Assembly: GCA_009773205.1 (NCBI GenBank)
Contig: WPAE01000007.1
Coordinates: 1-64,000 of the forward strand
Direction of reading: 5' to 3'
Source of the DNA: Ignavibacteria bacterium
GTDB lineage: Bacteria; Bacteroidota; Ignavibacteria; Ignavibacteriales; Melioribacteraceae
DNA: 64,000 nucleotides
Below, one piece after another: positions 1 through 64,000 of this stretch. Position 1 is the stretch's first letter. Each line of letters begins with the position of its first letter. The notes under the pieces are model-generated. The model was not told the DNA's origin. It was given only the letters and a program-made list of their open reading frames with translations, and did no database searches. The translations under genes were made by a program, and so were the position numbers.

Positions 1-65
1 GTGAACTTAACACTTATCTCTTTGTTTATAAACACTTTATCTTATCTTTTTTCTAATGACCGCCA

Positions 66-224
66 TTAGATTTTTTTCCTATTGACTAATCTGGGATTAA
101 TTGTTAGCGCGTAAAGCAGCCCAATAGTTATAGAAATAACAATATAATGAGCGTAAGCGGCTTCGCGTGCTTTCTCTATATCCCCAAAAATTGGAGGAAC
201 TAAAAATGAAAATAACTTTCTCAA
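66..224 (-). pseudogene. Remnant of a membrane protein N-terminus (low confidence)
   Basis: The minus strand holds an open stretch of about 52 codons ending in TAA at 66-68, with no ATG; a TTG at 222-224 is the most plausible start. It reads as an amphipathic N-terminus with a PPIFGD-IEKAREA segment followed by one hydrophobic helix and a basic tail. That arrangement resembles the first transmembrane segment of Ignavibacteria sensor kinases, but no kinase domain follows. It may be a decayed gene end or a chance open stretch. The rest of 1-315 shows nothing recognisable. Confidence 0.25.
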
Positions 225-315
225 GTTATACCAATAATAATGATAAACCCAGTTAAGCAGAAAATGTCAATATCATTATCGGATAAAAAGAGATTTTGTT
301 TAGCATCTATAAGAA

Positions 316-1350
316 TTACCTTTCAACTCTGCCGGAGCCACCGCTTATCATAAGTTTTTCAACTTCTTCTACACTAACCAAATTAAAATCGCCGGGGATT
401 GAATGCTTTAAGCAGCTTGCGGCAACAGCAAATTCCAACGCATCTCTTGTATTAGATTTAGTCATCAAGCTATAAATCAAACCGCTTGCAAAAGAATCTC
501 CGCCGCCAACTCGGTCAACAATTTCAATATCGTATTTTTTAGAACGGTATGGGGTTAGGCAATCTTTTTCATCTAACAAAATAGCACTCCAGCCATTCTT
601 GGATGCAGAATAACTTTGGCGCAACGTAATTGCAACTGTTTTGAAATCGAATTTTTCTTTTAGCTTCTTTGCAACTGTAAAGTAACCTTCTTGGTTTAGT
701 TCACCTGCTTCAATATTTGTCTTCTCCGCCTTCAAACCTAAACTTTTTTCTGAGTCTTCTTCGTTAGCAATGCAAACATCAACATACTTCATAAGTGGTT
801 TCATAACGGACTGCGCATCGGCTTCTGTCCACATCTTTGCTCTGAAATTCAAATCGCAGCTAATTGTTACATTTTTCTTTTTCGCAGTCTCGCAAGCTAG
901 CGTTAAAGCTTCTTGTGCACTTTTACCAAGTGCTGGGGTAATTCCTGTCCAGTGAAACCAATCAGCATTTTCAAAAACTTTATCCCAATCTACTTCTTCT
1001 TTTTTCATTTGAGAGACAGCAGAATTGGCTCTATCATAAATTACTTTACTTGCTCTTTGGCTTGCGCCGGTTTCTAAAAAATAAATTCCAACTCTTTCTC
1101 CGCCGCGAACTATGTAATCGTCTTTAACGCCGAATCTTCTTAAATGATTTACTGCGGATTGACCAATTTCATGCTTTGGTAATTTTGTAACGAAATAGGA
1201 ATCAAATCCATAGGTAGAAAGTGCAACAGCTACGTTAGCTTCACCTCCGCCGTAAGTAACATCTAAATTTTGAGATTGAACAAAGCGTGTGAAGCCCGGC
1301 GTAGAAAGCCGAAGCATAATTTCGCCAAAGGTTACAACTTTTTTCTTCAC
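316..1350 (-). CDS. kdgK: 2-keto-3-deoxygluconate kinase (PfkB family)
   Basis: Phosphorylates 2-keto-3-deoxygluconate (KDG) to KDPG, the substrate of Eda. The 344-residue protein has the PfkB/ribokinase fold signatures: the substrate-side GGGEAN motif at residues 34-39 and the C-terminal GGGD motif with catalytic base Asp285. The segment around residues 85-105 (ERVGIYFLETG, then YDRANSA) is typical of KDG kinases. The start is a GTG with an AGGAA ribosome-binding site upstream; it begins 25 bp after kduD stops, so it is the last gene of the minus-strand uronate cluster. A divergent paralogue lies at 9127-10209. The family assignment is firm; the KDG specificity follows from sequence and context. 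Confidence 0.9.
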   Translation of the reverse strand: MKKKVVTFGEIMLRLSTPGFTRFVQSQNLDVTYGGGEANVAVALSTYGFDSYFVTKLPKHEIGQSAVNHLRRFGVKDDYIVRGGERVGIYFLETGASQRASKVIYDRANSAVSQMKKEEVDWDKVFENADWFHWTGITPALGKSAQEALTLACETAKKKNVTISCDLNFRAKMWTEADAQSVMKPLMKYVDVCIANEEDSEKSLGLKAEKTNIEAGELNQEGYFTVAKKLKEKFDFKTVAITLRQSYSASKNGWSAILLDEKDCLTPYRSKKYDIEIVDRVGGGDSFASGLIYSLMTKSNTRDALEFAVAASCLKHSIPGDFNLVSVEEVEKLMISGGSGRVER

Positions 1351-1375
1351 TTTATTTTCCTATTAAATTTTAAAA

Positions 1376-2140
1376 TTAACGTCCCATCCATCCGCCATCA
1401 ACGGTAACAACACTTCCGTTGAGGTAGTTTGATGCATCCGAACACAAGAAAACAACTGTACCCATTAAATCTTCCGGTGTTCCCCATCTTCCGGCAGGAA
1501 TTCTGGCTAAGATTGATTTATTTCTTTCTTCATCTTCGCGCAAAGATTTAGTGTTGTCTGTTGCAATGTAACCGGGCGCAATTGCATTTACAGTTACACC
1601 TTTGCAAGCCCATTCATTCGAGAAAGCCATTGTTAATTGTTTTACTCCACCTTTACTTGCAGCATAGCCGGGGACGGTAATTCCACCTTGAAATGATAGA
1701 AGAGAAGCAATGAAAACAACTTTGCCATATCCGCGTGCAACCATTTCTTTTCCAAACTCACGAGTTAAAATGAATTGTGCAGATAAATTTATCTCAATCA
1801 CTTTATCCCAATACTCGTCTGAGTGTTCTGCAATCGGCTGGCGAAGTATTGTGCCGGCATTATTCACCAAAATATCTACGCACGGAAAATCAGCTTTAAC
1901 TTGCTTGATAAATGCATACAAAGCATTTCGGTCGGAAAAATCACAAACGTAGCCTTTGAATTTGCTTCCACGATCAGTAATTAATTTTTCTGTCTCAGAA
2001 AAATCTTGTTCATACGAAGCACTGATAATTACATCCGCACCGGCTTCTGCTAAAGCTAAAGCATAGTATTGCCCTATACCTTTGTTAGCACCAGTTACAA
2101 TTGCTGTTCTACCTTTTAAGCTAAATTTATCAAGTATCAT
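1376..2140 (-). CDS. kduD: 2-dehydro-3-deoxy-D-gluconate 5-dehydrogenase (SDR)
   Basis: Reduces 2,5-diketo-3-deoxygluconate to KDG, following KduI in the breakdown of unsaturated uronates released by pectate or alginate-type lyases. The 254-residue protein is a classical short-chain dehydrogenase: cofactor motif TGANKGIG at 16-23, NNAG at 93-96, catalytic Ser146, Tyr159 and Lys163. A good SD (AGGAG) precedes the ATG. It follows kduI with a 9 bp gap and precedes the KDG kinase, so KDG made here can be phosphorylated by its neighbour. Other SDR substrates are possible, but the kduI-kduD-kdgK order strongly supports this one. Confidence 0.9.
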   Translation of the reverse strand: MILDKFSLKGRTAIVTGANKGIGQYYALALAEAGADVIISASYEQDFSETEKLITDRGSKFKGYVCDFSDRNALYAFIKQVKADFPCVDILVNNAGTILRQPIAEHSDEYWDKVIEINLSAQFILTREFGKEMVARGYGKVVFIASLLSFQGGITVPGYAASKGGVKQLTMAFSNEWACKGVTVNAIAPGYIATDNTKSLREDEERNKSILARIPAGRWGTPEDLMGTVVFLCSDASNYLNGSVVTVDGGWMGR

Positions 2141-2149
2141 TTTACTCTC

Positions 2150-2983
2150 CTATTTTAAATCTTTAGTTGCAATCGCATCCATATCATCAAACACTTGGTT
2201 TTCTCCACCCATCGCCCAAATGAAAGAGTAACTCTGTGTCCCGCAACCGGAGTGAAGTGACCAGCTTGTTGAAAGAACTGCTTGTCTATCACGAATAATT
2301 ATGTGGCGAGTTTCAGTTGCCTCTCCCATCAAATGAACAACAAACGCATCTGGCTTCAAATTGAAATACATGTAAACTTCGCTTCTTCGCTGATGAGTAT
2401 GACACGGCATTGTGTTCCAAACGCTGCCATCTTCAAGTTCAGTTAATCCCATCACGAGTTGGCAAGTTGGAAGTATATCCGGCAAAATATATTGATTGAT
2501 TGTTCGCTTGTTAGAAGTTTCAGTCGAACCAAGATGACGATGAATTGCTTGATCGTAAGTTATGTGTTTTGTTGGATAAGCTGTATGAGCCGTGTAACTA
2601 ACAAAATAAAAATGAGCAGGAGTTCCTGCGTTATCACTTTTAAACTCTACGCTTCTCGAACCTCTCCCAATATAAAGTGCATCGCGGTAACCCATTTTGT
2701 AATCTGTGCCATCTATCGTAATTATGCCGGAATTTCCAATGTTGATCACGCCAACTTCGCGGCGGTCGCAGAAATGTTCTGCAGCCATTTCCTTTTTTGT
2801 TGCTGTAAGCTGCAAAGTTTTTCCAACCGGAACAGCCGAGCCGGTAATTGATCTATCAACATCGGAATATACCATTGGAATTTCGTTAGGCGTAAAAAGC
2901 GTCTCAATCAAAAAGGAATTTCGGAGTTCGGTTGTATCCATCTTCTTAAATCCATTTTGGTCCGGCGAATATCTTACTTCCAT
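2150..2983 (-). CDS. kduI: 5-keto-4-deoxyuronate isomerase
   Basis: Isomerises 5-keto-4-deoxyuronate to 2,5-diketo-3-deoxygluconate in the cytoplasm. The 277-residue length matches the family. The zinc ligands of the cupin core are visible: His195 and His197 in the CHTHQRRSE motif, Glu202, and His244 in WSLHSG, the same spacing as in the E. coli enzyme. The SD GAGGAAAA sits just before the ATG. It is separated from tkt upstream by a family A palindromic element (3017-3110), which may mark a transcript boundary between the tkt side and the kduI-kduD-kdgK part. Confidence 0.95.
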   Translation of the reverse strand: MEVRYSPDQNGFKKMDTTELRNSFLIETLFTPNEIPMVYSDVDRSITGSAVPVGKTLQLTATKKEMAAEHFCDRREVGVINIGNSGIITIDGTDYKMGYRDALYIGRGSRSVEFKSDNAGTPAHFYFVSYTAHTAYPTKHITYDQAIHRHLGSTETSNKRTINQYILPDILPTCQLVMGLTELEDGSVWNTMPCHTHQRRSEVYMYFNLKPDAFVVHLMGEATETRHIIIRDRQAVLSTSWSLHSGCGTQSYSFIWAMGGENQVFDDMDAIATKDLK

Positions 2984-3016
2984 TTTTTCCTCTTTCTCTA
3001 AGTAGAGATTTTATAT

Positions 3017-3110
3017 GGCACTTCTAAAAACTGTTATTTTAAAAAATTCATGCAAAGACGCAAAGAAAACGCAAAGAGCGCCAAGAAAGTTGTGGTTTTT
3101 AGAAGCGCCC
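3017..3110. repeat. Palindromic element family A, copy 1
   Basis: 94 bp element with imperfect terminal inverted repeats of the form GGC(A/G)CTTCTAAAAAC. Reverse-complemented, its interior aligns with the copies at 17640-17735 and 58316-58414, including the TTTGCG-rich and TTTTAAAA parts. Its right end supplies the G of the TAG stop codon of tkt. No coding capacity. It is most likely a non-autonomous (MITE-like) element; the short flanks are AT-rich and a target duplication cannot be defined with certainty. Confidence 0.7.
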
Positions 3111-5095
3111 TATAACCAATTATTAATTTTCTCAGCTACACTCGCTCCGGTAAAACCAAATTTTTCTGCGAGTGTTTGATATGGCGCCGAAGCACCAAAA
3201 GATTTCATTCCTATTAAAAGTAATTTTTGGCGGAACAAATCTCCCCAGCCGATCATTGATGCAGCTTCAACTACAACAACCGGAACATCTGCCGGGAATA
3301 ATTTTGTTTTGTATTCTACAGGTTGCTGTTCAAAAATTTCTTTAGAAGGAATTGAAACAACTCTGATATTTAATTTATCGCTAAGTAATTTTTTTGCAGA
3401 ATCAGCTATCGGAACTTCCGAACCGCTAGCTGCGATTACTAAATCGAGCTTACCTTCTTTTTCTTTACTCGTAATGTAAGCGCCTTTCAATACTTCACTA
3501 GGATTAAAATCTTCCGCTCTTTCGAAAGCATCAATTTTTTGTCTTGTTAGAATTAAGGAAACCGGTCCATCAGTTTTTCTTAATGCGTAAGCCCAAGCCA
3601 TCGCGGTTTCAATTCCATCTGCCGGGCGCAAAACCGTTGAGTTTGGAATTGCTCTCAGCACTGCTAAATGTTCTACTGGCTGATGCGTCGGTCCATCTTC
3701 GCCGACAAAAATTGAATCGTGAGTGAAAACATAAATTGCCGGAATTTGCATCAACGCAGCTAAACGAATTGTTGGACGCATATAATCTGAGAATACAAAG
3801 AATGTTGCGCCGAAAGCTATGTATCCACCGTATAGAACAATACCGTTTAGAATTGAACCCATTCCGTGTTCACGAATTCCAAAGTGAAAATTTCTCCCGG
3901 CAAATTTTTCAGCAAAGATCGCGTCAAAGCCATTCATAAAAGTATTTGTTGATGGAGCCAAATCAGCAGAGCCTCCAACAAAGTATGGAACAACTTGCGC
4001 AATTTTTTGGATCACTTTGCTGGATAAAGTTCTTGTAGCGCTTGGTTCTTTTGGAACCGCTGCAACTAATTCTTCTTCGAGATTTTCCGGCAGCTTACCG
4101 GCAATTGCGTTTTCATAAGCTACAGCTTTTTCACTATCAAATTTTTCCCAATCAGTATATTCTTTCTGCCAAGCGTCATAAACTTTTTTCATTTCACTTT
4201 TACGATCAGCGAAAAGTTTTGCAACTTCATCAGGAACATAAAATTCTTTATCAACAGGCCAGCCTAAATTTTCTTTTGTCTTAGTCAATTCATCTTTACC
4301 AAGCGGTGAGCCATGAACATCATGAGTGTTTGCTTTGTTCGGCGAGCCAAAACCAATTGTAGATTTTGTGATAACCAAAGTTGGTTTTTCAGTCTCAGCT
4401 TGTCCAGCTACGATCGCTTTTCTAATTCCATCATTATCGTAAGCATCCGTGTGCAATACTTGCCAGCCGTAGCTTTCAAATCTCTTTTGTACATCTTCGG
4501 AAAAAGTTAAATATGTATGACCTTCAATTGTGATAGTGTTATCATCATAGAAATAAATAATGTTGCCAAGTTTCAAATGTCCGGCTGTAGAAGCTGTTTC
4601 GTGAGAAACGCCTTCCATCAAATCACCGTCGCCGCAGAATCCATAAATAAAATTTCCACCAAACAATTTTCCATATCTCGCTTCAGTCATCTTAGCGGCA
4701 ATTGCCATTCCAATTCCGTTTCCAAAACCTTGTCCCAACGGACCGGTTGTAGTTTCAACACCGGGAACGTGTCCATATTCCGGGTGCCCGGCAGTTTTGC
4801 TTCCCCATTGTCTAAATGATTTCAAATCATCCATCGTAACATCATAGCCGCTTAGATGAAGCATAGAATAAATAAGCATTGAACCATGCCCGCCGGAAAG
4901 AACAAATCTATCTCTTCCAGCCCACTTCGGATCGTCTGGATTATGTTTTATAAATTCAGTCCATAAAATTGCGGCAACATCTGCCATTCCCATCGGCATC
5001 CCTGGATGTCCTGAGTTTGCTTTTTGTACGCCTTCCGCTGCTAAAATTCTAATTGTATTCGCAGTTAGTTTCTTAATATCCAATTCCTTCTCCAT
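3110..5095 (-). CDS. tkt: Transketolase
   Basis: Thiamine-diphosphate enzyme that moves two-carbon units between pentose-phosphate intermediates. The 661 residues cover the usual full length. GHPGMPMG begins at residue 29, the diphosphate-binding GDGDLMEG motif is at 155-162, and the catalytic FGIREHG motif lies near residue 405-412. It is downstream of gnd in the same orientation with about 120 bp of palindrome-containing spacer. Finding gnd and tkt inside a uronate cluster suggests that part of the uronate carbon flows through the pentose-phosphate pathway. The TAG stop overlaps the end of a family A repeat. Confidence 0.95.
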   Translation of the reverse strand: MEKELDIKKLTANTIRILAAEGVQKANSGHPGMPMGMADVAAILWTEFIKHNPDDPKWAGRDRFVLSGGHGSMLIYSMLHLSGYDVTMDDLKSFRQWGSKTAGHPEYGHVPGVETTTGPLGQGFGNGIGMAIAAKMTEARYGKLFGGNFIYGFCGDGDLMEGVSHETASTAGHLKLGNIIYFYDDNTITIEGHTYLTFSEDVQKRFESYGWQVLHTDAYDNDGIRKAIVAGQAETEKPTLVITKSTIGFGSPNKANTHDVHGSPLGKDELTKTKENLGWPVDKEFYVPDEVAKLFADRKSEMKKVYDAWQKEYTDWEKFDSEKAVAYENAIAGKLPENLEEELVAAVPKEPSATRTLSSKVIQKIAQVVPYFVGGSADLAPSTNTFMNGFDAIFAEKFAGRNFHFGIREHGMGSILNGIVLYGGYIAFGATFFVFSDYMRPTIRLAALMQIPAIYVFTHDSIFVGEDGPTHQPVEHLAVLRAIPNSTVLRPADGIETAMAWAYALRKTDGPVSLILTRQKIDAFERAEDFNPSEVLKGAYITSKEKEGKLDLVIAASGSEVPIADSAKKLLSDKLNIRVVSIPSKEIFEQQPVEYKTKLFPADVPVVVVEAASMIGWGDLFRQKLLLIGMKSFGASAPYQTLAEKFGFTGASVAEKINNWL

Positions 5096-5145
5096 AATTT
5101 TAAATTATCTGCAACAAAAATATAAAAATATCATTCTACGTACTT

Positions 5146-5209
5146 CCTGCCTTGCGTCTTCGGCAAGGCGGGCACTCTTCATTCGGAATTTATCCGCCGA
5201 TAAGGCGGA
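5146..5209. repeat. Pair of GC-rich hairpins between gnd and tkt
   Basis: Two inverted repeats lie in tandem: CCTGCCTTG / CAAGGCGGG (5146-5154 and 5164-5172, one mismatch) and TCCGCC / GGCGGA (5193-5198 and 5204-5209). They stand out against the AT-rich background and end 8 bp from the gnd stop codon. They could stabilise the gnd transcript 3' end or attenuate transcription into tkt, but there is no clear U-tract. Probably part of a dispersed intergenic repeat. Confidence 0.55.
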
Positions 5210-5216
5210 CTCTACA

Positions 5217-6668
5217 TTATACGTTATAAGTCGTCGAAGCAGTATCTCCGCCTCTTCCGGTCCAATTAGTATGGAAGAACTCGCCGCGCGGCTTATCAAC
5301 TCTTTCATAAGTATGCGCGCCAAAGTAATCTCGCTGAGCTTGCAATAAGTTTGCCGGCAGTCTTCCGTTTCTAAAACCATCAAAATAATTTAATGCAGTT
5401 GATAAAGCCGGGATCCAAATTCCATTTTCAACGGCTGTTGCAACAACCTTTCTCCATGAAGTTTGAGCATCAAGAATTTTTTCCGCAAAGAAAGGATCGA
5501 GCAAGAGATTTGATAAGTTTGGATTTTTATCAAACGCATCTTTAATCTTTCCTAAGAACACCGAACGAATGATGCAGCCGCCGCGCCACATTAGAGCAAT
5601 TCCGCCATTGTTTAGATTCCACCCAAATTCTCGCGCAGCAGAGCGCATCAGAACATAACCTTGAGCGTAAGAAACTAATTTTGAAGCGTACAGTGCTTTT
5701 CTTAAGTCTTCGATAAATTGTTTTTTGTCGCCAGAAAATTTAGGCGCTGGTCCACTTAAAACTTTTGATGCTTCAACACGTTCATTCTTCAAAGCAGAAA
5801 GTGCGCGTGCGTAAACTGCTTCTCCAATTAAGGTAAGCGGAGTTCCGGTATCAAGTGAAGAAAGAACTGTCCATTTACCAGTTCCTTTTTGTCCTGCTGT
5901 ATCTAAGATTTTATCAACAAGCGGCGTTCCGTCTGTATCTTTGTAAGCAAGAATATCGCGTGTAATTTCTATAAGATAACTTTCTAGTTCGCCTTCATTC
6001 CACTCTTTAAATACTTGGTGCATTTCATCTGCGCTCATTCCCAAAAGGTCTTTCATAATTTGATAAGCTTCGCATATCAATTGCATGTCGCCATATTCAA
6101 TTCCATTGTGAACCATCTTAACAAAATGTCCGGCGCCGTTTTCGCCAACCCAATCGCAGCAGGGAGTTCCATCTGCAACTTTAGCAGAGATTGATTGGAA
6201 AATATCTTTTACATGAGGCCATGCTGCTATTGATCCGCCCGGCATTATTGATGGACCTTTTAGCGCTCCTTCTTCACCGCCGCTAACACCAGTCCCAATG
6301 TAAAGCAAACCTTTCTCTTCCAAATATTTTGTTCTTCTTATTGTATCCGGAAAGTGTGAGTTACCGCCGTCAATAATGATATCTCCTTTTTCAAGATGAG
6401 GAATAAGAAGTTCGATAAAATCATCAACCGGTTTACCGGCTTTAACCATTAACATAACCTTGCGCGGAGTTTTTAAATTTGCTGCCAATTCTTCAAGTGT
6501 GTGAGTGCCAATTACATTTTTACCTTTGCCTCTTACATTTACAAAATTATCAACTTTATCAATTGTGCGGTTGTAAACCGCAACTGTGTAGCCATGACTT
6601 TCCATGTTCAACACTAAGTTTTCGCCCATTACGGCAAGACCAACTAAGCCAATATCAGCTTTACTCAT
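5217..6668 (-). CDS. gnd: 6-phosphogluconate dehydrogenase, decarboxylating
   Basis: Oxidatively decarboxylates 6-phosphogluconate to ribulose 5-phosphate. The chosen ATG at 6668 has an AGGAA ribosome-binding site and gives 483 residues, the standard length; an upstream in-frame ATG would add 23 residues overlapping pdxB. The dinucleotide site GLVGLAVMG is at 7-15, followed by NRT at 33-35, which fits NADP preference. The catalytic Lys184 and Glu191 lie in GHFVKMVHNGIEYGD, and the C-terminal substrate segment includes a GxxxYxxVDKPRGxxFH-like region. It sits between pdxB and tkt in the uronate cluster, an uncommon position that matters for the pathway hypothesis below. Confidence 0.95.
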   Translation of the reverse strand: MSKADIGLVGLAVMGENLVLNMESHGYTVAVYNRTIDKVDNFVNVRGKGKNVIGTHTLEELAANLKTPRKVMLMVKAGKPVDDFIELLIPHLEKGDIIIDGGNSHFPDTIRRTKYLEEKGLLYIGTGVSGGEEGALKGPSIMPGGSIAAWPHVKDIFQSISAKVADGTPCCDWVGENGAGHFVKMVHNGIEYGDMQLICEAYQIMKDLLGMSADEMHQVFKEWNEGELESYLIEITRDILAYKDTDGTPLVDKILDTAGQKGTGKWTVLSSLDTGTPLTLIGEAVYARALSALKNERVEASKVLSGPAPKFSGDKKQFIEDLRKALYASKLVSYAQGYVLMRSAAREFGWNLNNGGIALMWRGGCIIRSVFLGKIKDAFDKNPNLSNLLLDPFFAEKILDAQTSWRKVVATAVENGIWIPALSTALNYFDGFRNGRLPANLLQAQRDYFGAHTYERVDKPRGEFFHTNWTGRGGDTASTTYNV

Positions 6669-6682
6669 TTTGTTTCCTATAT

Positions 6683-7825
6683 TTATTTTTTCTTGAATCC
6701 AACTAGAAATAATTTGTCCAGTACCTGTTGCGTGCAATTTTTCAGATCAAGTGAATAATAATTAAATTCTCGTCTAACCGGATAATCACCGCGCTGTTTT
6801 TCAAAAGTTCTTACAGAAGCACGAAGACACTGATCATCTTCTTCAATTTTGTATGTATCTAAAATTACTTTAGTAATAATTTCTTGTTCACTCAAAGCAG
6901 AACAATCAAATTCAATAATTGGGGAATTATTCGGATTCGGAATTTTATTTGGATACCAATTTTTATCAAGTGTAAGATTAAAAAAGTCAGCCAATCCATT
7001 CACACACATTGCCGTACCGTTAGCTTTACCATCGGCAGAGTAACCGGCAATATGAGGAGTTGCGAGATAAGCAAGTTCCAATAATTCCAAGTCAATATTC
7101 GGTTCGTTTTCCCAAACATCAAGAACTAAATCAGAGACACTTCCATTCCTTAAAGCATTTTTCAAAGCACTTGTTTCAATTACTTCTCCGCGAGAACTGT
7201 TAAAAACAATTTTGCTTTCGGGAAAACTTTCAAAGAATTTTTCATCTGCAAGATGAAATGTTTTGTCTTCACCGCTTCTGTTTAGCGGTACGTGAAAAGT
7301 AATTATGTTACTTTTCTCAATAAGTTTATTTAACGAAACAAATTGATTACCGCCTTCAGTTCTTTGTCTTGGTGGATCGCAAAGCAAAACATTCATACCA
7401 ATTGCTTTAGCAAGTTTTGCTACTTTGCTTCCAACATTTCCAACACCAACAATTCCTAAAGTCTGGTCTTGTAGATAAATATTTTTTCTTGCAGCAATCG
7501 TAAATAAAGCGGAAGCAATATATTGTTGAACGGAACTTGAATTACAACCCGGCGCGCTAAGCCATTTTATATTTTTAGAATCGCAGTAAGCGCCATCAAT
7601 ATGATCGTAACCAATTGTAGCAGTCGCAATAAATTTTACTTTAGAGCCTTCCAGCAATTCAACATTACACTTTGTTCTAGTTCTAATCAGTAGTGCATCG
7701 GCATCATTGACAACTTCTTTAGTAATTTCTTTTGGCGATAAATAATTAATGTCAGCAAATGGTTCCAACACATCCTTTAAGAATGGAATCTTATCATCGG
7801 CAATTATCTTAATTCGGTTATTCAT
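6683..7825 (-). CDS. pdxB: 4-phosphoerythronate dehydrogenase
   Basis: Oxidises 4-phospho-D-erythronate in the DXP-dependent pyridoxal phosphate pathway. 380 residues from the ATG at 7825, as in known PdxB. D-2-hydroxyacid dehydrogenase fold: GVGNVG at 127-132 with acidic Asp150, and the catalytic triad Arg212 (NSSRGE), Glu239 (DVWENEP) and His258 (TPHIAGY). PdxB-specific marks are PGCNSSSVQQYIASAL near 92-107, HIAGYSADGKANGT, and a C-terminal DUF3410-like dimerisation domain with the EKQRGDYPVRREF segment. It overlaps no gene and sits 4 bp after the LarA-like gene. Its presence next to gnd and tkt may reflect erythrose-4-phosphate supply; a role on a sugar acid cannot be excluded. Confidence 0.85.
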   Translation of the reverse strand: MNNRIKIIADDKIPFLKDVLEPFADINYLSPKEITKEVVNDADALLIRTRTKCNVELLEGSKVKFIATATIGYDHIDGAYCDSKNIKWLSAPGCNSSSVQQYIASALFTIAARKNIYLQDQTLGIVGVGNVGSKVAKLAKAIGMNVLLCDPPRQRTEGGNQFVSLNKLIEKSNIITFHVPLNRSGEDKTFHLADEKFFESFPESKIVFNSSRGEVIETSALKNALRNGSVSDLVLDVWENEPNIDLELLELAYLATPHIAGYSADGKANGTAMCVNGLADFFNLTLDKNWYPNKIPNPNNSPIIEFDCSALSEQEIITKVILDTYKIEEDDQCLRASVRTFEKQRGDYPVRREFNYYSLDLKNCTQQVLDKLFLVGFKKK

Positions 7826-7829
7826 TTGG

Positions 7830-9104
7830 TTAGTCTTTGAATCTATCCTTGTAAGCCCATAAACCAAGCGCCGGATTTGAAATGTAGAATATTTCTTCAC
7901 CATCGGGCATTACGTTAAAACCATCTTTCAAAATCTGCGGATTGTATTTATTCATCATCTTTGATAAATCTGCGTAAGAAAAATTTACACTTTCGATTTC
8001 TTCTTTTGTCAAATTGCCAGGGCAGTAAGTAATCTTAAATCTATTTTCAGATGAACCATGAATTAAATGCGCTGCCGCGCTTAAATTATTTTTGAGCTCA
8101 TCATTTTCTTCAACCGCTTTCAAAACTTCCGGTGTAGTTACATATCCATACTTTCTAATTAAGCGGTCAATCTCTTTATCTTCACCAAATTCTTTCAAAC
8201 CTGGTGCGAGAACAATAAGTTCGCCATCATCTGCAATTGCCATTCTTGTTCTGTAAATACTTTTGTTGCCAAGCCAAGTACTTTTGAATTCGGAAGGATC
8301 GAGATACACAACCACTTTCTTCAAAGGTTCATCTAGCATTTCAAAGTTAACTTTGAGAGAAAGTTCCGCAGCAATTTTGAATGTTTCGTAATCATCACCT
8401 ACAAATAAGCCTTTAACAGCTAAACGACCAAACATATCTTTGCCTACAACGGTTAACACGTAAACAATAGGCAAATGTTTTGCAAAATTATCTGCTGCAT
8501 AATTTAAAACTTTACGCACTGGAGTATCGGCACGTCCCATCATTCTTTCCATTCCGTAAACTGCGCCAAGATAATGACTCTTGTTAATTCCCTCTTTGCC
8601 GCCGGTTCCAACAAAAATATTTTTTGTGTAGTTAGCCATTCCCACAACTTCGTGAGGAACGACTTGTCCAATTGAAAGAATCAAATCATAATTTCCATCA
8701 ACCAAAAGTTTGTTTACTTGCGCAGGCCAAGAATAGTTAAGATTTCCTTCGCTTACTTCATTTATAAATTCCGAAGGAACTTCTCCAAGTGTTTGAAGAT
8801 CGCTCCGCCAATTATGAACTCTGAATATATTCTTCGGAACATCGCCAAACATAGTTTCGATTTCTTTTTCACTCATAGCTACGTGAGTGCCAAGCGCCGG
8901 AAGAATATCTGTTAACTTTTCACCATAATATTTATATGCAAAGCGAGTTAAAATTCCCGCATGTGAATGAAACCTTGTAAAATCCGGAGGAAGCGCCAAA
9001 ACTTTTTCTTTGATTCCAAGTTTTTCGAGCGCAGCAAATAGACCTTCGCGTAAATCATCTTCTGCTAATACTTCGCTTTCGCTTCCTCGTGCATAATATA
9101 TCAT
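7830..9104 (-). CDS. LarA-family nickel-pincer racemase/epimerase
   Basis: DUF2088/LarA-like protein of 424 residues from the ATG at 9104 (SD AGGAAAAG). Catalytic landmarks of lactate racemase are present: DFTR at 41-44, GTH with His74, His151, Lys161 (the residue that carries the pincer cofactor) and His177. The spacings His-10-Lys-16-His equal those of Lactiplantibacillus LarA (174/184/200). Characterised homologues racemise lactate, malate, hydroxyglutarate and phenyllactate or epimerise D-gluconate at C2. Located between a PfkB kinase and pdxB/gnd in a uronate cluster that lacks mannonate dehydratase, it may interconvert D-mannonate and D-gluconate; that substrate is inference. The cofactor genes larB, larC and larE are not in the window. 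Confidence 0.8.
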   Translation of the reverse strand: MIYYARGSESEVLAEDDLREGLFAALEKLGIKEKVLALPPDFTRFHSHAGILTRFAYKYYGEKLTDILPALGTHVAMSEKEIETMFGDVPKNIFRVHNWRSDLQTLGEVPSEFINEVSEGNLNYSWPAQVNKLLVDGNYDLILSIGQVVPHEVVGMANYTKNIFVGTGGKEGINKSHYLGAVYGMERMMGRADTPVRKVLNYAADNFAKHLPIVYVLTVVGKDMFGRLAVKGLFVGDDYETFKIAAELSLKVNFEMLDEPLKKVVVYLDPSEFKSTWLGNKSIYRTRMAIADDGELIVLAPGLKEFGEDKEIDRLIRKYGYVTTPEVLKAVEENDELKNNLSAAAHLIHGSSENRFKITYCPGNLTKEEIESVNFSYADLSKMMNKYNPQILKDGFNVMPDGEEIFYISNPALGLWAYKDRFKD

Positions 9105-9126
9105 CGTAAAACTTTTCCTTTCTAAA

Positions 9127-10209
9127 TTATCTCTGAATTCTTGCTGAGCCGCCTTTAGCAAACGAGCGCACTTCATCTACCGTTACCATTGTTGTATCGC
9201 CGGGAGTGGTAGTAAGCAATGCACCGTGAGCCCAGCCAAGTTTTACTGCTTCTTCAGCAGCATCACCATTCAGCAATCCGTAAATAAATCCAGCAGCAAA
9301 ACCATCCCCGCCGCCAACTCTATCCAGCACATCAAGTTCGCAAGTTGGAGCTGAATATGTTTTCCCGTTTACCCAAGCAACTGCGCTCCAACTGTGTCTG
9401 TTTGTTGAATGTACTTCTCGTAAAGTTGTTGCAACAGCTTTTATGTTTGGATAACGAGCGGTTACATTATCAATCATAGCGAAGAAAACACTTGGATCTA
9501 ATTTTGATTTAGCGTGAACATCCGGTCCCGGGAAACCCAAACCTTTTTGTAAATCTTCTTCATTACCAACAAGAACATCAACGTGCTTAACAATTCCATC
9601 TAAGACTTCGGCGGCTTTACTTTCGCCGCCCCAAATATTCCAAAGTTTTGCCCGGAAGTTCAAATCAAAACTTGTAATTGCGCCGGCAGCTTTTGCATCT
9701 TTCATTGCTTCAATAATTAACTGTCCGGTTGTTTCGGAAAGTGATGCAAAAATTCCACCGCTGTGAAACCACTTAACACCATTTGCAAAAATTTCTTTCC
9801 AGTTAAAATCACCAGGTTTAAGATACGAAGCGCCTTCGTTGCATCTATTATAGAATACAACCGGTGCGCGCGAGCCTAAACCTCTATCGCTGTAAACAGT
9901 TGCCATGTTTGGACCATTAACACCGTTGTGTTTCATTTTTTTATAAAATGGTTTTACACCCATCGCGCGAACACGTTCAGCAATTAAATCGCCGATTGGA
10001 TATTCTACCATTGCAGATGCAATAGCAGTGTTCATTCTAAAACAATCCGCTAAGTTTGCTGCAACATTAAACTCTCCGCCGCTAACATGAATTTGGCATT
10101 GTGTAGCTTTTCTAAATGGAATTATTCCAGGATCTAAGCGGTGAACAAGTGCACCGAGTGAAAGCAAATCTATTGCTGCATTATTTTTGATATTTAATAC
10201 TTCGCTCAT
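9127..10209 (-). CDS. PfkB-family sugar-acid kinase (KdgK paralogue)
   Basis: 360-residue ribokinase-fold kinase, paralogous to the KDG kinase at 316-1350: it shares the SGGEFNVAANL substrate motif, the DLNFRAKLW block and the GGGDGF catalytic motif with Asp302, and a similar C-terminal GGSARIQR tail. The substrate loop differs from the canonical enzyme (GPNMATVYSDRGLGSRAPVVFYNR in two parts), consistent with another or broader sugar acid. It precedes the LarA-like gene by 22 bp and follows the SDR uxuB-type gene. Candidate substrates are KDG or, if the bypass hypothesis holds, gluconate. The SD AAGGAAAA supports the ATG at 10209. Confidence 0.8.
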   Translation of the reverse strand: MSEVLNIKNNAAIDLLSLGALVHRLDPGIIPFRKATQCQIHVSGGEFNVAANLADCFRMNTAIASAMVEYPIGDLIAERVRAMGVKPFYKKMKHNGVNGPNMATVYSDRGLGSRAPVVFYNRCNEGASYLKPGDFNWKEIFANGVKWFHSGGIFASLSETTGQLIIEAMKDAKAAGAITSFDLNFRAKLWNIWGGESKAAEVLDGIVKHVDVLVGNEEDLQKGLGFPGPDVHAKSKLDPSVFFAMIDNVTARYPNIKAVATTLREVHSTNRHSWSAVAWVNGKTYSAPTCELDVLDRVGGGDGFAAGFIYGLLNGDAAEEAVKLGWAHGALLTTTPGDTTMVTVDEVRSFAKGGSARIQR

Positions 10210-10228
10210 TTTATATTTTCCTTAATAA

Positions 10229-11074
10229 TTATACACCACTGTAAGCGTTGAAGCCGCCGTCAACGGGAACGATAACACCGGTTACAAATTTTGAAATATC
10301 AGAGATCAAAAAGAAAAGTGTGCCGATCAATTCTTCCGGCTCGCCAAATCTTCCCATCGGAGTTCCGGCAATAATTTTATGTCCGCGAGCAGTAAGCTCT
10401 CCGGTTTTTTCATCAGTCAATAAAAATCTATTTTGATTTGTTAAGAAAAAGCCGGGCGCAATTGCATTAACACGCACGTTAGCCTTTGCAAAGTGAACAG
10501 CCATCCATTCCGTTAAATTATTTACCGAAGCTTTTGCCGCAGAGTAAGCCGGAATTTTTGTAAGCGGTCTAAATGCATTCATTGAAGAAATATTTATTAC
10601 GCTGCCGCCGCGACCAACCATATCCTCTGCAAAAACCATTGTAGGCAAAACTGTTCCAAGAAAATTCAAATCAAAAACATTTCTAAATCCTTCAATGTCT
10701 AATCCAAAAAATGATTTTGAAAGATCATTCATATTTTCTGTTGTTAAAAATTCGTTAGCACAAGTTGCTTTGGGAGAGTTTCCTCCTGCACCGTTTAACA
10801 GAACATCTATTTTTCCTAATTGTTCATTTATTTGTTTCTTGGCTTCAATTAAACTTTCTTTATCTAGAACATTTCCAACTACACATAAAACCGGTTTACC
10901 ACTCTTGGCAGCTAAGCCGCGAGCGCACTCTTCGCATCTTCCTTGCTTGTAATCTAAAATTGCAACCTTAGCGCCGGCATCTAACAAAGCTTGTGAAAAT
11001 ACACAGCCCAAAACTCCACAACCGCCAGTAACTACACAAACTTTATCTTTAACATCTGCAAATGATAATTCCAT
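10229..11074 (-). CDS. uxuB: SDR-type D-mannonate oxidoreductase (fructuronate reductase)
   Basis: Predicted to reduce D-fructuronate to D-mannonate. It is a 281-residue SDR, resembling the Bacillus UxuB (YjmF) type and not the long-chain E. coli UxuB. TGGCGVLG at 16-23 binds the cofactor, NGAGG at 94-98 follows, and Ser163/164, Tyr177 and Lys181 form the active site. An insert around 105-130 after NGAGGNSPKA is characteristic of this SDR subgroup. SD AGGAGA precedes the ATG. It lies directly after eda. The product mannonate would normally go to UxuA, which is absent from this cluster. Confidence 0.8.
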   Translation of the reverse strand: MELSFADVKDKVCVVTGGCGVLGCVFSQALLDAGAKVAILDYKQGRCEECARGLAAKSGKPVLCVVGNVLDKESLIEAKKQINEQLGKIDVLLNGAGGNSPKATCANEFLTTENMNDLSKSFFGLDIEGFRNVFDLNFLGTVLPTMVFAEDMVGRGGSVINISSMNAFRPLTKIPAYSAAKASVNNLTEWMAVHFAKANVRVNAIAPGFFLTNQNRFLLTDEKTGELTARGHKIIAGTPMGRFGEPEELIGTLFFLISDISKFVTGVIVPVDGGFNAYSGV

Positions 11075-11082
11075 TTTATCTC

Positions 11083-11730
11083 CTACTTCTTAATGACACT
11101 TTTTATACACTGAGTGATTTGCCGAGCATTTTCAGTCAGCTTAGAATAGTTTTCTTTATCAATTGCTTCTTTATCAAGCAGCGCAGAACCAATTCCAACA
11201 GCAACAGCGCCGGCTTTAATCCAATCTCCAGCATTTGTTAAAGAAACTCCGCCGGTAGGCATCAATTTCAAGTGAGGCATCGGCGCAAGTATTCCTTTGA
11301 AGAAAGCCATTCCTAAAACATCCGCCGGAAAAACTTTCACAACATCAGCGCCATATTCGTAAGCTGTTAAAACTTCTGTTGGAGTAAAACAGCCCGGCAT
11401 TGCCGGGACATCATATTCATGTGCAGCATCAATAATTTCTCTTTTGAAAATTGGACTTACGACATACTTGGCTCCGGCTTCAATTGCTTGTTTTGCTATA
11501 TCAGCGTTCAGAACAGAGCCAACACCAACAATAATATCTTCGCTCAATTCTTGTGTAACTTGTTTTATCAAACCAATAGCATTTGGAACTGTCATTGTTA
11601 CTTCAGCAACCGATACGCCGCCTAGCGCAAGCGCTTCAATTACTTTTTTAAGTTTATCGGCTTCTTTTAAGCGAATAACCGCAACCGATTTTCTTTTAAG
11701 AATTTCTTCTAAAATTTTCTCTCTTTTCAT
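11083..11730 (-). CDS. eda: KDPG/KHG aldolase
   Basis: Cleaves 2-keto-3-deoxy-6-phosphogluconate into pyruvate and glyceraldehyde 3-phosphate. 215 residues, full length. Class I aldolase residues: Glu43 in GGVSVAEVTMTVP and the Schiff-base Lys132 in DVVKVFPAD; PGCFTPTE at 112-119 and GGVSLTNAGDWIKAG complete the phosphate site. It starts only 1 bp after the uxaE stop, so translation is probably coupled, and no strong SD is seen. It is the end point for KDG coming from kduI/kduD and kdgK. Confidence 0.93.
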   Translation of the reverse strand: MKREKILEEILKRKSVAVIRLKEADKLKKVIEALALGGVSVAEVTMTVPNAIGLIKQVTQELSEDIIVGVGSVLNADIAKQAIEAGAKYVVSPIFKREIIDAAHEYDVPAMPGCFTPTEVLTAYEYGADVVKVFPADVLGMAFFKGILAPMPHLKLMPTGGVSLTNAGDWIKAGAVAVGIGSALLDKEAIDKENYSKLTENARQITQCIKSVIKK

Positions 11731-11731
11731 A

Positions 11732-13279
11732 TCAGCAAAATGGTTCTATGTGTTTTATAAAATGATTTGTTAAAAATATATAATGAGTTTTCTCATTCTC
11801 TTTTAAGCAGTTCAAGATTTTATCTTTGAATAAATATCCGGCTGCAGTTTTCTCAGTTAATACTTTTCCGAAAGTTACATGAAGAACTTGTCTTGCATCT
11901 TCAGAACTAAATAGATCAAGCAGTTCTTTATCTGTGTAACCTGAAGAAGGTTTTAGATTACTCAACACTGCCGAAACGTGATAAGAGAGTTTTTCAGTTT
12001 CGTAAAGATCAAAACAGAAATCATAAATTTCTCTGAAAAGCTTAGAATCTTCTGCAGCAACTACACGAAGCGCTTCTAAATAACTTGTTCCGGCTGTTTT
12101 AACATGAGTATGGGCCCCGCGCAAAGAGCCAATAACTTTGTAAACCGAAAATTTATCGCTGCCGGAGTGCAAGCTGATTTTATAATTTCCAAAATGTTTT
12201 GTAATTGCCAAGTGCTTTACATATTCACTCTTGAATAAATTCAAATCGCCTTTGTAATCAATTCCTTTTTCAAAAGAGCCGATAAAGCGCGGCGCCAAAC
12301 TTACAAACTCAACTTTTAAGCGGTGTAATTCGTTTGCAAAGAAGAAGTGCTCGAATGTTGATGTAACAGATTCAGTTTCGTCAACAGAAACTTCCACTTC
12401 AAAAGAACGGCCTTTGCTAATGTTCTTCATGTGCTCATACATTTTTTTAATATGAGCTATAGCTTTTCCATACTTAGCATAAGCGCGCAAGAAATCTTGT
12501 TCATTTACTTCAAGTACAAATTCGTCACCAATCTTAAATTCTTTTTTTGAATAGCGTCTTTCAGCAGCTGGGAAAGTATCGTCAAGTTCACTCCAAGGCA
12601 AATTTGCTACAACGCTGAAAAGTTTTTGTTCATCATAATGATCGGCGTTGTTATCAACATGTTCGCCGGGATCGAATGTAAACATTGTAAATCCGGCATT
12701 GAGCATCATTGTAGCATCTTCCGGTGTTTTTAAGTGATCAGCATCCGAACCAAATCCGTTTTTGTAGCCTTCTTGAAACACAGCCCAAACAGCTGCGTCC
12801 ATAACTTCATCTGCTGTTCTCTGGGTTCTCGTCAATTCACGAATTGACTGCTGTGCAAGAATCGGTTTGAAATTTCCGATTGTAAGTGAGCGAATGTGCC
12901 CGCCGTTTGCTAAACCAAGTCTATCGCCAAAACCGAAAGAATCATCAACACCAAGAACTTGCGGAATAGTAAAATTAAAAAGTGCTTGAAGCGCAATTCT
13001 GTTTTTATTGGTAAGTGAACACTTTTTAATCTGCTGTCCAACTAATTCAACTATTAATCCATCAAAACTAGTAAACGCATCGGCACTTGCATCTGAAGTA
13101 ACCAAGAACAAAAATTTTTCAATTCCCTCTTTGCCGAGAAAAAATGTAACATCATTTAATTTGTTGATCGAGTTTGGGTAAACTTGAACTGAATAACCAT
13201 CGTTTATTTTTAGCTCGAATAAATCGTTGGTTACGGATTTCGATTCCGAGAACTTTTCCAATATTTTTTGTGAATCCAT
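11732..13279 (-). CDS. uxaE: Tagaturonate/fructuronate epimerase
   Basis: 515-residue protein matching the UxaE family first described from Thermotoga, which links the galacturonate branch (tagaturonate) to the glucuronate branch (fructuronate). Recognisable parts are the NGGHIRSL block near residue 125, the GSDADHLKTPEDATMM segment near 175-190, the FTFDPGEHVDNNADHYDE metal-type cluster, and SLHSGSDKF near 375. With UxaC and the SDR mannonate oxidoreductase it removes the need for UxaA and UxaB, neither of which is present here. SD GGGAAG lies before the ATG; uxaC is 13 bp upstream. Confidence 0.85.
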   Translation of the reverse strand: MDSQKILEKFSESKSVTNDLFELKINDGYSVQVYPNSINKLNDVTFFLGKEGIEKFLFLVTSDASADAFTSFDGLIVELVGQQIKKCSLTNKNRIALQALFNFTIPQVLGVDDSFGFGDRLGLANGGHIRSLTIGNFKPILAQQSIRELTRTQRTADEVMDAAVWAVFQEGYKNGFGSDADHLKTPEDATMMLNAGFTMFTFDPGEHVDNNADHYDEQKLFSVVANLPWSELDDTFPAAERRYSKKEFKIGDEFVLEVNEQDFLRAYAKYGKAIAHIKKMYEHMKNISKGRSFEVEVSVDETESVTSTFEHFFFANELHRLKVEFVSLAPRFIGSFEKGIDYKGDLNLFKSEYVKHLAITKHFGNYKISLHSGSDKFSVYKVIGSLRGAHTHVKTAGTSYLEALRVVAAEDSKLFREIYDFCFDLYETEKLSYHVSAVLSNLKPSSGYTDKELLDLFSSEDARQVLHVTFGKVLTEKTAAGYLFKDKILNCLKENEKTHYIFLTNHFIKHIEPFC

Positions 13280-13292
13280 TGCTTCCCTTTAA

Positions 13293-14705
13293 TTAAAGTT
13301 TATAAGCTTCTTTAGCTAGGTTGTATGTTAAATCTTTTGCAATTACAAGCGCTTCATTAATTGTAATCATGTGACGAGCAACTAAGCTTGCCAAAAAGTT
13401 CGAATCAATTCTTCGGGCAACATCGTGGCGCGCTGGAATTGAAACAAATGCGCGTGTGTCGTCAATAAAACCAACAGTATTATAGAAACCGGCGGTTTCA
13501 GTTACTTGCTGTCTAAATCTTGTCATACCTTCAATGCTGTCATGGAACCACCAAGCCGGACCAAGTTTCATTGCGGGGTAATGACCGGCAAGCGGTGCAA
13601 GTTCGCGGGAATAATTTGTTTCATCCATTGTAAAAACAATTACCGTAAAGCGAGGATCGTTTCCAAACTTATTTAACAACTCTTGCATGTTCTTTGTGTA
13701 TTCGCAAGTGGTTGGAATATCCGCGCCTTTATCCGGACCGAATTTTGTAAAAACATCTTTATTATGATTTCTGTAAGCACCTGCGTGAATTTGCATTACT
13801 AATCCATCTTCAACACTCATGCGGGCCATTTGCATTAAAATGTGAGCTGTAAAAGCATCTGCATCTGTTTGTGTGCTTGTTCCGCTTAATCCTTTTTGAA
13901 AAAGTTTTTCCGCTTCTTCATCGCCAAGATCGTGTGCGTAAGCAGAAACAACTCCGTGATCTGTTGAAGTGGCTCCAATTTCTTTAAAGAATTTTCTTCT
14001 TTCTTCTAAAGCTTGGATCAATTTTTTATAAGAAGCAATTTCATAACCAACAACTTGCTCTAACTTTTTCAGATTAGAATTCCAAGCAAAGTTTGAAAGA
14101 TCGGTAACTCCATCGGGGCGAAAAGCAGGAACAACTTTTCCTTTCCATCCGCTTTCTTTAATTTTTTTGTGCGGGTCAAGTGTATCAAACGGCGCATCTG
14201 TTGTAGATAAAACTTCTATTCTAAATTTTTCAAAGAGAGTTCTAGGCAGAAATTCAGGAGAATTAATTTTTTCGTTAAGCTCATCATAAATCTTGGAAGC
14301 ATTTTCGCTGTTTAGTTTTTCTTTTATTCCGAATACAATGTTGAATTCGTAATCTAACCAAACACCGCTTGGCGTTCCGTTAAATAAGAAATACCGCTCA
14401 GCAAAAAGCTTCCAGATTTTTTTTGGTTCGGTTTCAACAGGAGTTCCGTTTATACTTGGAACGCCAAGCGATTCCATGGAAACACCTTGTGAGTAAAGCA
14501 TTCTAAAAACATAATGATCTGGAATTAAAAAGAGCTGTGTTGGATTAGAAAACGGTTTGTTATCAACAAAAATTTGCGGATCAACGTGTCCGTGCGGAGA
14601 AATTATCGGTAAATCTTTTATAGTTTGGTAAATTTCTCTAGCAACATTTCTTACAACAGGGTTCGTATCAAAAAATCTATCTTCGTGTAAATTGTATAGC
14701 GCCAT
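13293..14705 (-). CDS. uxaC: Glucuronate/galacturonate isomerase
   Basis: Isomerises D-glucuronate to D-fructuronate and D-galacturonate to D-tagaturonate. 470 residues, the usual length for the amidohydrolase-superfamily uronate isomerase. The N-terminal metal motif HGHVDP starts at residue 38 (His38, His40), DHYVFRMLYSQG follows, and the later TDAP, HAGAYRNHN and WWFHDS motifs line the barrel. A strong SD (AGGAGGT) precedes the ATG. It is the entry enzyme of the pathway encoded downstream and follows the secreted DUF4861-like gene. Confidence 0.97.
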   Translation of the reverse strand: MALYNLHEDRFFDTNPVVRNVAREIYQTIKDLPIISPHGHVDPQIFVDNKPFSNPTQLFLIPDHYVFRMLYSQGVSMESLGVPSINGTPVETEPKKIWKLFAERYFLFNGTPSGVWLDYEFNIVFGIKEKLNSENASKIYDELNEKINSPEFLPRTLFEKFRIEVLSTTDAPFDTLDPHKKIKESGWKGKVVPAFRPDGVTDLSNFAWNSNLKKLEQVVGYEIASYKKLIQALEERRKFFKEIGATSTDHGVVSAYAHDLGDEEAEKLFQKGLSGTSTQTDADAFTAHILMQMARMSVEDGLVMQIHAGAYRNHNKDVFTKFGPDKGADIPTTCEYTKNMQELLNKFGNDPRFTVIVFTMDETNYSRELAPLAGHYPAMKLGPAWWFHDSIEGMTRFRQQVTETAGFYNTVGFIDDTRAFVSIPARHDVARRIDSNFLASLVARHMITINEALVIAKDLTYNLAKEAYKL

Positions 14706-14716
14706 TTAACCTCCTA

Positions 14717-15949
14717 TCAGTATTCTATTGTAACAGTATTGTTCAGTTCATCAACAACATTAATTAAATATTTTTCAAACTCATCTTGAGTTTTAATTCC
14801 GCCGGGTTCTTGTTCCCAAGCGGCGCAGAAATAGTATTCAAGATTCTCTTTGTTAGGTTTCAATTTTACAATTTCGTTAACACTATCTTGAGTTATTTCA
14901 ATCATATCTTTTTTCTTGAAAAATATTGCTATTCCTAAATTATCACCTGCAAGAGATTGCTTTCCGTACAAAGCTAAATATCCCCAGCCGTTATGTGGTA
15001 CACACTTTAATAAATTTGCTTCACTATTTTTTGCCAGTCCAGTAACCAAATTTTCGGGTTCGCCCATTACTGATATTGTATGCCTTGTTAAACGGCTTCC
15101 GGCAGTAATTGAAAATCTTGATTCAACATTATATTTCTTTTCACCAACTAACCATCCATAGTAGTTAGTAGCAATTTCAGATTCAATGCAGCCATTCTTT
15201 GAAACTCTGCTATTTATACTGTCAGTTTTAGAAATCTTATTTACTTTTCCATCTGCCAACATTCCAAGTGAGCCAATACCAAGTGAAGTTCCAACTTTGA
15301 AAATATCCATTCCCCAATCTTGCATTGTGTGGTAAGAATCATTGCTGGCAACAGTATCGGTAATGCCTACTTTGCTTAAAACTAACTCATTTACTTTCTT
15401 CCCAAAAATATCTGTAGCGTTACGCCAGTCTAGATAAAATCTGTAACCAACTTTATCACTTTCCCATCCAGGTCCTTCGTACTTGAATAAAGCATCGTGG
15501 TCTGTGTGTATTACAGGAACTTTAACTTTTTCGACATTAGTGAAGACCGTTCCTCGAAATTTTTTGCCATCGTGTTGCAGATTTTTTTTCATTGCAATTT
15601 CGGCATAAGTTCTCTTAGGAAAATCTTGAGAAGGATTTTTCCCAATTACAAATTTCAGTTCTTTTGTATCGGCAGATTTTAGATCTATCAGAACTAAGAT
15701 TTGATCTCCGAGTGTTTTATTTTTTTCTATTTGAAAAGGGACTTCAGAAAGTCCATCAAAAACGCAAAAATCATCCAACTTAAAATTAGAGTGTAAGGCA
15801 GTAATATCTTTTGTTGGTATTCTTACCGTTACATCTTTCCTATCAACACGTATTGGATTTTTAACTTTTACTAAAAAAGTATTATTCTGTGCTTGAAAAA
15901 CACATGTGAAAACAAACAAAAAAATGAAATAGAATTTTAAGGTTTTCAT
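14717..15949 (-). CDS. Secreted DUF4861-like protein of the uronate cluster
   Basis: About 410 residues from the ATG at 15949 (a GTG three codons upstream is also possible). A signal peptide of about 20 residues (KTLKFYFIFLFVFTCVFQA) is followed by a beta-rich domain beginning with VRIPTKDI. The sequence fits the DUF4861 family, which recurs next to pectin and uronate genes in Bacteroidota and Ignavibacteriota; its activity is not known to me. Position between the transporter and uxaC suggests a periplasmic or surface role in uronate supply, perhaps processing oligouronides before uptake. The family assignment is from memory of the pattern, not from a search. Confidence 0.65.
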   Translation of the reverse strand: MKTLKFYFIFLFVFTCVFQAQNNTFLVKVKNPIRVDRKDVTVRIPTKDITALHSNFKLDDFCVFDGLSEVPFQIEKNKTLGDQILVLIDLKSADTKELKFVIGKNPSQDFPKRTYAEIAMKKNLQHDGKKFRGTVFTNVEKVKVPVIHTDHDALFKYEGPGWESDKVGYRFYLDWRNATDIFGKKVNELVLSKVGITDTVASNDSYHTMQDWGMDIFKVGTSLGIGSLGMLADGKVNKISKTDSINSRVSKNGCIESEIATNYYGWLVGEKKYNVESRFSITAGSRLTRHTISVMGEPENLVTGLAKNSEANLLKCVPHNGWGYLALYGKQSLAGDNLGIAIFFKKKDMIEITQDSVNEIVKLKPNKENLEYYFCAAWEQEPGGIKTQDEFEKYLINVVDELNNTVTIEY

Positions 15950-15978
15950 AGAGTTCACATTGATTGATTAAAAATTCA

Positions 15979-16012
15979 GATGGCAGCCGAAAATTCGGAG
16001 TCTGCTGCCATC
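15979..16012 (-). terminator. Hairpin between the exuT-type gene and the DUF4861 gene
   Basis: Perfect 9 bp arms GATGGCAGC / GCTGCCATC enclose a 16-nt loop that itself contains a CCGAATTTTCGG palindrome. On the minus strand it is followed by TGAATTTTTAA. It lies 37 bp past the transporter stop codon. It could partly terminate the transporter transcript, setting its expression apart from the catabolic genes, or protect its 3' end. Confidence 0.55.
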
Positions 16013-16049
16013 CGCTCTTTTATAGGAGGCACTATAAAAAGAAAATTAT

Positions 16050-17309
16050 TTAAACGATTTTTACTTCTTCTAATTTTGGAATCATTAATTGATACAGCGC
16101 AAAAGAGATCAGATACATACTGCCAGCAATAATGAATAAAATTATGTAACTGCCTGTAAAATGCAATATAAAGCCGGCTGCGGTGGCAATCAGCATACCG
16201 CCAATAGCACCTGCCATTCCTCCAAATCCTACAACAGAACCAATCGCTTTTCTTGGAAACACGTCTGAAGTTGTAGTAAATAGATTAGCAGACCAACCTT
16301 GATGCGCCGCAGTAGCTAAGCTTAAAAGTGCAACTGCAACCCAAATGTTATCTGTCTGAGATACAAACACAATTGGCGTAACAAGAACGGCACAAATAAA
16401 CATTGCAGTCTTTCTTCCTTTATTTATGCTCCAGCCTTTCTTAATGAAGTAAGAAGAAAGCCATCCGCCGCCTATGCTTCCTACATCTGCCATAAGGTAA
16501 ATGATAATTAGAGGAATGCCAATTTTATCTAAAGTTATGTTATAGTTCGTGTATAAGAATTTTGGGATCCAATACAAGTAAAACCACCAAACAGGATCCG
16601 TTAAAAACTTAGCAAGTGCAAATGCCCAAACCTCTTTGTACTTCATTAATGAAATCCAAGGTATGCTTACTTGCGTATCCGGCGGATCTGATTGAATGTA
16701 CTCTAATTCAGTTTTAGAAAGCCGTTTTTGTTTTTCCGGTTTTTCATAATAAATATACCAGAACACTAACCAGACCAAGCCAATCAAACCAGTAACTAAA
16801 AAAGCTTCTTTCCATCCCCAAGTTATAGCAATCCATGGAACAATAAGTGGAGCTATAATAGCACCTACATTTGAGCCTGCGTTAAAAATGCCAGTAGCAA
16901 AAGCTCTTTCTTTTTTAGGGAACCATTCTGCAACAGTTTTTACAGCAGCCGGAAAGTTACCAGCTTCAAAAATTCCTAAGAAAAATCTTGCTACAGAAAA
17001 GCCCATTACAGTAGAAGCAAAAGCATGTCCGGCAGCAGCCAAGCTCCATCCTGTTAAAGAAATTGAGAAACCATGTTTAGTTCCTATTCTGTCAACCAGT
17101 CTGCCAATTAAAAGCAACCCTATTGCATAAGCTGCTTGAAATGCAAGAACTATTGAAGCATACTCCATCTCATTCCAGCCAATTTCCTTTTCTAAAGTCG
17201 GAGCTAGTATTCCAATTACCTGGCGATCCATATAATTAATTGTTGTTGCAAAAAACAGTAAAGCAACTATAGTCCATCTGTATCTGCCAACTTGAACTTT
17301 TTGTTCCAT
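16050..17309 (-). CDS. exuT: MFS hexuronate transporter
   Basis: 419-residue major facilitator superfamily permease with twelve predicted membrane segments. The N-terminus RWTIVALLFFATTINYMDRQVIG is typical of the anion:cation symporter/ExuT group, GRLVDRIGTKHG near 63-74 is the loop 2-3 motif, and RFFLGIFEAGNFPAA near 107-121 is another family block. It is the first gene of the uronate cluster, with SD GGAGA before the ATG. Galacturonate/glucuronate is the likely cargo because uxaC follows. It could also carry a related sugar acid. Confidence 0.85.
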   Translation of the reverse strand: MEQKVQVGRYRWTIVALLFFATTINYMDRQVIGILAPTLEKEIGWNEMEYASIVLAFQAAYAIGLLLIGRLVDRIGTKHGFSISLTGWSLAAAGHAFASTVMGFSVARFFLGIFEAGNFPAAVKTVAEWFPKKERAFATGIFNAGSNVGAIIAPLIVPWIAITWGWKEAFLVTGLIGLVWLVFWYIYYEKPEKQKRLSKTELEYIQSDPPDTQVSIPWISLMKYKEVWAFALAKFLTDPVWWFYLYWIPKFLYTNYNITLDKIGIPLIIIYLMADVGSIGGGWLSSYFIKKGWSINKGRKTAMFICAVLVTPIVFVSQTDNIWVAVALLSLATAAHQGWSANLFTTTSDVFPRKAIGSVVGFGGMAGAIGGMLIATAAGFILHFTGSYIILFIIAGSMYLISFALYQLMIPKLEEVKIV

Positions 17310-17639
17310 CTTCTCTCCAATTAAATGTGAGTAGATAAAGTTTGTTTTTTAGTTAATTAATCGTTTACTTTATCGTTGAAATAAAAATCCAAAAAAAATC
17401 TTAATTAATCAACTATGTAGAAAAATATTTTTTGAGTGAAAAATCCACAGAAACACAAAAGTAGGATTAAAAGAAAGTAAGTGAAAAGCATAGTCTTCGG
17501 TAATCTAAATTATTATGTAGAGTCCAGATTTGGTTATATATTTCTCAAATATACCTTCCAAAGTGTATTTTTGGTTCTTATTAGCAAGAACATTTTTTCT
17601 GCTTTAGTAAGTTTTTTCAAATTTATCTACCATGTTTAT
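17310..17639. other. Leader region upstream of the uronate cluster
   Basis: About 330 bp of very AT-rich DNA upstream (minus-strand sense) of the transporter gene. It should hold the promoter of the uronate cluster. Two CGAT copies flank AAAGTAAA at 17361-17380 (minus-strand reading), which might be part of an operator, but no convincing LacI- or GntR-type palindrome is visible. A 73-codon open frame on the plus strand (17481-17702) has biased hydrophobic content and runs into the repeat; it is not treated as a gene. Confidence 0.35.
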
Positions 17640-17735
17640 GGCACCTCTAAAAATATCAATTTCCTTTGCGGGCTTTCCTTTTTCTTTGTGTTCTTAGCGT
17701 GAAATATTTTAAAACATAAGTTTTTAGAGGTGCCC
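17640..17735. repeat. Palindromic element family A, copy 2
   Basis: 96 bp with 14-bp terminal inverted repeats GGCACCTCTAAAAA, perfect at both ends. Flanked by TTTAT on both sides (17635-17639 and 17736-17740), a possible 5-bp target duplication. Its interior (TATCAATTTCCTTTGCGGGC, then GAAATATTTTAAAACA) aligns closely with copy 3 read on the other strand. It ends 14 bp from the stop codon of the GH18-like gene. No coding capacity. Confidence 0.8.
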
Positions 17736-17749
17736 TTTATATATTGGTT

Positions 17750-19204
17750 TTATCTAAGTAGAACCATCTTTTTAGTTTCGCTGTAGCTTCCGCCACGCCC
17801 ATGCGCGTAAACTTGCAGCCGGTATAAATAAACACCGGAAGAGAAAGTAGAACTAAGAACGAACGGAGTAGAGTGAATTCCAGCCTGTTTGAATTCATCA
17901 ACAAGAACTGCAATTTCTCTTCCTAAAACATCGTAAACTTTTAAACTAACGTGGCAGAATGCTGAAAGCTGAAATCTAATAACTGTTGTAGAATTAAACG
18001 GATTGGGATAATTTTGCTCTAACACTGTTGAAGTTGGGATTAAATAATTTTTTTCTGTTGATGAAGATTTAGCAAACTTACTTTCGATTAATTTCCAGAG
18101 TTCAGTTCTTCCATCATCATATCCAAGCGCCCAAATACCAACACCGCCAATCTTATAAGAGATTGCCAAATCATACTTCATTGATAAACTCGCTTCGTTA
18201 TCAAACCATATTTGGTTCCAAGTTGTATCCTGCCACCTAATCCAAGAAGTATTTGAAAAATAATCCCACAACAGTTCTTTGTTATTATAGTTTTTAACAA
18301 CATCTCGATAAACAATTATAGAAGAACTTGTTGCGGCAGAATACGGATTTGACGATTTAGTCCGCCAGTAATTTCCGTAATATGGAACACCAAGAATAAG
18401 TTTTTCTGGATTGGCTTGAATAACTGAGCTGTAATCAAACGATAACGAATTAGTTAAGTTGTAGTTTCCGCCACTTAAAGGTGCTGAAGGTCCCGTTGTA
18501 GTGCTCCAGCTTCCGTAGAAATCGTAACCCATAATAAATATGTGATCACAATTCTTAGCAATCATGCTAAAATCCCAACCGCCCCAATTAATAATGGGAG
18601 ATGCAAAAGAAATTTCCAAATTCAGATTTTGCAGTACTAAGTAATTTCGTAATTCAACAAAGAAGTTACTAATAACGGAGTTTCTATCAGCTTCATTTAC
18701 ATTTTCAAAATCAATATTAACTCCATTGAATCCGTATTGTTTTACTCTTTGCACTATGTTTGAAAACAGATTTGTTCTATGAGCACGATTTGTAAACAAA
18801 GAATGAATAGAATTGCCTTCAAAATTAGTTACGGTTAAAATCAGCTTAACATTATTTGCTTTAGACTTTGTAATTACATCGCTCCAAGGCCAGCCGTAAG
18901 GATCTTTAAGATTTCCCAAACTATCTGCTTCAAAAGAAAAGACTGCAAGATGCGTAAGCAAATCATAACGTATGTTATGATGAGTTCCGTTATGATATTC
19001 CCAATAAGGCAAATAACCGAACACTAACTTATTTAATTTTGATGCAGATAGATTTTGCTTCAACGAATTCTTAACAATGCTTGCATGCTCACTATATTTT
19101 TTATAATTCTCACTATCAAATTGATGAACAGAATTATACTGCCCATATATTAATTTTGTTGAAGCTGCAACAAAGAGGATTATGATTAGCATAAATTTTT
19201 TCAT
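17750..19204 (-). CDS. Secreted GH18-like protein with T9SS sorting domain
   Basis: 484 residues. A signal peptide (about 1-21) precedes a glycoside hydrolase family 18 type barrel: YLPYWEYHN near residue 65, and the catalytic-strand block FNGVNIDFENV, a variant of DGxDxDxE with the terminal Glu retained near residue 167. MGYDFYGSWS and GIWALGYDDG are further GH18 blocks. The last about 85 residues are a type IX secretion sorting domain starting with NYPNPFN. It probably acts on chitin, peptidoglycan or another N-acetylglucosamine polymer outside the cell. One of the usual catalytic Asp positions is Asn, so activity should not be assumed. Confidence 0.8.
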   Translation of the reverse strand: MKKFMLIIILFVAASTKLIYGQYNSVHQFDSENYKKYSEHASIVKNSLKQNLSASKLNKLVFGYLPYWEYHNGTHHNIRYDLLTHLAVFSFEADSLGNLKDPYGWPWSDVITKSKANNVKLILTVTNFEGNSIHSLFTNRAHRTNLFSNIVQRVKQYGFNGVNIDFENVNEADRNSVISNFFVELRNYLVLQNLNLEISFASPIINWGGWDFSMIAKNCDHIFIMGYDFYGSWSTTTGPSAPLSGGNYNLTNSLSFDYSSVIQANPEKLILGVPYYGNYWRTKSSNPYSAATSSSIIVYRDVVKNYNNKELLWDYFSNTSWIRWQDTTWNQIWFDNEASLSMKYDLAISYKIGGVGIWALGYDDGRTELWKLIESKFAKSSSTEKNYLIPTSTVLEQNYPNPFNSTTVIRFQLSAFCHVSLKVYDVLGREIAVLVDEFKQAGIHSTPFVLSSTFSSGVYLYRLQVYAHGRGGSYSETKKMVLLR

Positions 19205-19239
19205 AATGATTTTTTCAAATTGTGCACAAATTTAGCAAT

Positions 19240-19266
19240 AAAAAACCCCGCTAAAAATTTGCGGGG
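19240..19266 (-). terminator. Rho-independent terminator of the barrel receptor gene
   Basis: Inverted repeat CCCCGC / GCGGGG with a 9-nt AT loop; on the minus strand the hairpin is followed by six Ts. It lies 28 bp after the stop codon of the gene at 19294-21891 and upstream of the GH18-like gene start, so the two are likely separate transcripts. Confidence 0.85.
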
Positions 19267-19293
19267 CTTTAGATAATTCTAATTTTCTAATCA

Positions 19294-21891
19294 TTATAGC
19301 TCATCATAGCCATCTTCAATTCTTCGTTGCCTTTCTTGATCCATCATTCTGCTTTTGGAATTTATTCTGTAAGTTATACCGAGATTAACGGTGCGAGAAT
19401 CCATCAAACGCTTACTAATAGCAGTAAAGTTGCTGGCAGTTGTTTCAGTATCAAATTTTCTTGTATTAAAAATATCAGAGATTCTAAGTGTAGCGCTTAA
19501 CTGACCATCGAAGAAATCTTTTCTGAGCATTAGGTCCATCCACACAAGCTCTTTCATTTTAGTTTGAGTAGCAGCACCGCCAAAGAACATTCCTCCACCA
19601 AAATCGCCGCCGCCCCCACCGCCGCCGCGAAAACCACCGCCACCGCCAAATCCGCCCATCATTAACATAATTGAAGGCGAGTTATAGAAAATCATAGATT
19701 GTAAAACAAATCCTTCGCTTAAAGTCATCTGTGAGTTTAACATAGTTCTCCAACTGTTGCTTTCTCGGCTTCCACCTAAAGTTCCGCTATCTTCAACTCT
19801 TGTATTGAAGATTGAGAAAGTTGCGTTAAGTCTCCACCAATCACCAACAGGCTGACTGACAATAAACTCGGTTCCGTAAGAGCTTCCGCTAGATACGTTT
19901 TGGAACGTTGAATACGTAACTCCGTTAGGCAACAAAGTTGATATTGTGCTAATTAGGTTATTATTAATTCTGTAAAAAAGATTTGTAACAAGCGCTGTTT
20001 TACTTAACAAAGTTGTGTAGCCAAGCTCAAAAGAATTATAAAACTGTGGTCTAAGATTTGGGTTTCCCTTCACAATGTTCAAAGAATCTGTTCTATCTTC
20101 GTAAGGATTAAGCTGTCTATTCTGCGGTCTATCAATTCTTTTAGAATAGCTTAACTGAATTTCATCAAATTCACCTAAAGAATATCTTAAATGCCCAGTT
20201 GGATAAACTTCGAAATAATCTGTTGAAAACTTGTTTAGTGGATTAATCGGGCTGTGTCCATCAATAATTGCTTGTTCTGCTCTTACACCAAACTGAAAAC
20301 TAAATTTGCCGAAACTGTTAGAGTATATTGCGTAAGCAGCATGCACTTGTTCTTTATAATCATATTCATCATCAATCAAAGTTGAGCTTTTTCCCCAAGT
20401 ATTTAAGCCGTAATTCCAAGCTAAATAATTGCTGGTCATTGCTAAGTCTCTAATCATACTTCGGAAACCGCCTTCAAATCTTCCCCAGATTCCTAATGGT
20501 TGAATGTAATTAGCCTGAGTTAAAAACATTTTATTGGTGTTATCCGACATGGTTTTTTGTAAAGAAGGAGCAGCTAAGTAGCCAAAACCTGTACTGTAAT
20601 AAGTTTGTGTAATATCGGAAACATTATCCATAGAACTTTGAGAATACATAATATCGCCAGTGAGTTCTTGAACTCTGTTTTCCCAAGTCTTTTTGTAGCT
20701 AAGCGTATAGTTACCGGAATTATTATCACGGTCGCTTTCGCTGCTTCGATCGTAGTAACTTGTTAAAGTGTTTGCGCTGTTGTAATCTTTATTTGTATTA
20801 AGATTATTGCTGCCAAATCTTCCAAAACGAAACGAGCCGGATAAAGAAACAAATTCTTTTTCACCAAAATAGTAATCACCGCCAAGATTGATATTATGGT
20901 TGTTGTTATTGTTTTTACTACTGGAAGTTTGATTTAGCACGCCAGTAATACCATTAAAATTGCTGTTGCGTAAAGTTGAGCCAGAGCCAGTCATGTTAAA
21001 GAATCTAGCATCGTAGCTGGCAAAAGCGTTAAAACCATCGCCTCTTAAATTGCCGTTTATAGATGAGCTGTATCTTCCCTTAGTTCCTGCATTTGCCATA
21101 AGACTAGCGTTTACACCAAGGTTAGATTTCTTTTTCAGAATTACGTTAATAATTCCGCCTGTTCCTTCGGGGTCGTACCGGGCTGAAGGATTAGTTACTA
21201 ACTCAATTGATTCAATTTGACTGGCAGGAATTTGGGCAAGCACATCTGAGCCGCTAAAACCAGCAAGCTGTGCTGGTCTTCCGTCAACCAAAACAGTTAT
21301 GTTAGTATTGCCGCGAACGGAAACGCCTCCATCTGCATCAACTTGAACTGCCGGAATATTCTGAACAACATCTACTGCTGTTCCGCCGGAGTTTGCCAAG
21401 TTTTTATCTACGTTGTAAACTTTTTTATCGAGATTAAAGTTAGCTACATCTCTTTCGGATTTTACTACAACTTCATTCATGTTTACATTTTTAGGATTGA
21501 GTTTGATTGATGGATAATCATAGCTTGAGCTGCCTGGGCGAACAATAAGTGAATCAAACCTCTTAGTTGCATAACCAATGTAAGAGATTTTCATAAAGTA
21601 TCTGCCATTCATAATTCTATCAACAGTAAAGTTTCCTTCGGCATTGGTAACTGTTCCGTTGGCAACTGTAGAGTCTTTCCATCTATAAATTACAACGTTT
21701 GCATATTCAATTGGCTGGTTCGATTGTGCATCAAGAACCTTTCCGGTTACCTTACCGGCTAGTTGAAACTGTTGCTGCATTGCCCCAGGCGGGGCAGTTC
21801 TTCTTTGCATTCCTTCGTTTTGAGCTGATAACGAATTAAACACACTTGCATAAAGAATGAGACACAGCAAGGATAAAAAATATTTTTCCAT
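19294..21891 (-). CDS. TonB-dependent-receptor-like outer membrane protein
   Basis: About 865 residues from the ATG at 21891 (SD GTGGAGA; an in-frame ATG 11 codons upstream is less likely). Order: signal peptide (MEKYFLSLLCLILYASVFNSLSA), a carboxypeptidase-regulatory-like domain (GKVLDAQSNQPIEYANVVIY, near 45-125), a TonB plug domain with SVRGNTNITVLVDGRP near 200, and a C-terminal beta-barrel of the outer-membrane family 3 type ending in aromatic-rich strands. A striking Gly-rich loop occupies roughly residues 742-770. No SusD partner is next to it, so a polysaccharide-utilisation role is not supported. Cargo unknown. Confidence 0.85.
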   Translation of the reverse strand: MEKYFLSLLCLILYASVFNSLSAQNEGMQRRTAPPGAMQQQFQLAGKVTGKVLDAQSNQPIEYANVVIYRWKDSTVANGTVTNAEGNFTVDRIMNGRYFMKISYIGYATKRFDSLIVRPGSSSYDYPSIKLNPKNVNMNEVVVKSERDVANFNLDKKVYNVDKNLANSGGTAVDVVQNIPAVQVDADGGVSVRGNTNITVLVDGRPAQLAGFSGSDVLAQIPASQIESIELVTNPSARYDPEGTGGIINVILKKKSNLGVNASLMANAGTKGRYSSSINGNLRGDGFNAFASYDARFFNMTGSGSTLRNSNFNGITGVLNQTSSSKNNNNNHNINLGGDYYFGEKEFVSLSGSFRFGRFGSNNLNTNKDYNSANTLTSYYDRSSESDRDNNSGNYTLSYKKTWENRVQELTGDIMYSQSSMDNVSDITQTYYSTGFGYLAAPSLQKTMSDNTNKMFLTQANYIQPLGIWGRFEGGFRSMIRDLAMTSNYLAWNYGLNTWGKSSTLIDDEYDYKEQVHAAYAIYSNSFGKFSFQFGVRAEQAIIDGHSPINPLNKFSTDYFEVYPTGHLRYSLGEFDEIQLSYSKRIDRPQNRQLNPYEDRTDSLNIVKGNPNLRPQFYNSFELGYTTLLSKTALVTNLFYRINNNLISTISTLLPNGVTYSTFQNVSSGSSYGTEFIVSQPVGDWWRLNATFSIFNTRVEDSGTLGGSRESNSWRTMLNSQMTLSEGFVLQSMIFYNSPSIMLMMGGFGGGGGFRGGGGGGGDFGGGMFFGGAATQTKMKELVWMDLMLRKDFFDGQLSATLRISDIFNTRKFDTETTASNFTAISKRLMDSRTVNLGITYRINSKSRMMDQERQRRIEDGYDEL

Positions 21892-22199
21892 GTTCTCCAC
21901 TTTAATTTTCTTGTTAGTAAACACGCAACTTTTACTTTGGGTTTAATTTCGACGAAATAAAAATGAAAAAGATGTGTAACCGCATAAAACTTTCGCTTGG
22001 GTTTATATGGCTTACAAAACATTATATTTTAAGACAAATATTGAATCGGAAACGCTTAGGTGTTGAAATGAAAAGATAATTACGCAGATAGATATTTATG
22101 ATTGCATTTAACTTGTAATCAACTCTTTGCAATAAATAATTGAAGAGGCATACAAATCACTCTCTAAAATTACAAGCCGCATGATTGAGAAGATGAATT
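21892..22199. other. Intergenic region without a recognised gene
   Basis: About 308 bp of AT-rich sequence between the barrel receptor and the CNNM-type gene. It should hold the promoter of the receptor gene. An 87-codon minus-strand open frame at 21759-22022 overlaps the receptor start in another frame, is Lys/Phe/Cys-rich without a recognisable fold, and is not accepted. No terminator hairpin is seen after the CNNM-type gene. Confidence 0.4.
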
Positions 22200-23477
22200 T
22201 CAATTCCTTTTTACCAACACCTTGTCAACCCTTTTGTCGTCCATATCAACTACTTCATAATAAAAGTCGTTGTATATAAAATTATCGCCCGCTTTTGGAA
22301 TCTTGCCTATCTTATCCATTATAAAACCACCAAGTGTTACAAATCCTTTGTCAGCCAACTGAATATTAGTTTTCAATTTATCATTAAGCTCATCAACCAT
22401 AATTATACCATCTACTAAGTAAGAACCATCTTTTCTTTCTACTATTTGCGGAACTTCCTCTTCATCATCTTTCTCCGGCAGATCTCCGAGTATATTTTCG
22501 ATAATATCGTGTAAAGTAATAACTCCAATTGCAGAACCGTGTTCATCAATTACTACAGCAAAGTGCTTTTGAGCATATCTGAACTTTTCGATAACTTTTA
22601 AAGCTCTTACACTTTCTGGAATATAAATTGGATGATATAAAATATCTTTAATCTGGAAGTTTTGCTTTTTCAGAGCTTCTAATAAATATTCGGAAGAGTC
22701 AATTATTCCAATTAATTTATCAAGCGAGCCATCGCAAACCGGATAAATTCTTTTACCATTCTTATCAATTATCTCTGTAATTTTTTCTGTAGATAAATTT
22801 ATATCTACAATTACAATATCTTGTCTCTGCGTCATTATAGAACTAGCTTTTCTATCGCCAAACCGAAAAATACTTTTAATTATTTCCGTTTCGTATTTCT
22901 CGAAAGTACCATGTATTGTCCCTTGTTCAAGTAAATATTTTAGTTCTTCTTCTGTTATAGGATTTTCTTTGTTCTGTTTAATAAACAAAATCTTTAAGAA
23001 CAATTTTGTAGAAATAGTGAGAAACCAAATTATCGGTTTTGTAGCAGCCGCAAGCAAAGACATAATTGGAGCAGCAAAGGAAGCGAGCCGTTCTGGGTTA
23101 TTAAAGGCAAGAGTTTTAGGAACAAGTTCGCCAATTATTAAGGAGAAATACGTAATCATTCCTACTACAATTATAAAAGCCAATTCGTTAGAGTAAGCTT
23201 TTAATCCATCAAACTTTTCAAAGTAAGGAACTAAGTCATCTGCTAGCGCAGTACCGCCGTAAGCACCAGATACTATACCAATTAGAGTAATGCCTATCTG
23301 AACAGCAGACAGAAAATTTTCTGGATGCTCCAATAACTTTAGAGCAGTCTTTGCTCCTTTATTTCCACTTTTAGAAAGAGTATCCAGTTTTGATTTGCGT
23401 GAAGAGACTATAGCTATCTCGGACATTGCAAAAAAACCGTTAAGTAAAATAAGCGCAGCAATTATTAATATTTCCAA
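22200..23477 (-). CDS. CNNM/CorC-type membrane protein (hemolysin-family)
   Basis: 425 residues with the N-terminal DUF21 membrane domain (LILLNGFFAMSEIAIVSSRKSKL at 10-32, further helices near 60-150), a pair of CBS domains (about 205-330; ASSIMTQRQDIV, then IDEHGSAIGVITLHDIIENI) and a C-terminal CorC/HlyC transporter-associated domain (about 345-425; GFIMDKIGKIPKAGD). Proteins of this family are implicated in magnesium or cobalt homeostasis; the older name TlyC/hemolysin is not functional evidence. Single gene; the B1 repeat lies about 190 bp upstream. Confidence 0.88.
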   Translation of the reverse strand: MEILIIAALILLNGFFAMSEIAIVSSRKSKLDTLSKSGNKGAKTALKLLEHPENFLSAVQIGITLIGIVSGAYGGTALADDLVPYFEKFDGLKAYSNELAFIIVVGMITYFSLIIGELVPKTLAFNNPERLASFAAPIMSLLAAATKPIIWFLTISTKLFLKILFIKQNKENPITEEELKYLLEQGTIHGTFEKYETEIIKSIFRFGDRKASSIMTQRQDIVIVDINLSTEKITEIIDKNGKRIYPVCDGSLDKLIGIIDSSEYLLEALKKQNFQIKDILYHPIYIPESVRALKVIEKFRYAQKHFAVVIDEHGSAIGVITLHDIIENILGDLPEKDDEEEVPQIVERKDGSYLVDGIIMVDELNDKLKTNIQLADKGFVTLGGFIMDKIGKIPKAGDNFIYNDFYYEVVDMDDKRVDKVLVKRN

Positions 23478-23668
23478 TTTTGATTCCTATGTTAAAAGCA
23501 TTATAATGCCCGTTGCCAACCGAAGTTTCGCACTCTATGATTTCTGAATGCCCCGCATACCAAAGAAAATTATTGGTAACTTGTAAAATAAAAACTTTGT
23601 GGCGAAAGAAAAAAACAAGAAACTGAGCCACAATACCTAAGACACCAAATTCACCAAGGAATATTCAT

Positions 23669-23767
23669 GAGCCTACTATAAAAAGGTATTTCGGATGAAA
23701 AAATGCTTTGATTATTGCTCAAATTCAAAGTGCAAAAACTCAATTTGAGGCTTTTTAGAGTAGGCGC
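23669..23767. repeat. Palindromic element family B, copy 1
   Basis: 99 bp with 17-bp terminal inverted repeats GAGCCTACTATAAAAAG / CTTTTTAGAGTAGGCGC (two mismatches). An internal CTCAAATT / AATTTGAG pair can form a second hairpin. The core is identical to the copy at 60097-60190 and differs from the reverse-oriented copy at 32833-32931 by one internal base. No coding capacity. The rest of 23478-23865 is AT-rich and carries no recognisable gene. Confidence 0.85.
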
Positions 23768-23865
23768 AGATACTAAATTTTGCATTTTTTACATCACAAG
23801 AATAAGAACTTTACTTGCATAATTCATCCTTCGAACATAAATTGCTACAATTAAAAAATGAATAA

Positions 23866-24285
23866 ATGAAAAATAGAATTTTAATAACGATAGCCGTAGT
23901 ATCTTATTTGGTATTCTATTTCATTTCCCCTTTTTTTCATTTCCATCAAGATGATCATTTGTTTGGCACAAACCAGCACTATCATTCTCATTTGATTAAC
24001 ACAGGCTCGGCTGCCGGAACAGATAAACATGCACATCATTCATTAGAAAACAAAAACGACCATAGCCATAAACTAATTATCAATACATTAATTACCAAAT
24101 ATTCGTTTCGTACATCAGAAACCTTATCGCTTGCGGTTGAATACACAGATTATATTGATTCTACTTTAGAGAATCCAGCTAAGTTTACAAATCACTTATT
24201 CAAATTTTCATTTAGCAAACTCAGGTGGGAGAAGTACGTCCATACTGCAAGCAATGTTTCTCCGCCTTCCAATTTCATTTCATAA
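23866..24285 (+). CDS. His-rich membrane-anchored protein leading the RND operon
   Basis: 139 residues of no family I recognise. Residues about 5-24 form one hydrophobic segment (signal or anchor), after which two His-rich stretches follow: HFHQDDHLFGTNQHYHSHL and a HAHHSLENKNDHSHK block near 52-68. It lies 44 bp before the TolC-like gene and is co-directional with the metal efflux genes. A periplasmic metal-binding or sensing role for the efflux system is inferred from composition and position. No typical SD is seen; the ATG follows AT-rich DNA. Confidence 0.65.
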   Translation: MKNRILITIAVVSYLVFYFISPFFHFHQDDHLFGTNQHYHSHLINTGSAAGTDKHAHHSLENKNDHSHKLIINTLITKYSFRTSETLSLAVEYTDYIDSTLENPAKFTNHLFKFSFSKLRWEKYVHTASNVSPPSNFIS

Positions 24286-24329
24286 CTCTTAGTCCCATTT
24301 TATAATAATAACTTTTTAGAGGAGGTAAC

Positions 24330-25556
24330 GTGAGACTCATCGGTCTCTCTTTTACATTTCTGCTGTTATGCATAATAAACATACAAGCACAGAATTCTAT
24401 TTCGATTAATGATGCTGTCCGCTCATCAATCGAAAACAACATAGAATTGAAGAAACAAAAAACCCAAATAAGAAAAACAGAATCTTATCTTTCAGAAGCC
24501 GGAAGGATTCCAAATCCTGCATTCAATTATTCTAGAGAAGATCTAAAGCTAAATAACTTTAAAGTTGGCGAGTGGATTGCAAGCGGTTCAATACCGTTAA
24601 ATTTTCTTTGGGAAAGATGGAGTAATGTTGAAGCTAAGGAAAAATCTCTTGAAGCGGAAAAACTGCTTCTCGAAAATTCTATTCAGTCCGTATCTGTTCA
24701 AGTAAAGAATGCCTATCTCAATTATCATTTTCTAACTCAACTTACAAAAGAGCTTAACGCCGCGTTGAAAAAGATTAACTTAGCTGCAGAAAGCGCAAAG
24801 CAAAAAGTTAAACAAGGCGATATTCCGGAGTATGAGCTACAAAGAATTCTTTTGGAAGTAAATAAGTTCAGCGCCGAAATGAAAAGAATTGAGATTGAGA
24901 AAAGCAATTCGCTAAGCGAGCTCAAACTGTTCATGGGATTTACAGGCAATGATATTTCGACTGAAGGAGTTATTCTAAATCCGGTTTCCTTTTCGTTAGA
25001 AGAGCTGCTTAAATCGGCTTCTCGAAACCGGAAAGATTTAAAGGCAATTGATAAGCTGATAGAAAGCGAAAAAGCTTTTCTATCACACAACAAAATGAAA
25101 ATATTTCCTAGCATAAGTTTAACAGCCGGATACAAAAAACAGGCAGATGATTTTTCCGGCTCGGTAATGCAGTTGAGTTTCGAGATACCTCTTTTCAAAA
25201 GGAATCAACTGGAGATTGATTTATCTGAGAATGAGTTAAATTCATTACTCTACCAAAGAAATTTTTTAGTTAATAAGATACAAGAAGAAATCAGCATCGC
25301 TTTAACTAAATATTTACAGTATAAAGAGTTTTACGAGTATAACAAGATCGTAGAACCTCAAGAACTTTTTACAACTGCAGCATACTCATACGAACAAGGG
25401 GAGAAATCGCTTGTAGAATTTTTGGATGGGCTTAACGCTTATAAAGACGCTCTTATTCTTAACAAGGATTTTGAGCTTAACTATTGCCAAAGTTTTTTTG
25501 AACTTCAGAAAGCAGCGGCACTCAATACGGTAAATGAAATAATTAAAGGTGAATAA
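24330..25556 (+). CDS. czcC: TolC-family outer membrane efflux protein
   Basis: 408 residues, GTG start with a strong SD (GGAGGT). Signal peptide LSFTFLLLCIINIQA, then the two OEP repeats with long coiled-coil helices (KSLEAEKLLLENSIQSVSVQ-type heptads and a second set near 270-400). The CzcC/CusC type is inferred from the neighbouring CzcB- and CzcA-like genes. It would form the outer membrane channel of a tripartite metal exporter. One base separates its stop codon from the ATG of the adaptor gene. Confidence 0.87.
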   Translation: MRLIGLSFTFLLLCIINIQAQNSISINDAVRSSIENNIELKKQKTQIRKTESYLSEAGRIPNPAFNYSREDLKLNNFKVGEWIASGSIPLNFLWERWSNVEAKEKSLEAEKLLLENSIQSVSVQVKNAYLNYHFLTQLTKELNAALKKINLAAESAKQKVKQGDIPEYELQRILLEVNKFSAEMKRIEIEKSNSLSELKLFMGFTGNDISTEGVILNPVSFSLEELLKSASRNRKDLKAIDKLIESEKAFLSHNKMKIFPSISLTAGYKKQADDFSGSVMQLSFEIPLFKRNQLEIDLSENELNSLLYQRNFLVNKIQEEISIALTKYLQYKEFYEYNKIVEPQELFTTAAYSYEQGEKSLVEFLDGLNAYKDALILNKDFELNYCQSFFELQKAAALNTVNEIIKGE

Positions 25557-25557
25557 A

Positions 25558-27060
25558 ATGATAAACAAAACTCTAAATACAATACTTCTCTTGCTTTCAT
25601 TAATTGCTTACGGATGTGCTCATGACCACCATGATCATGAAACCGAGGAACATGAACATTCGAGCAATTCGGTTACTCAATTCAATAGTAATACAGAAAT
25701 ATTTATGGAGTACCCGCAATTAGCAGTTGGCGTAGAAGCTGAATTTCTAATACATTTAAACGATTTAAAAGTATTTAAACCGGTTACAGAAGGAACATTA
25801 GAAATTGAATTTGTAAATAATTCTGGAAACAAAGTTATATCAAACTTGGATATGCCTGCACGAGCCGGAATATTTATCCCAAAGATTAAGTTCGATAATC
25901 CAGGTGCATATACAATGACGATTACTCTAAAAAGTTCGCAAGTATCGGATATCTTTTCGATAAATAATGTAATAGTTTATGCAAGCGAAAAGGATATTCC
26001 TCATCTGCACGATGAAGCATCTAACTTAATAAGTTTCTTAAAAGAGCAGCAGTGGAAAATTGATTTTGCAACAGAGGCAGTTTCAAAAAGAGCGCTTCAG
26101 CTATCTGTTCCGGTTACTGGAGAAATAATTTCCAAGCCGGAATTATTTTCCAAGGTTGTTTCTCCGGTTGCAGGTTTGCTCTTACACCAAAACAATTCCA
26201 ACTTTCCAAAACTTGGCACATACGTAAAAAAAGGAACTGCTCTTTTTAACATTTCTCCATCAGCAGATGCAAGCACAAGCATACAAAAAATAAAAACAGA
26301 TTATCTGCTTGCAAAATCGGAGTATGAGAGAGTTCAAAACTTGTTTGATAAAAAAGCAGTTGCTAAAAAAAGATTAGATGAATCAAGATTCGATTTTGAA
26401 TCGAAGCAGGCTGTATATAACTCACTTTTAGACCAAATTATATTTACCGATAACGGCTACTCTATTGTAGCGCCAATAGATGGATATATAGAAAACATCT
26501 CTGTTAATTTGGGCAGTCAAATTTCTAGTGGGCAAGAATTAATTACAATTGTAAATCCTTCAAGATTAATTCTCAAAGCAAATGTTCCAGCTGCAAAATT
26601 TGAAGACGCTAATAACGCTAAAGACGCCTCATTCAGAATTGAAGGACATCAAAAAGAACTCAGAATCAGTCAGCTAAACGGAAGAAAGATTTCTGTAGCT
26701 TCCTCATTAAATACGCAAAACAGAACGGTCCCGGTTTATTTCGAATTCAGCAATCCTCAAAACCAGATTAAAGTTGGAATGTATGCCGAGGTGTTTATAA
26801 AAAATGGTTTCATCAGCGAAGCAGTTTCAATTCCGGAAAGTGCAATAATTGATGAAGACGGCATGCACACTGTTTACGTTGAAATTGAAGGAGAAGGATT
26901 TGAAAAGAGAATTATTAAAACCGGAATTACAGATACTGGTTACGTTCAAGTAGTAGAAGGATTAAAAGAAGGTGAAAGAGTTGTTACAAAAGGCGCTTAT
27001 CAAGTACGGCTTGCAGCACTTTCTCCAGAATCAGCAATCGGTCATGGGCACGTTCATTAA
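25558..27060 (+). CDS. czcB: RND periplasmic adaptor (CzcB/CusB type) with His-rich leader
   Basis: 500 residues from the ATG at 25558 (SD AAAGGTG; a GTG three codons earlier is in frame). Lipoprotein signal with lipobox Cys around residue 19 (LIAYGC), directly followed by AHDHHDHETEEHEHSS, a likely metal-binding tail. The middle contains a lipoyl/barrel-sandwich hybrid domain (PVTGEIISKPELFSKVVSPVAG), a coiled-coil hairpin and a beta-barrel; the C-terminus has the membrane-proximal domain (IPESAIIDEDGMHTVYV). It bridges the inner-membrane pump and the TolC-like channel. His enrichment points to Cu, Zn, Co or Ni. Confidence 0.88.
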   Translation: MINKTLNTILLLLSLIAYGCAHDHHDHETEEHEHSSNSVTQFNSNTEIFMEYPQLAVGVEAEFLIHLNDLKVFKPVTEGTLEIEFVNNSGNKVISNLDMPARAGIFIPKIKFDNPGAYTMTITLKSSQVSDIFSINNVIVYASEKDIPHLHDEASNLISFLKEQQWKIDFATEAVSKRALQLSVPVTGEIISKPELFSKVVSPVAGLLLHQNNSNFPKLGTYVKKGTALFNISPSADASTSIQKIKTDYLLAKSEYERVQNLFDKKAVAKKRLDESRFDFESKQAVYNSLLDQIIFTDNGYSIVAPIDGYIENISVNLGSQISSGQELITIVNPSRLILKANVPAAKFEDANNAKDASFRIEGHQKELRISQLNGRKISVASSLNTQNRTVPVYFEFSNPQNQIKVGMYAEVFIKNGFISEAVSIPESAIIDEDGMHTVYVEIEGEGFEKRIIKTGITDTGYVQVVEGLKEGERVVTKGAYQVRLAALSPESAIGHGHVH

Positions 27061-27076
27061 AAATGATGAGGAAAAA

Positions 27077-30000
27077 ATGTTTGATAAATTAATTCAATTT
27101 TCACTTCACAAAAGATTGATAGTTCTGATAGCTGCTGTTATTCTATTGATTGCAGGAACTTTCATCGCTGTTGATATGCCGGTGGATGTATTCCCAGATC
27201 TTACAGCGCCAACTGTAACAATTATGACTGAAGCACACGGCATGGCGGCCGAAGAGGTTGAAAATCTTGTTACGTTTCCGATTGAAACAGCAGTTAACGG
27301 AGCTACAGATGTTAGAAGAGTTCGTTCTTCGAGCACTGCGGGGTTTTCTATAGTTTGGGTAGAGTTTGATTGGGGTACAGATATCTTTCTTGCACGACAA
27401 ATTGTTAATGAAAAAATGCAAGCAGCTTCAGCTTCACTGCCAAAAGGTGTTGATAATCCAGTTCTTGCTCCAATATCTTCAATTATGGGTGAGATAATGT
27501 TAATCAGCCTCACAATTGATGAAAAGAATAATCCGCAAAATCTTAACGAGATGGATTTGAGAACTATAGCAGATTTTGAAGTAAGAAGAAGACTTCTATC
27601 AATCAGCGGTGTATCTCAAGTTATTCCTATTGGTGGGTCTGTTAAGCAATATCAAATCTTAATTTCGCCGGAAAAACTTGCAGCATATAACATTTCGCTC
27701 AATGAAGTTATGAAAGCTGCCGAACAATCCAACGAAAATTCTTCCGGCGGTTCTTATATGGATTCTGGGAGCGAGTATTTAATTCGCGGTATTGGGCGCG
27801 TTGAAAACATTGAAGATATTAAAAACAGTGTTGTTGCTTTGAGAGGAAGTAATCCGATTCTTATGAAAGATATTGCAGATGTAAAAATCGGTCCGGCAAT
27901 AAAATTTGGCGATGGTTCAATGAATGCAAAACCGGCGGTTATTCTAACTCTCCAAAAACAACCTCAGACAAACACACTTGAGCTGACAAGAAAAATAGAA
28001 ACTACACTTGAAGAAATACGCAAAACTATACCTAAAGGAATTGAAATTAATTCCAACATATTCAAGCAATCGGATTTCATTCAAGTGTCAATCGAAAATG
28101 TTCTTGGCGCATTAAGAGACGGCGCGTTGCTTGTAATAGTAGTAATCTTTTTATTTTTATGGAATTTTAGAACAACATTTATTTCCGTGCTGGCAATACC
28201 ACTTTCAATCATTATTACGCTTATTATTTTTAAGTTCTCTAACATAATGATAAACACTATGTCTCTCGGCGGAATTGCAATTGCAATAGGTGCACTTGTT
28301 GATGACGCTATTATTGATGTAGAAAATGTTTTTAGACGATTGAAAGAAAATAACTCTCTTTCGGATACACAAAAGAGAACCGCGCTGCAAGTAATCTACG
28401 AAGCATCTAAAGAAATTCGTGCCCCTATGGTAAACGCCACTTTAATTATAGTGATTGTATTTCTGCCATTGTTTTTCTTAAGCGGCGTTGAGGGAAGATT
28501 ATTGCGCCCGATGGGTTATGCTTATGTAACTTCAATTTTTGCTTCGTTGTTTGTTGCATTAACAATTACACCTGTTTTAGCTTACTATCTTCTTCCAAAA
28601 GCTAACTTTATGAAAAAGGAAGGAGACACATGGCTTGTTGAAAAATTAAAAGCAAACTATCAAAGAACACTTAAATTTACACTTAAGCATCCCAAAACAA
28701 TTCTTTTATCTTCACTTATTGTTTTTGTTTTAACAATTGCAATTATTCCATTTCTAGGAAGATCATTTCTGCCGGAATTTAATGAAGGCTCTCTAACAAT
28801 AAGCCTTGTTACGCTTCCGGGAACCTCATTGGAAGAATCAAACAAAATTGGAAATCAAGCCGAAGAGATTATTCTATCTCACCCAGAAGTAAAATCAACG
28901 GCAAGAAGAACCGGAAGAGCAGAGCTTGATGAACATGCTCAAGGCGTTAATGGCGCAGAGCTTGATGTAAGATTAGAATTAGATGGCAAATCGAAAGAAG
29001 AATTTATTACTCGGTTAAGAAATTCTCTCGCTGTTCTTCCGGGTACAAATATTACTATCGGGCAGCCAATCGGTCACCGCATAGATCATATGCTTTCTGG
29101 AACTAGGGCAAATATTGCTGTAAAAATATTCGGCAAAGATTTGCAGCAGCTTCGCTCCTATTCCCAAATGGTAAAAGACGAAATGCAAAAAGTTCAAGGC
29201 GCAGTTGATATTGCAGTTGAGCAAGAAATGGAAGTCCCTCAAACCAAAATTAAATTTGATAGAAACATAATGGCGCGATATGGAATAACAGTTGGAGAAT
29301 TAGCCGAAGCAATTGATATTGGATTTAACGGAGAAAAAGCATCGCAAATAAGAGAAGGACAAAACACTTTCGATTTAGTTGTTCGTTTCGATGAGAATAA
29401 CCGCGGTAAGATCGAAAAAATTCAAAATGCTCTTTTCGATACTCCTTCCGGCGCTAAAGTTCCGCTTATTCAACTTGCAGAAGTTGTAAATGAAAAGGGA
29501 CCAAACAGAATAAGCAGAGAAAATGTTCAGCGTAAGATTGTTGTTCAAGCGAATGTTTCAGATAGAGATTTGCGAAGCGTTGTAGATGAAATGAAATTTA
29601 ATATTGATAATAATATAAAATTCGATCAAGGTTATTTTGTAGAATTTGGCGGACAGTTTGAAAGTGAACAAGAAGCAACCAAAATTATTACTCTATTAAG
29701 CCTGGTTTCTATCTTTGTAATATTTTTAATTCTTTTCTTCCAGTTCGGCAAAATTAAACCGGCACTGTTTATTTTAATTAATCTACCGCTTGCGTTAATT
29801 GGCGGTATTTGGTCTGTGTTTTTGTCAGATGGAATAATCAGCGTAGCTTCGCTTGTAGGATTTATTACACTCTTTGGTATTGCAACAAGAAATGGAATAC
29901 TAATGATTTCACACTTCCAGCACTTGTTAAGCGAAGGGAAAGAATTTACACAAGCGATAATTCAGGGTTCGTTAGAAAGATTAAACCCGATTCTTATGAC

Positions 30001-30172
30001 AGCAATTACGGCTGGGCTTGCGTTAGTTCCGCTTGTACTTGGCAGCGGCGAACCGGGAAAAGAAATTGAAGCTCCAATGGCAATCGTGATTCTTGGCGGA
30101 TTAATAACTTCAACAGCTTTAAATATGATTGTACTTCCAGCACTCTATCATAAATTTGGTAAGGAGGCTTAA
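27077..30172 (+). CDS. czcA: Heavy-metal RND efflux pump (CzcA/CusA type)
   Basis: 1031 residues from the ATG at 27077 (SD TGAGGAAA); a longer open frame upstream overlaps czcB and is rejected. The RND fold is complete: helix 1 near 13-33, PVDVFPDLTAPTVTIMTEAHGMAAEEVE near 37-64 (heavy-metal HAE subfamily signature), helix 4 block GGIAIAIGALVDDAIIDVENVF near residue 395-416 with the charged residues of the proton relay, and a second half with GFITLFGIATRNGILMISH. A hairpin terminator follows at 30248-30276, closing the operon. Confidence 0.93.
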   Translation: MFDKLIQFSLHKRLIVLIAAVILLIAGTFIAVDMPVDVFPDLTAPTVTIMTEAHGMAAEEVENLVTFPIETAVNGATDVRRVRSSSTAGFSIVWVEFDWGTDIFLARQIVNEKMQAASASLPKGVDNPVLAPISSIMGEIMLISLTIDEKNNPQNLNEMDLRTIADFEVRRRLLSISGVSQVIPIGGSVKQYQILISPEKLAAYNISLNEVMKAAEQSNENSSGGSYMDSGSEYLIRGIGRVENIEDIKNSVVALRGSNPILMKDIADVKIGPAIKFGDGSMNAKPAVILTLQKQPQTNTLELTRKIETTLEEIRKTIPKGIEINSNIFKQSDFIQVSIENVLGALRDGALLVIVVIFLFLWNFRTTFISVLAIPLSIIITLIIFKFSNIMINTMSLGGIAIAIGALVDDAIIDVENVFRRLKENNSLSDTQKRTALQVIYEASKEIRAPMVNATLIIVIVFLPLFFLSGVEGRLLRPMGYAYVTSIFASLFVALTITPVLAYYLLPKANFMKKEGDTWLVEKLKANYQRTLKFTLKHPKTILLSSLIVFVLTIAIIPFLGRSFLPEFNEGSLTISLVTLPGTSLEESNKIGNQAEEIILSHPEVKSTARRTGRAELDEHAQGVNGAELDVRLELDGKSKEEFITRLRNSLAVLPGTNITIGQPIGHRIDHMLSGTRANIAVKIFGKDLQQLRSYSQMVKDEMQKVQGAVDIAVEQEMEVPQTKIKFDRNIMARYGITVGELAEAIDIGFNGEKASQIREGQNTFDLVVRFDENNRGKIEKIQNALFDTPSGAKVPLIQLAEVVNEKGPNRISRENVQRKIVVQANVSDRDLRSVVDEMKFNIDNNIKFDQGYFVEFGGQFESEQEATKIITLLSLVSIFVIFLILFFQFGKIKPALFILINLPLALIGGIWSVFLSDGIISVASLVGFITLFGIATRNGILMISHFQHLLSEGKEFTQAIIQGSLERLNPILMTAITAGLALVPLVLGSGEPGKEIEAPMAIVILGGLITSTALNMIVLPALYHKFGKEA

Positions 30173-30247
30173 CATACTTCAAATGAAATAAAGCAGCTTT
30201 ATCGGTTCTATAATTGATATAGTCGCAGAGGAATCTAAAGTTCTTGG

Positions 30248-30276
30248 ATGGAGGCATAATTGCCTCCATTTTTTTT
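30248..30276 (+). terminator. Rho-independent terminator after the efflux operon
   Basis: Perfect 9 bp arms ATGGAGGCA / TGCCTCCAT around a TAAT loop, followed by a run of eight Ts. It lies 76 bp after the czcA stop codon. Confidence 0.92.
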
Positions 30277-30441
30277 CAGTTTTTTGAAGCGCCATTTAAT
30301 AAGAAGCACATTTTTCTTGCTTCCCACTATTAAAAATTATGGTTGAAGTCCAAATCCTAAACAAATAAAATTCTCTATACATTTTTTTTCTTAACAACTT
30401 ACGGCTTACTTTTACGCACAACAGAAAGTTAAAGTTGAATT

Positions 30442-31779
30442 ATGAATTTGGTGATCATTAAAGAGCACATAAAAGAAACCGTAAAACTCGCAGTTCCAAT
30501 TTCATTTGGTCAGTTAGGTCACGTTATGATGGGCGTTGTTGACAGCGTAATGGTTGGCAAAGTTGGAACTGTTCCACTTGCAGCCGCTGCGTTAGTTAAT
30601 GGTTTATTCTTTTTAGTGCTTGTGCTTGGTATCGGTGTTTCAATGGCTGCAACGCCTTTAATTTCTATGGCAAAAGGCGCACAAAAATTTGAAAATTGCG
30701 GAAAGACCCTAAACCATTCACTCATTGTTAATTTTTTGTTTTCAGTATTGTTAACAATTATTACTTATTCTGTTTCATTTCTAATTCCATTTTTGAATCA
30801 GCCGAAAGAAGTTGTGGCAGAAGCTATTCCATACTTGCAAATTCTTGCCGGTTCACTTATTCCATTTATGATTTTTCAATCTTACAGGCAATTTTTAGAA
30901 GGACTTTCAATTCCTATTCCACCTATGGTGATTGCACTAACTGCGAATCTAATAAACGCATTCTTAAATTGGATTTTTATCTTTGGGCATTTTGGCATAG
31001 CGGCTCTTGGGCTTTTTGGAGCTGGAATTGCAACTACTGCAACAAGATGGATTATGGCAATTGGTTTATTAGTATTTGTAATGAACTACGAAAAAGTAAA
31101 AAAGTATCTCCCTAAGTTTAGTTTTTCTCCAATTGACAAAAATCTGATTAAGAAATTAGTCAGCATCGGTTTGCCTAGCGGATTTCAATACTTTTTGGAA
31201 GTTGCCGCATTTTCGTTTGCCGCCGTAATGATAGGCTGGATAGGAAGTAAAAATCTCGCTGCACATCAAGTTGCAATTAATATGGCTTCTATTACATACA
31301 TGATTATTCTAGGCATTTCTGCAGCAGGCACAATTCGCGTTGGTGGTTTTGTTGGAGAAAATGATTGGGCAAAAGTTAGATATGCTGGTTTTACTGCACT
31401 CGGTTTCGCTGTTTCTGTAATGTTTAGTTTCGGAATTATTTTCATTTTGTTTAATCACTCACTTCCACTCTTCTATATTGAAGATAAAGAAGTGATAGCT
31501 ATTGCCTCGCAACTTTTAATTGTTGCAGCTCTCTTTCAAATATTTGATGGAATGCAGGCAAGCGGCATTGGAATTTTACGTGGCTTAGCAGATGTAAAAG
31601 TTCCTCTTGTAATTTCACTTCTTTCTTATTGGATAATCGGCATTCCCGTAGGCGCTTTACTTGGTTTTTATTTTAATCTTGGTGCTGTTGGTGTTTGGAT
31701 TGGACTTTTGATTGGTCTTGCACTGCTCGGTTTAACTATGCTGCTACGTTTCGATTACAAAACAAAACACTGTGTTTAG
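30442..31779 (+). CDS. MATE family efflux transporter
   Basis: 445 residues with twelve hydrophobic segments in two MatE repeats. The first repeat begins with AVPISFGQLGHVMMGVVDSVMVGKVGT (Gln-Leu-Gly-His and the VDSxMVG signature), and the second has SIGLPSGFQYFLEVAAFSFAAVMIG near 240-265. It resembles NorM-type Na+- or H+-coupled exporters of cationic drugs or metabolites. Substrate unknown. It is preceded by about 165 bp of AT-rich DNA after the efflux terminator, so it is probably transcribed on its own. Confidence 0.88.
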   Translation: MNLVIIKEHIKETVKLAVPISFGQLGHVMMGVVDSVMVGKVGTVPLAAAALVNGLFFLVLVLGIGVSMAATPLISMAKGAQKFENCGKTLNHSLIVNFLFSVLLTIITYSVSFLIPFLNQPKEVVAEAIPYLQILAGSLIPFMIFQSYRQFLEGLSIPIPPMVIALTANLINAFLNWIFIFGHFGIAALGLFGAGIATTATRWIMAIGLLVFVMNYEKVKKYLPKFSFSPIDKNLIKKLVSIGLPSGFQYFLEVAAFSFAAVMIGWIGSKNLAAHQVAINMASITYMIILGISAAGTIRVGGFVGENDWAKVRYAGFTALGFAVSVMFSFGIIFILFNHSLPLFYIEDKEVIAIASQLLIVAALFQIFDGMQASGIGILRGLADVKVPLVISLLSYWIIGIPVGALLGFYFNLGAVGVWIGLLIGLALLGLTMLLRFDYKTKHCV

Positions 31780-31808
31780 ATTAAGTCATTCATATTGTTA
31801 TATCTTTG
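31775..31808 (+). promoter_or_regulatory. Possible Bacteroidetes-type promoter of the EamA gene
   Basis: TATCTTTG at 31801-31808 matches the TAnnTTTG -7 box known from Bacteroidetes. A TTTAG at 31775 could be a degenerate -33 element, but the spacing of 21-22 nt is on the long side. The box lies 28 bp before the ATG of the EamA gene. The pattern is short, so confidence is limited. Confidence 0.4.
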
Positions 31809-31836
31809 TGCGCAAAATTTTAGAAAGTATAATTAA

Positions 31837-32748
31837 ATGAAAAAAATTGCCCCGCTGCTTGTCATTATTGCCGCTTCACTTTGGGGTATTGATGGAATTG
31901 TTCTTCGTCCTTCTCTTTACAGTTTGCCAGTACCATTAGTAGTTTTTGTTGAAACTGGAATTGTAGCTTTAATTCTATTTCCTATTCTTACCAAAAATTT
32001 TGCTGTAATTAAAAACTTAAGCGCAAAAGATTGGTTCTCGTTTATAGGTGTTGGTCTGCTTGGCGGCGCTGTTGGAACTATGGCAATTACAAAAGCTCTT
32101 TTCCATGTAAACTTTGTGAACCTCTCTGTAGTTATTCTAATTCAAAAATTACAGCCTGTATTTGCTTTAGGTTTAGCCGCAATAATTTTAAAAGAACGGC
32201 TTCCAAAAAAATTTTTTCTATGGGCTGGACTTGCCGTATCCGGTGCTTACTTAATGACTTTCGGTTTTTCACTTCCAAATTTTTCAACCGGCGAAAAAAC
32301 GATTGTGGCTGCCGCCCTTTCGTTAGTTGCTGCATTTAGCTTTGGCTCTTCAACAGTTTTAAGCAAACTTGCTTTAAAGAATGTAGCATTCGAAGTAGGT
32401 ACGTATCTGCGTTTTCTAATTTCGGCAGTTATAATGTTTTCGATTGCTTCTTTAACTGGTGATATTACCAGCGCCGGAGAAATTACTAATACACAGTGGA
32501 CAATTTTTATTTTAATTGCTTTTACAACCGGCGGAGCTGCAATTTTTCTTTACTATTATGGATTGAAAAAAATTTCGGCTTCTGTTGCAACAATCTGCGA
32601 GCTTGCCTTTCCTTTAACTGCCGTAATTTTAGATTACATAGTAAGAGGCACAGTTCTTTCAATAATACAGTGGCTTGGCGTTGCATTGCTGGTTCTTAGC
32701 ATTATAAAAGTAAGCGGCGTTACTTTTATTAGCGAAAAAGAGAAATAA
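31837..32748 (+). CDS. EamA/DMT family transporter
   Basis: 303 residues with ten predicted membrane helices in two EamA repeats: SLWGIDGIVLRPSLYSLP near 13-30 and the second copy beginning with AAFSFGSSTVLSKLALKN near 165. The end of each repeat carries the family's ERLP-type block (LKERLPKKFFLWAG). Drug/metabolite transporter of unknown cargo, possibly amino acids or nucleosides. After the TAA the same frame stays open for about 28 codons before a family B repeat (see findings). Confidence 0.85.
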   Translation: MKKIAPLLVIIAASLWGIDGIVLRPSLYSLPVPLVVFVETGIVALILFPILTKNFAVIKNLSAKDWFSFIGVGLLGGAVGTMAITKALFHVNFVNLSVVILIQKLQPVFALGLAAIILKERLPKKFFLWAGLAVSGAYLMTFGFSLPNFSTGEKTIVAAALSLVAAFSFGSSTVLSKLALKNVAFEVGTYLRFLISAVIMFSIASLTGDITSAGEITNTQWTIFILIAFTTGGAAIFLYYYGLKKISASVATICELAFPLTAVILDYIVRGTVLSIIQWLGVALLVLSIIKVSGVTFISEKEK

Positions 32749-32832
32749 TCATTCTTAGAACACATCGAGAAAATTGAGCATTTAGAAAACAACTACTTGG
32801 GCGGTCTCAAACAATTCGACTTCTTTATTTAT

Positions 32833-32931
32833 GAGCCTACTCTAAAAAGCCTCAAATTGAGTTTTTGCACTTTGAATTTGAGCAATAATCAAAACATTTT
32901 TTCATCCGAAATACCTTTTTATAGTAGGCTC
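32833..32931. repeat. Palindromic element family B, copy 2 (reverse orientation)
   Basis: 99 bp bounded by GAGCCTAC and GTAGGCTC; the terminal repeats match over 17 bp with one mismatch. Read on the minus strand it equals copy 1 apart from one internal substitution and the terminal base. Its right border TGAGCC (minus strand) supplies the TGA stop codon of msrB. Confidence 0.88.
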
Positions 32932-33442
32932 ATTTATTCCTTTTTTCAAATTTTATAGAAATAGAATTAATGCAATATCTAATTCCGGTTGGTTTAGGCC
33001 CGTCATCAAATACATGCCCCAAATGTCCGCCGCAGCCAGCGCACATTACTTCTATTCGGTGCATACCGTAGCTCAAATCATCTTTAGTAATAATATTTTT
33101 ACTGCTAATTATATCGCTAAAACTTGGCCATCCGCATCCTGCATCAAATTTCTTTTGAGAATCAAACAAAACTTCTTGGCAGGCGGCACATTTATAAACG
33201 CCAACTTCAAAGGCATTCCAATATTTGCCTGTAAATGGATGCTCAGTTCCCTTCTCTCGTAAAACTTTATACTCTTCTGGAGTCAAAATTTCTTTCCATT
33301 CTTTTTCACTCTTTTCAAATTTTTTGTTCATTGTTTTTCCTTTCGAGGAAGAATTTTTGCTGAAATTTTGAGCAGCTATTGAAGTAAATGCAACAAGTGA
33401 TAAAATGAGAAGTGTAATAAACCTATTTGCTAAGCTAATCAT
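32930..33442 (-). CDS. msrB: Peptide-methionine (R)-S-oxide reductase, exported form
   Basis: Reduces methionine-R-sulfoxide in proteins. 170 residues: an N-terminal signal peptide (about 1-25, ending SIAAQ), a short Ser/Lys linker, and a complete MsrB domain with two zinc CxxC pairs (CAAC and CAGC) and the catalytic Cys in GIRYCINSISIKF. A second ATG at residue 38 (genomic 33331) is preceded by the excellent SD AAAGGAAAAACA and would yield a 133-residue protein, the size of cytoplasmic MsrB. The stop codon TGA is contributed by the border of a family B repeat. Both starts may be used. Confidence 0.93.
   Translation of the reverse strand: MISLANRFITLLILSLVAFTSIAAQNFSKNSSSKGKTMNKKFEKSEKEWKEILTPEEYKVLREKGTEHPFTGKYWNAFEVGVYKCAACQEVLFDSQKKFDAGCGWPSFSDIISSKNIITKDDLSYGMHRIEVMCAGCGGHLGHVFDDGPKPTGIRYCINSISIKFEKRNK
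33331..33345 (-). promoter_or_regulatory. Internal ribosome-binding site and start of msrB
   Basis: On the minus strand AAAGGA is followed by AAACA and ATG, an ideal spacing. The predicted product begins right before the MsrB domain and lacks the signal peptide. The upstream start at 33442 has only a weak SD (AAGCAAG). A site this good inside a coding region suggests real use. Confidence 0.6.
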
Positions 33443-33450
33443 AACTTGCT

Positions 33451-33478
33451 TTCAACTGTTCTTGGTAAAACAGTTGAA
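33451..33478 (-). promoter_or_regulatory. Hairpin in front of the msrB upstream start
   Basis: Perfect 10 bp arms TTCAACTGTT / AACAGTTGAA with an 8-nt loop. It starts 4 bp after the stop codon of the SPOR gene and ends about 9 nt before the msrB ATG at 33442. Without a T-run it is not a classical terminator; it could limit translation of the exported MsrB form or protect the SPOR transcript. Confidence 0.5.
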
Positions 33479-33481
33479 GAG

Positions 33482-34444
33482 CTATTTTAGTTTCTTTTGA
33501 TATTCTTCTGTTTCTTCAATTGAATTGAAATAACCAATTCTTACACGGTACCAAGTTCCTCGCCGTTTACTTACAAATGCTTCTACTATAAAAGCGTTGT
33601 GCCCTACTGCCTTTAATTTCGAAACCTCGCTTTCAGCTTTGATCTTACTTTTCCACGAGGAAATCTGAAAAGAATACTTTCCACGATCTTCAAAAATTGT
33701 TCCTTTTGGATTTTTTTCTTCGCCACTCTTATTTACTTCTGTCTGTTTAGTAATAAGAGTTTTTAACGCTTCTTCTCTTTTCTTAGATAAATTATCCACT
33801 ACTTTAACAGTTATATCCTTTTCAAGAGGTTTTAATATTACTTTGTTACCACCTGTATCTTCTACTGCTTTTTCAGTTTTCGGTAAGTTTTTTTGTTCGG
33901 CAGCATTTTCTTTTTGGGGAGAAACTATAGCACTTTGAGCGGTTTGTTTTGGCACCAACTTTTCTAATGTCCTTTTTGCTAGATCACTTTGCCCGCTAAA
34001 TTCTTTGTCTGTTATAACTCTTTCCCCACGATTAATAAACTTTAAGCAATAAGAATAAATAGTTGCAGCAACTCTGCTGCTATCTATTGGCACAGAAAAA
34101 ACTTCGCTATTTACTGCAAAACCAGGTAAAGAAGATTCTCCAAGAATTTTTAGTTTATCATCGTAGTATAAAGTGCCAATAGTAGAATATTTTTGCGAGC
34201 CAAGATTAAAAAGAATTTGAGATTTAACACTAGAAGCAAAGCCATTTAAAGATTCAATTTTCTGGGGCGACTTAAAAAAAGTTATGCTCAAAGCCGAAAT
34301 CTGATTCTGGAATTCCTTTATAGTTGAAGTATCTACAAAAACTTTTTGATCTTCTAAATCTAGAACAGTAACCCACTTTGTCCCTGGTTTCTGAGCTAAA
34401 ATAGAAATTGAAAATATGGCAATAAGCAAAAATATTTTTTTCAT
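33482..34444 (-). CDS. SPOR-domain protein, exported
   Basis: 320 residues. Signal peptide MKKIFLLIAIFSISILA, then an N-terminal domain of about 130 residues of unknown family (contains KWVTVLDLEDQKVFVDTSTIK, a motif seen in small surface-adhesion-like periplasmic domains), a Lys/Glu-rich linker (about 165-240) and a C-terminal SPOR domain (about 248-320; YSFQISSWKSKIKAESEVS, then WYRVRIGYF). SPOR domains bind denuded peptidoglycan glycans, often at the septum. It lies upstream of msrB on the same strand with a 39 bp gap. Confidence 0.82.
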   Translation of the reverse strand: MKKIFLLIAIFSISILAQKPGTKWVTVLDLEDQKVFVDTSTIKEFQNQISALSITFFKSPQKIESLNGFASSVKSQILFNLGSQKYSTIGTLYYDDKLKILGESSLPGFAVNSEVFSVPIDSSRVAATIYSYCLKFINRGERVITDKEFSGQSDLAKRTLEKLVPKQTAQSAIVSPQKENAAEQKNLPKTEKAVEDTGGNKVILKPLEKDITVKVVDNLSKKREEALKTLITKQTEVNKSGEEKNPKGTIFEDRGKYSFQISSWKSKIKAESEVSKLKAVGHNAFIVEAFVSKRRGTWYRVRIGYFNSIEETEEYQKKLK

Positions 34445-34508
34445 AGCGCGATATTTTGTTTTCTAAAATTTACTAAAATTTAATTTCAGTTGATTTTATT
34501 TTCATTTA

Positions 34509-34724
34509 TGAGCCTACTCTAAAAAACCATGATCATTATTAAAAATGTCGTTTTCGACTTACCAGCCCTACCCTCCATAAAACGGCGGGCAAGAGGGTGG
34601 ACAAGCCCGCCTGCCTCATCAGTCTAACCTTAGCGGGCAGGAAATCGTAAACAGAAATTGTCAAAACGACCTTTCATGCCCGGCATGTTTGGTCTAAAAA
34701 GGCAGGCGAGTTAGATTCGGCTCA
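34509..34724. repeat. Layered inverted-repeat region related to family B
   Basis: About 216 bp bounded by TGAGCC (34509) and GGCTCA (34724). Inside lie GTCGTTTT (34547) / AAAACGAC (34663) and further in GGCGGGC (34584) / GCCCGCC (34605) plus CTACCCTC-like and GAGGGTGG arms. The left 22 bases match the family B end (GAGCCTACTCTAAAAAA); the rest is GC-rich and unrelated to the other copies. It looks like a composite of successively inserted palindromes. No gene is seen in 34445-34803. Confidence 0.6.
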
Positions 34725-34751
34725 TTTATGAAAGCAGCCAAATAACAATTC

Positions 34752-34780
34752 TTGACAAAAATACAAGGATGTGCTATTTT
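34752..34780 (+). promoter_or_regulatory. Putative nuo operon promoter
   Basis: TTGACA (34752-34757) and TATTTT (34775-34780) are separated by exactly 17 bp, a sigma70-like arrangement 24 bp before the nuoA start codon. The first box also contains the TTG of a Bacteroidetes -33 element. No other candidate in the 360 bp upstream spacer is as good. Confidence 0.5.
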
Positions 34781-34803
34781 TTCCACAACTTTTTAGAAGA
34801 TAT

Positions 34804-35207
34804 ATGCTCACAGAATTCGGAAAAATTTTCATATTCATTATCCTTGCAATAATCTTCGTAGTAATTACTCGTTAGTCAGACCTAATAGACCAACAGTAGA
34901 GAAACAAAAAGTTTATGAGTGCGGCGAAAATCCTGAAGGTTCTCCTTGGGTAAAATTTAATATCCGCTTTTACGTAGTTGCTTTAATTTTTCTAATTTTT
35001 GATGTAGAAGTTGTTTTACTTTTTCCTTGGGCTTTAGTTTATAAAGATTTTGGACTTTATGGGTTTATTGCGGGCTTAATCTTTTTACTTGTTTTATTTT
35101 TGGGAATGGCTTACGAGTGGAGAAAAGGTGATTTGGAATGGGCGCGCCCCACACCAAAAGCTCCAAAATTAGATGAATTACTGAAGAAAGAAACCGAAAC
35201 TAAATAA
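34804..35207 (+). pseudogene. nuoA: NADH-quinone oxidoreductase subunit A, with a frameshift
   Basis: First gene of the complex I operon. The ATG at 34804 (SD AGAAG) encodes 23 residues of the first membrane helix ([18 protein letters not shown]) and then meets a TAG at 34873. From about 34872 the reading continues in the next frame with [22 protein letters not shown], the conserved NuoA Cys loop, the [22 protein letters not shown] helix and a third helix, ending at TAA 35205-35207. The two parts together span 404 nt, consistent with loss of one base near 34870. The remainder is well conserved, so this is either a sequencing/assembly error, a very recent mutation or, less likely, recoding. 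Confidence 0.85.
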
Positions 35208-35243
35208 TTTCGGCGTTCCTGCAATTATTAACTTTAAGGATTT

Positions 35244-35735
35244 ATGGGTTTATTAGATAAAGAATTTTCAGATGGCAATATTGTCATAGCTCCAGTTGAA
35301 GATTTATTAAATTGGGCACGGCTTTCTTCTATTTGGCAATTAGGTTTTGGTCTTGCCTGCTGTGCCATCGAAATGATGGCTACTTCTGCTTCACATTACG
35401 ATTTTGACCGTTTTGGAGTAATCCCGCGAAACACACCAAGGCAAGCCGATGCAATTATCATTTCTGGTACAGTAACATTCAAAATGGCTACAAGAATTAA
35501 ACGTCTATATGAGCAAATTCCAGATCCAAAGTACATTATTTCTATGGGAAGCTGCGCAAACTGCGGCGGTCCTTATTGGGAACATGGCTATCATGTATTG
35601 AAAGGTATTGACAGGGTAATCCCAGTTGATGTTTACGTGCCAGGATGTCCACCTCGTCCAGAAGCTTTATTAGAAGGCTTGCTCAAATTACAAGAAAAAA
35701 TCCGAAATGAATCTTTGAGAACTAAAACAGTATGA
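35244..35735 (+). CDS. nuoB: NADH-quinone oxidoreductase subunit B
   Basis: Peripheral-arm subunit that holds the terminal cluster N2 next to the quinone site. 163 residues. Ligands visible: adjacent Cys39 and Cys40 in [10 protein letters not shown], Cys104 in GSCANCGG and Cys135 in [17 protein letters not shown] precedes the ATG. The stop codon overlaps the nuoC start in an ATGA, indicating coupled translation. Confidence 0.97.
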
Positions 35736-36262
35736 AAAACTCTGTAGAAATTTTTGAATTACTAAAAGAGAAGTTTGGAGATTCTGTTATTTCTTTAGAA
35801 AAGGATGCTCCCACTGAACCTATAATTATTTGTGCTCCGTTAGAAATACACAAAATTTCAACTTTTCTGCGCGATAACGAAGAATTAAAGTTTGACAGTT
35901 TAATGTGTCTTTCAGGCGTTGATGATGCAAACGGCTCCAAAACAAAAGATGCCGATGGATTGGAAACAATCTCTGGTGGTACATTAAGCGTTTACTATCA
36001 CCTTCATTCAGTTGAACTTAATCACAAAATTACTATAAAAGTAACTACCGACAGAGAAAACCCGCAAGTTGAATCCGTTGAAAATATTTGGAAATGCGCT
36101 GATTGGCACGAACGCGAAGCTTTTGATATGTTTGGGTTTAACTTCCTAAATCACCCAGACTTACGAAGAATACTTATGCCCTACGATTGGGAAGCCGGCT
36201 ATCCTTTAAGAAAAGATTATAAGAATCCAGAGTTTTACCAAGGGATGAAAGTTCCTTATTAG
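35732..36262 (+). CDS. nuoC: NADH-quinone oxidoreductase subunit C
   Basis: 30-kDa-type subunit of the peripheral arm, 176 residues, separate from NuoD (not fused). Conserved blocks: [11 protein letters not shown] near residue 54-64, and the family signature [39 protein letters not shown] (in two halves, about 129-167). Overlaps nuoB by 4 bp. The operon order is then interrupted by a four-helix-bundle gene before nuoD. Confidence 0.95.
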
Positions 36263-36295
36263 GTATGAGGCAAAAGGGACAAGGCAAAAAATAGG

Positions 36296-36655
36296 TTGAA
36301 AAACTTTAAAGAGTTATTGATCTGGCAAAAATCAAGAGAATTAGTAAAAATTGTTTATTCACTTACTGAAAAGTTACCATCTGAAGAAAAATTTGGATTA
36401 ACAAATCAGATGAGAAGAGCTTCGGTTTCTATAGTTTCAAATATTGCTGAAGGAAGTGGAAAGGAATCTGAAAAAGAGTTCTTGAGATTTATTGAAACAG
36501 CATATTCTTCTGCTTTTGAGTTAGAAACACAACTAATTTTAGCAGTAGATTTAGGTATGCTTGGAAATGAATCACAATCAGCGTTTGATTTGATCCAAGA
36601 AATTCAAAAAATGATTTATAGTTTTTCAAAATCAATTAAAGAAAAAATCAAATAA
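36296..36655 (+). CDS. Four-helix-bundle protein (23S rRNA intervening-sequence type)
   Basis: 119 residues, TTG start, of the S23/IVP-like four-helix-bundle family. Typical marks are LLIWQKSRELVKIVYSLT near 7-24, the turn GLTNQMRRASVSIVSNIAEGSGK near 34-57 and a last amphipathic helix. Members were first found inside 23S rRNA intervening sequences and occur dispersed in genomes of this group; their function is unresolved. Here it splits nuoC from nuoD. Flanks look repeat-like (short GGCAAAA reiterations before it; TTGCTGCTTGCAGCTTG after it), suggesting insertion of a cassette into the operon. Confidence 0.85.
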   Translation: MKNFKELLIWQKSRELVKIVYSLTEKLPSEEKFGLTNQMRRASVSIVSNIAEGSGKESEKEFLRFIETAYSSAFELETQLILAVDLGMLGNESQSAFDLIQEIQKMIYSFSKSIKEKIK

Positions 36656-36697
36656 AGTTCCTTGCTGCTTGCAGCTTGAAACTTATGGCTAAAAAAG

Positions 36698-37813
36698 ATG
36701 GCTTTGAAAACTGAAACAATGGTATTAAATATGGGACCTCAGCATCCATCTACGCATGGGGTGCTAAGGCTCGAACTAGAAATAGAAGGCGAGGTAATAA
36801 AAAAAGTTACTCCGCATCTCGGTTATCTCCACCGCTGTTTCGAAAAACACGCTGAAGCTATGCAGTATAATCAAGTTGTTCCTTATACAGACCGTTTGGA
36901 TTATTTAGCGGCGATGGGAAATAACTTTGGTTACGTTCTTGCAACAGAAAAACTGTTAGGAATTCAAGTTCCGGAAAGAGTTGAGTACATCCGAGTTATA
37001 ATGGCAGAACTCCAGAGAATTGCTTCACATATGGTTGCTATTGGAACCAACGGAGTTGATATTGGAGCTTTTACTCCTTTTTTATATTTATTCCGCGACC
37101 GTGAATATGTTCTAACTATTTTTGAAGAGACATGCGGAGCAAGGATGCTCTACAACTATATGTGGATTGGAGGGCTTTCACACGATATACATCCGGATTT
37201 TGTGAGAAAAACTAAAGAGTTTGTAAAATATTTTAAGAACACAATTGTTGAAGTTGATAATCTTCTTAGCTACAATAAAATATTTATAGAAAGAACCGCT
37301 AACGTTGGCGTTCTTCCTGCCGATACAGCTATTAATTTTGGAGCAAGCGGGCCCGTTCTTCGTGGCAGCGGTGTTAAGTTCGATCTTAGAAGAGATGATC
37401 CTTATTCTATCTATGATAGATTTAGTTTTGATATTCCTGTTGGATTAGGTTTACAAGGAACTGTTGGTGACAGTTGGGATAGATATTATGTTAGAATGAG
37501 AGAAATGGAGCAAAGCATAAGAATTATTGAACAAGCAATTGATCAGATTCCCGAAGGCGATGTTCAATCGGCAATACCAAAACGAATTAAACCTCCAAAA
37601 GGAACTTCTTACGCAAGAGTTGAAAACCCTCGTGGAGACCTTGGTTTCTTTATAATTAGCGATGGAAACACAAATCCTTTCCGCGTGAAAGTTCGTGCTC
37701 CTTCTTTTGTTAACTTAGAAGTTTTTGGAGAGTTGTGTAAAGGTCATTTGGTTGCAGATGTTATCGCAATTCTCGGAAGTATAGATATTGTCCTTGGAGA
37801 AGTGGATAGATAA
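36698..37813 (+). CDS. nuoD: NADH-quinone oxidoreductase subunit D
   Basis: 49-kDa-type subunit contributing the quinone-binding cavity. 371 residues. N-terminal [15 protein letters not shown] at residues 11-25 contains the quinone-site His; [15 protein letters not shown] follows, then [18 protein letters not shown] and the C-terminal [36 protein letters not shown] block with the conserved Asp. The stop codon shares a base with the nuoH ATG (TAATG). Confidence 0.97.
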
Positions 37814-38880
37814 TGTATCAATTCTTTTACGATTTAACCGGAAATGTCATAATCTCTACAATAGCTGTTGCTGTTGTTCCTTTAGTTAATATATTGATTG
37901 TGGCTCTAATAGGAGTTTATCTCGAAAGAAAAGTTTCTGCGTGGATGCAGGACCGTGTTGGACCAAACAGAACGGGTCCTTTAGGTTTATTCCAGACTGT
38001 TGCAGATTTTGTTAAAATGCTTCAAAAGGAAGATGCAACTTCAACAGAAATTGACCGCAAACTTTACAATATTGCGCCAGTATTAGTTTTTGCAGGAACA
38101 TTTGCATCTTTTGCAGCTATTCCATTTTCGAAGCATTTGATTGGAAGCGAAATTGAAGTTGGCTTATTCTATATTTTAGCTGTTTCAAGTTTTGTAGTTG
38201 CAGGAATTTTGATGGCTGGCTGGGCTTCGAACAATAAATACTCGCTGCTCGGTTCAATGCGCGCCGCCGCTCAAATTATCAGTTACGAAATACCTACGGC
38301 TATTGTTGTTCTTTCTATGGTTATGCTAACCGGAACTTTAAGCCTTACTCAAATTAGTGAAATACAAACAGCACATTTTTGGAATTGGTATATATTTGGC
38401 GGACCGGGCTTGGCTTTATCTAAATTCCTATTGATTCCTTTTATGATTGTTGGCTTCATTATAATTTTTATAAGCACATTAGCAGAAGTAAACCGAACTC
38501 CGTTCGATATTCCTGAAGCTGAATCTGAACTTGTTGCCGGTTATTTTACAGAATACTGCGGCACCAAATGGGCTATGTTTATGCTTGCCGAGTATGGAAA
38601 TATGTTTGCTGTTTCTGCTATAGTTTCTATTCTTTTCTTCGGCGGTTACCAATCTCCTTTTGGTTACTTAGGAAATACACTTGGTGTTAGCTGGTTAATT
38701 CCTCTTGAGCAAGTTGGTTGGTTTATTGCCAAAGGATGGTTTTTCATTTTTATTCAAATGTGGCTGCGCTGGACTCTTCCCCGCTTGCGTGTAGATCAGC
38801 TTATGTCGCTTTGCTGGAAGTATCTAATTCCTTACGCAATTGTAAATCTTGTTATCATTGGAATAATTTCTTTACTGTAA
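37813..38880 (+). CDS. nuoH: NADH-quinone oxidoreductase subunit H
   Basis: Membrane subunit at the interface between the peripheral and membrane arms. 355 residues with eight predicted helices. ERKVSAWMQDRVGPNRTGPLG near residue 33-53 is the conserved first loop, and AEVNRTPFDIPEAESELVAGYFTEY near 221-245 is the acidic loop facing the quinone cavity. It follows nuoD directly with no nuoE, nuoF or nuoG between. Confidence 0.97.
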   Translation: MYQFFYDLTGNVIISTIAVAVVPLVNILIVALIGVYLERKVSAWMQDRVGPNRTGPLGLFQTVADFVKMLQKEDATSTEIDRKLYNIAPVLVFAGTFASFAAIPFSKHLIGSEIEVGLFYILAVSSFVVAGILMAGWASNNKYSLLGSMRAAAQIISYEIPTAIVVLSMVMLTGTLSLTQISEIQTAHFWNWYIFGGPGLALSKFLLIPFMIVGFIIIFISTLAEVNRTPFDIPEAESELVAGYFTEYCGTKWAMFMLAEYGNMFAVSAIVSILFFGGYQSPFGYLGNTLGVSWLIPLEQVGWFIAKGWFFIFIQMWLRWTLPRLRVDQLMSLCWKYLIPYAIVNLVIIGIISLL

Positions 38881-38927
38881 TAAATTGTATGTCTTTTTGC
38901 TAAAATCAAAAAGACGGAATTGAGTTT

Positions 38928-39494
38928 ATGAAACAATATTTTAAAAATACTTGGGATGGCATTTACACTGTTTTAGTTGGAATGCGCATTACGTTCAAAC
39001 ATCTTTTTACTCCGGCTGTTACAATTCAATATCCGGAAGTAAAAGTAAAACTTCCGGATCGTGTACGAAACAGATTGTATGTAAATATGGATGATTGTAT
39101 CGGGTGCGACCAGTGCGCAAGAGCATGTCCCGTTAGCTGTATAGAAATTGAAACCGTGAAAAGCGTTCCCGGCGAAGATTTGGGCATTACTTCTAACGGT
39201 AAAAAGAAAGCTTTATGGGTTACTAAATTTGATATTGATATTGCCAAATGCTGCTACTGCCAATTGTGCGTTTTCCCATGCCCGACAGAATGTATTTATA
39301 TGACAGATGTTTACGAATTTTCCGAATATGATCGTTCAAACTTTATTTATAAATTTTCTACATTGGATAATGAAGAAGTTGAACAAAAGAAAATTAATCA
39401 CGAAAAATTTCAAGCTGAAAAAGAAGCGCAAAAAGCTGCAGTAGCTGCAGCTAAACCTAAACCCGAAGCGCCTGCTCAGCCATCTGCTAACTGA
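38928..39494 (+). CDS. nuoI: NADH-quinone oxidoreductase subunit I
   Basis: Ferredoxin-like subunit binding the [4Fe-4S] clusters N6a and N6b. 188 residues. Cys57, 60, 63 and 67 (CIGCDQCARACP) and Cys108, 111, 114 and 118 (CYCQLCVFPCP) are the ligands. The tail after residue 160 is rich in Ala, Lys and Pro and is probably disordered; it is not part of the usual fold. Confidence 0.96.
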   Translation: MKQYFKNTWDGIYTVLVGMRITFKHLFTPAVTIQYPEVKVKLPDRVRNRLYVNMDDCIGCDQCARACPVSCIEIETVKSVPGEDLGITSNGKKKALWVTKFDIDIAKCCYCQLCVFPCPTECIYMTDVYEFSEYDRSNFIYKFSTLDNEEVEQKKINHEKFQAEKEAQKAAVAAAKPKPEAPAQPSAN

Positions 39495-39513
39495 AAAGTA
39501 AACGAATAATAAA

Positions 39514-40011
39514 ATGAATTATTACGACATATTATTTTATCTTTTTGCGATTATCACTTTAGCCTCTGCTTGGTTTGTTGTAACCACAAGAAACGTGATT
39601 TATTCCGCATTCTTCTTATTGTTCACTTTCTTTGGTGTTGCCGGAATTTACGTTTTGCTTGCAGCAGATTTTATTGCCGTGGTTCAAATTATGGTTTACG
39701 TTGGTGGCATATTAATTCTCCTTCTATTTGGTGTTATGCTTACAAACAAAATCACAAATGTTGATATCAAAAGCGGAACGGCTAATTTACTTTCGGCTTC
39801 CCTGCTAACCGGTGTTTTAATGGGCGCACTTGTTTCTGTTATGATTTTTACCGATTGGAAAGTTGAGCCCGCTGAAATACAAACTACTACTATTAAAACA
39901 TTGGGAACAATGCTTTTAACAGATTACGTTTTGTTTTTCGAACTTTTGGGAATTTTACTTCTCATAGCACTTATTGGCGCTGCCTCAATTGCTAGAAGAG
40001 AAAAAGAATAA
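39514..40011 (+). CDS. nuoJ: NADH-quinone oxidoreductase subunit J
   Basis: 165-residue membrane subunit with five hydrophobic segments. The conserved third-helix region reads FIAVVQIMVYVGGILILLLFGVML (about residues 53-76), including the Tyr-Val-Gly-Gly that forms the pi-bulge in NuoJ. It follows nuoI after 19 bp. About 85 bp of spacer after it, containing a GCAAGCTGCAAG-type repeat, precede nuoK. Confidence 0.95.
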   Translation: MNYYDILFYLFAIITLASAWFVVTTRNVIYSAFFLLFTFFGVAGIYVLLAADFIAVVQIMVYVGGILILLLFGVMLTNKITNVDIKSGTANLLSASLLTGVLMGALVSVMIFTDWKVEPAEIQTTTIKTLGTMLLTDYVLFFELLGILLLIALIGAASIARREKE

Positions 40012-40096
40012 TTTTAGTTTCAAAGATTTAGGCGCAAGCTGCAAGTTTTTCTTGAACATTGATACATAAGCCTAAAATGTAAATAAGGAGTTCATC

Positions 40097-40408
40097 TTGT
40101 TACAAGTTGGTTTAACTCACTTTTTAGTTGTAAGCGCAATTTTGTTTTCACTTGGTGTTTACGGAATTGTTACCCGCAAAAACGCTGTAATGGTTTTGAT
40201 GGGTATCGAATTAGTTCTGAATGCGGCTAATATTAATTTTGTTGCCTTTTCACGATTTAGCGGTTTTGGATTAGGCGGACAGATGACAGCACTTTTTGTT
40301 ATTGTGCTTGCAGCAGCAGAAGCAGCAATTGCGCTTGCTATCGTTCTTAATATTTACAAACAATTTACAAATGTTAACATTGACGAAATAGATCACTTAA
40401 AAGACTAA
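40097..40408 (+). CDS. nuoK: NADH-quinone oxidoreductase subunit K
   Basis: 103-residue, three-helix antiporter-related subunit. Start is TTG with an AAGGAG ribosome-binding site; the N-terminus LQVGLTHFLVVSAILFSLGVYG is in the usual place. The proton-path glutamates lie in MGIELVLNAANINFVAF (residue about 38) and in VLAAAEAAIALAIVL (about 74). It ends 3 bp before nuoL. Confidence 0.96.
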   Translation: MLQVGLTHFLVVSAILFSLGVYGIVTRKNAVMVLMGIELVLNAANINFVAFSRFSGFGLGGQMTALFVIVLAAAEAAIALAIVLNIYKQFTNVNIDEIDHLKD

Positions 40409-40411
40409 GTC

Positions 40412-42517
40412 ATGAGCGAAAGTTTAATTATTAATTTATCCGTTGCAATTCTCTTTCTTCCATTGCTGGGTTTTACTGTTGTTGTTTTACTCGGTAAAAG
40501 ATTTCCTAAACTCTACTTGTTTGAAGTAGGAATAATTTCCATTGCGTTCATTCTCTCTCTAATAGTTATGTTCGCTAAACTTTCTTACTACCCAAACAAC
40601 ATTGTTGCTCAGTTTACATGGATAACAATGGGCAGTGCGCCGTCTGCAGGCTCTTTTAATATTGATTTGGGAATTAGCATTGATAACATTACAGTTATGA
40701 TGCTTTTCGTTGTTAATCTAATCAGTCTGCTTGTTCACCTTTTCTCTATAGAATATATGCATGGCGATAAGAGATACACACGCTACTTTTCTTATCTTGG
40801 AATTTTCACTTTCTCTATGTTAGGTATTGTTCTTACTAATAACCTTTTAATGATGTACATCTTCTGGGAGTTAGTTGGTCTTTCATCCTATTTGTTAATT
40901 GGTTTTTGGTTCGAGAAAAAATCTGCTGCTGATGCTTCTAAAAAAGCTTTTATTGTAAACAGAATTGGCGATATAGGAATGTTTATTGGTATTCTAATTC
41001 TGTTTGCCAATTATCAAACTTTTACGTTCGATGCTATTTACGCGCAAATTGAAGCGGGGAATATGCCATTTGGAGATTCTGCGTGGTTAACAGCAGCCGG
41101 AATTTTAATCTTTCTTGGAGCAGTTGGCAAATCTGCGCAGTTCCCTCTTCACGTTTGGCTGCCAGATGCAATGGAGGGTCCAACTCCTGTTTCTGCTTTA
41201 ATTCATGCTGCTACAATGGTTGCCGCAGGCGTTTATCTTGTTACAAGAATTTTTGTAATGCTAACAGCCGACGCAATGTTAACAATTGCTGTTGTAGGCG
41301 CATTTACTTCTTTTGTTGCCGCAACAATTGCCTTAACTCAAAACGATATTAAAAAAGTTTTAGCTTACTCTACTGTTAGTCAGTTGGGTTATATGGTTAT
41401 GTCGCTCGGTGTTGGAGCTTATGCTTTTGCATTCTTTCATTTAGTTACTCACGCTTTCTTTAAAGCCTGTATGTTTCTTGGCTCAGGTTCTGTTATTCAC
41501 GCGATGCACCACGAGCAAGATATTAGAAATATGGGCGGCTTGAAAAAGAAAATGCCAATCACCTACTACACATTTTTGATTTCTACTTTAGCAATTTCCG
41601 GTGTGCCGCTTACTTCAGGCTTCTTGAGTAAAGATGGAATTCTTGCAGGCACTTTAGCTTTTGGAAAGCTAACAGGACATTGGTTAATTCCTTTAATGGC
41701 ATTTACAGTTGCCGGAATGACAGCGTTCTATATGTTCCGCCTGGTTCTCCTAACTTTCCACGGTGAGCCAAGAGATCATCATAAATACGATCACGCTCAT
41801 GAATCTCCTAAATTGATGGTAGCGCCGCTTGTTATTCTTGCTGCTTTATCAGTTTTTATTTGGTACACACCAAATCCAATAGCTGCAGACAGCGGTTGGG
41901 TTTTGAGCAGCTGGATAAAAACTCCAACTCAAGTAGTTCCAAACGAAACTCGTTTTGACTTTATGAAACCAGATGCAGCATTCGAAACTAATTCGGGACA
42001 ACATGCTGAATCTCATGGCACAATTACTCATTCAACATTATACACAGAAACAATGCACTGGGCGCACTACAAAGCAATGTTTGCTTCTTTGGCTGTTGCC
42101 GGTTTGGGTATTCTTCTTGCTTTTGCATTTTACTTTTGGAAAAAACTTAACGCTGATAAACTCGCAGAAAAAATTAAACCGCTCTACAATTTCTCTCTCA
42201 ACAAATGGTACTTAGATGAAGTTTACGATGCAACCGCCGTAAACGGCACTCTTAACTCCGGTAAAGGATTTTCTTGGTTCGACCAAAAAATAGTTGATGG
42301 AGCTGTAAACGGTTCTGCTTACGTAACAAGAGTAGTTTCTAAAATTAGCGGTTGGTTCGATACTTACGTTGTAGATGGATTTGTAAATTTTACTGCCCTT
42401 TTAAGCGGCTTTGTTGGTTTATTGTTCAGAAAACTGCAAACTGGCAAAGTTCAAACTTATGTGGCATTTGTAGTTTTTGCTGTAATAGTTCTTCTATTAC
42501 TTTTTAAACCATTTTAA
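40412..42517 (+). CDS. nuoL: NADH-quinone oxidoreductase subunit L
   Basis: Largest antiporter-like membrane subunit, 701 residues. Conserved proton-channel blocks are FWELVGLSSYLLIGFWFEKKSAA (Glu near 151), AVGKSAQFPLHVWLPDAMEGPTPVSALIHAATMV (Lys near 237) and the long lateral helix with its anchoring helix at the C-terminus (WYLDEVYD, then a final helix FVVFAVIVLLLLFKPF). After its stop codon a GC-rich spacer of about 160 bp precedes nuoM. Confidence 0.97.
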   Translation: MSESLIINLSVAILFLPLLGFTVVVLLGKRFPKLYLFEVGIISIAFILSLIVMFAKLSYYPNNIVAQFTWITMGSAPSAGSFNIDLGISIDNITVMMLFVVNLISLLVHLFSIEYMHGDKRYTRYFSYLGIFTFSMLGIVLTNNLLMMYIFWELVGLSSYLLIGFWFEKKSAADASKKAFIVNRIGDIGMFIGILILFANYQTFTFDAIYAQIEAGNMPFGDSAWLTAAGILIFLGAVGKSAQFPLHVWLPDAMEGPTPVSALIHAATMVAAGVYLVTRIFVMLTADAMLTIAVVGAFTSFVAATIALTQNDIKKVLAYSTVSQLGYMVMSLGVGAYAFAFFHLVTHAFFKACMFLGSGSVIHAMHHEQDIRNMGGLKKKMPITYYTFLISTLAISGVPLTSGFLSKDGILAGTLAFGKLTGHWLIPLMAFTVAGMTAFYMFRLVLLTFHGEPRDHHKYDHAHESPKLMVAPLVILAALSVFIWYTPNPIAADSGWVLSSWIKTPTQVVPNETRFDFMKPDAAFETNSGQHAESHGTITHSTLYTETMHWAHYKAMFASLAVAGLGILLAFAFYFWKKLNADKLAEKIKPLYNFSLNKWYLDEVYDATAVNGTLNSGKGFSWFDQKIVDGAVNGSAYVTRVVSKISGWFDTYVVDGFVNFTALLSGFVGLLFRKLQTGKVQTYVAFVVFAVIVLLLLFKPF

Positions 42518-42680
42518 TACTTCGCGCTCGCCTCGCTTGACGTGAGTCGAAGTGGGCCTCTGCGGCTCCGCGAGATATTTTTTTCTCGCAAAGACGCTAA
42601 GTCGCAATTTTAATTGTAAATAATCAGCTAAAGGCTAAATGCTAATAGCTAAAAGCTAAAATAAAAATAGGTTCGTAAAC
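42518..42680. repeat. Repeat-rich spacer between nuoL and nuoM
   Basis: The first 90 bp are GC-rich in contrast with the genes, with inverted parts such as CTTCG / CGAAG and CTCGC-type arms, then CTCGCAAAGACGCTAAG, a short motif that also occurs in variant form inside family A elements (TTTGCGTCTTTGC in copy 1). The last 50 bp hold four near-tandem units of GCTAAA. It looks like remains of dispersed intergenic repeats. No gene is seen. Confidence 0.5.
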
Positions 42681-44258
42681 ATGATTGGATTTCCGATTCT
42701 TTCGTTAATTACTTTCCTCCCAGTACTGGGAATGATTCTAATCTTATTTATTCCTAAAGAACAGCCAAAAACAGTTAAGTACTTAAGCTTGGCTATTACC
42801 GGAGTTCAAGTTGTTCTTGCAATTATTCTTCTTGCTAATTATAATTACAACTTAGCCGGCGTTTTTGAAGAAAAATCATTCCAGTTTATCGAGAAGTTCA
42901 CTTGGATAAACATTACAGGTTTAACTTGGTTAGGAACTGTTAAGATAGATTACTTCTTGGGAATTGATGGAATTAGTATGCCGATGGTTCTCTTAACTGC
43001 AATCATTTCTTTTATCGCATGTATTTCATCTTGGACAATTACAAAATCTGTTAAAGGATACTTTGCTTTGTTTTTACTGCTCGATACAGGAATGATGGGT
43101 GTTTTTGTGGCTCTCGATTTCTTCTTGTTCTACATTTTCTGGGAAATTATGTTACTGCCTATGTACTTCTTAATCGGAATTTGGGGCGGTCCAAGAAAAG
43201 AGTATGCGGCTATTAAGTTTTTCATCTATACTTTATTCGGAAGTATCTTCATCCTTTTAGTTATGATTGGCTTATACTTCTCCACAACTGAAACTTTAGC
43301 AGATGGTTCTAAAATTCTAACTTTCAATATGCTTGCTATGATGAACCCGGCTAACTCTACGGCAGATGGAATTCTCTCGATTCTTAATCCAAACAATTTA
43401 AGATTTATAGCTTACATAGCTTTGTTTGCCGGATTCGCTATAAAAATTCCAATGTTTCCGTTCCATACTTGGCTTCCTGATGCACACGTAGAAGCTCCAA
43501 CGCCAATATCTGTTATTCTTGCCGGCGTTCTTCTTAAAATGGGTACTTACGGAATTCTCCGTTTCAACTATCCAATCTTCCCAGAAATTACAAGAGACCT
43601 TATGTGGTGGATCGGGATGTTTGGAATGGTAAATATTATTTACGGCGCACTTGTTGCTCTTGCACAAAAAGATTTCAAAAAACTTATTGCTTACTCGTCT
43701 GTATCTCACATGGGCTACGTTTTGTTAGGAATGGCTTCTTTAACTACAACAGGCATAAATGGCGCAATCTTCCAAATGTTTAACCACGGTACAATTACTG
43801 CAATGCTCTTCTTGATTGTAGGCGTTATTTACGACAGAGCACATACAAGAGGACTTTATGATTTCGGCGGGCTTGCATCTCAAATGCCCGTTTATACCGG
43901 ATTTGTTACAGTAGCTTTCTTTGCCGCTATCGGTTTACCAGGAATGAGTGGTTTCATTTCCGAAGCATTGGTTTTTGTTGGTGCCTTTGGCGTTGAAACA
44001 ACAAGAGTTTTAGCTATTATTTCTACACTTGGTATTTTACTTGGTGCGGGCTATATGCTGTGGACATTTCAAAGAATATTCTTTGGACCGCTTAATGAAA
44101 AATGGGCTGCAATGACAGACGTTGATAAAAGAGAACTTTCTATGTTAATTCCTTTATCTGTAATAATTATTTTCTTAGGTGTTTATCCATCTGGCGTGTT
44201 AGATATTATGAATACATCTGTTAATACGTTAGTAAATTTAGTTGTAAACGGTTTATAA
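42681..44258 (+). CDS. nuoM: NADH-quinone oxidoreductase subunit M
   Basis: Antiporter-like membrane subunit, 525 residues with about fourteen helices. Key blocks: FYIFWEIMLLPMYFLIGIWGG (Glu near residue 155), FAIKIPMFPFHTWLPDAHVEAPTPISVILAGVLLKMGTYG (two channel lysines, shown in parts) and KLIAYSSVSHMGYVLLG near 332. Starts 163 bp after nuoL; a short palindromic element follows its stop codon. Confidence 0.97.
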   Translation: MIGFPILSLITFLPVLGMILILFIPKEQPKTVKYLSLAITGVQVVLAIILLANYNYNLAGVFEEKSFQFIEKFTWINITGLTWLGTVKIDYFLGIDGISMPMVLLTAIISFIACISSWTITKSVKGYFALFLLLDTGMMGVFVALDFFLFYIFWEIMLLPMYFLIGIWGGPRKEYAAIKFFIYTLFGSIFILLVMIGLYFSTTETLADGSKILTFNMLAMMNPANSTADGILSILNPNNLRFIAYIALFAGFAIKIPMFPFHTWLPDAHVEAPTPISVILAGVLLKMGTYGILRFNYPIFPEITRDLMWWIGMFGMVNIIYGALVALAQKDFKKLIAYSSVSHMGYVLLGMASLTTTGINGAIFQMFNHGTITAMLFLIVGVIYDRAHTRGLYDFGGLASQMPVYTGFVTVAFFAAIGLPGMSGFISEALVFVGAFGVETTRVLAIISTLGILLGAGYMLWTFQRIFFGPLNEKWAAMTDVDKRELSMLIPLSVIIIFLGVYPSGVLDIMNTSVNTLVNLVVNGL

Positions 44259-44275
44259 TTTATTTTAAAAACATT

Positions 44276-44351
44276 GAACGCTGATCTTCATGATCAATTA
44301 TGATTCATTAAGATCATTTTTAAACATAATCATCTTAAAATATCTGCGTTC
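44276..44351. repeat. Palindromic element between nuoM and nuoN (family C)
   Basis: 76 bp bounded by GAACGCTGAT and ATCTGCGTTC, a 10 bp inverted repeat with one mismatch. The interior is AT-rich with several TGATCA- and GATCTT-like palindromic words. It begins 18 bp after the nuoM stop codon. One copy only in this window; the end sequence resembles widely dispersed intergenic repeats ending in GCGTTC, but that is recollection. Confidence 0.55.
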
Positions 44352-44397
44352 TATCTGTCACTTTGATTATTAATTTTTTAGTGGATAAAATTTTACG

Positions 44398-45906
44398 ATG
44401 GCAAATTTATATCAGTCATTAGAACTTATAAAACCGGAAATCGCTCTTTCGATAGCACTTATTGTGCTGGTTACTTGCGATTTGATTTTCCATAAAGACA
44501 AAAAATTTATTCCATACATAGCTCTTGGCGGCTTGCTAATAACCGGAATTTTTCTTCTTGCTAACTCAAGCGTCTCCGGCTTCGCTTTTATTCAAACCGA
44601 TTTGATGGGCAAGATTGGTTTAGTGGCTGTTGATAGTTTCGGAACATTTTTCAAACTTCTTGTTATTATTACTTCCATTTTAATTGTTTTCTTCTCTTTT
44701 TCATCAGAGGAAATACAAAAGATAACAGACCGAATTGGAGAATATTACGCTTTACTCTTAGGAATGATCTTGGGGATGTTCTTCCTTATTTCCGCTACAG
44801 ATTTAATTCTTATTTATCTTTCTTTAGAATTAATGTCACTCTCTTCTTACGTACTTGCCGGATTTACAAAACTGCGCGACCGTAACAGTGAAGCAGCACT
44901 AAAATATTTGATTTATGGTTCAGTTTCTTCCGGATTGATGTTGTTCGGTATTTCACTTCTTTACGGTTTAACCGGAAGCACAAACTTGTATGTAATCAAT
45001 ATGATGCTGCAATCTCCAAATGCAAATATGTTTACGCTCGCCTTTGCTAACATTTTAATTCTTGCAGGAATTGGTTATAAGATTTCTGCTGCACCTTTCC
45101 ATTTTTGGACACCTGACGTTTACGAAGGCGCGCCTATTACAATTACTGCTTATTTATCTGTTGCAAGCAAAGCAGCCGGCTTCGCTCTTCTTATCCGCTT
45201 CATCAAAACTACTTTTGTTTCTTTTGTAGATTCTACTGGAAACTGGCAGTTAATACAAGTGTTTGATTGGAAATCTGTTCTTATTGCTCTTTCTATCTTA
45301 ACAATGACTTTAGGGAACTTCTCGGCTATCTGGCAGAACAATATTAAAAGAATGTTGGCTTTCTCATCAATTGCGCACGCTGGATATTTGATGCTTGGTT
45401 TGGTTGTTTTCTCTAATGGCGGATTGTTAGCCATTCTTGTTTACTTTGTAATTTATCTACTCATGAATCTTGGTGCTTTCTTAGTTGCAATGCTAATTGC
45501 AAACAAGACCGGTTTTGAAGATATAAATGATTACAACGGACTTGGGCACACTTCTCCTTTCCTCGGAATTGCGATGGTAATCTTTTTAGTTTCACTTGTT
45601 GGCTTGCCTCCAACTGCGGGCTTTATCGGCAAACTTTACTTGTTTATTGCTCTTGTGGATGCCAAAATGCTTGCTGTTGCTGTTATTGCTCTTCTTAACT
45701 CTGTTGTCTCGCTTTATTACTATGTTAGAGTAATTAAGCACATGTATTTAACTGCCCCCGAAAAAGAAACTCAAGCCGTTAAACCAAACTTGCACGATAC
45801 TATTTTAGTTACCGTTCTTGTTATTCCAACTTTATTGTTTGGTATCTACTTTCAGCCTTTAGTTAATTGGGCAAAAAACAGTTTGGAAATTCTTGGATTG
45901 ATGTAA
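44398..45906 (+). CDS. nuoN: NADH-quinone oxidoreductase subunit N
   Basis: Last subunit gene of the operon, 502 residues. Antiporter-like blocks: YLSLELMSLSSYVLAGFTKLRDRNSEAALKY (Glu near residue 144, in two pieces), GIGYKISAAPFHFWTPDVYEGAP (Lys near 226) and NNIKRMLAFSSIAHAGYLMLGL. The distance from nuoM is 139 bp and includes a palindromic element; no SD is obvious before the ATG. A palindrome and an intrinsic terminator follow it. Confidence 0.97.
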   Translation: MANLYQSLELIKPEIALSIALIVLVTCDLIFHKDKKFIPYIALGGLLITGIFLLANSSVSGFAFIQTDLMGKIGLVAVDSFGTFFKLLVIITSILIVFFSFSSEEIQKITDRIGEYYALLLGMILGMFFLISATDLILIYLSLELMSLSSYVLAGFTKLRDRNSEAALKYLIYGSVSSGLMLFGISLLYGLTGSTNLYVINMMLQSPNANMFTLAFANILILAGIGYKISAAPFHFWTPDVYEGAPITITAYLSVASKAAGFALLIRFIKTTFVSFVDSTGNWQLIQVFDWKSVLIALSILTMTLGNFSAIWQNNIKRMLAFSSIAHAGYLMLGLVVFSNGGLLAILVYFVIYLLMNLGAFLVAMLIANKTGFEDINDYNGLGHTSPFLGIAMVIFLVSLVGLPPTAGFIGKLYLFIALVDAKMLAVAVIALLNSVVSLYYYVRVIKHMYLTAPEKETQAVKPNLHDTILVTVLVIPTLLFGIYFQPLVNWAKNSLEILGLM

Positions 45907-45912
45907 ATTTTC

Positions 45913-45964
45913 GTAGGGAATAGTCTGACTTGTCTGCCGATTTATGGCAGAGACCATTCCCTAC
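45913..45964. repeat. Palindromic element after nuoN (family D)
   Basis: 52 bp with arms GTAGGGAATAGTCT...CTGCC and GGCAGAGACCATTCCCTAC around a GATTTAT loop. The left arm carries an extra 7 bases (GACTTGT) relative to the right arm. It starts 7 bp after the nuoN stop and precedes the terminator. Confidence 0.65.
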
Positions 45965-45977
45965 TTTATAATTATTT

Positions 45978-46006
45978 AAAACCCCGCTTAACGGGGTTTT
46001 TGTTTT
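45978..46006 (+). terminator. Rho-independent terminator of the nuo operon
   Basis: AAAACCCCG / CGGGGTTTT arms with a CTTAA loop, followed by T-rich sequence. Located 72 bp after the nuoN stop codon. It separates complex I from the restriction-modification gene. Confidence 0.92.
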
Positions 46007-46122
46007 TAAACAGTTTCATCAAATACTTCTATTAGCTAAATTGAATATGTAATTCTTCATCCGCTTTATCTAAAGATTAAAAATGCAGCGAACAAATCTT
46101 TCTTGGAGTGCAGATAATAATA

Positions 46123-49023
46123 ATGACTCTTAGCTGGAACGAAATCCGAAAACGCGCAATTGAGTTTTCTAAAGAATGGGAAGATGAATCGCGTGAGCAC
46201 GCCGAAGCGAAATCTTTTTGGGATTCATTTTTTAGCATCTTTGGCATTTCCCGCAAACGGCTCGCAAGTTTTGAAGAGCCTGTTAAGAATTTCAATAAAG
46301 AACAAGGATTTATTGATCTATTCTGGAAAAGCAACCTTATCGTTGAACATAAATCAAAAGGAAAAGATTTAGATAAAGCTTACAGCCAAGCACTTGCCTA
46401 CTTTGGCGGACTAAACGAAGAAGAGCTTCCTAAGTATGTAATCGTTTCAGATTTTGCCCGCTTCCGACTTTATGATATTGAAGCAGATACGCATCACGAG
46501 TTTACACTTAAAGAATTACCAAAAAATATTCACCGGTTTGGTTTTATACTTGGTTATCAAAAGAAAACATATAAAGAAGAAGATCCGGTAAACATCAAAG
46601 CGGCAGAAATGATGTCTAAACTGCACGATGCACTTCTTGATAGCGGTTACTCAGGCCATCAGTTAGAAGTATTTTTAGTCCGCATTCTATTCTGCCTCTT
46701 TGCCGATGATACAGGAATTTTTAACAAAGACATTTTTTCTTTCTACATAGAAAATAAAACAAAAATTGACGGCTCCGATCTTGGGATGCATCTTGCAATA
46801 ATTTTTCAAACCCTTAACGCAGATGAAAATTTGCGACAAAAAAATCTTGATGAAGACCTAGCCGCGTTTCCTTATGTAAACGGAAAACTATTCGAAGAAC
46901 ATTTTCCTGTACCGTCGTTCGATAGCAACATGCGTAAAATTCTTATTGGAGCTATGGAATTTAATTGGAGCAATATTTCTCCGGCTATCTTCGGTTCAAT
47001 GTTTCAGTATGTTATTGATAAGGATAAAAGGCGTAACCTTGGCGCACATTACACATCCGAGAAAAACATTTTGAAACTAACTAAATCTCTTTTCCTTGAT
47101 GAACTATATGATGAGTTTGAAAAAGCAAAAAAAAGCATTGCAAGGTTAGAAGCTCTGCACACTAAAATTGCAAAACTGAAATTCTTTGACCCGGCTTGCG
47201 GCTGCGGTAATTTTTTAATTATCACTTACCGCGAATTACGCCTTCTCGAAATTGAAATCCTCAAAGAGATTTTTCGGCTTCGGAAAAACGAACAGCTCGA
47301 GTTAAATGTTCAAGAGCTTTCTAAAATTGATGTGGACAGCATGTTTGGGATTGAGTACGAAGAATTTCCAGCTCGCATTGCAGAAGTTGCGCTCTGGCTT
47401 ACGGATCATCAATGCAACGTACGTTTAAGCGAAGAGTTCGGGCAGTACTTCCGCCGTTTACCACTTAAAAAATCACCAAATATTATTCACGGAAACGCAC
47501 TCAGAATTGATTGGTTAAAGCTCGTTTCTGAAGTAGATATTGATATAACAGCAAGCACCACAAATGTTTTTGTTAATGAACCTCTTGCTGCTTATAACAC
47601 GGTGAATGTGTTTACTAAAGAAGTAAACATTGTTAATAGAAAACCAGAAGCGCCTTTGCAAGTAAAAGGAGGTTTCGATTACATACTTGGTAATCCTCCT
47701 TTTGTTGCTAAGAAAAATAGAACGAAAGAACAAAACGAAGACATGGCATTAGTATGTGGTAACGTGAAAAATTATGGATTGCTTGATTACGTTTCCGCTT
47801 GGTATATAAAAGCCGCGCACTACTTGAACAATAATAGCACCCTAAAACCCGCCTCAACCAAAGTTGCGTTTGTTTCTACAAATTCTATTTCACAAGGTGA
47901 ACAAGTTGGTGCGCTGTGGAATTATTTGCTTAGTCAAAACATAAAAATTCATTTTGCACACAGAACATTTAAGTGGTCTAACGAAGCACGCGGGCAGGCG
48001 GCTGTTTATTGTGTTATCGTAGGCTTCTCTAATTTTGATATAACTACAAAGTACATTTTTGATTATGAAACTCCGCAGAGCGAGCCTCACGAAGTTAGAG
48101 CAAAAAATATCAATCCATATTTAGTTGATACAGATGATATTACAATCGAAAACCGGAACGAGCCAATTTGTAATGTACCATCAATTTCTTTTGGCAGTAT
48201 GCCTAACGATGATGGTAATTTTCTTTTTTCGGATGATGAAAAAGAAGATTTTCTTCTTAAAGAACCGAAAGCAAAAAAATATATTAAACCACTTATTAGC
48301 GCTAAAGAGTTTTTAAATGGTGAAAAAAGATGGTGCCTTTGGTTAGAAAATATTTCTCCCGCAGAGCTTAGAAGCTTGACTGCTGTCTTAAAGCGGGTCG
48401 AAAATGTTAAGAAGTATCGTTTAAACAGTCAAAGAGAGGCAACGGTTAAATTAGCGGCGTATCCTTATCTCTTTGGCGAAATTAGACAACCAAATAGTGA
48501 ATTCGTTCTAATTCCTCGGCACTCTTCAGAAAATAGAAAATACATTCCAATCGGCTTTTTTGATAAATCTTTTATTGCCTCCGATAGTTGCAGTATAATT
48601 CCAAAAGCAGCCTATTTTCATTTTGGCATTTTAACTTCTTTAATGCACAACACATGGATGAGGCAAGTCTGCGGAAGAATAAAAAGCGATTACCGCTATT
48701 CCAACAAACTTGTTTACAACAATTTTCCGTTTCCGCAAAGCCCAACCGAAAAACAAATCGATCGTGTAGAAAATGCCGTTAGAGAAATGCTTGCTGTAAG
48801 AGAAAAATATTTTGCAAAAGGCGCAACTCTTGCAGATTTATACGACCCCAATACAATGCCTAAAGATTTAACAGTTGCACACAAAGAAATTGATGCTTCA
48901 GTTGATGTTTGTTACCGAAAGGAAAAGTTTACAACAGAGCTTCAACGGTTAGAATATCTCTTCCAGCTATATAAGAGTTACACTCAGCCGCTACTTGGCA
49001 TAGTGAAGAAAAGAAAAAAATAA
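46123..49023 (+). CDS. Type IIL (MmeI-like) restriction-modification enzyme
   Basis: 966 residues in one chain that both cleaves DNA and methylates adenine. Endonuclease site: Asp65, Glu75 and Lys77 (FIDLFWKSNLIVEHKSKG), with the exact D-x9-ExK spacing of MmeI. A helical connector is followed by the N6-adenine methyltransferase domain with motif I FFDPACGCGNFL near 353 and motif IV NPPF near 523, then a target-recognition domain (about 620-870) and a C-terminal helical end. The ATG at 46123 has GGAG 14 nt upstream; a GTG at 46108 is an alternative. No partner methylase or specificity gene is adjacent, as expected for this class. Confidence 0.88.
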   Translation: MTLSWNEIRKRAIEFSKEWEDESREHAEAKSFWDSFFSIFGISRKRLASFEEPVKNFNKEQGFIDLFWKSNLIVEHKSKGKDLDKAYSQALAYFGGLNEEELPKYVIVSDFARFRLYDIEADTHHEFTLKELPKNIHRFGFILGYQKKTYKEEDPVNIKAAEMMSKLHDALLDSGYSGHQLEVFLVRILFCLFADDTGIFNKDIFSFYIENKTKIDGSDLGMHLAIIFQTLNADENLRQKNLDEDLAAFPYVNGKLFEEHFPVPSFDSNMRKILIGAMEFNWSNISPAIFGSMFQYVIDKDKRRNLGAHYTSEKNILKLTKSLFLDELYDEFEKAKKSIARLEALHTKIAKLKFFDPACGCGNFLIITYRELRLLEIEILKEIFRLRKNEQLELNVQELSKIDVDSMFGIEYEEFPARIAEVALWLTDHQCNVRLSEEFGQYFRRLPLKKSPNIIHGNALRIDWLKLVSEVDIDITASTTNVFVNEPLAAYNTVNVFTKEVNIVNRKPEAPLQVKGGFDYILGNPPFVAKKNRTKEQNEDMALVCGNVKNYGLLDYVSAWYIKAAHYLNNNSTLKPASTKVAFVSTNSISQGEQVGALWNYLLSQNIKIHFAHRTFKWSNEARGQAAVYCVIVGFSNFDITTKYIFDYETPQSEPHEVRAKNINPYLVDTDDITIENRNEPICNVPSISFGSMPNDDGNFLFSDDEKEDFLLKEPKAKKYIKPLISAKEFLNGEKRWCLWLENISPAELRSLTAVLKRVENVKKYRLNSQREATVKLAAYPYLFGEIRQPNSEFVLIPRHSSENRKYIPIGFFDKSFIASDSCSIIPKAAYFHFGILTSLMHNTWMRQVCGRIKSDYRYSNKLVYNNFPFPQSPTEKQIDRVENAVREMLAVREKYFAKGATLADLYDPNTMPKDLTVAHKEIDASVDVCYRKEKFTTELQRLEYLFQLYKSYTQPLLGIVKKRKK

Positions 49024-49197
49024 TGATAAAAACCTTTCAGTGTATTTCGTTATATTACTTTTGGTCGTCGGGTTCTTATTTGAAGATAATTTCTATTGGG
49101 AAAAAATAATATTTACCTTATTTTTCGCAAAATTTTTTACCAATTCATTCGTTACAATAACTAATTAACTATAAACAAATTAAATGGAGTAGCACGA

Positions 49198-51390
49198 ATG
49201 TCTGAATTATTCTGGATTGTACCTATTTCATCTGTAGCAGCTCTTTTCTTTGCTTATTTCTTCTATTCCCAGATGATGAAAGAATCTGAAGGGACAGAAA
49301 AGATGGCAAATATTGCATTATATGTAAGAAAAGGAGCTATGGCGTACTTAAAACAACAATACAAAGTTGTTGGTGTGTTCTTTTTAATCATCACAGCAAT
49401 TTTTGCAATCCTCGCTTATGGATTTAATTTACAAAACCCTTGGGTTCCCTTCGCGTTTATTACCGGCGGTTTCTTTTCCGGTTTAGCAGGCTTCTTTGGA
49501 ATGAAGACTGCAACTTATGCTTCGGCTAGAACTGCTCACGCAGCAAAGGAATCTCTAAATAAAGGTTTAAGAGTAGCATTTCGTTCTGGCGCGGTAATGG
49601 GACTTGTAGTAGTGGGCTTGGCATTACTAGATATATCTCTTTGGTTCATTTTGTTAAATTATTTTTATCCACACTCATTAACAGATGGACATAACTTAGT
49701 TATCATCACAACAACTATGTTAACATTTGGTATGGGCGCATCAACTCAAGCGTTATTTGCAAGAGTTGGCGGAGGAATTTTTACAAAGGCGGCAGATGTA
49801 GGCGCTGACTTAGTTGGTAAAGTTGAAGCCGGCATTCCTGAGGATGACCCAAGAAATCCAGCTACTATTGCTGATAACGTTGGCGATAATGTTGGCGATG
49901 TTGCGGGTATGGGAGCAGATTTATATGAATCTTATTGCGGTGCAATTTTAGCAACTGCTGCATTAGGTGCAGCAGCTTTCTTAAAAACTCCGGAATTGCA
50001 AATGAAAGCTGTTTTAGCTCCAATGTTAATTGCGGCGGTTGGTATTGTACTTTCTATACTTGGAATTTTTCTTGTAAAGACTAAAGAAGGTGCTAATCAA
50101 AAAGAACTGCTTGCTTCTTTAGGAAGAGGCGTTAATGTTAGTTCTGTTTTTATCGCAATTTTCTCTTTTGTAATTGTTTATCTGCTCAATATTGATAATT
50201 ACGTTGGAATATGGGCGGCTATTGTAACCGGTTTAATTACAGGAATTGTAATTGGTAAAGCAACAGAATATTACACTTCGCATTCTTTTAAGCCGACACA
50301 ATATGTAGCGGATAGCGGCTTAACAGGACCGGCAACTGTAATAATTTCTGGCATTGGACTTGGGATGCTTTCAACAGCAGTTCCAGTGTTTACAGTAGCT
50401 TTAGGAATTCTACTTTCCTTTTTATTCGCATCCGGGTTTGATTTTGCAAACATTAACATGGGCTTATATGGAATTGGAATTGCTGCTGTTGGAATGCTTT
50501 CAACTTTAGGTATAACTCTTGCCACCGATGCCTACGGACCAATTGCAGACAACGCTGGCGGAAACGCTGAAATGGCCGGTCTTGGTAAAGAAGTAAGACA
50601 CAAAACAGATGCTCTCGATGCACTTGGTAACACAACGGCAGCCACTGGAAAAGGCTTTGCAATTGGTTCTGCTGCTCTTACTGCGCTTGCATTATTAGCT
50701 TCTTATGCAGAAGAACTTAAAATTGGATTAGTTAGACTTGGTAAAGAAACTCTTGAGCTTGGAAATAACATTATAATTAGTACTCAAGAAGCTACTTTAA
50801 CGGAAATAATGCAATATTATGATGTAACTCTGATGAACCCTAAAGTTCTAATCGGAGTATTCATTGGTTCGATGATGGCGTTTATGTTTTCTGGTTTAAC
50901 AATGAACGCTGTTGGTAGAGCAGCTGGAAAAATGGTTGAAGAAGTTAGAAGACAATTCAAAGAAATACCAGGAATTTTAGAAGGCAAAGCCGAACCAGAT
51001 TACGCACGCTGTGTTGCTATTTCTACAAAAGGCGCTCAAAGAGAAATGATACTACCTTCCCTGTTAGCAATCATTATTCCTATTTTAATGGGTGTTGTGC
51101 TTGGCGTATCCGGCGTAATGGGACTATTAGTCGGCGGATTAGGCAGCGGATTTGTATTAGCAGTATTTATGGCTAACTCTGGCGGTGCTTGGGATAACGC
51201 AAAGAAATACATCGAAGAAGGACATCATGGCGGTAAAGGTTCAGATACTCATAAAGCAGCTGTTATTGGTGATACAGTTGGCGATCCTTTCAAAGATACT
51301 TCCGGACCAAGCTTAAATATTCTTATTAAGCTTATGAGTATGGTTGCTATTGTTATGTCAGGATTAACTGCAGCTTTCAGCCTGCTATAA
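49198..51390 (+). CDS. hppA: Membrane-bound cation-pumping pyrophosphatase
   Basis: Couples pyrophosphate hydrolysis to H+ or Na+ export. 730 residues and about sixteen helices. Substrate-site motifs: [20 protein letters not shown] with [29 protein letters not shown] (near 190-240) and the C-terminal [14 protein letters not shown] / [17 protein letters not shown] blocks. In [18 protein letters not shown] (near 475-492) the diagnostic position is Ala, not Lys, which marks the K+-dependent subfamily. Na+ versus H+ specificity is not decided here. SD is weak (GGAG, 11 nt before the ATG). Confidence 0.95.
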
Positions 51391-51413
51391 TTTGATTTCC
51401 TACTTATTCTTTT

Positions 51414-51447
51414 AACCCCGGTTAGAAATACTAATCGGGGTTTTTTT
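51414..51447 (+). terminator. Rho-independent terminator after hppA
   Basis: AACCCCG / CGGGGTT arms with a 15-nt loop that adds GTTAG / CTAAT pairing, followed by seven Ts. Located 23 bp after the hppA stop codon. Confidence 0.92.
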
Positions 51448-51568
51448 GTTTCTTCTTCCTTTACATGCCCTCTGTTCTCTTTAATCTACTAAGAAAATTT
51501 TCCTAAAGTGAATTTTTTATGAAGAACGTGTGTTAATATTTCTGTGGAGAAATTAAGGATTATATAAA

Positions 51569-51922
51569 ATGGTTACTCAAGTTAGTGCTCAAGCAGATGT
51601 TAGTGTAACAGAAAAAGCAATTAAACAAGTAATTAGAATTAAAGAAGAGAATAATATTCCGGAAGAACATGGGCTTAGAATTGGCGTAAAAGGCGGAGGC
51701 TGTTCTGGTCTTACTTACCAAATGGGTTTTGATGGAGAAGTAAAAGACAGCGATACGGTAATTGAAAAAGATGGAGTAAAAATAATTGTAGATGGAAAAA
51801 GCTTATTCTACTTAACTGGAACTGTGCTTGATTTTAGTGATGGGCTTAACGGAAAAGGTTTTGTTTTTAATAATCCTAACGCAACTAAAACTTGCGGCTG
51901 CGGTGAGTCTTTTGGTGTGTAA
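51569..51922 (+). CDS. A-type iron-sulfur cluster carrier (IscA/ErpA family)
   Basis: 117 residues of the HesB/IscA fold. The three cluster-binding cysteines are present: Cys45 in GGGCSGLTY and Cys109 and Cys111 in TCGCGESF. Transfers Fe-S clusters to apoproteins. SD AAGGA precedes the ATG. The gene ends immediately before the ATG of the superoxide dismutase gene, so the two are co-translated; both relate to iron and oxidative stress. Whether it is the IscA, ErpA or SufA type cannot be told. Confidence 0.93.
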
Positions 51923-52651
51923 ATGAAACGAAGAAATTTTCTTACTTCGTTAGGAGTTATTGCTGCCGCTGGAAGCGTAACAAGTATTAAAGCGATAACA
52001 AATCAAATAAATAAAAATATAAACAGGAGTAACTTAGTAATGAGTAAATTTGAATTAGCGCCTTTGCCATACGCACATAACGCTTTGGAGCCTTACGTAG
52101 ATTCACAAACAATGGAAATTCATCACGGTAAGCACCATGCCGCTTACGTTGCAAATTTAAATAAAGCAATTGAGAGCAATGCTGAACTTGAAGGAAAATC
52201 TTTAGAAGAATTATTCAAGAATATTTCTAAACTTCCGGCTGCTGTAAAAAATAATGGCGGCGGACATTATAACCACACTTTATTTTGGAATATTATGGGA
52301 CCAAAAAAAGGTGGAAAACCATCCGGCGCTTTGGCAGATGCAATTAACTCCGCTTTTGGTTCTTTTGAAAAATTCCAAGAAACATTTAACAATGCTGCTG
52401 CTACACGTTTTGGCTCCGGCTGGGCTTGGTTAAGCATTAGTGAAGGCAGACTTGTAGTTTCTTCTACACCAAACCAAGATAATCCTCTTATGGATGTGGC
52501 TGAAATAAAAGGCTTCCCTATTCTCGGCTTAGATGTTTGGGAACATGCTTACTATCTTAAGTACCAAAACCGCAGACCAGAATACATTACTAATTGGTGG
52601 AATGTAATTGATTGGGATGCCGTAGCAAAAAGATTTTCTGAATCGAAATAG
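51923..52651 (+). CDS. sodB: Iron/manganese superoxide dismutase with twin-arginine leader
   Basis: 242 residues. The first about 39 form an export-type leader with twin arginines ([17 protein letters not shown]); the enzyme proper begins at Met40 ([18 protein letters not shown]). Metal ligands lie in [21 protein letters not shown] and [11 protein letters not shown]. Met40 (genomic 52040) has AGGAG 10 nt upstream, so a 203-residue leaderless form of canonical size may also be made. Fe versus Mn cannot be decided from sequence by eye. Starts directly after the Fe-S carrier gene and ends before a hairpin terminator. Confidence 0.93.
52025..52042 (+). promoter_or_regulatory. Internal ribosome-binding site and start within sod
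   Basis: AGGAG at 52025-52029 precedes ATG 52040 by 10 nt. The ATG is codon 40 and begins the canonical superoxide dismutase domain. Spacing is longer than ideal. The parallel with msrB strengthens the case for two protein forms. Confidence 0.5.
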
Positions 52652-52699
52652 CTAATTCCAGCAACCTTGAAATGGAAGTATTTAACTTCTTTGAAATAA

Positions 52700-52726
52700 A
52701 GCCCTGAAATGTTTCAGGGTTTTTTA
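52700..52726 (+). terminator. Rho-independent terminator after sod
   Basis: Perfect 8 bp arms CCCTGAAA / TTTCAGGG with a 2-nt spacer and seven Ts. Located 50 bp after the stop codon. Confidence 0.93.
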
Positions 52727-52813
52727 TTTGCGTAGTAAAGTAATAGAAGACTTTAGATGTCAAGACATACAAAACTTAGAAAGAAAAGCTAAATTACCGC
52801 ATATCAATTCAAA

Positions 52814-53680
52814 CTATTTTGTTTCACAAATTGATTTTAGTTTATCTAAAGCTTTTGGATAAGTTTGTAAGAAATAAGATTTGAATTCCTCATTGGTATC
52901 CAATTGAACAATTAGTACAGTCTTTCCATTTTCATCAAAAAAAAGATATTTCTCGTGAGAGCCTGCCCAAGATTCAACCGCTTCGCCGCTCGTAATTTCT
53001 TCATCACCGCTAATCATTCCAACATGCTCTATATCTACAAATTTGTTAGGAACAAAATCTCTAATAATGCTGACCATTCCTCCTCTTTTCCCATCTGCAT
53101 CAGTACCCAAGAAAAGCATCTTAGCGCCTTTTTCCCATTTGCCATCAAAGTAACTTGTGGGATTAAATACAGAAGTCCACTCTCGGTAAGTTTGATCAGT
53201 TAGCATAGTTTTAAAAACCTTATTCACTTCTGCATCAATTATCACTTCGTGGCGAAGTGTTTCAAGTCCAGCCGGTTTTTCTACATACGTTTTAAAATTA
53301 TTCAGGATGCATTGCCAGCCAAACTTTTGCATTTCTGGTGTATAGGTTGATTCGGTTTCAAAAGTTTCTGTTACTGTAGTTTCATTTCCATTTGAAGCAA
53401 ATTTAACAGAAACTTTTCTTTTATCATCAAGTGTATATTCAATTAGCTTGTTAGAAACTATCTTATCATAAGTTCCTTCAAAATCAAAGCTGGCGCTTCC
53501 ATTTACCGCAGCCATTCCAAACTTAAATCTGCCTCCTTCTGTAAGATTATTTTCAGCGTATGGCGCATGCCAATCGTTTGAAGCAAAATTCCATTTACAA
53601 ATGTGTTCCGGCTCAGTCCAAAGTTTCCAAACTTTTTCTACTTGTGCGTTAATGCAGCAATCTACAGTTAGTATCATCAT
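52814..53680 (-). CDS. Tandem SRPBCC/AHSA1-domain protein
   Basis: 288 residues made of two START-like (SRPBCC) domains. The first (about 1-137) contains VEKVWKLWTEPEHICKWNFAS and DWHAPYAENNLTEGGRFKF, typical of activator-of-Hsp90-homologue-1 like proteins; the second (about 140-288) contains VFKTMLTDQTYREWTSVFNP. Such domains bind hydrophobic ligands; the biological role is unknown. It is convergent with the sod gene and stands alone. Confidence 0.8.
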   Translation of the reverse strand: MMILTVDCCINAQVEKVWKLWTEPEHICKWNFASNDWHAPYAENNLTEGGRFKFGMAAVNGSASFDFEGTYDKIVSNKLIEYTLDDKRKVSVKFASNGNETTVTETFETESTYTPEMQKFGWQCILNNFKTYVEKPAGLETLRHEVIIDAEVNKVFKTMLTDQTYREWTSVFNPTSYFDGKWEKGAKMLFLGTDADGKRGGMVSIIRDFVPNKFVDIEHVGMISGDEEITSGEAVESWAGSHEKYLFFDENGKTVLIVQLDTNEEFKSYFLQTYPKALDKLKSICETK

Positions 53681-53768
53681 TGTTCAGCTTTCTGTTTTTG
53701 TTATTGTATTAGCAAAACGGATAAACATTTAAGCGAGTTCAATATTTTTTGAGATGAGAGCTTAATGG

Positions 53769-53957
53769 CTACTTTTTCCGGCTTGAGGAATTTGATTTTG
53801 GCTTAATAGTAAACTTAAGACATTCTCTTCCGGCGGATTTATAAACTTCGGCTGACGGCATAGCAAGGGATTTAAAACCAAATGCGTTACACGCATAAGG
53901 ACTATTGGTTTCCCAAGTAATTTTGAAATACAAACATTTGCGGCAATCAATAGGCAT
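53769..53957 (-). CDS. Small cysteine-containing protein, unknown function
   Basis: 62 residues beginning MPIDCRKCLYFKITWETNSPY. Cysteines at 5, 8, 23 and 45 form a CxxC...C...C pattern that could hold zinc or an Fe-S cluster. The combination CRKCLYFKITW, CNAFGFKS and SAGREC matches a small conserved protein I recall from several bacterial phyla, so it is accepted as a gene. The overlapping frame (53762-53950) lacks this character. No strong SD; TTAGAG lies just before the ATG. It is a single gene with no obvious partner. Confidence 0.65.
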   Translation of the reverse strand: MPIDCRKCLYFKITWETNSPYACNAFGFKSLAMPSAEVYKSAGRECLKFTIKPKSNSSSRKK

Positions 53958-54260
53958 ACTCTAAGCTATCTCAAAATTTATAAACACAATTCTAATAAAA
54001 GACTTACCGAAAAATTAGCACAATAGATTTCCGAAATATATTGAGCCGTCTTAAAATCATTTTAAAGTAACTGAGCGAAGCAGAAGTTTGATTGAAGAGA
54101 GAACTTTCATTTATCTACTTCTTGCTTCGCTTATCGCGCATTGAACGAGCGTGCGGGAATGACAAGTTGAGATTCCAGATCCGCCACCCCGAATAAAGCT
54201 CGGGGCAAGTAATTGTTCCGCCAGAGGAGGAACAACTTAATAATCTCTTGCGTAAGGAAG
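53958..54260. repeat. Palindrome-rich intergenic stretch
   Basis: Contains AGCGAAGCAGAAGT (54073) paired with ACTTCTTGCTTCGCT (54118-54132), CCCCGA / TCGGGG (54187-54205) and TTGTTCC / GGAACAA (54213-54235). No coding frame is convincing. It looks like an accumulation of degenerate intergenic repeats; the last hairpins lie 25-70 bp downstream of the small HTH gene and might end its transcript. Confidence 0.5.
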
Positions 54261-54440
54261 TTACTTAACAGATGCCTTAATTTTCTTTACAACATCCTTA
54301 GAATAATAACTGCAAACACCTTTTTTCATTTCCGGCTGAATGTTTAATGACTTAATTGCTTTAGATACTACCGCACCTGATATACCAAGTTCTTTTGCAA
54401 TTGCACCGGCTGTTAACAAATTAGTTTTTTCTGCTGCCAT
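54261..54440 (-). CDS. Small helix-turn-helix DNA-binding protein
   Basis: 59 residues from the ATG at 54440, with a strong SD (GAGGTG) 5 nt upstream. The sequence reads as a helix-turn-helix: LLTAGAIAKELGISGAVVSK (residues about 8-27) followed by AIKSLNIQPEMKKGVCSYYS, a wing-like part with one Cys. It resembles small regulators or nucleoid proteins of this phylum. The SD and the regular fold make it a probable real gene despite its size. It is read before the palindrome-rich stretch, and the GH97 gene lies upstream in the same orientation. Confidence 0.7.
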   Translation of the reverse strand: MAAEKTNLLTAGAIAKELGISGAVVSKAIKSLNIQPEMKKGVCSYYSKDVVKKIKASVK

Positions 54441-54534
54441 ATTTCACCTCGTTTATTGAAAAGATTTTCATATAAAAATAATAATAGCAAAGTATAACTT
54501 GCTCTCATTGATTTCTTTGAGAAAAAATAAATTT

Positions 54535-56646
54535 TTATTCTACAATACTAATCGCACAGCCGCCGCCAGGAGCTAAACGCAAATTCAGCTTATCATTAAA
54601 AGTTACTTTCTGTTTAGTGATTTGATAAGCCATTGGATTTTTTTCCCAATGAGCATCTTTTGCATCCGCATAAATTACAGCAGTGTAAGTTTTGTCTTTA
54701 TCTAAAAAATTTAAGGAGATAGTTGTTTGTCTTTCATTTTCATCTGTAATAGCGCCAATAAACCAATTATTAGTACCCTTTGCCTTACGGGCTACAGTAA
54801 TGTAATCTCCCGGTTCAGCTTCTAAGTAAATAGTGTTATCCCAATCAACAGCAACATCTATAATAAATTGAAAAGCGTCAAGATGTTTTTCATAGTTCTC
54901 TGGTAAATCGGCAGCCATTTGCAAAGGAGAATACATAGTTACAAAAAGCGCCATTTGCTTTACAAGAGTTGTATGCACTTGTTCTATTTTGTTTTTATCA
55001 AGATGGTTCAATTTGATTTGAAAAATTCCCGGCGTGTAATCCATTGGTCCGCCAAGCAATCTTGTAAAAGGAAGAATTGTTTCATGATCGGGCGGATTGC
55101 CAACACTCCAAGCATTAAACTCATTGCCGCGTGCTGCTTCGGAAGCAAGCCAGTTTGGATATGTGCGGTGTAGCCCTGTTGGACGAACAGGCTCGTGTGC
55201 ATTAAGCATTAATTTATTTTCTGCAAGTTTCTCTGCAACTCTCGAATAATGCTGCACCATCCATTGCCCATCGTGCCATTCGCCACGCGGAATAATTCTT
55301 CCTACGTAACCGGTTTTAACAGCTGGATAATCATATTTTTTCATGAAAGCGAAAGCCTCGTCCATTCGTCTTTCGTAATTTGTAACCGATGCAGAAGTTT
55401 CATGATGCATAATCAATTTCACATTTTTGGATTTTGCATATTTACTCAGTTCTTCAACATCAAAATCGGGATAAGGTGTAACAAAATCGAAAACTTCTTC
55501 TTTCCATTGACCAAACCAATCTTCCCAGCCAACATTCCAGCCTTCAATTAAAACTCCGCCAAAACCATACTTAGCGGCAAAGTCTATATATCGTTTTGTA
55601 TTAGCTGTTGTTGCGCCATGTCTGCCATTAGGTGTAAGAGAATTCCAATCAAAACCTTTTAGTTTTATGTTGCCAGCATCTGCGTAATTCCAGGTTGATT
55701 TGTTAATGTGCATTTCCCACCAAATGCCTACATACTTCATTGGTGTAATCCATTCTGTATTCTCAATTTTCGATGGCTCATTGAGATTCAAAATCATTTT
55801 AGATGCTAAAATATCAACGGCTTTATCACTTACTAATACAGTGCGCCAAGGAGTTTTGCAAGGTGTTTGCATATATGCTTTGTTGCCAAAAGCATCCGGT
55901 GTAAGATGAGTTTTTAGTACAAATCTTTGCTGATCTATTTCTAAATGCATCGCAGAGTAATCAGTCAGAGCTGCTTCAAAAATGTTTATGTACAAACCAT
56001 TTACCGATTTAAGCATTAACGGTGATTGAACATAATTCTTACCAATAATTCTTTTTGTAGAAATTTCGCCGGCGCTTGCACCAATATTTGCATCTACTTT
56101 GCTAAGAAGAGTTTTGCTGTACATGTGTTCGTTAGAATCATAATCTCCGGGAATCCAAAAAGCAGAATGATCTTCACCCAAATTGAATTGAGTATGTTCA
56201 TCGCTGACTATGAAGTATGACAAATTTTTCTGAGCAGGGAACTCGTATCTAAAACCTAAGCCTTCATCAAAAAGTCGAAAAGTGAGGACAATCTGTCTTT
56301 CTGTTTCTTTTTGAAGCAATGTGATTTTCAATTCGCGGTGATAATCTCTAATAGTTTTAACTTCGCCCCAAACTGGATTCCAAAGACTATCAACCAAAAC
56401 AGAATCTGTTTTGATGATTGAGAAGCCATTCTTAAGCGGTACAGCTTCGCGCAAGAAAATGCCCAACTCGCTCGTTTTGATTACTTGAGTTCCTTTTCTG
56501 CTTAATGTATAAGCTGGCGTTCCATCAGGAAATAGCTGGAAATCAAGTCTAAGGATTTTATTTGGTGAATAAATTGATGATAAAGCAGCAATTTCAAATG
56601 TGCTAAATATGATAAATAGTAAAGTTAGTTTCCCGATTAATTTCAT
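54535..56646 (-). CDS. Glycoside hydrolase family 97
   Basis: 703 residues. Signal peptide (about 1-21), N-terminal beta-sandwich (to about 280; LDFQLFPDGTPAYTLSRKG), catalytic barrel (about 300-600; GVLIEGWNVGWEDWFGQW, LIMHHETSASVTNYE, and NAHEPVRPTGLHRTYPNWLASEAARGNEFNAW in parts) and a C-terminal sandwich. GH97 enzymes are calcium-dependent alpha-glucosidases or alpha-galactosidases. The Glu residues in NAHEP and in SEAARGNE fit the inverting, SusB-like type, but this is not proven by eye. It has no T9SS tail, so it is probably periplasmic. The GH71/99-like gene is 27 bp upstream: likely one operon. Confidence 0.9.
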   Translation of the reverse strand: MKLIGKLTLLFIIFSTFEIAALSSIYSPNKILRLDFQLFPDGTPAYTLSRKGTQVIKTSELGIFLREAVPLKNGFSIIKTDSVLVDSLWNPVWGEVKTIRDYHRELKITLLQKETERQIVLTFRLFDEGLGFRYEFPAQKNLSYFIVSDEHTQFNLGEDHSAFWIPGDYDSNEHMYSKTLLSKVDANIGASAGEISTKRIIGKNYVQSPLMLKSVNGLYINIFEAALTDYSAMHLEIDQQRFVLKTHLTPDAFGNKAYMQTPCKTPWRTVLVSDKAVDILASKMILNLNEPSKIENTEWITPMKYVGIWWEMHINKSTWNYADAGNIKLKGFDWNSLTPNGRHGATTANTKRYIDFAAKYGFGGVLIEGWNVGWEDWFGQWKEEVFDFVTPYPDFDVEELSKYAKSKNVKLIMHHETSASVTNYERRMDEAFAFMKKYDYPAVKTGYVGRIIPRGEWHDGQWMVQHYSRVAEKLAENKLMLNAHEPVRPTGLHRTYPNWLASEAARGNEFNAWSVGNPPDHETILPFTRLLGGPMDYTPGIFQIKLNHLDKNKIEQVHTTLVKQMALFVTMYSPLQMAADLPENYEKHLDAFQFIIDVAVDWDNTIYLEAEPGDYITVARKAKGTNNWFIGAITDENERQTTISLNFLDKDKTYTAVIYADAKDAHWEKNPMAYQITKQKVTFNDKLNLRLAPGGGCAISIVE

Positions 56647-56673
56647 AATTATCTCACGCTATAATATTTAGTT

Positions 56674-58254
56674 TTATTTTATTAGTAAAGTTTTTTGAGT
56701 TTTCAGATAATTACCCGCTTGTAAAACAATTAAATAAGCGCCGCTTGTTAAATGAGATCCATTGAATTCTAATTCATAAATGCCTGGATAATGTAACTTG
56801 TTAATTATGTTTGCCGCTTTCTTCCCAAGCATATCAACCAAGTTGATGCTTACTTGAGAAGTTTTAGAAATGCTGTATTTAACTTTTGTAGTTGGATTAA
56901 AAGGATTTGGGTAATTAGGATAAAGTTCGAAGGATGTTGGAATTGTTTCCGATTCCGCCTTCGTAATTATAGATAAACTATCTAATACTTTTTTTGCTTT
57001 TAGAAGATCATTTTTGATTATGAGTTGAAAAGCATCATCTAAACCTTTGCTAATGAACAGTGACCATTCCTTGTTTTTACGAAGTTTAAAAATTCTAAGC
57101 GGAAGCTCTAAATCTTTTTTACTATAAATAAAAGCGGAATCTATAGAACGCTTTCTTACTTCTTGAACTTTTTCTAAATATGTTGTTCCAAACTCTACAG
57201 TTGGCTCTATTATTGTACCTTCTCCGTAATCGTTCCAAGTTACTAATTGAATAACATCGCAGTTTTGGCTGACCGCTCTTTCCAAAGTTGAGCTGAAGGT
57301 AAATCCATTTAGAGGATCAAGAAATCCATAACTGCTGCCAACGCCGGCTTCTTTGTAAATATCATTAAAGGCAGGAAAAGCGCTTCCAACTTTATAACTC
57401 CAATTAGCTGCTTTTTGATAAAACTGAGCTAAATATGTATTCAAACTTGTTTGAGAAAGAACTCCATTTATAGATCTGCTCATTGGCGGCCAAGGATAAG
57501 CGCCGCTGGCAACTGGACTCAAAATATTATCTAAAGTGATAAATATCGGTTTAGGGTTCAATCCGCTGAATATCGTTTCCCATTCGCTGCTTGAGAAAAA
57601 ATATTGTGGTCCAAAAGTTAAAAGCAGCGGACGATTGTCCTTCTTTAGATAATAATTTGTATTTGCCCAATTGGTATAAATATAATTGATAGCTTTTGCA
57701 GCGTATGTTTTAGCATTAGCTGGCGCAATCTTCCCGCCATTGACCATGTGCTTAATAGTTTGGTCTTCGTAAACAATTGCAAACTTAAGGTTGGCTCTTT
57801 TAATCCAATTAAAAAGCATACCTGTGTTCTTGTTGATCATACTGTAGTCATAATAATTTTCATCGCCATACCAATCAACCAAAACTCCATCAATACCACT
57901 TAGCTTCATAAGCAAAACTTGATACTCTAAAATATCAGAATCATTACTATCGTACGGCCCAGTAACCGGGTAATATTTGGAAGCAATTTCTCTTTGCCCA
58001 GAAGAATTTATTTTGTTTGGGTTGAAATAATTCATAGTCCAGTGCCAGCCCCAAGCGCCGCTGTACTCCAAACTCTGATACCAAGGCATATAATGTGCCA
58101 TTAGCAAAGTGTTTTTTTGAGTTTGCGCATACGAAGATGAGCCGAGTAATAAAATGAAGGCAAAGCAAAAGAATACCTTGGTTACAATAGTTGGAGTGGA
58201 AATTTGAAACTCATTTGCTTTTATGGACAAGGATGCCGCTTTGGAAACCATCAA
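56674..58254 (-). CDS. Secreted GH71/GH99-like glycosidase with T9SS tail
   Basis: 526 residues. A long N-terminal segment precedes the signal region (KVFFCFAFILLLGSSSYAQ, about 26-44); a closer start may be used. The catalytic part (about 48-390) has LLMAHYMPWYQ, WGWHWTMNYFNP, GIDGVLVDWYGDENYYDYS and FAIVYEDQT, as in endo-alpha-mannosidase-like GH99 and GH71 proteins. The C-terminus from about 445 is a T9SS sorting domain (YPNPFNPTTKVKYSI) ending in a basic TQKTLLIK. It would act on an alpha-linked polymer at the cell surface or outside. Co-directional with GH97. Confidence 0.8.
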   Translation of the reverse strand: MMVSKAASLSIKANEFQISTPTIVTKVFFCFAFILLLGSSSYAQTQKNTLLMAHYMPWYQSLEYSGAWGWHWTMNYFNPNKINSSGQREIASKYYPVTGPYDSNDSDILEYQVLLMKLSGIDGVLVDWYGDENYYDYSMINKNTGMLFNWIKRANLKFAIVYEDQTIKHMVNGGKIAPANAKTYAAKAINYIYTNWANTNYYLKKDNRPLLLTFGPQYFFSSSEWETIFSGLNPKPIFITLDNILSPVASGAYPWPPMSRSINGVLSQTSLNTYLAQFYQKAANWSYKVGSAFPAFNDIYKEAGVGSSYGFLDPLNGFTFSSTLERAVSQNCDVIQLVTWNDYGEGTIIEPTVEFGTTYLEKVQEVRKRSIDSAFIYSKKDLELPLRIFKLRKNKEWSLFISKGLDDAFQLIIKNDLLKAKKVLDSLSIITKAESETIPTSFELYPNYPNPFNPTTKVKYSISKTSQVSINLVDMLGKKAANIINKLHYPGIYELEFNGSHLTSGAYLIVLQAGNYLKTQKTLLIK

Positions 58255-58315
58255 ATATTCTCTAAATTAAATGCACTCAAAACTAAATAGTAAAAGGTAT
58301 AGTATCAATAATAAT

Positions 58316-58414
58316 GGCACCTCTAAAAACTTTTGTTTTAAAATATTTCATCCCGCAAAGCGGGACAAAGAAAAGGAAAGCCCGCAAAGGAAGTTGATAT
58401 TTTTAGAGGCGCCC
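58316..58414. repeat. Palindromic element family A, copy 3
   Basis: 99 bp bounded by GGCACCTCTAAAAAC and TTTTTAGAGGCGCCC. Read on the minus strand it aligns with copy 2 over nearly its whole length, differing mainly in a central CCCGCTTTGCGGG hairpin. It lies 61 bp upstream of the GH71/99-like start codon (minus strand) and 105 bp past the DUF58 stop. Candidate flanking duplication ATAA(T/G). No gene is seen in 58255-58519. Confidence 0.8.
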
Positions 58415-58519
58415 ATAAGTTAGCATCTTCTTCAAATTGCCGAAGGATACTTGGGATAAACATATTTTATCAAAATATATTTTAAAACTCATGCACTCAG
58501 TAACTTAGCCTCTCAGCAT

Positions 58520-59428
58520 CTAACTAAGTTTCCTTCTCTTAGAAAAGTAAGCCATCAACGCTTTATCGAACGGCTGGTTTGTTTCAATCAGATTGTATTC
58601 AATTCCAAGATTCAAGCATTCGGTTTTAATTCTGCAAAGAAATTCTCTCATCGCTTCTTGATAGGCTTTCTGAATATGATGAGGTTGAGAAGTCATCTTT
58701 TCGCCGCTTTCTAAATCAACAAAAATTGCATCGCGGTCAAATCCAAAACTCTTTTCAATAGGATCAAGAATTTGAAAAACTATTACTTCATTTTTCTTAA
58801 AATGAATTCTCTTTAATGCCGAAATTGTCGTTTCAGTATCATCAAAGAAATCGGAGATGATGATAGTAAGCCCGCGCTTTTTAATTTTCTCTGCAACACT
58901 ATCTAAGCATCGGTTAAAGTTTGTATTGCCCTGCGGCTTTACATTTGCAAGCGCTGTAAGCAGGTTTGTTAAATAAACACGGTTGGATTTTGGAGGTAAG
59001 TAACTTTGAATCGCTTCTGAATAAGTAGCCAAACCTACAGAGTCTTGCTGGTTAATCATAATATAACTAAGTGCGGCGGCAAGGTTAGTTGCATAATCAA
59101 GTTTGGTTACTTGAGCATCATATTTAAAATTCATGGAGTTGCTGATATCAAGAAAAATGTTGCTTATCAGATTTGTTTCTTCTTCAAACTGTTTAATGAA
59201 ATATTTTTCGCTTTTGGCGTAAACTTTCCAATCAATATTTTTTAGAGAATCACCTTGCATATAAGGTCTGTGCTGACTGAACTCTACACTGAACCCGTGA
59301 TAAGGACTTTTGTGAAGACCAACCATAAATCCTTCTACAACCATTCGTGCACGAAGCTCAAGTGTTTTAAGTTTCGATACGACAGAAGGATCTAGAAATT
59401 TTCTAAAGTCTTGTGCTTTTACCGTCAC
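58520..59428 (-). CDS. DUF58 domain protein
   Basis: 302 residues of the DUF58 type: RARMVVEGFMVGLHKSPYHGFSVEFSQHRPYMQGDSLKNIDWKVYAKSEKYFIKQFEEE (in pieces, about 27-85) and a von Willebrand-A-like fold with LDISNSMNF near 92-100. DUF58 proteins usually work with a MoxR-type ATPase; none is visible here. GTG start overlapping the TAG stop of the upstream TPR gene, so the two are translationally coupled. Confidence 0.88.
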   Translation of the reverse strand: MTVKAQDFRKFLDPSVVSKLKTLELRARMVVEGFMVGLHKSPYHGFSVEFSQHRPYMQGDSLKNIDWKVYAKSEKYFIKQFEEETNLISNIFLDISNSMNFKYDAQVTKLDYATNLAAALSYIMINQQDSVGLATYSEAIQSYLPPKSNRVYLTNLLTALANVKPQGNTNFNRCLDSVAEKIKKRGLTIIISDFFDDTETTISALKRIHFKKNEVIVFQILDPIEKSFGFDRDAIFVDLESGEKMTSQPHHIQKAYQEAMREFLCRIKTECLNLGIEYNLIETNQPFDKALMAYFSKRRKLS

Positions 59429-59928
59429 TATTTTGAAGATAATTTGTTTTGTAAAAACTCTTCGGGGGTTTTACCAATATTATCTAATTCCAATTTAATT
59501 TGCGCTGCAAGTTCATGCTTAGGATATTTATTAAGAAAAGTTTGGTAGGTTAGTTTAGCGTCATCATACTTGTTCAAGTTGTTTGAAAGAATAAAGCCTG
59601 TCATTAACAAAGCCTTTGGCGCATCTTCGGCGTTCGGAAAATTCTTGTATAACTCTCTGTAGTATTCAACAGCTTTCTCGTTAGATTCTTGAGTCTCTAC
59701 TTTAGGCACTAAAAACATTTGATACATCGAGCCAATTTTCATTAAACTCTTCATTGCGTAATCGCTTTTAGAATACTCATCAACAACCATTTTATAATCT
59801 GCTAAAGCTTCTTCGTACTTTTTTTCGTTGTACTTTGCTTCAGCAGCGTTAAATGTATCTCTGTCTTTGTTTGAATTACATGCAACTGCAAATACAACTA
59901 TCACCAATAAGGAAAAGATTTTTTTCAT
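59428..59928 (-). CDS. TPR lipoprotein (BamD/YbgF-like)
   Basis: 166 residues from the ATG at 59928; an in-frame ATG 14 codons upstream would hide the signal peptide and is rejected. Lipoprotein signal MKKIFSLLVIVVFAVAC with Cys17, then tandem tetratricopeptide-type helices: FNAAEAKYNEKKYEEALADYKMV, YAMKSLMKIGSMYQ, AVEYYRELYKNFP and AKLTYQTFLNKYPKH. Resembles outer-membrane-assembly lipoproteins but is shorter than BamD. It overlaps the DUF58 gene by one base. Confidence 0.8.
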   Translation of the reverse strand: MKKIFSLLVIVVFAVACNSNKDRDTFNAAEAKYNEKKYEEALADYKMVVDEYSKSDYAMKSLMKIGSMYQMFLVPKVETQESNEKAVEYYRELYKNFPNAEDAPKALLMTGFILSNNLNKYDDAKLTYQTFLNKYPKHELAAQIKLELDNIGKTPEEFLQNKLSSK

Positions 59929-60074
59929 TGTAAGCCCATTTACTTTTTTACTGTGTAAATATACATTCAAATGATACTTTTTAAAAGTTTCTCAAAAAGT
60001 TTCCTTAATAAGAGCTGCAAAGATGAAAAAGAGAATCAATAATATTTTCACGTTTCTTTAGAATGCAAACTTAA

Positions 60075-60262
60075 GGGCACCTCTAAAAATATCAATGAGC
60101 CTACTATAAAAAGGTATTTCGGATGAAAAAATGCTTTGATTATTGCTCAAATTCAAAGTGCAAAAACTCAATTTGAGGCTTTTTAGAGTACAAAAAATTA
60201 GGTTGACGCTAATGCGCTTTGCGGGATTAAAATTTTTGAAATACTAATTTTTAGGGGTGCCC
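60075..60262. repeat. Palindromic element family A, copy 4, interrupted by a family B element
   Basis: Outer ends GGGCACCTCTAAAAAT and AATTTTTAGGGGTGCCC. TTAA lies on both sides, and the outside inverted repeat extends further to TGCAAACTTAA. Removing the inserted family B unit (60097-60190) leaves about 94 bp that aligns with copies 2 and 3 (TATCAA, then GCTTTGCGGGATTAAAATTTTT). The right flanking TTAA supplies the TAA stop of hydE. Confidence 0.85.
60097..60190. repeat. Palindromic element family B, copy 3, nested in family A
   Basis: 94 bp identical to the family B copy at 23669-23762. The last five bases of the right terminal repeat (GGCTC) are missing, so the right end stops at GAGTA. 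It sits between TATCAA and CAAAAA of the host family A element. Confidence 0.9.
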
Positions 60263-61309
60263 TTAAGTTTGCACGTCTATTTTTAATGAATCTCCACGCT
60301 TGTAAGAAATTTTTCTCCCCAATGCTTCAATTCTTTTTTTAAGGCGCTCTGTACTAACAAGCGGATCGTCTGTGCTGCCACGCTTGCCGGGATAGATTTT
60401 ATACTGCTCGCGGTACGGAAATGGCGTTAAATCTGGCATTACAACATTAGCGCCGGCAGTTAGTCCTTTTTCGCGCCCTAACGCGTCAATAGTATCCAAT
60501 GCAGTTGTAGCTGGAATGTGAACTTGTTTCAGTACTATTCTTGCAACAGCGGTTACTTTTAAAGTTAATTCAGCTTCGCCAATATTTTTGTTTTGATAAG
60601 GTGTTTGCGGCGATGGAATAAATGGTCCAAATGCTGCCATATCTAAATCAAGAGATTTGCATAAAAGAATATCGTCTGCTAAATCTTCAACTGTCTGCAT
60701 CGGAAGTCCAATTAAATTACCAGAACCAACTTGATAACCAATTGATTTCAAAAACTTCAAATGCTCTAGTCTCTCAGAAAGGTTCTGCTTAAAATGATAA
60801 GTTTCATAAAGTTTTGGATTTGCAGTTTCATGTTTGAGCAAGTATCTATCTGCGCCTGCAATTTTCCAAGCGCGGTATTCATCAAAAGTTCTTTCGCCCA
60901 AACTAAGCGTTATTGCTGCATTGGATTTTTGCCTTATCTGATAAATGATGTAAGAAATAATGTCAGTATCGAAATGAGCATCTTCTCCGGATTGAATTAC
61001 GATGGTAAAAATTCCAAGATTAGTAATTACGCGCGCTGTTTCAATTACTTCTTCTGGTGTCATTCTAAAACGAGGCAGAGCATCATTTTCTTGGCGAAGC
61101 CCGCAGTAAACACAATTTTGTTCGCAGAAATTAGATATATCAATTATACCGCGAAGATGAACTTCATCACCGCAATACTGAGAGCGAACTTCATCTGCAC
61201 GAGAGTATAACAAATTCAGTTCTTCTTGATCTTTGAGATTGAGAAGAAAAATAATTTCATCGCGGGTAAGTTCTTCTTTATATAAAAGTTGATTCAAATT
61301 CATAATCAA
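60263..61309 (-). CDS. hydE: [FeFe]-hydrogenase maturase HydE (radical SAM)
   Basis: 348 residues. Radical-SAM cluster ligands Cys62, Cys66 and Cys69 in ISNFCEQNCVYCGLR; GEDAHFDTDI and LSLGERTFDEYRAWKIAGADRYLLKHET (in parts) are HydE-specific blocks, and a C-terminal RYREQ-like PFPYREQYKIYPGKRG segment completes the barrel. HydE acts with HydG and HydF to build the 2Fe subcluster of [FeFe] hydrogenase. Its ATG overlaps the hydG stop (ATGA). The stop codon TAA is part of the TTAA flank of a family A repeat. Confidence 0.93.
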   Translation of the reverse strand: MIMNLNQLLYKEELTRDEIIFLLNLKDQEELNLLYSRADEVRSQYCGDEVHLRGIIDISNFCEQNCVYCGLRQENDALPRFRMTPEEVIETARVITNLGIFTIVIQSGEDAHFDTDIISYIIYQIRQKSNAAITLSLGERTFDEYRAWKIAGADRYLLKHETANPKLYETYHFKQNLSERLEHLKFLKSIGYQVGSGNLIGLPMQTVEDLADDILLCKSLDLDMAAFGPFIPSPQTPYQNKNIGEAELTLKVTAVARIVLKQVHIPATTALDTIDALGREKGLTAGANVVMPDLTPFPYREQYKIYPGKRGSTDDPLVSTERLKKRIEALGRKISYKRGDSLKIDVQT

Positions 61310-62697
61310 AAGAAAACGTCCTTTTCGCCGTTATTAACTCGTTTAACCATTTTCTCTGTTTTAAGTTTTGTAGCACCTTTTAACTTTTCCGTTTCACTTT
61401 TAATAAATGCTTCAGCGGTTTCTTTAGTGGCTTCAGAAGCAAAATCATTAGTATATTCTTGGAAAGTAGAAATGGCATTAGGAACACACATTAGGTTAAT
61501 TGTTCCACTCTTAGCAAATTCCATAAATCTATCTCCTGTTCTATCGCTTCTGTAACAGGCTGTGCAGAAACTTGGCATATAACCAAGTTCACAAACATCT
61601 TTTACTACTTCATCAAGCGTGCGGTGATCTCCAAGCTGAAATTGTTCCATTTCGTGCTCTCTCAAACTTTCTTGAGATTCTTTGTAAGCTCCGGGAGAAG
61701 TTCTGCTGCCAGCGCTAATTTGAGATACACCTACAGCAAATAATTCTCTTCTTAATTCAGCTCGTTCACGTGTTGATAAAATAATTCCTGTGTAAGGCAC
61801 AGCAAGGCGAATTACAGCTATTAGTTTTTTAAAGTCCGAATCATTTACAGCGAAAGGTGGTTTGTGTGCTGCCGGTGCGTTAAACGCAGGCTCTAACCGA
61901 GGAACGGACATAGTATGCGGACCAATCCCAAATCTATGATCGAGATTAAAAGCATGACTGAGAAGTGCTAATGTTTCAAATTTCCAATCTGTTAACCCAA
62001 ACAACGCTCCAATACCTACATCATCAATTCCAGCTTCTAAAGCTCTATCCATTGCATACAACCGCCATGCATAATCGCTCTTTGGCCCATCTGGATGCAT
62101 TTGCCTGTATGTATTGTAGTGATATGTTTCTTGAAAACATTGATATGTTCCAATTCCAAAAGTTTTTAGAGTTTTAAAATTTTCTACACTCATTGGAGCA
62201 GTATTTACATTAACGCGGCGTATGTTTCCTCCATTAACATTTACATTGTAAATGGTGCTTACGCATTCACCAATAAAACTCATTTTTGCTTTTTGTGGAT
62301 GCTCGCCGCAAACAAGCAATACTCGTTTATGCCCTTGTCCAACTAAGTATTCAGTTTCATTTCTCACTTCATCAACTGTAAGGCTTTTTCTAGTAAGTTC
62401 TTTATTATCTCTTCTGAAAGCACAATACATGCAGTTGTTGACACAAAGATTTGTAACATAAAGCGGCGCAAAAAGAACTAATCGGTTTCCATAAATTTTT
62501 TCTTTAACGTCTTTAGCAGTATTGTACATCTCTTCCAAAAGAACAGTATCTGTAATATTTAACAAAGCAGCGCTTTCTTGTAGTGTTAAGCCTTTTGCTT
62601 CTTTGGATTTATACAGAATTTCTCTCTGAAGTTCTACGCTGCAATGATTTTTATCTTCAATCAGCGAAAAAATCTTCAATTCATCTATAAATTCCAT
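61306..62697 (-). CDS. hydG: [FeFe]-hydrogenase maturase HydG (tyrosine lyase)
   Basis: 463 residues. Cleaves tyrosine and supplies CO and cyanide for the H-cluster. N-terminal radical-SAM cysteines 85, 89 and 92 (LYVTNLCVNNCMYCAFRRDNKEL); C-terminal auxiliary cluster cysteines 378 and 381 (CTACYRSDRTGDRF) and Cys404, with the CX2CX22C spacing of HydG. This C-terminal cluster distinguishes it from ThiH. Overlaps hydE by 4 bp. HydF and the hydrogenase subunits are not in the window. Confidence 0.95.
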   Translation of the reverse strand: MEFIDELKIFSLIEDKNHCSVELQREILYKSKEAKGLTLQESAALLNITDTVLLEEMYNTAKDVKEKIYGNRLVLFAPLYVTNLCVNNCMYCAFRRDNKELTRKSLTVDEVRNETEYLVGQGHKRVLLVCGEHPQKAKMSFIGECVSTIYNVNVNGGNIRRVNVNTAPMSVENFKTLKTFGIGTYQCFQETYHYNTYRQMHPDGPKSDYAWRLYAMDRALEAGIDDVGIGALFGLTDWKFETLALLSHAFNLDHRFGIGPHTMSVPRLEPAFNAPAAHKPPFAVNDSDFKKLIAVIRLAVPYTGIILSTRERAELRRELFAVGVSQISAGSRTSPGAYKESQESLREHEMEQFQLGDHRTLDEVVKDVCELGYMPSFCTACYRSDRTGDRFMEFAKSGTINLMCVPNAISTFQEYTNDFASEATKETAEAFIKSETEKLKGATKLKTEKMVKRVNNGEKDVFF

Positions 62698-62860
62698 TTT
62701 TCTTCCATTTTGAGATTACACTAATTTTGTCAATAATTATACCACTTGTACAATACTGAATTTTGTTAAAAACGAAGCGAAAGGGCTGGTTTTTCTTAAA
62801 AGAGAGAAGGTTTAATGTTATTCTTCCAAAACTGGAAAAAAGAACAAGAAAAGCGGTTGC

Positions 62861-63805
62861 TTAACTAACCGCACTTTCTGTTATATCAATTGTTCCTAAA
62901 GAGGCATTTAGAGTGCATTGAACGCCAAATGGAACTGTGATGTTGTCTTTAATGTGTCCATGCTTAACATTGTACAGCACCGGAAGTTTTAATTGCTTTT
63001 GGAAGTACTCAATAACCACCTCATTTAGTGAGAATGTGCTCTTTGTTGGGTCCATTTCAACACAATCTACAAAATGACCAAGTATTACACCATTTAACTG
63101 CTTAAATACTTTTAATAGTCTAAGTTGATTGAGCATTCTATCAATTCTGTAAGGAGCTTCATTGATATCTTCCAGCATTAAAATAGAATCTTTCATTTTG
63201 GGAAAGAATTCTGTTCCAATTAACGATGAAAGGACAGTCAAATTTCCGCCTAATAATCTGCCTGAACCTCTTCCCTTGCACAAAGTAAAGAATTTTTCAT
63301 TGCGAGGGTTTTTGAGTTTACCAATTTTCTTATCGGATGTTATCGTTCGCCAAAAGATTTCTTCAGTAAAGGGGCTTACTTCATCATAAAAATCTACGGC
63401 TACCATTGGCCCAGCGAAAGTGATTAACCCTGCCTTAGTATAAAAAGCAGTTTGAAGCGATGTAATATCGCTGTAGCCGACAAAAATTTTGGGGTTCTTC
63501 CTAATTAGATTATAATCAATTTTATCAAGGAGTCTTCCTGAACCATAACCACCTCGGATGCAGAAAATTGCTCTAATCTCTTTACGCTTAAACATATAAT
63601 GTAGATCATCGAGCCGCTGTTGGTCTGAACCTGCTAAATAACCTTCTTTAGAGCCGGCATTTTTGCCAACTTCAACTCTGTAGCCGAGTTTTTGTAAGTA
63701 ATTTACACCGCGTTCAATTCTGGAAAGGTCTTCAGGTGAGGATGCCGGAGAAATTATTCCAATTACATCTCCGTTATTCAGTTTTTGGGGTTTTAATATC
63801 GCCAT
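62861..63805 (-). CDS. ldcA: Muramoyltetrapeptide LD-carboxypeptidase (S66 family)
   Basis: 314 residues. Removes the terminal D-Ala from murein tetrapeptides in recycling. N-terminal GIISPASSPEDLSRIERGV, then IRGGYGSGRLLDKIDYNLI (near 84-102), the nucleophilic Ser in IFVGYSDITSLQ (near 112), the Glu in LMLEDINEAPYRIDRML (near 212) and the His of VKHGHIKDN (near 286). The Ser-Glu-His set is complete. It lies 163 bp before hydG on the same strand; co-transcription is uncertain. Confidence 0.9.
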   Translation of the reverse strand: MAILKPQKLNNGDVIGIISPASSPEDLSRIERGVNYLQKLGYRVEVGKNAGSKEGYLAGSDQQRLDDLHYMFKRKEIRAIFCIRGGYGSGRLLDKIDYNLIRKNPKIFVGYSDITSLQTAFYTKAGLITFAGPMVAVDFYDEVSPFTEEIFWRTITSDKKIGKLKNPRNEKFFTLCKGRGSGRLLGGNLTVLSSLIGTEFFPKMKDSILMLEDINEAPYRIDRMLNQLRLLKVFKQLNGVILGHFVDCVEMDPTKSTFSLNEVVIEYFQKQLKLPVLYNVKHGHIKDNITVPFGVQCTLNASLGTIDITESAVS

Positions 63806-63922
63806 TATTACTCTTTAGAACGTTCTTGTTCACAAGATAATAAATGCACTAAAAGGAAGCAAAATTTTGACAATTCAAATGTGAAAATTTTCGAAAAATT
63901 AATTTTCTTAATCGGATTGCAG

Positions 63923-64000
63923 CTATTCTTTTGCTGGTTTGTTTAATCTTTTATAGTGCGTAACTACTCTTGCCTCAATAAAAAAGACCAAGTTTTCTGC
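63923..64000 (-). CDS. C-terminal end of a gene cut by the window edge
   Basis: The minus strand is open from the window end to a TAG at 63923-63925, giving 25 residues AENLVFFIEARVVTHYKRL plus a short NKPAKE tail. The composition is coding-like, with regular hydrophobic/charged alternation, but the fragment is too short to identify. The 117 bp between it and the LD-carboxypeptidase gene are AT-rich without a recognised signal. Confidence 0.4.
   Translation of the reverse strand, partial: AENLVFFIEARVVTHYKRLNKPAKE

Follow-up and report, generated by a model that had tools for sequence, protein, structure and literature searches.

Directly behind hydE, a hydrogenase-maturation gene (60263-61309; NCBIfam TIGR03956), one palindromic element lies within another, raising the question of how such a nest is formed and whether it dates the two repeat families relative to each other. 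The locus belongs to the window, i.e., the whole 64,000-nucleotide stretch of DNA analyzed here. The nest itself is real: a family A element with outer ends GGGCACCTCTAAAAAT ... ATTTTTAGGGGTGCCC, inverted over 15 bp and bounded by a TTAA duplication, is interrupted at position 60096 by a family B element of type B1, the start of which is immediately preceded by the TATCAA of A. Positions 60095-60190 are 100% identical over 96 bp to 23667-23762; the 94 bp of identity to a copy at 23669 reported in an initial annotation of this DNA was therefore right, albeit slightly low. That annotation also described A as split by a B unit. B does interrupt A, but not alone, as the truncated B runs into ~24 nt of a third family. 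Since A, B1, and a third-family end fragment are found together at 60075-60262, three mobile families meet at this locus (Table 1).

Table 1. Positions of repeat elements and target duplications in the window
Feature	Position	Strand	Remarks
Family A relative	3016-3110		Duplication TATA
Family A copy, 97 bp	17639-17735		Duplication TTTA
Family B1 copy	23668-23768	+	Both ends present, matching duplication absent
Complete B1 copy, 101 bp	32832-32932	-	Duplication TTTA/TAAA
B2 element, GC-rich interior, B ends	34509-34724	+	Duplication TTTA
Family A copy, 100 bp	58315-58414		Duplication ATAA
Left 4-bp target duplication of family A	60071-60074		TTAA
Family A element, interrupted	60075-60262		A parts 60075-60095 and 60215-60262
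Target used by B	60091-60096		ATCAAT, the single ATNNAT of standard A; 60096 is also the first base of B
Family B1 element, 95/101 bp	60096-60190	+	Lacks terminal GGCTCA and right duplication
Third-family (IS4-type) end fragment, ~24 nt	60191-60214	-	Reverse complement CATTAGCGTCAACCTAATTTTTTG
Right target duplication of family A	60263-60266		TTAA; 60263-60265 is also the hydE stop codon

We consider it very likely that A and B are two MITE families, namely, short non-autonomous DNA transposons with inverted ends that would be moved in trans by a transposase of the cut-and-paste type. According to this proposal, A would have entered a TTAA at the 3' terminus of hydE, thereby duplicating this tetranucleotide; B would have inserted at the one ATNNAT site of A, 15-20 bp from the A end; an IS4-type element would also have struck the center of this A copy; and either a subsequent deletion or a join made locally in the assembly would have brought the inner right end of B up against the final ~24 nt of the IS4-type element.

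Both families are present in at least 40 genomic copies each (for B, this count refers to B1), and the pattern of the B end was matched 127 times, compared with 2 matches for a reversed control, so neither family is a chance repeat. Copies outside the window, on which the initial annotation had made the case for mobility depend, are abundant for A and B1 alike. Family A elements have terminal inverted repeats (GGGCACCTCTAAAAA) and lengths of 81-258 bp including insertions (modes of 97 and 101), with no coding capacity. Of the 55 different complete A elements collected from the retrieved loci, 43 are flanked by the same 4 bp on both sides, against 9.8% expected if flanks were paired at random; TTAA, ATAA, and TAAA are the commonest of these duplications, and a 5-bp duplication was found in none of the 55. 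The site behind hydE is an outlier among A sites: it is symmetric at 18/20 bases, compared with a mean of 8.1 and a runner-up of 14, and reads GCAAACTTAAGTTTGC, a perfect palindrome, once one TTAA copy is taken out.

Likewise, family B elements have terminal inverted repeats (TGAGCCTACTCTAAAAAG; the B end is also given as TGAGCCTRCTCTAAAAAGG) and span 40-246 bp, with a mode of 101 and, again, no coding capacity. Two local types share the same outer ends, i.e., B1 (99-102 bp) and B2, which is variable, contains GC-rich palindromic inserts, and has a minimal form of 40-41 bp that was seen six times. GC-rich palindromes of the CCTGCCCGCC...GGCGGGCAGG type were found as recurrent insertions in B-type elements, either at the right end or in the interior, both at three individual loci (L168, L170, and L191) and in many B2 copies of this genome (G000). 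Identical 4-bp flanks were present in 44 of 66 complete B-type elements versus 21% expected, and the target was A-TNNA-T (ATNNAT) in all 44. Among relatives, 23 of 35 B elements showed a duplication, with A and T flanks in 21 of those 23. The 44 local cases fit a 4-bp as well as a 6-bp duplication; a 4-bp duplication is favored because two of the 23 cases in relatives fit 4 bp only. Against plain transposition stand the 22/66 elements that lack matching flanks, together with the B1 copies—many in number, including nine individually recorded loci—that are missing 6-10 bases at exactly one end; no B copy lacking both ends was apparent among the 40 matches listed. In the window, the TGA end of the B1 copy at 32832-32932 is the stop codon of an msrB-type gene (32930-33442; SelR domain). 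Elsewhere in the window, a 119-aa open reading frame of the 23S_rRNA_IVP/four-helix-bundle type (PF05635; 36296-36655) lies between nuoC and nuoD in a complex I operon, and a single MmeI-type restriction-modification gene (46108-49023) has nuo genes on one side and an H+-pyrophosphatase gene on the other.

The location of A and B between genes, as well as RNA folding better than that of shuffled sequences (z of -4.6 for B1 and -4.0 for A), would also be expected of structured regulatory or RNA elements, such as terminators or sRNAs, kept by selection and nested only incidentally. We regard this explanation as highly improbable, given that palindromic ends by themselves give such a fold, that no Rfam match in the window reached the gathering threshold (one match at 60106-60220, far below threshold, was disregarded), and that the 4-bp duplications, the target motif, and the absence from congeners mark A and B as insertions.

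The position of B within A has a simple explanation in the target choice of B. The standard A consensus contains ATCAAT as its sole ATNNAT site, and six or more A copies carry B at this same site (ATTGAT), with both orientations and both types, B1 and B2, represented among them. With 60-180 A copies, 66-120 B copies, and ~3,400 intergenic ATNNAT sites (a figure scaled up from the window), target choice predicts ~1-6 such nests. As at least six were seen, there is no clear excess and no special attraction is needed; we reject special targeting of A by B. The nests are real but ordinary, requiring nothing beyond the target rule of B.

Alternatively, the nest could have formed elsewhere and arrived at hydE as one unit. 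Composites can move, as evidenced by relative G006, in which B harbors an A-like element flanked on each side by TTCA; three copies of this composite, 97-98% identical and with differing flanks, occur beside an uninterrupted B. However, the local B-in-A copies are not uniform: the subfamily of A and the type and orientation of B vary among them, indicative of separate insertions, and a second copy of the exact hydE composite was not found in genome searches. Arrival as a unit therefore seems quite improbable to us, and we retain successive insertion of A and B at hydE.

Comparison with congeners places these insertions in time. The gap between hydE and the following TPR gene measures 334 bp here and 48-62 bp in five congeners, all of which conserve the hydE-TPR-DUF58 gene order and lack both A and B at this position. 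Since the site is empty in 5/5 congeners, the A(B) insertion is specific to this species and, on the genus scale, young. The initial annotation had proposed a search for empty sites in close relatives and held that the same nest in distant relatives would make the insertion ancient; in all five congeners the site is empty, without the nest. Both families combine high copy number (at least 40 each) with this empty hydE-TPR site in five congeners. At the hydE locus itself, B was inserted after A. B1 is also young, judging from the 97% mean identity of its copies, its many perfect target duplications, and the failure to find it in the five congeners, two of which are only 75-77% complete, making this absence weaker evidence than the empty site. 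It may still be moving, as the initial annotation held to be probable. A relatives at ~80% identity are present in congeners.

The initial annotation had gone further, reading A as old and B as recent on the grounds that A copies differ more from one another. The difference in divergence was confirmed: pairwise identity averages 0.84 for A (95-102 bp class; range, 0.69-1.00) and 0.97 for complete B1 copies (minimum, 0.95). As a statement about this nest and about B1, the proposed order also stands, but it fails in general. Family A comprises both old and young subfamilies, with groups of near-identical copies reaching 99-100% identity; elsewhere in this genome (L034), a B1 copy harbors an A-type element bounded by a perfect TAAA duplication; and the three G006 composites are likewise of the A-in-B kind. 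The order of A and B insertion therefore runs both ways.

The right side of the nest involves the third family, the ends of which were also found in the CCGCAAAGCGG center of four other A copies. A complete example of ~320 bp is located at L284:1811-2133. Together with L281:1446-1740, it represents a third non-autonomous family with IS4-like ends, inserted at the center of A copies. It corresponds to MITEs of IS4-type elements: its ends (CATAGGCGTCAAC) resemble those of a resident IS4-family transposase element (L287:131-1603), so the third family has a resident candidate partner, whereas none was found for A and B among the transposases compared.

The junction of B with this fragment may reflect either a deletion or a local assembly join. 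In the latter case, the assembler would have joined two repeats at 60190/60191, and A at the true locus would contain both B and the third element, each in full. This is possible, if doubtful. The assembly (4.14 Mb in 476 contigs) has N runs beside three other B copies, meaning that some junctions may be assembler joins; a second truncated B (L211) is likewise fused to a third-family end, with a 2-3 base overlap; and "TA" is common to both sides of the window junction. Conversely, no N run is present at 60190/60191 itself, and at one locus (L003) the correct duplication directly follows a truncated B end, which a random join would not give.

What would move A and B was sought in transposases sharing their ends. 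As stated in the initial annotation, no transposase in the window has matching ends; indeed, a Pfam scan of its 48 main open reading frames found no transposase. The genome has six DDE_Tnp_1 matches, and no autonomous element with A- or B-type ends was found among its PF01609 matches, nor was an autonomous partner found in 28 contig loci that carry the B end. A full-length insertion sequence with the same terminal repeats, suggested in that annotation as a possible mobilizer, did not emerge: the four transposases tested (IS1634 twice, IS4, and IS701) have other ends. More specifically, the ends of the IS1634 elements in these genomes (TCCTGTTTTGTGC and CCTGACTTGAGC), of IS701 elements in the order (ACTACAGTTTAGACAAA, ACTGTAGTTTTGCATTT, or others), and of the resident IS4 (CATAGGCGTCAACTTAA) are not those of A and B. 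The IS4 (L091) and the second IS1634 (L093) were rejected as B transposases on the basis of these ends. On contig C106 of this genome, B2 ends flank the transposase open reading frame of another IS1634 (P0001; L092) on both sides, as do TTTA/TAAA repeats, an arrangement that would be expected if this element mobilized B. Yet the ends of related IS1634 copies are TCCTGTTTTGTGC...ACAAAACAGGA, and the element on C106 begins with the same end just inside B2. We find its role as the B transposase scarcely credible and reject it; it is an insertion sequence inserted into a B2 copy. An IS701 near a B end in another MAG (L177) was rejected as well, since both of its termini fall within the B element. 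A search for the B transposase can thus be led astray by insertion sequences within B-type elements, such as this IS1634 and this IS701.

In their short length, inverted ends, target duplications, and copy number, A and B show the defining features of MITEs, save that no autonomous partner is known for either; no description of these repeats in Ignavibacteria was found in the literature searched. The repeat unit of pneumococcus (RUP) is a 107-bp element that targets TA and has ends in common with IS630-Spn1 (PMC3049150, PMC2229807). It resembles A and B in being short and AT-rich, with inverted ends that form a single long hairpin by pairing, ~100 intergenic copies, and a target duplication (PMC3049150, PMC2229807). 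Unlike RUP, B inserts at A-TNNA-T, the 4-bp target of A is often TTAA, and no partner is known for either family; judged by target, their 4-bp duplications at A-TNNA-T or TTAA-like sites instead of TA place them outside RUP. The Correia/NEMIS elements of Neisseria (~107 and ~155 bp; PMC2229807, PMC3049150) are also short, palindromic, and MITE-like, come in several size classes, and have effects at the ends of genes. Their ends and targets are different from those of A and B, and the likeness drawn here is one of description. REPINs are not known to leave DDE-type duplications; A and B, in contrast, leave 4-bp duplications. What A and B share with REPINs and RAYT-associated repeats is that they are short palindromic repeats spread between genes (PMC3116915).

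B ends enclosing different interiors were found in further genera of the same family and elsewhere in the Ignavibacteria, the class to which most named carriers belong; these carriers include Ignavibacteriales, Melioribacter, and Melioribacteraceae assemblies. Exactly 101 bp, the length of B1, was measured in 19 of 35 elements from relatives, and this orphan family of Ignavibacteria retains that length in nine species, even though only about half of the interior positions agree. In ungapped comparison, interiors of different species are mostly 0.35-0.65 identical, with a maximum of 0.80 in the closest pair. These values commonly exceed those of shuffled sequences by 2-5 standard deviations, and the local B1 aligns in its other orientation. 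From these comparisons, B resembles a single old family whose length has undergone no net change. A bolder version, which we consider rather unlikely as a whole, holds that B may be a single old orphan mobile family of Ignavibacteria, 101 bp long in at least nine species, with interiors that have drifted to ~35-65% identity in most species pairs; interior indels would be disfavored by end-to-end spacing, a bound host protein, or an unrecognized transposase, and the family would be spread by a transposase not yet recognized. A fixed length is unnecessary for insertion in this genome, where B-type elements of 40-246 bp have good duplications. A family that spans species at fixed length while its partner has not been found offers a tractable case for how orphan MITEs persist. 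For the nest behind hydE, the cause is simple and testable: as one MITE family spreads, so do the sites at which another can land, nests form at the rate set by target choice, and the order of nesting is uninformative about the relative age of the families.
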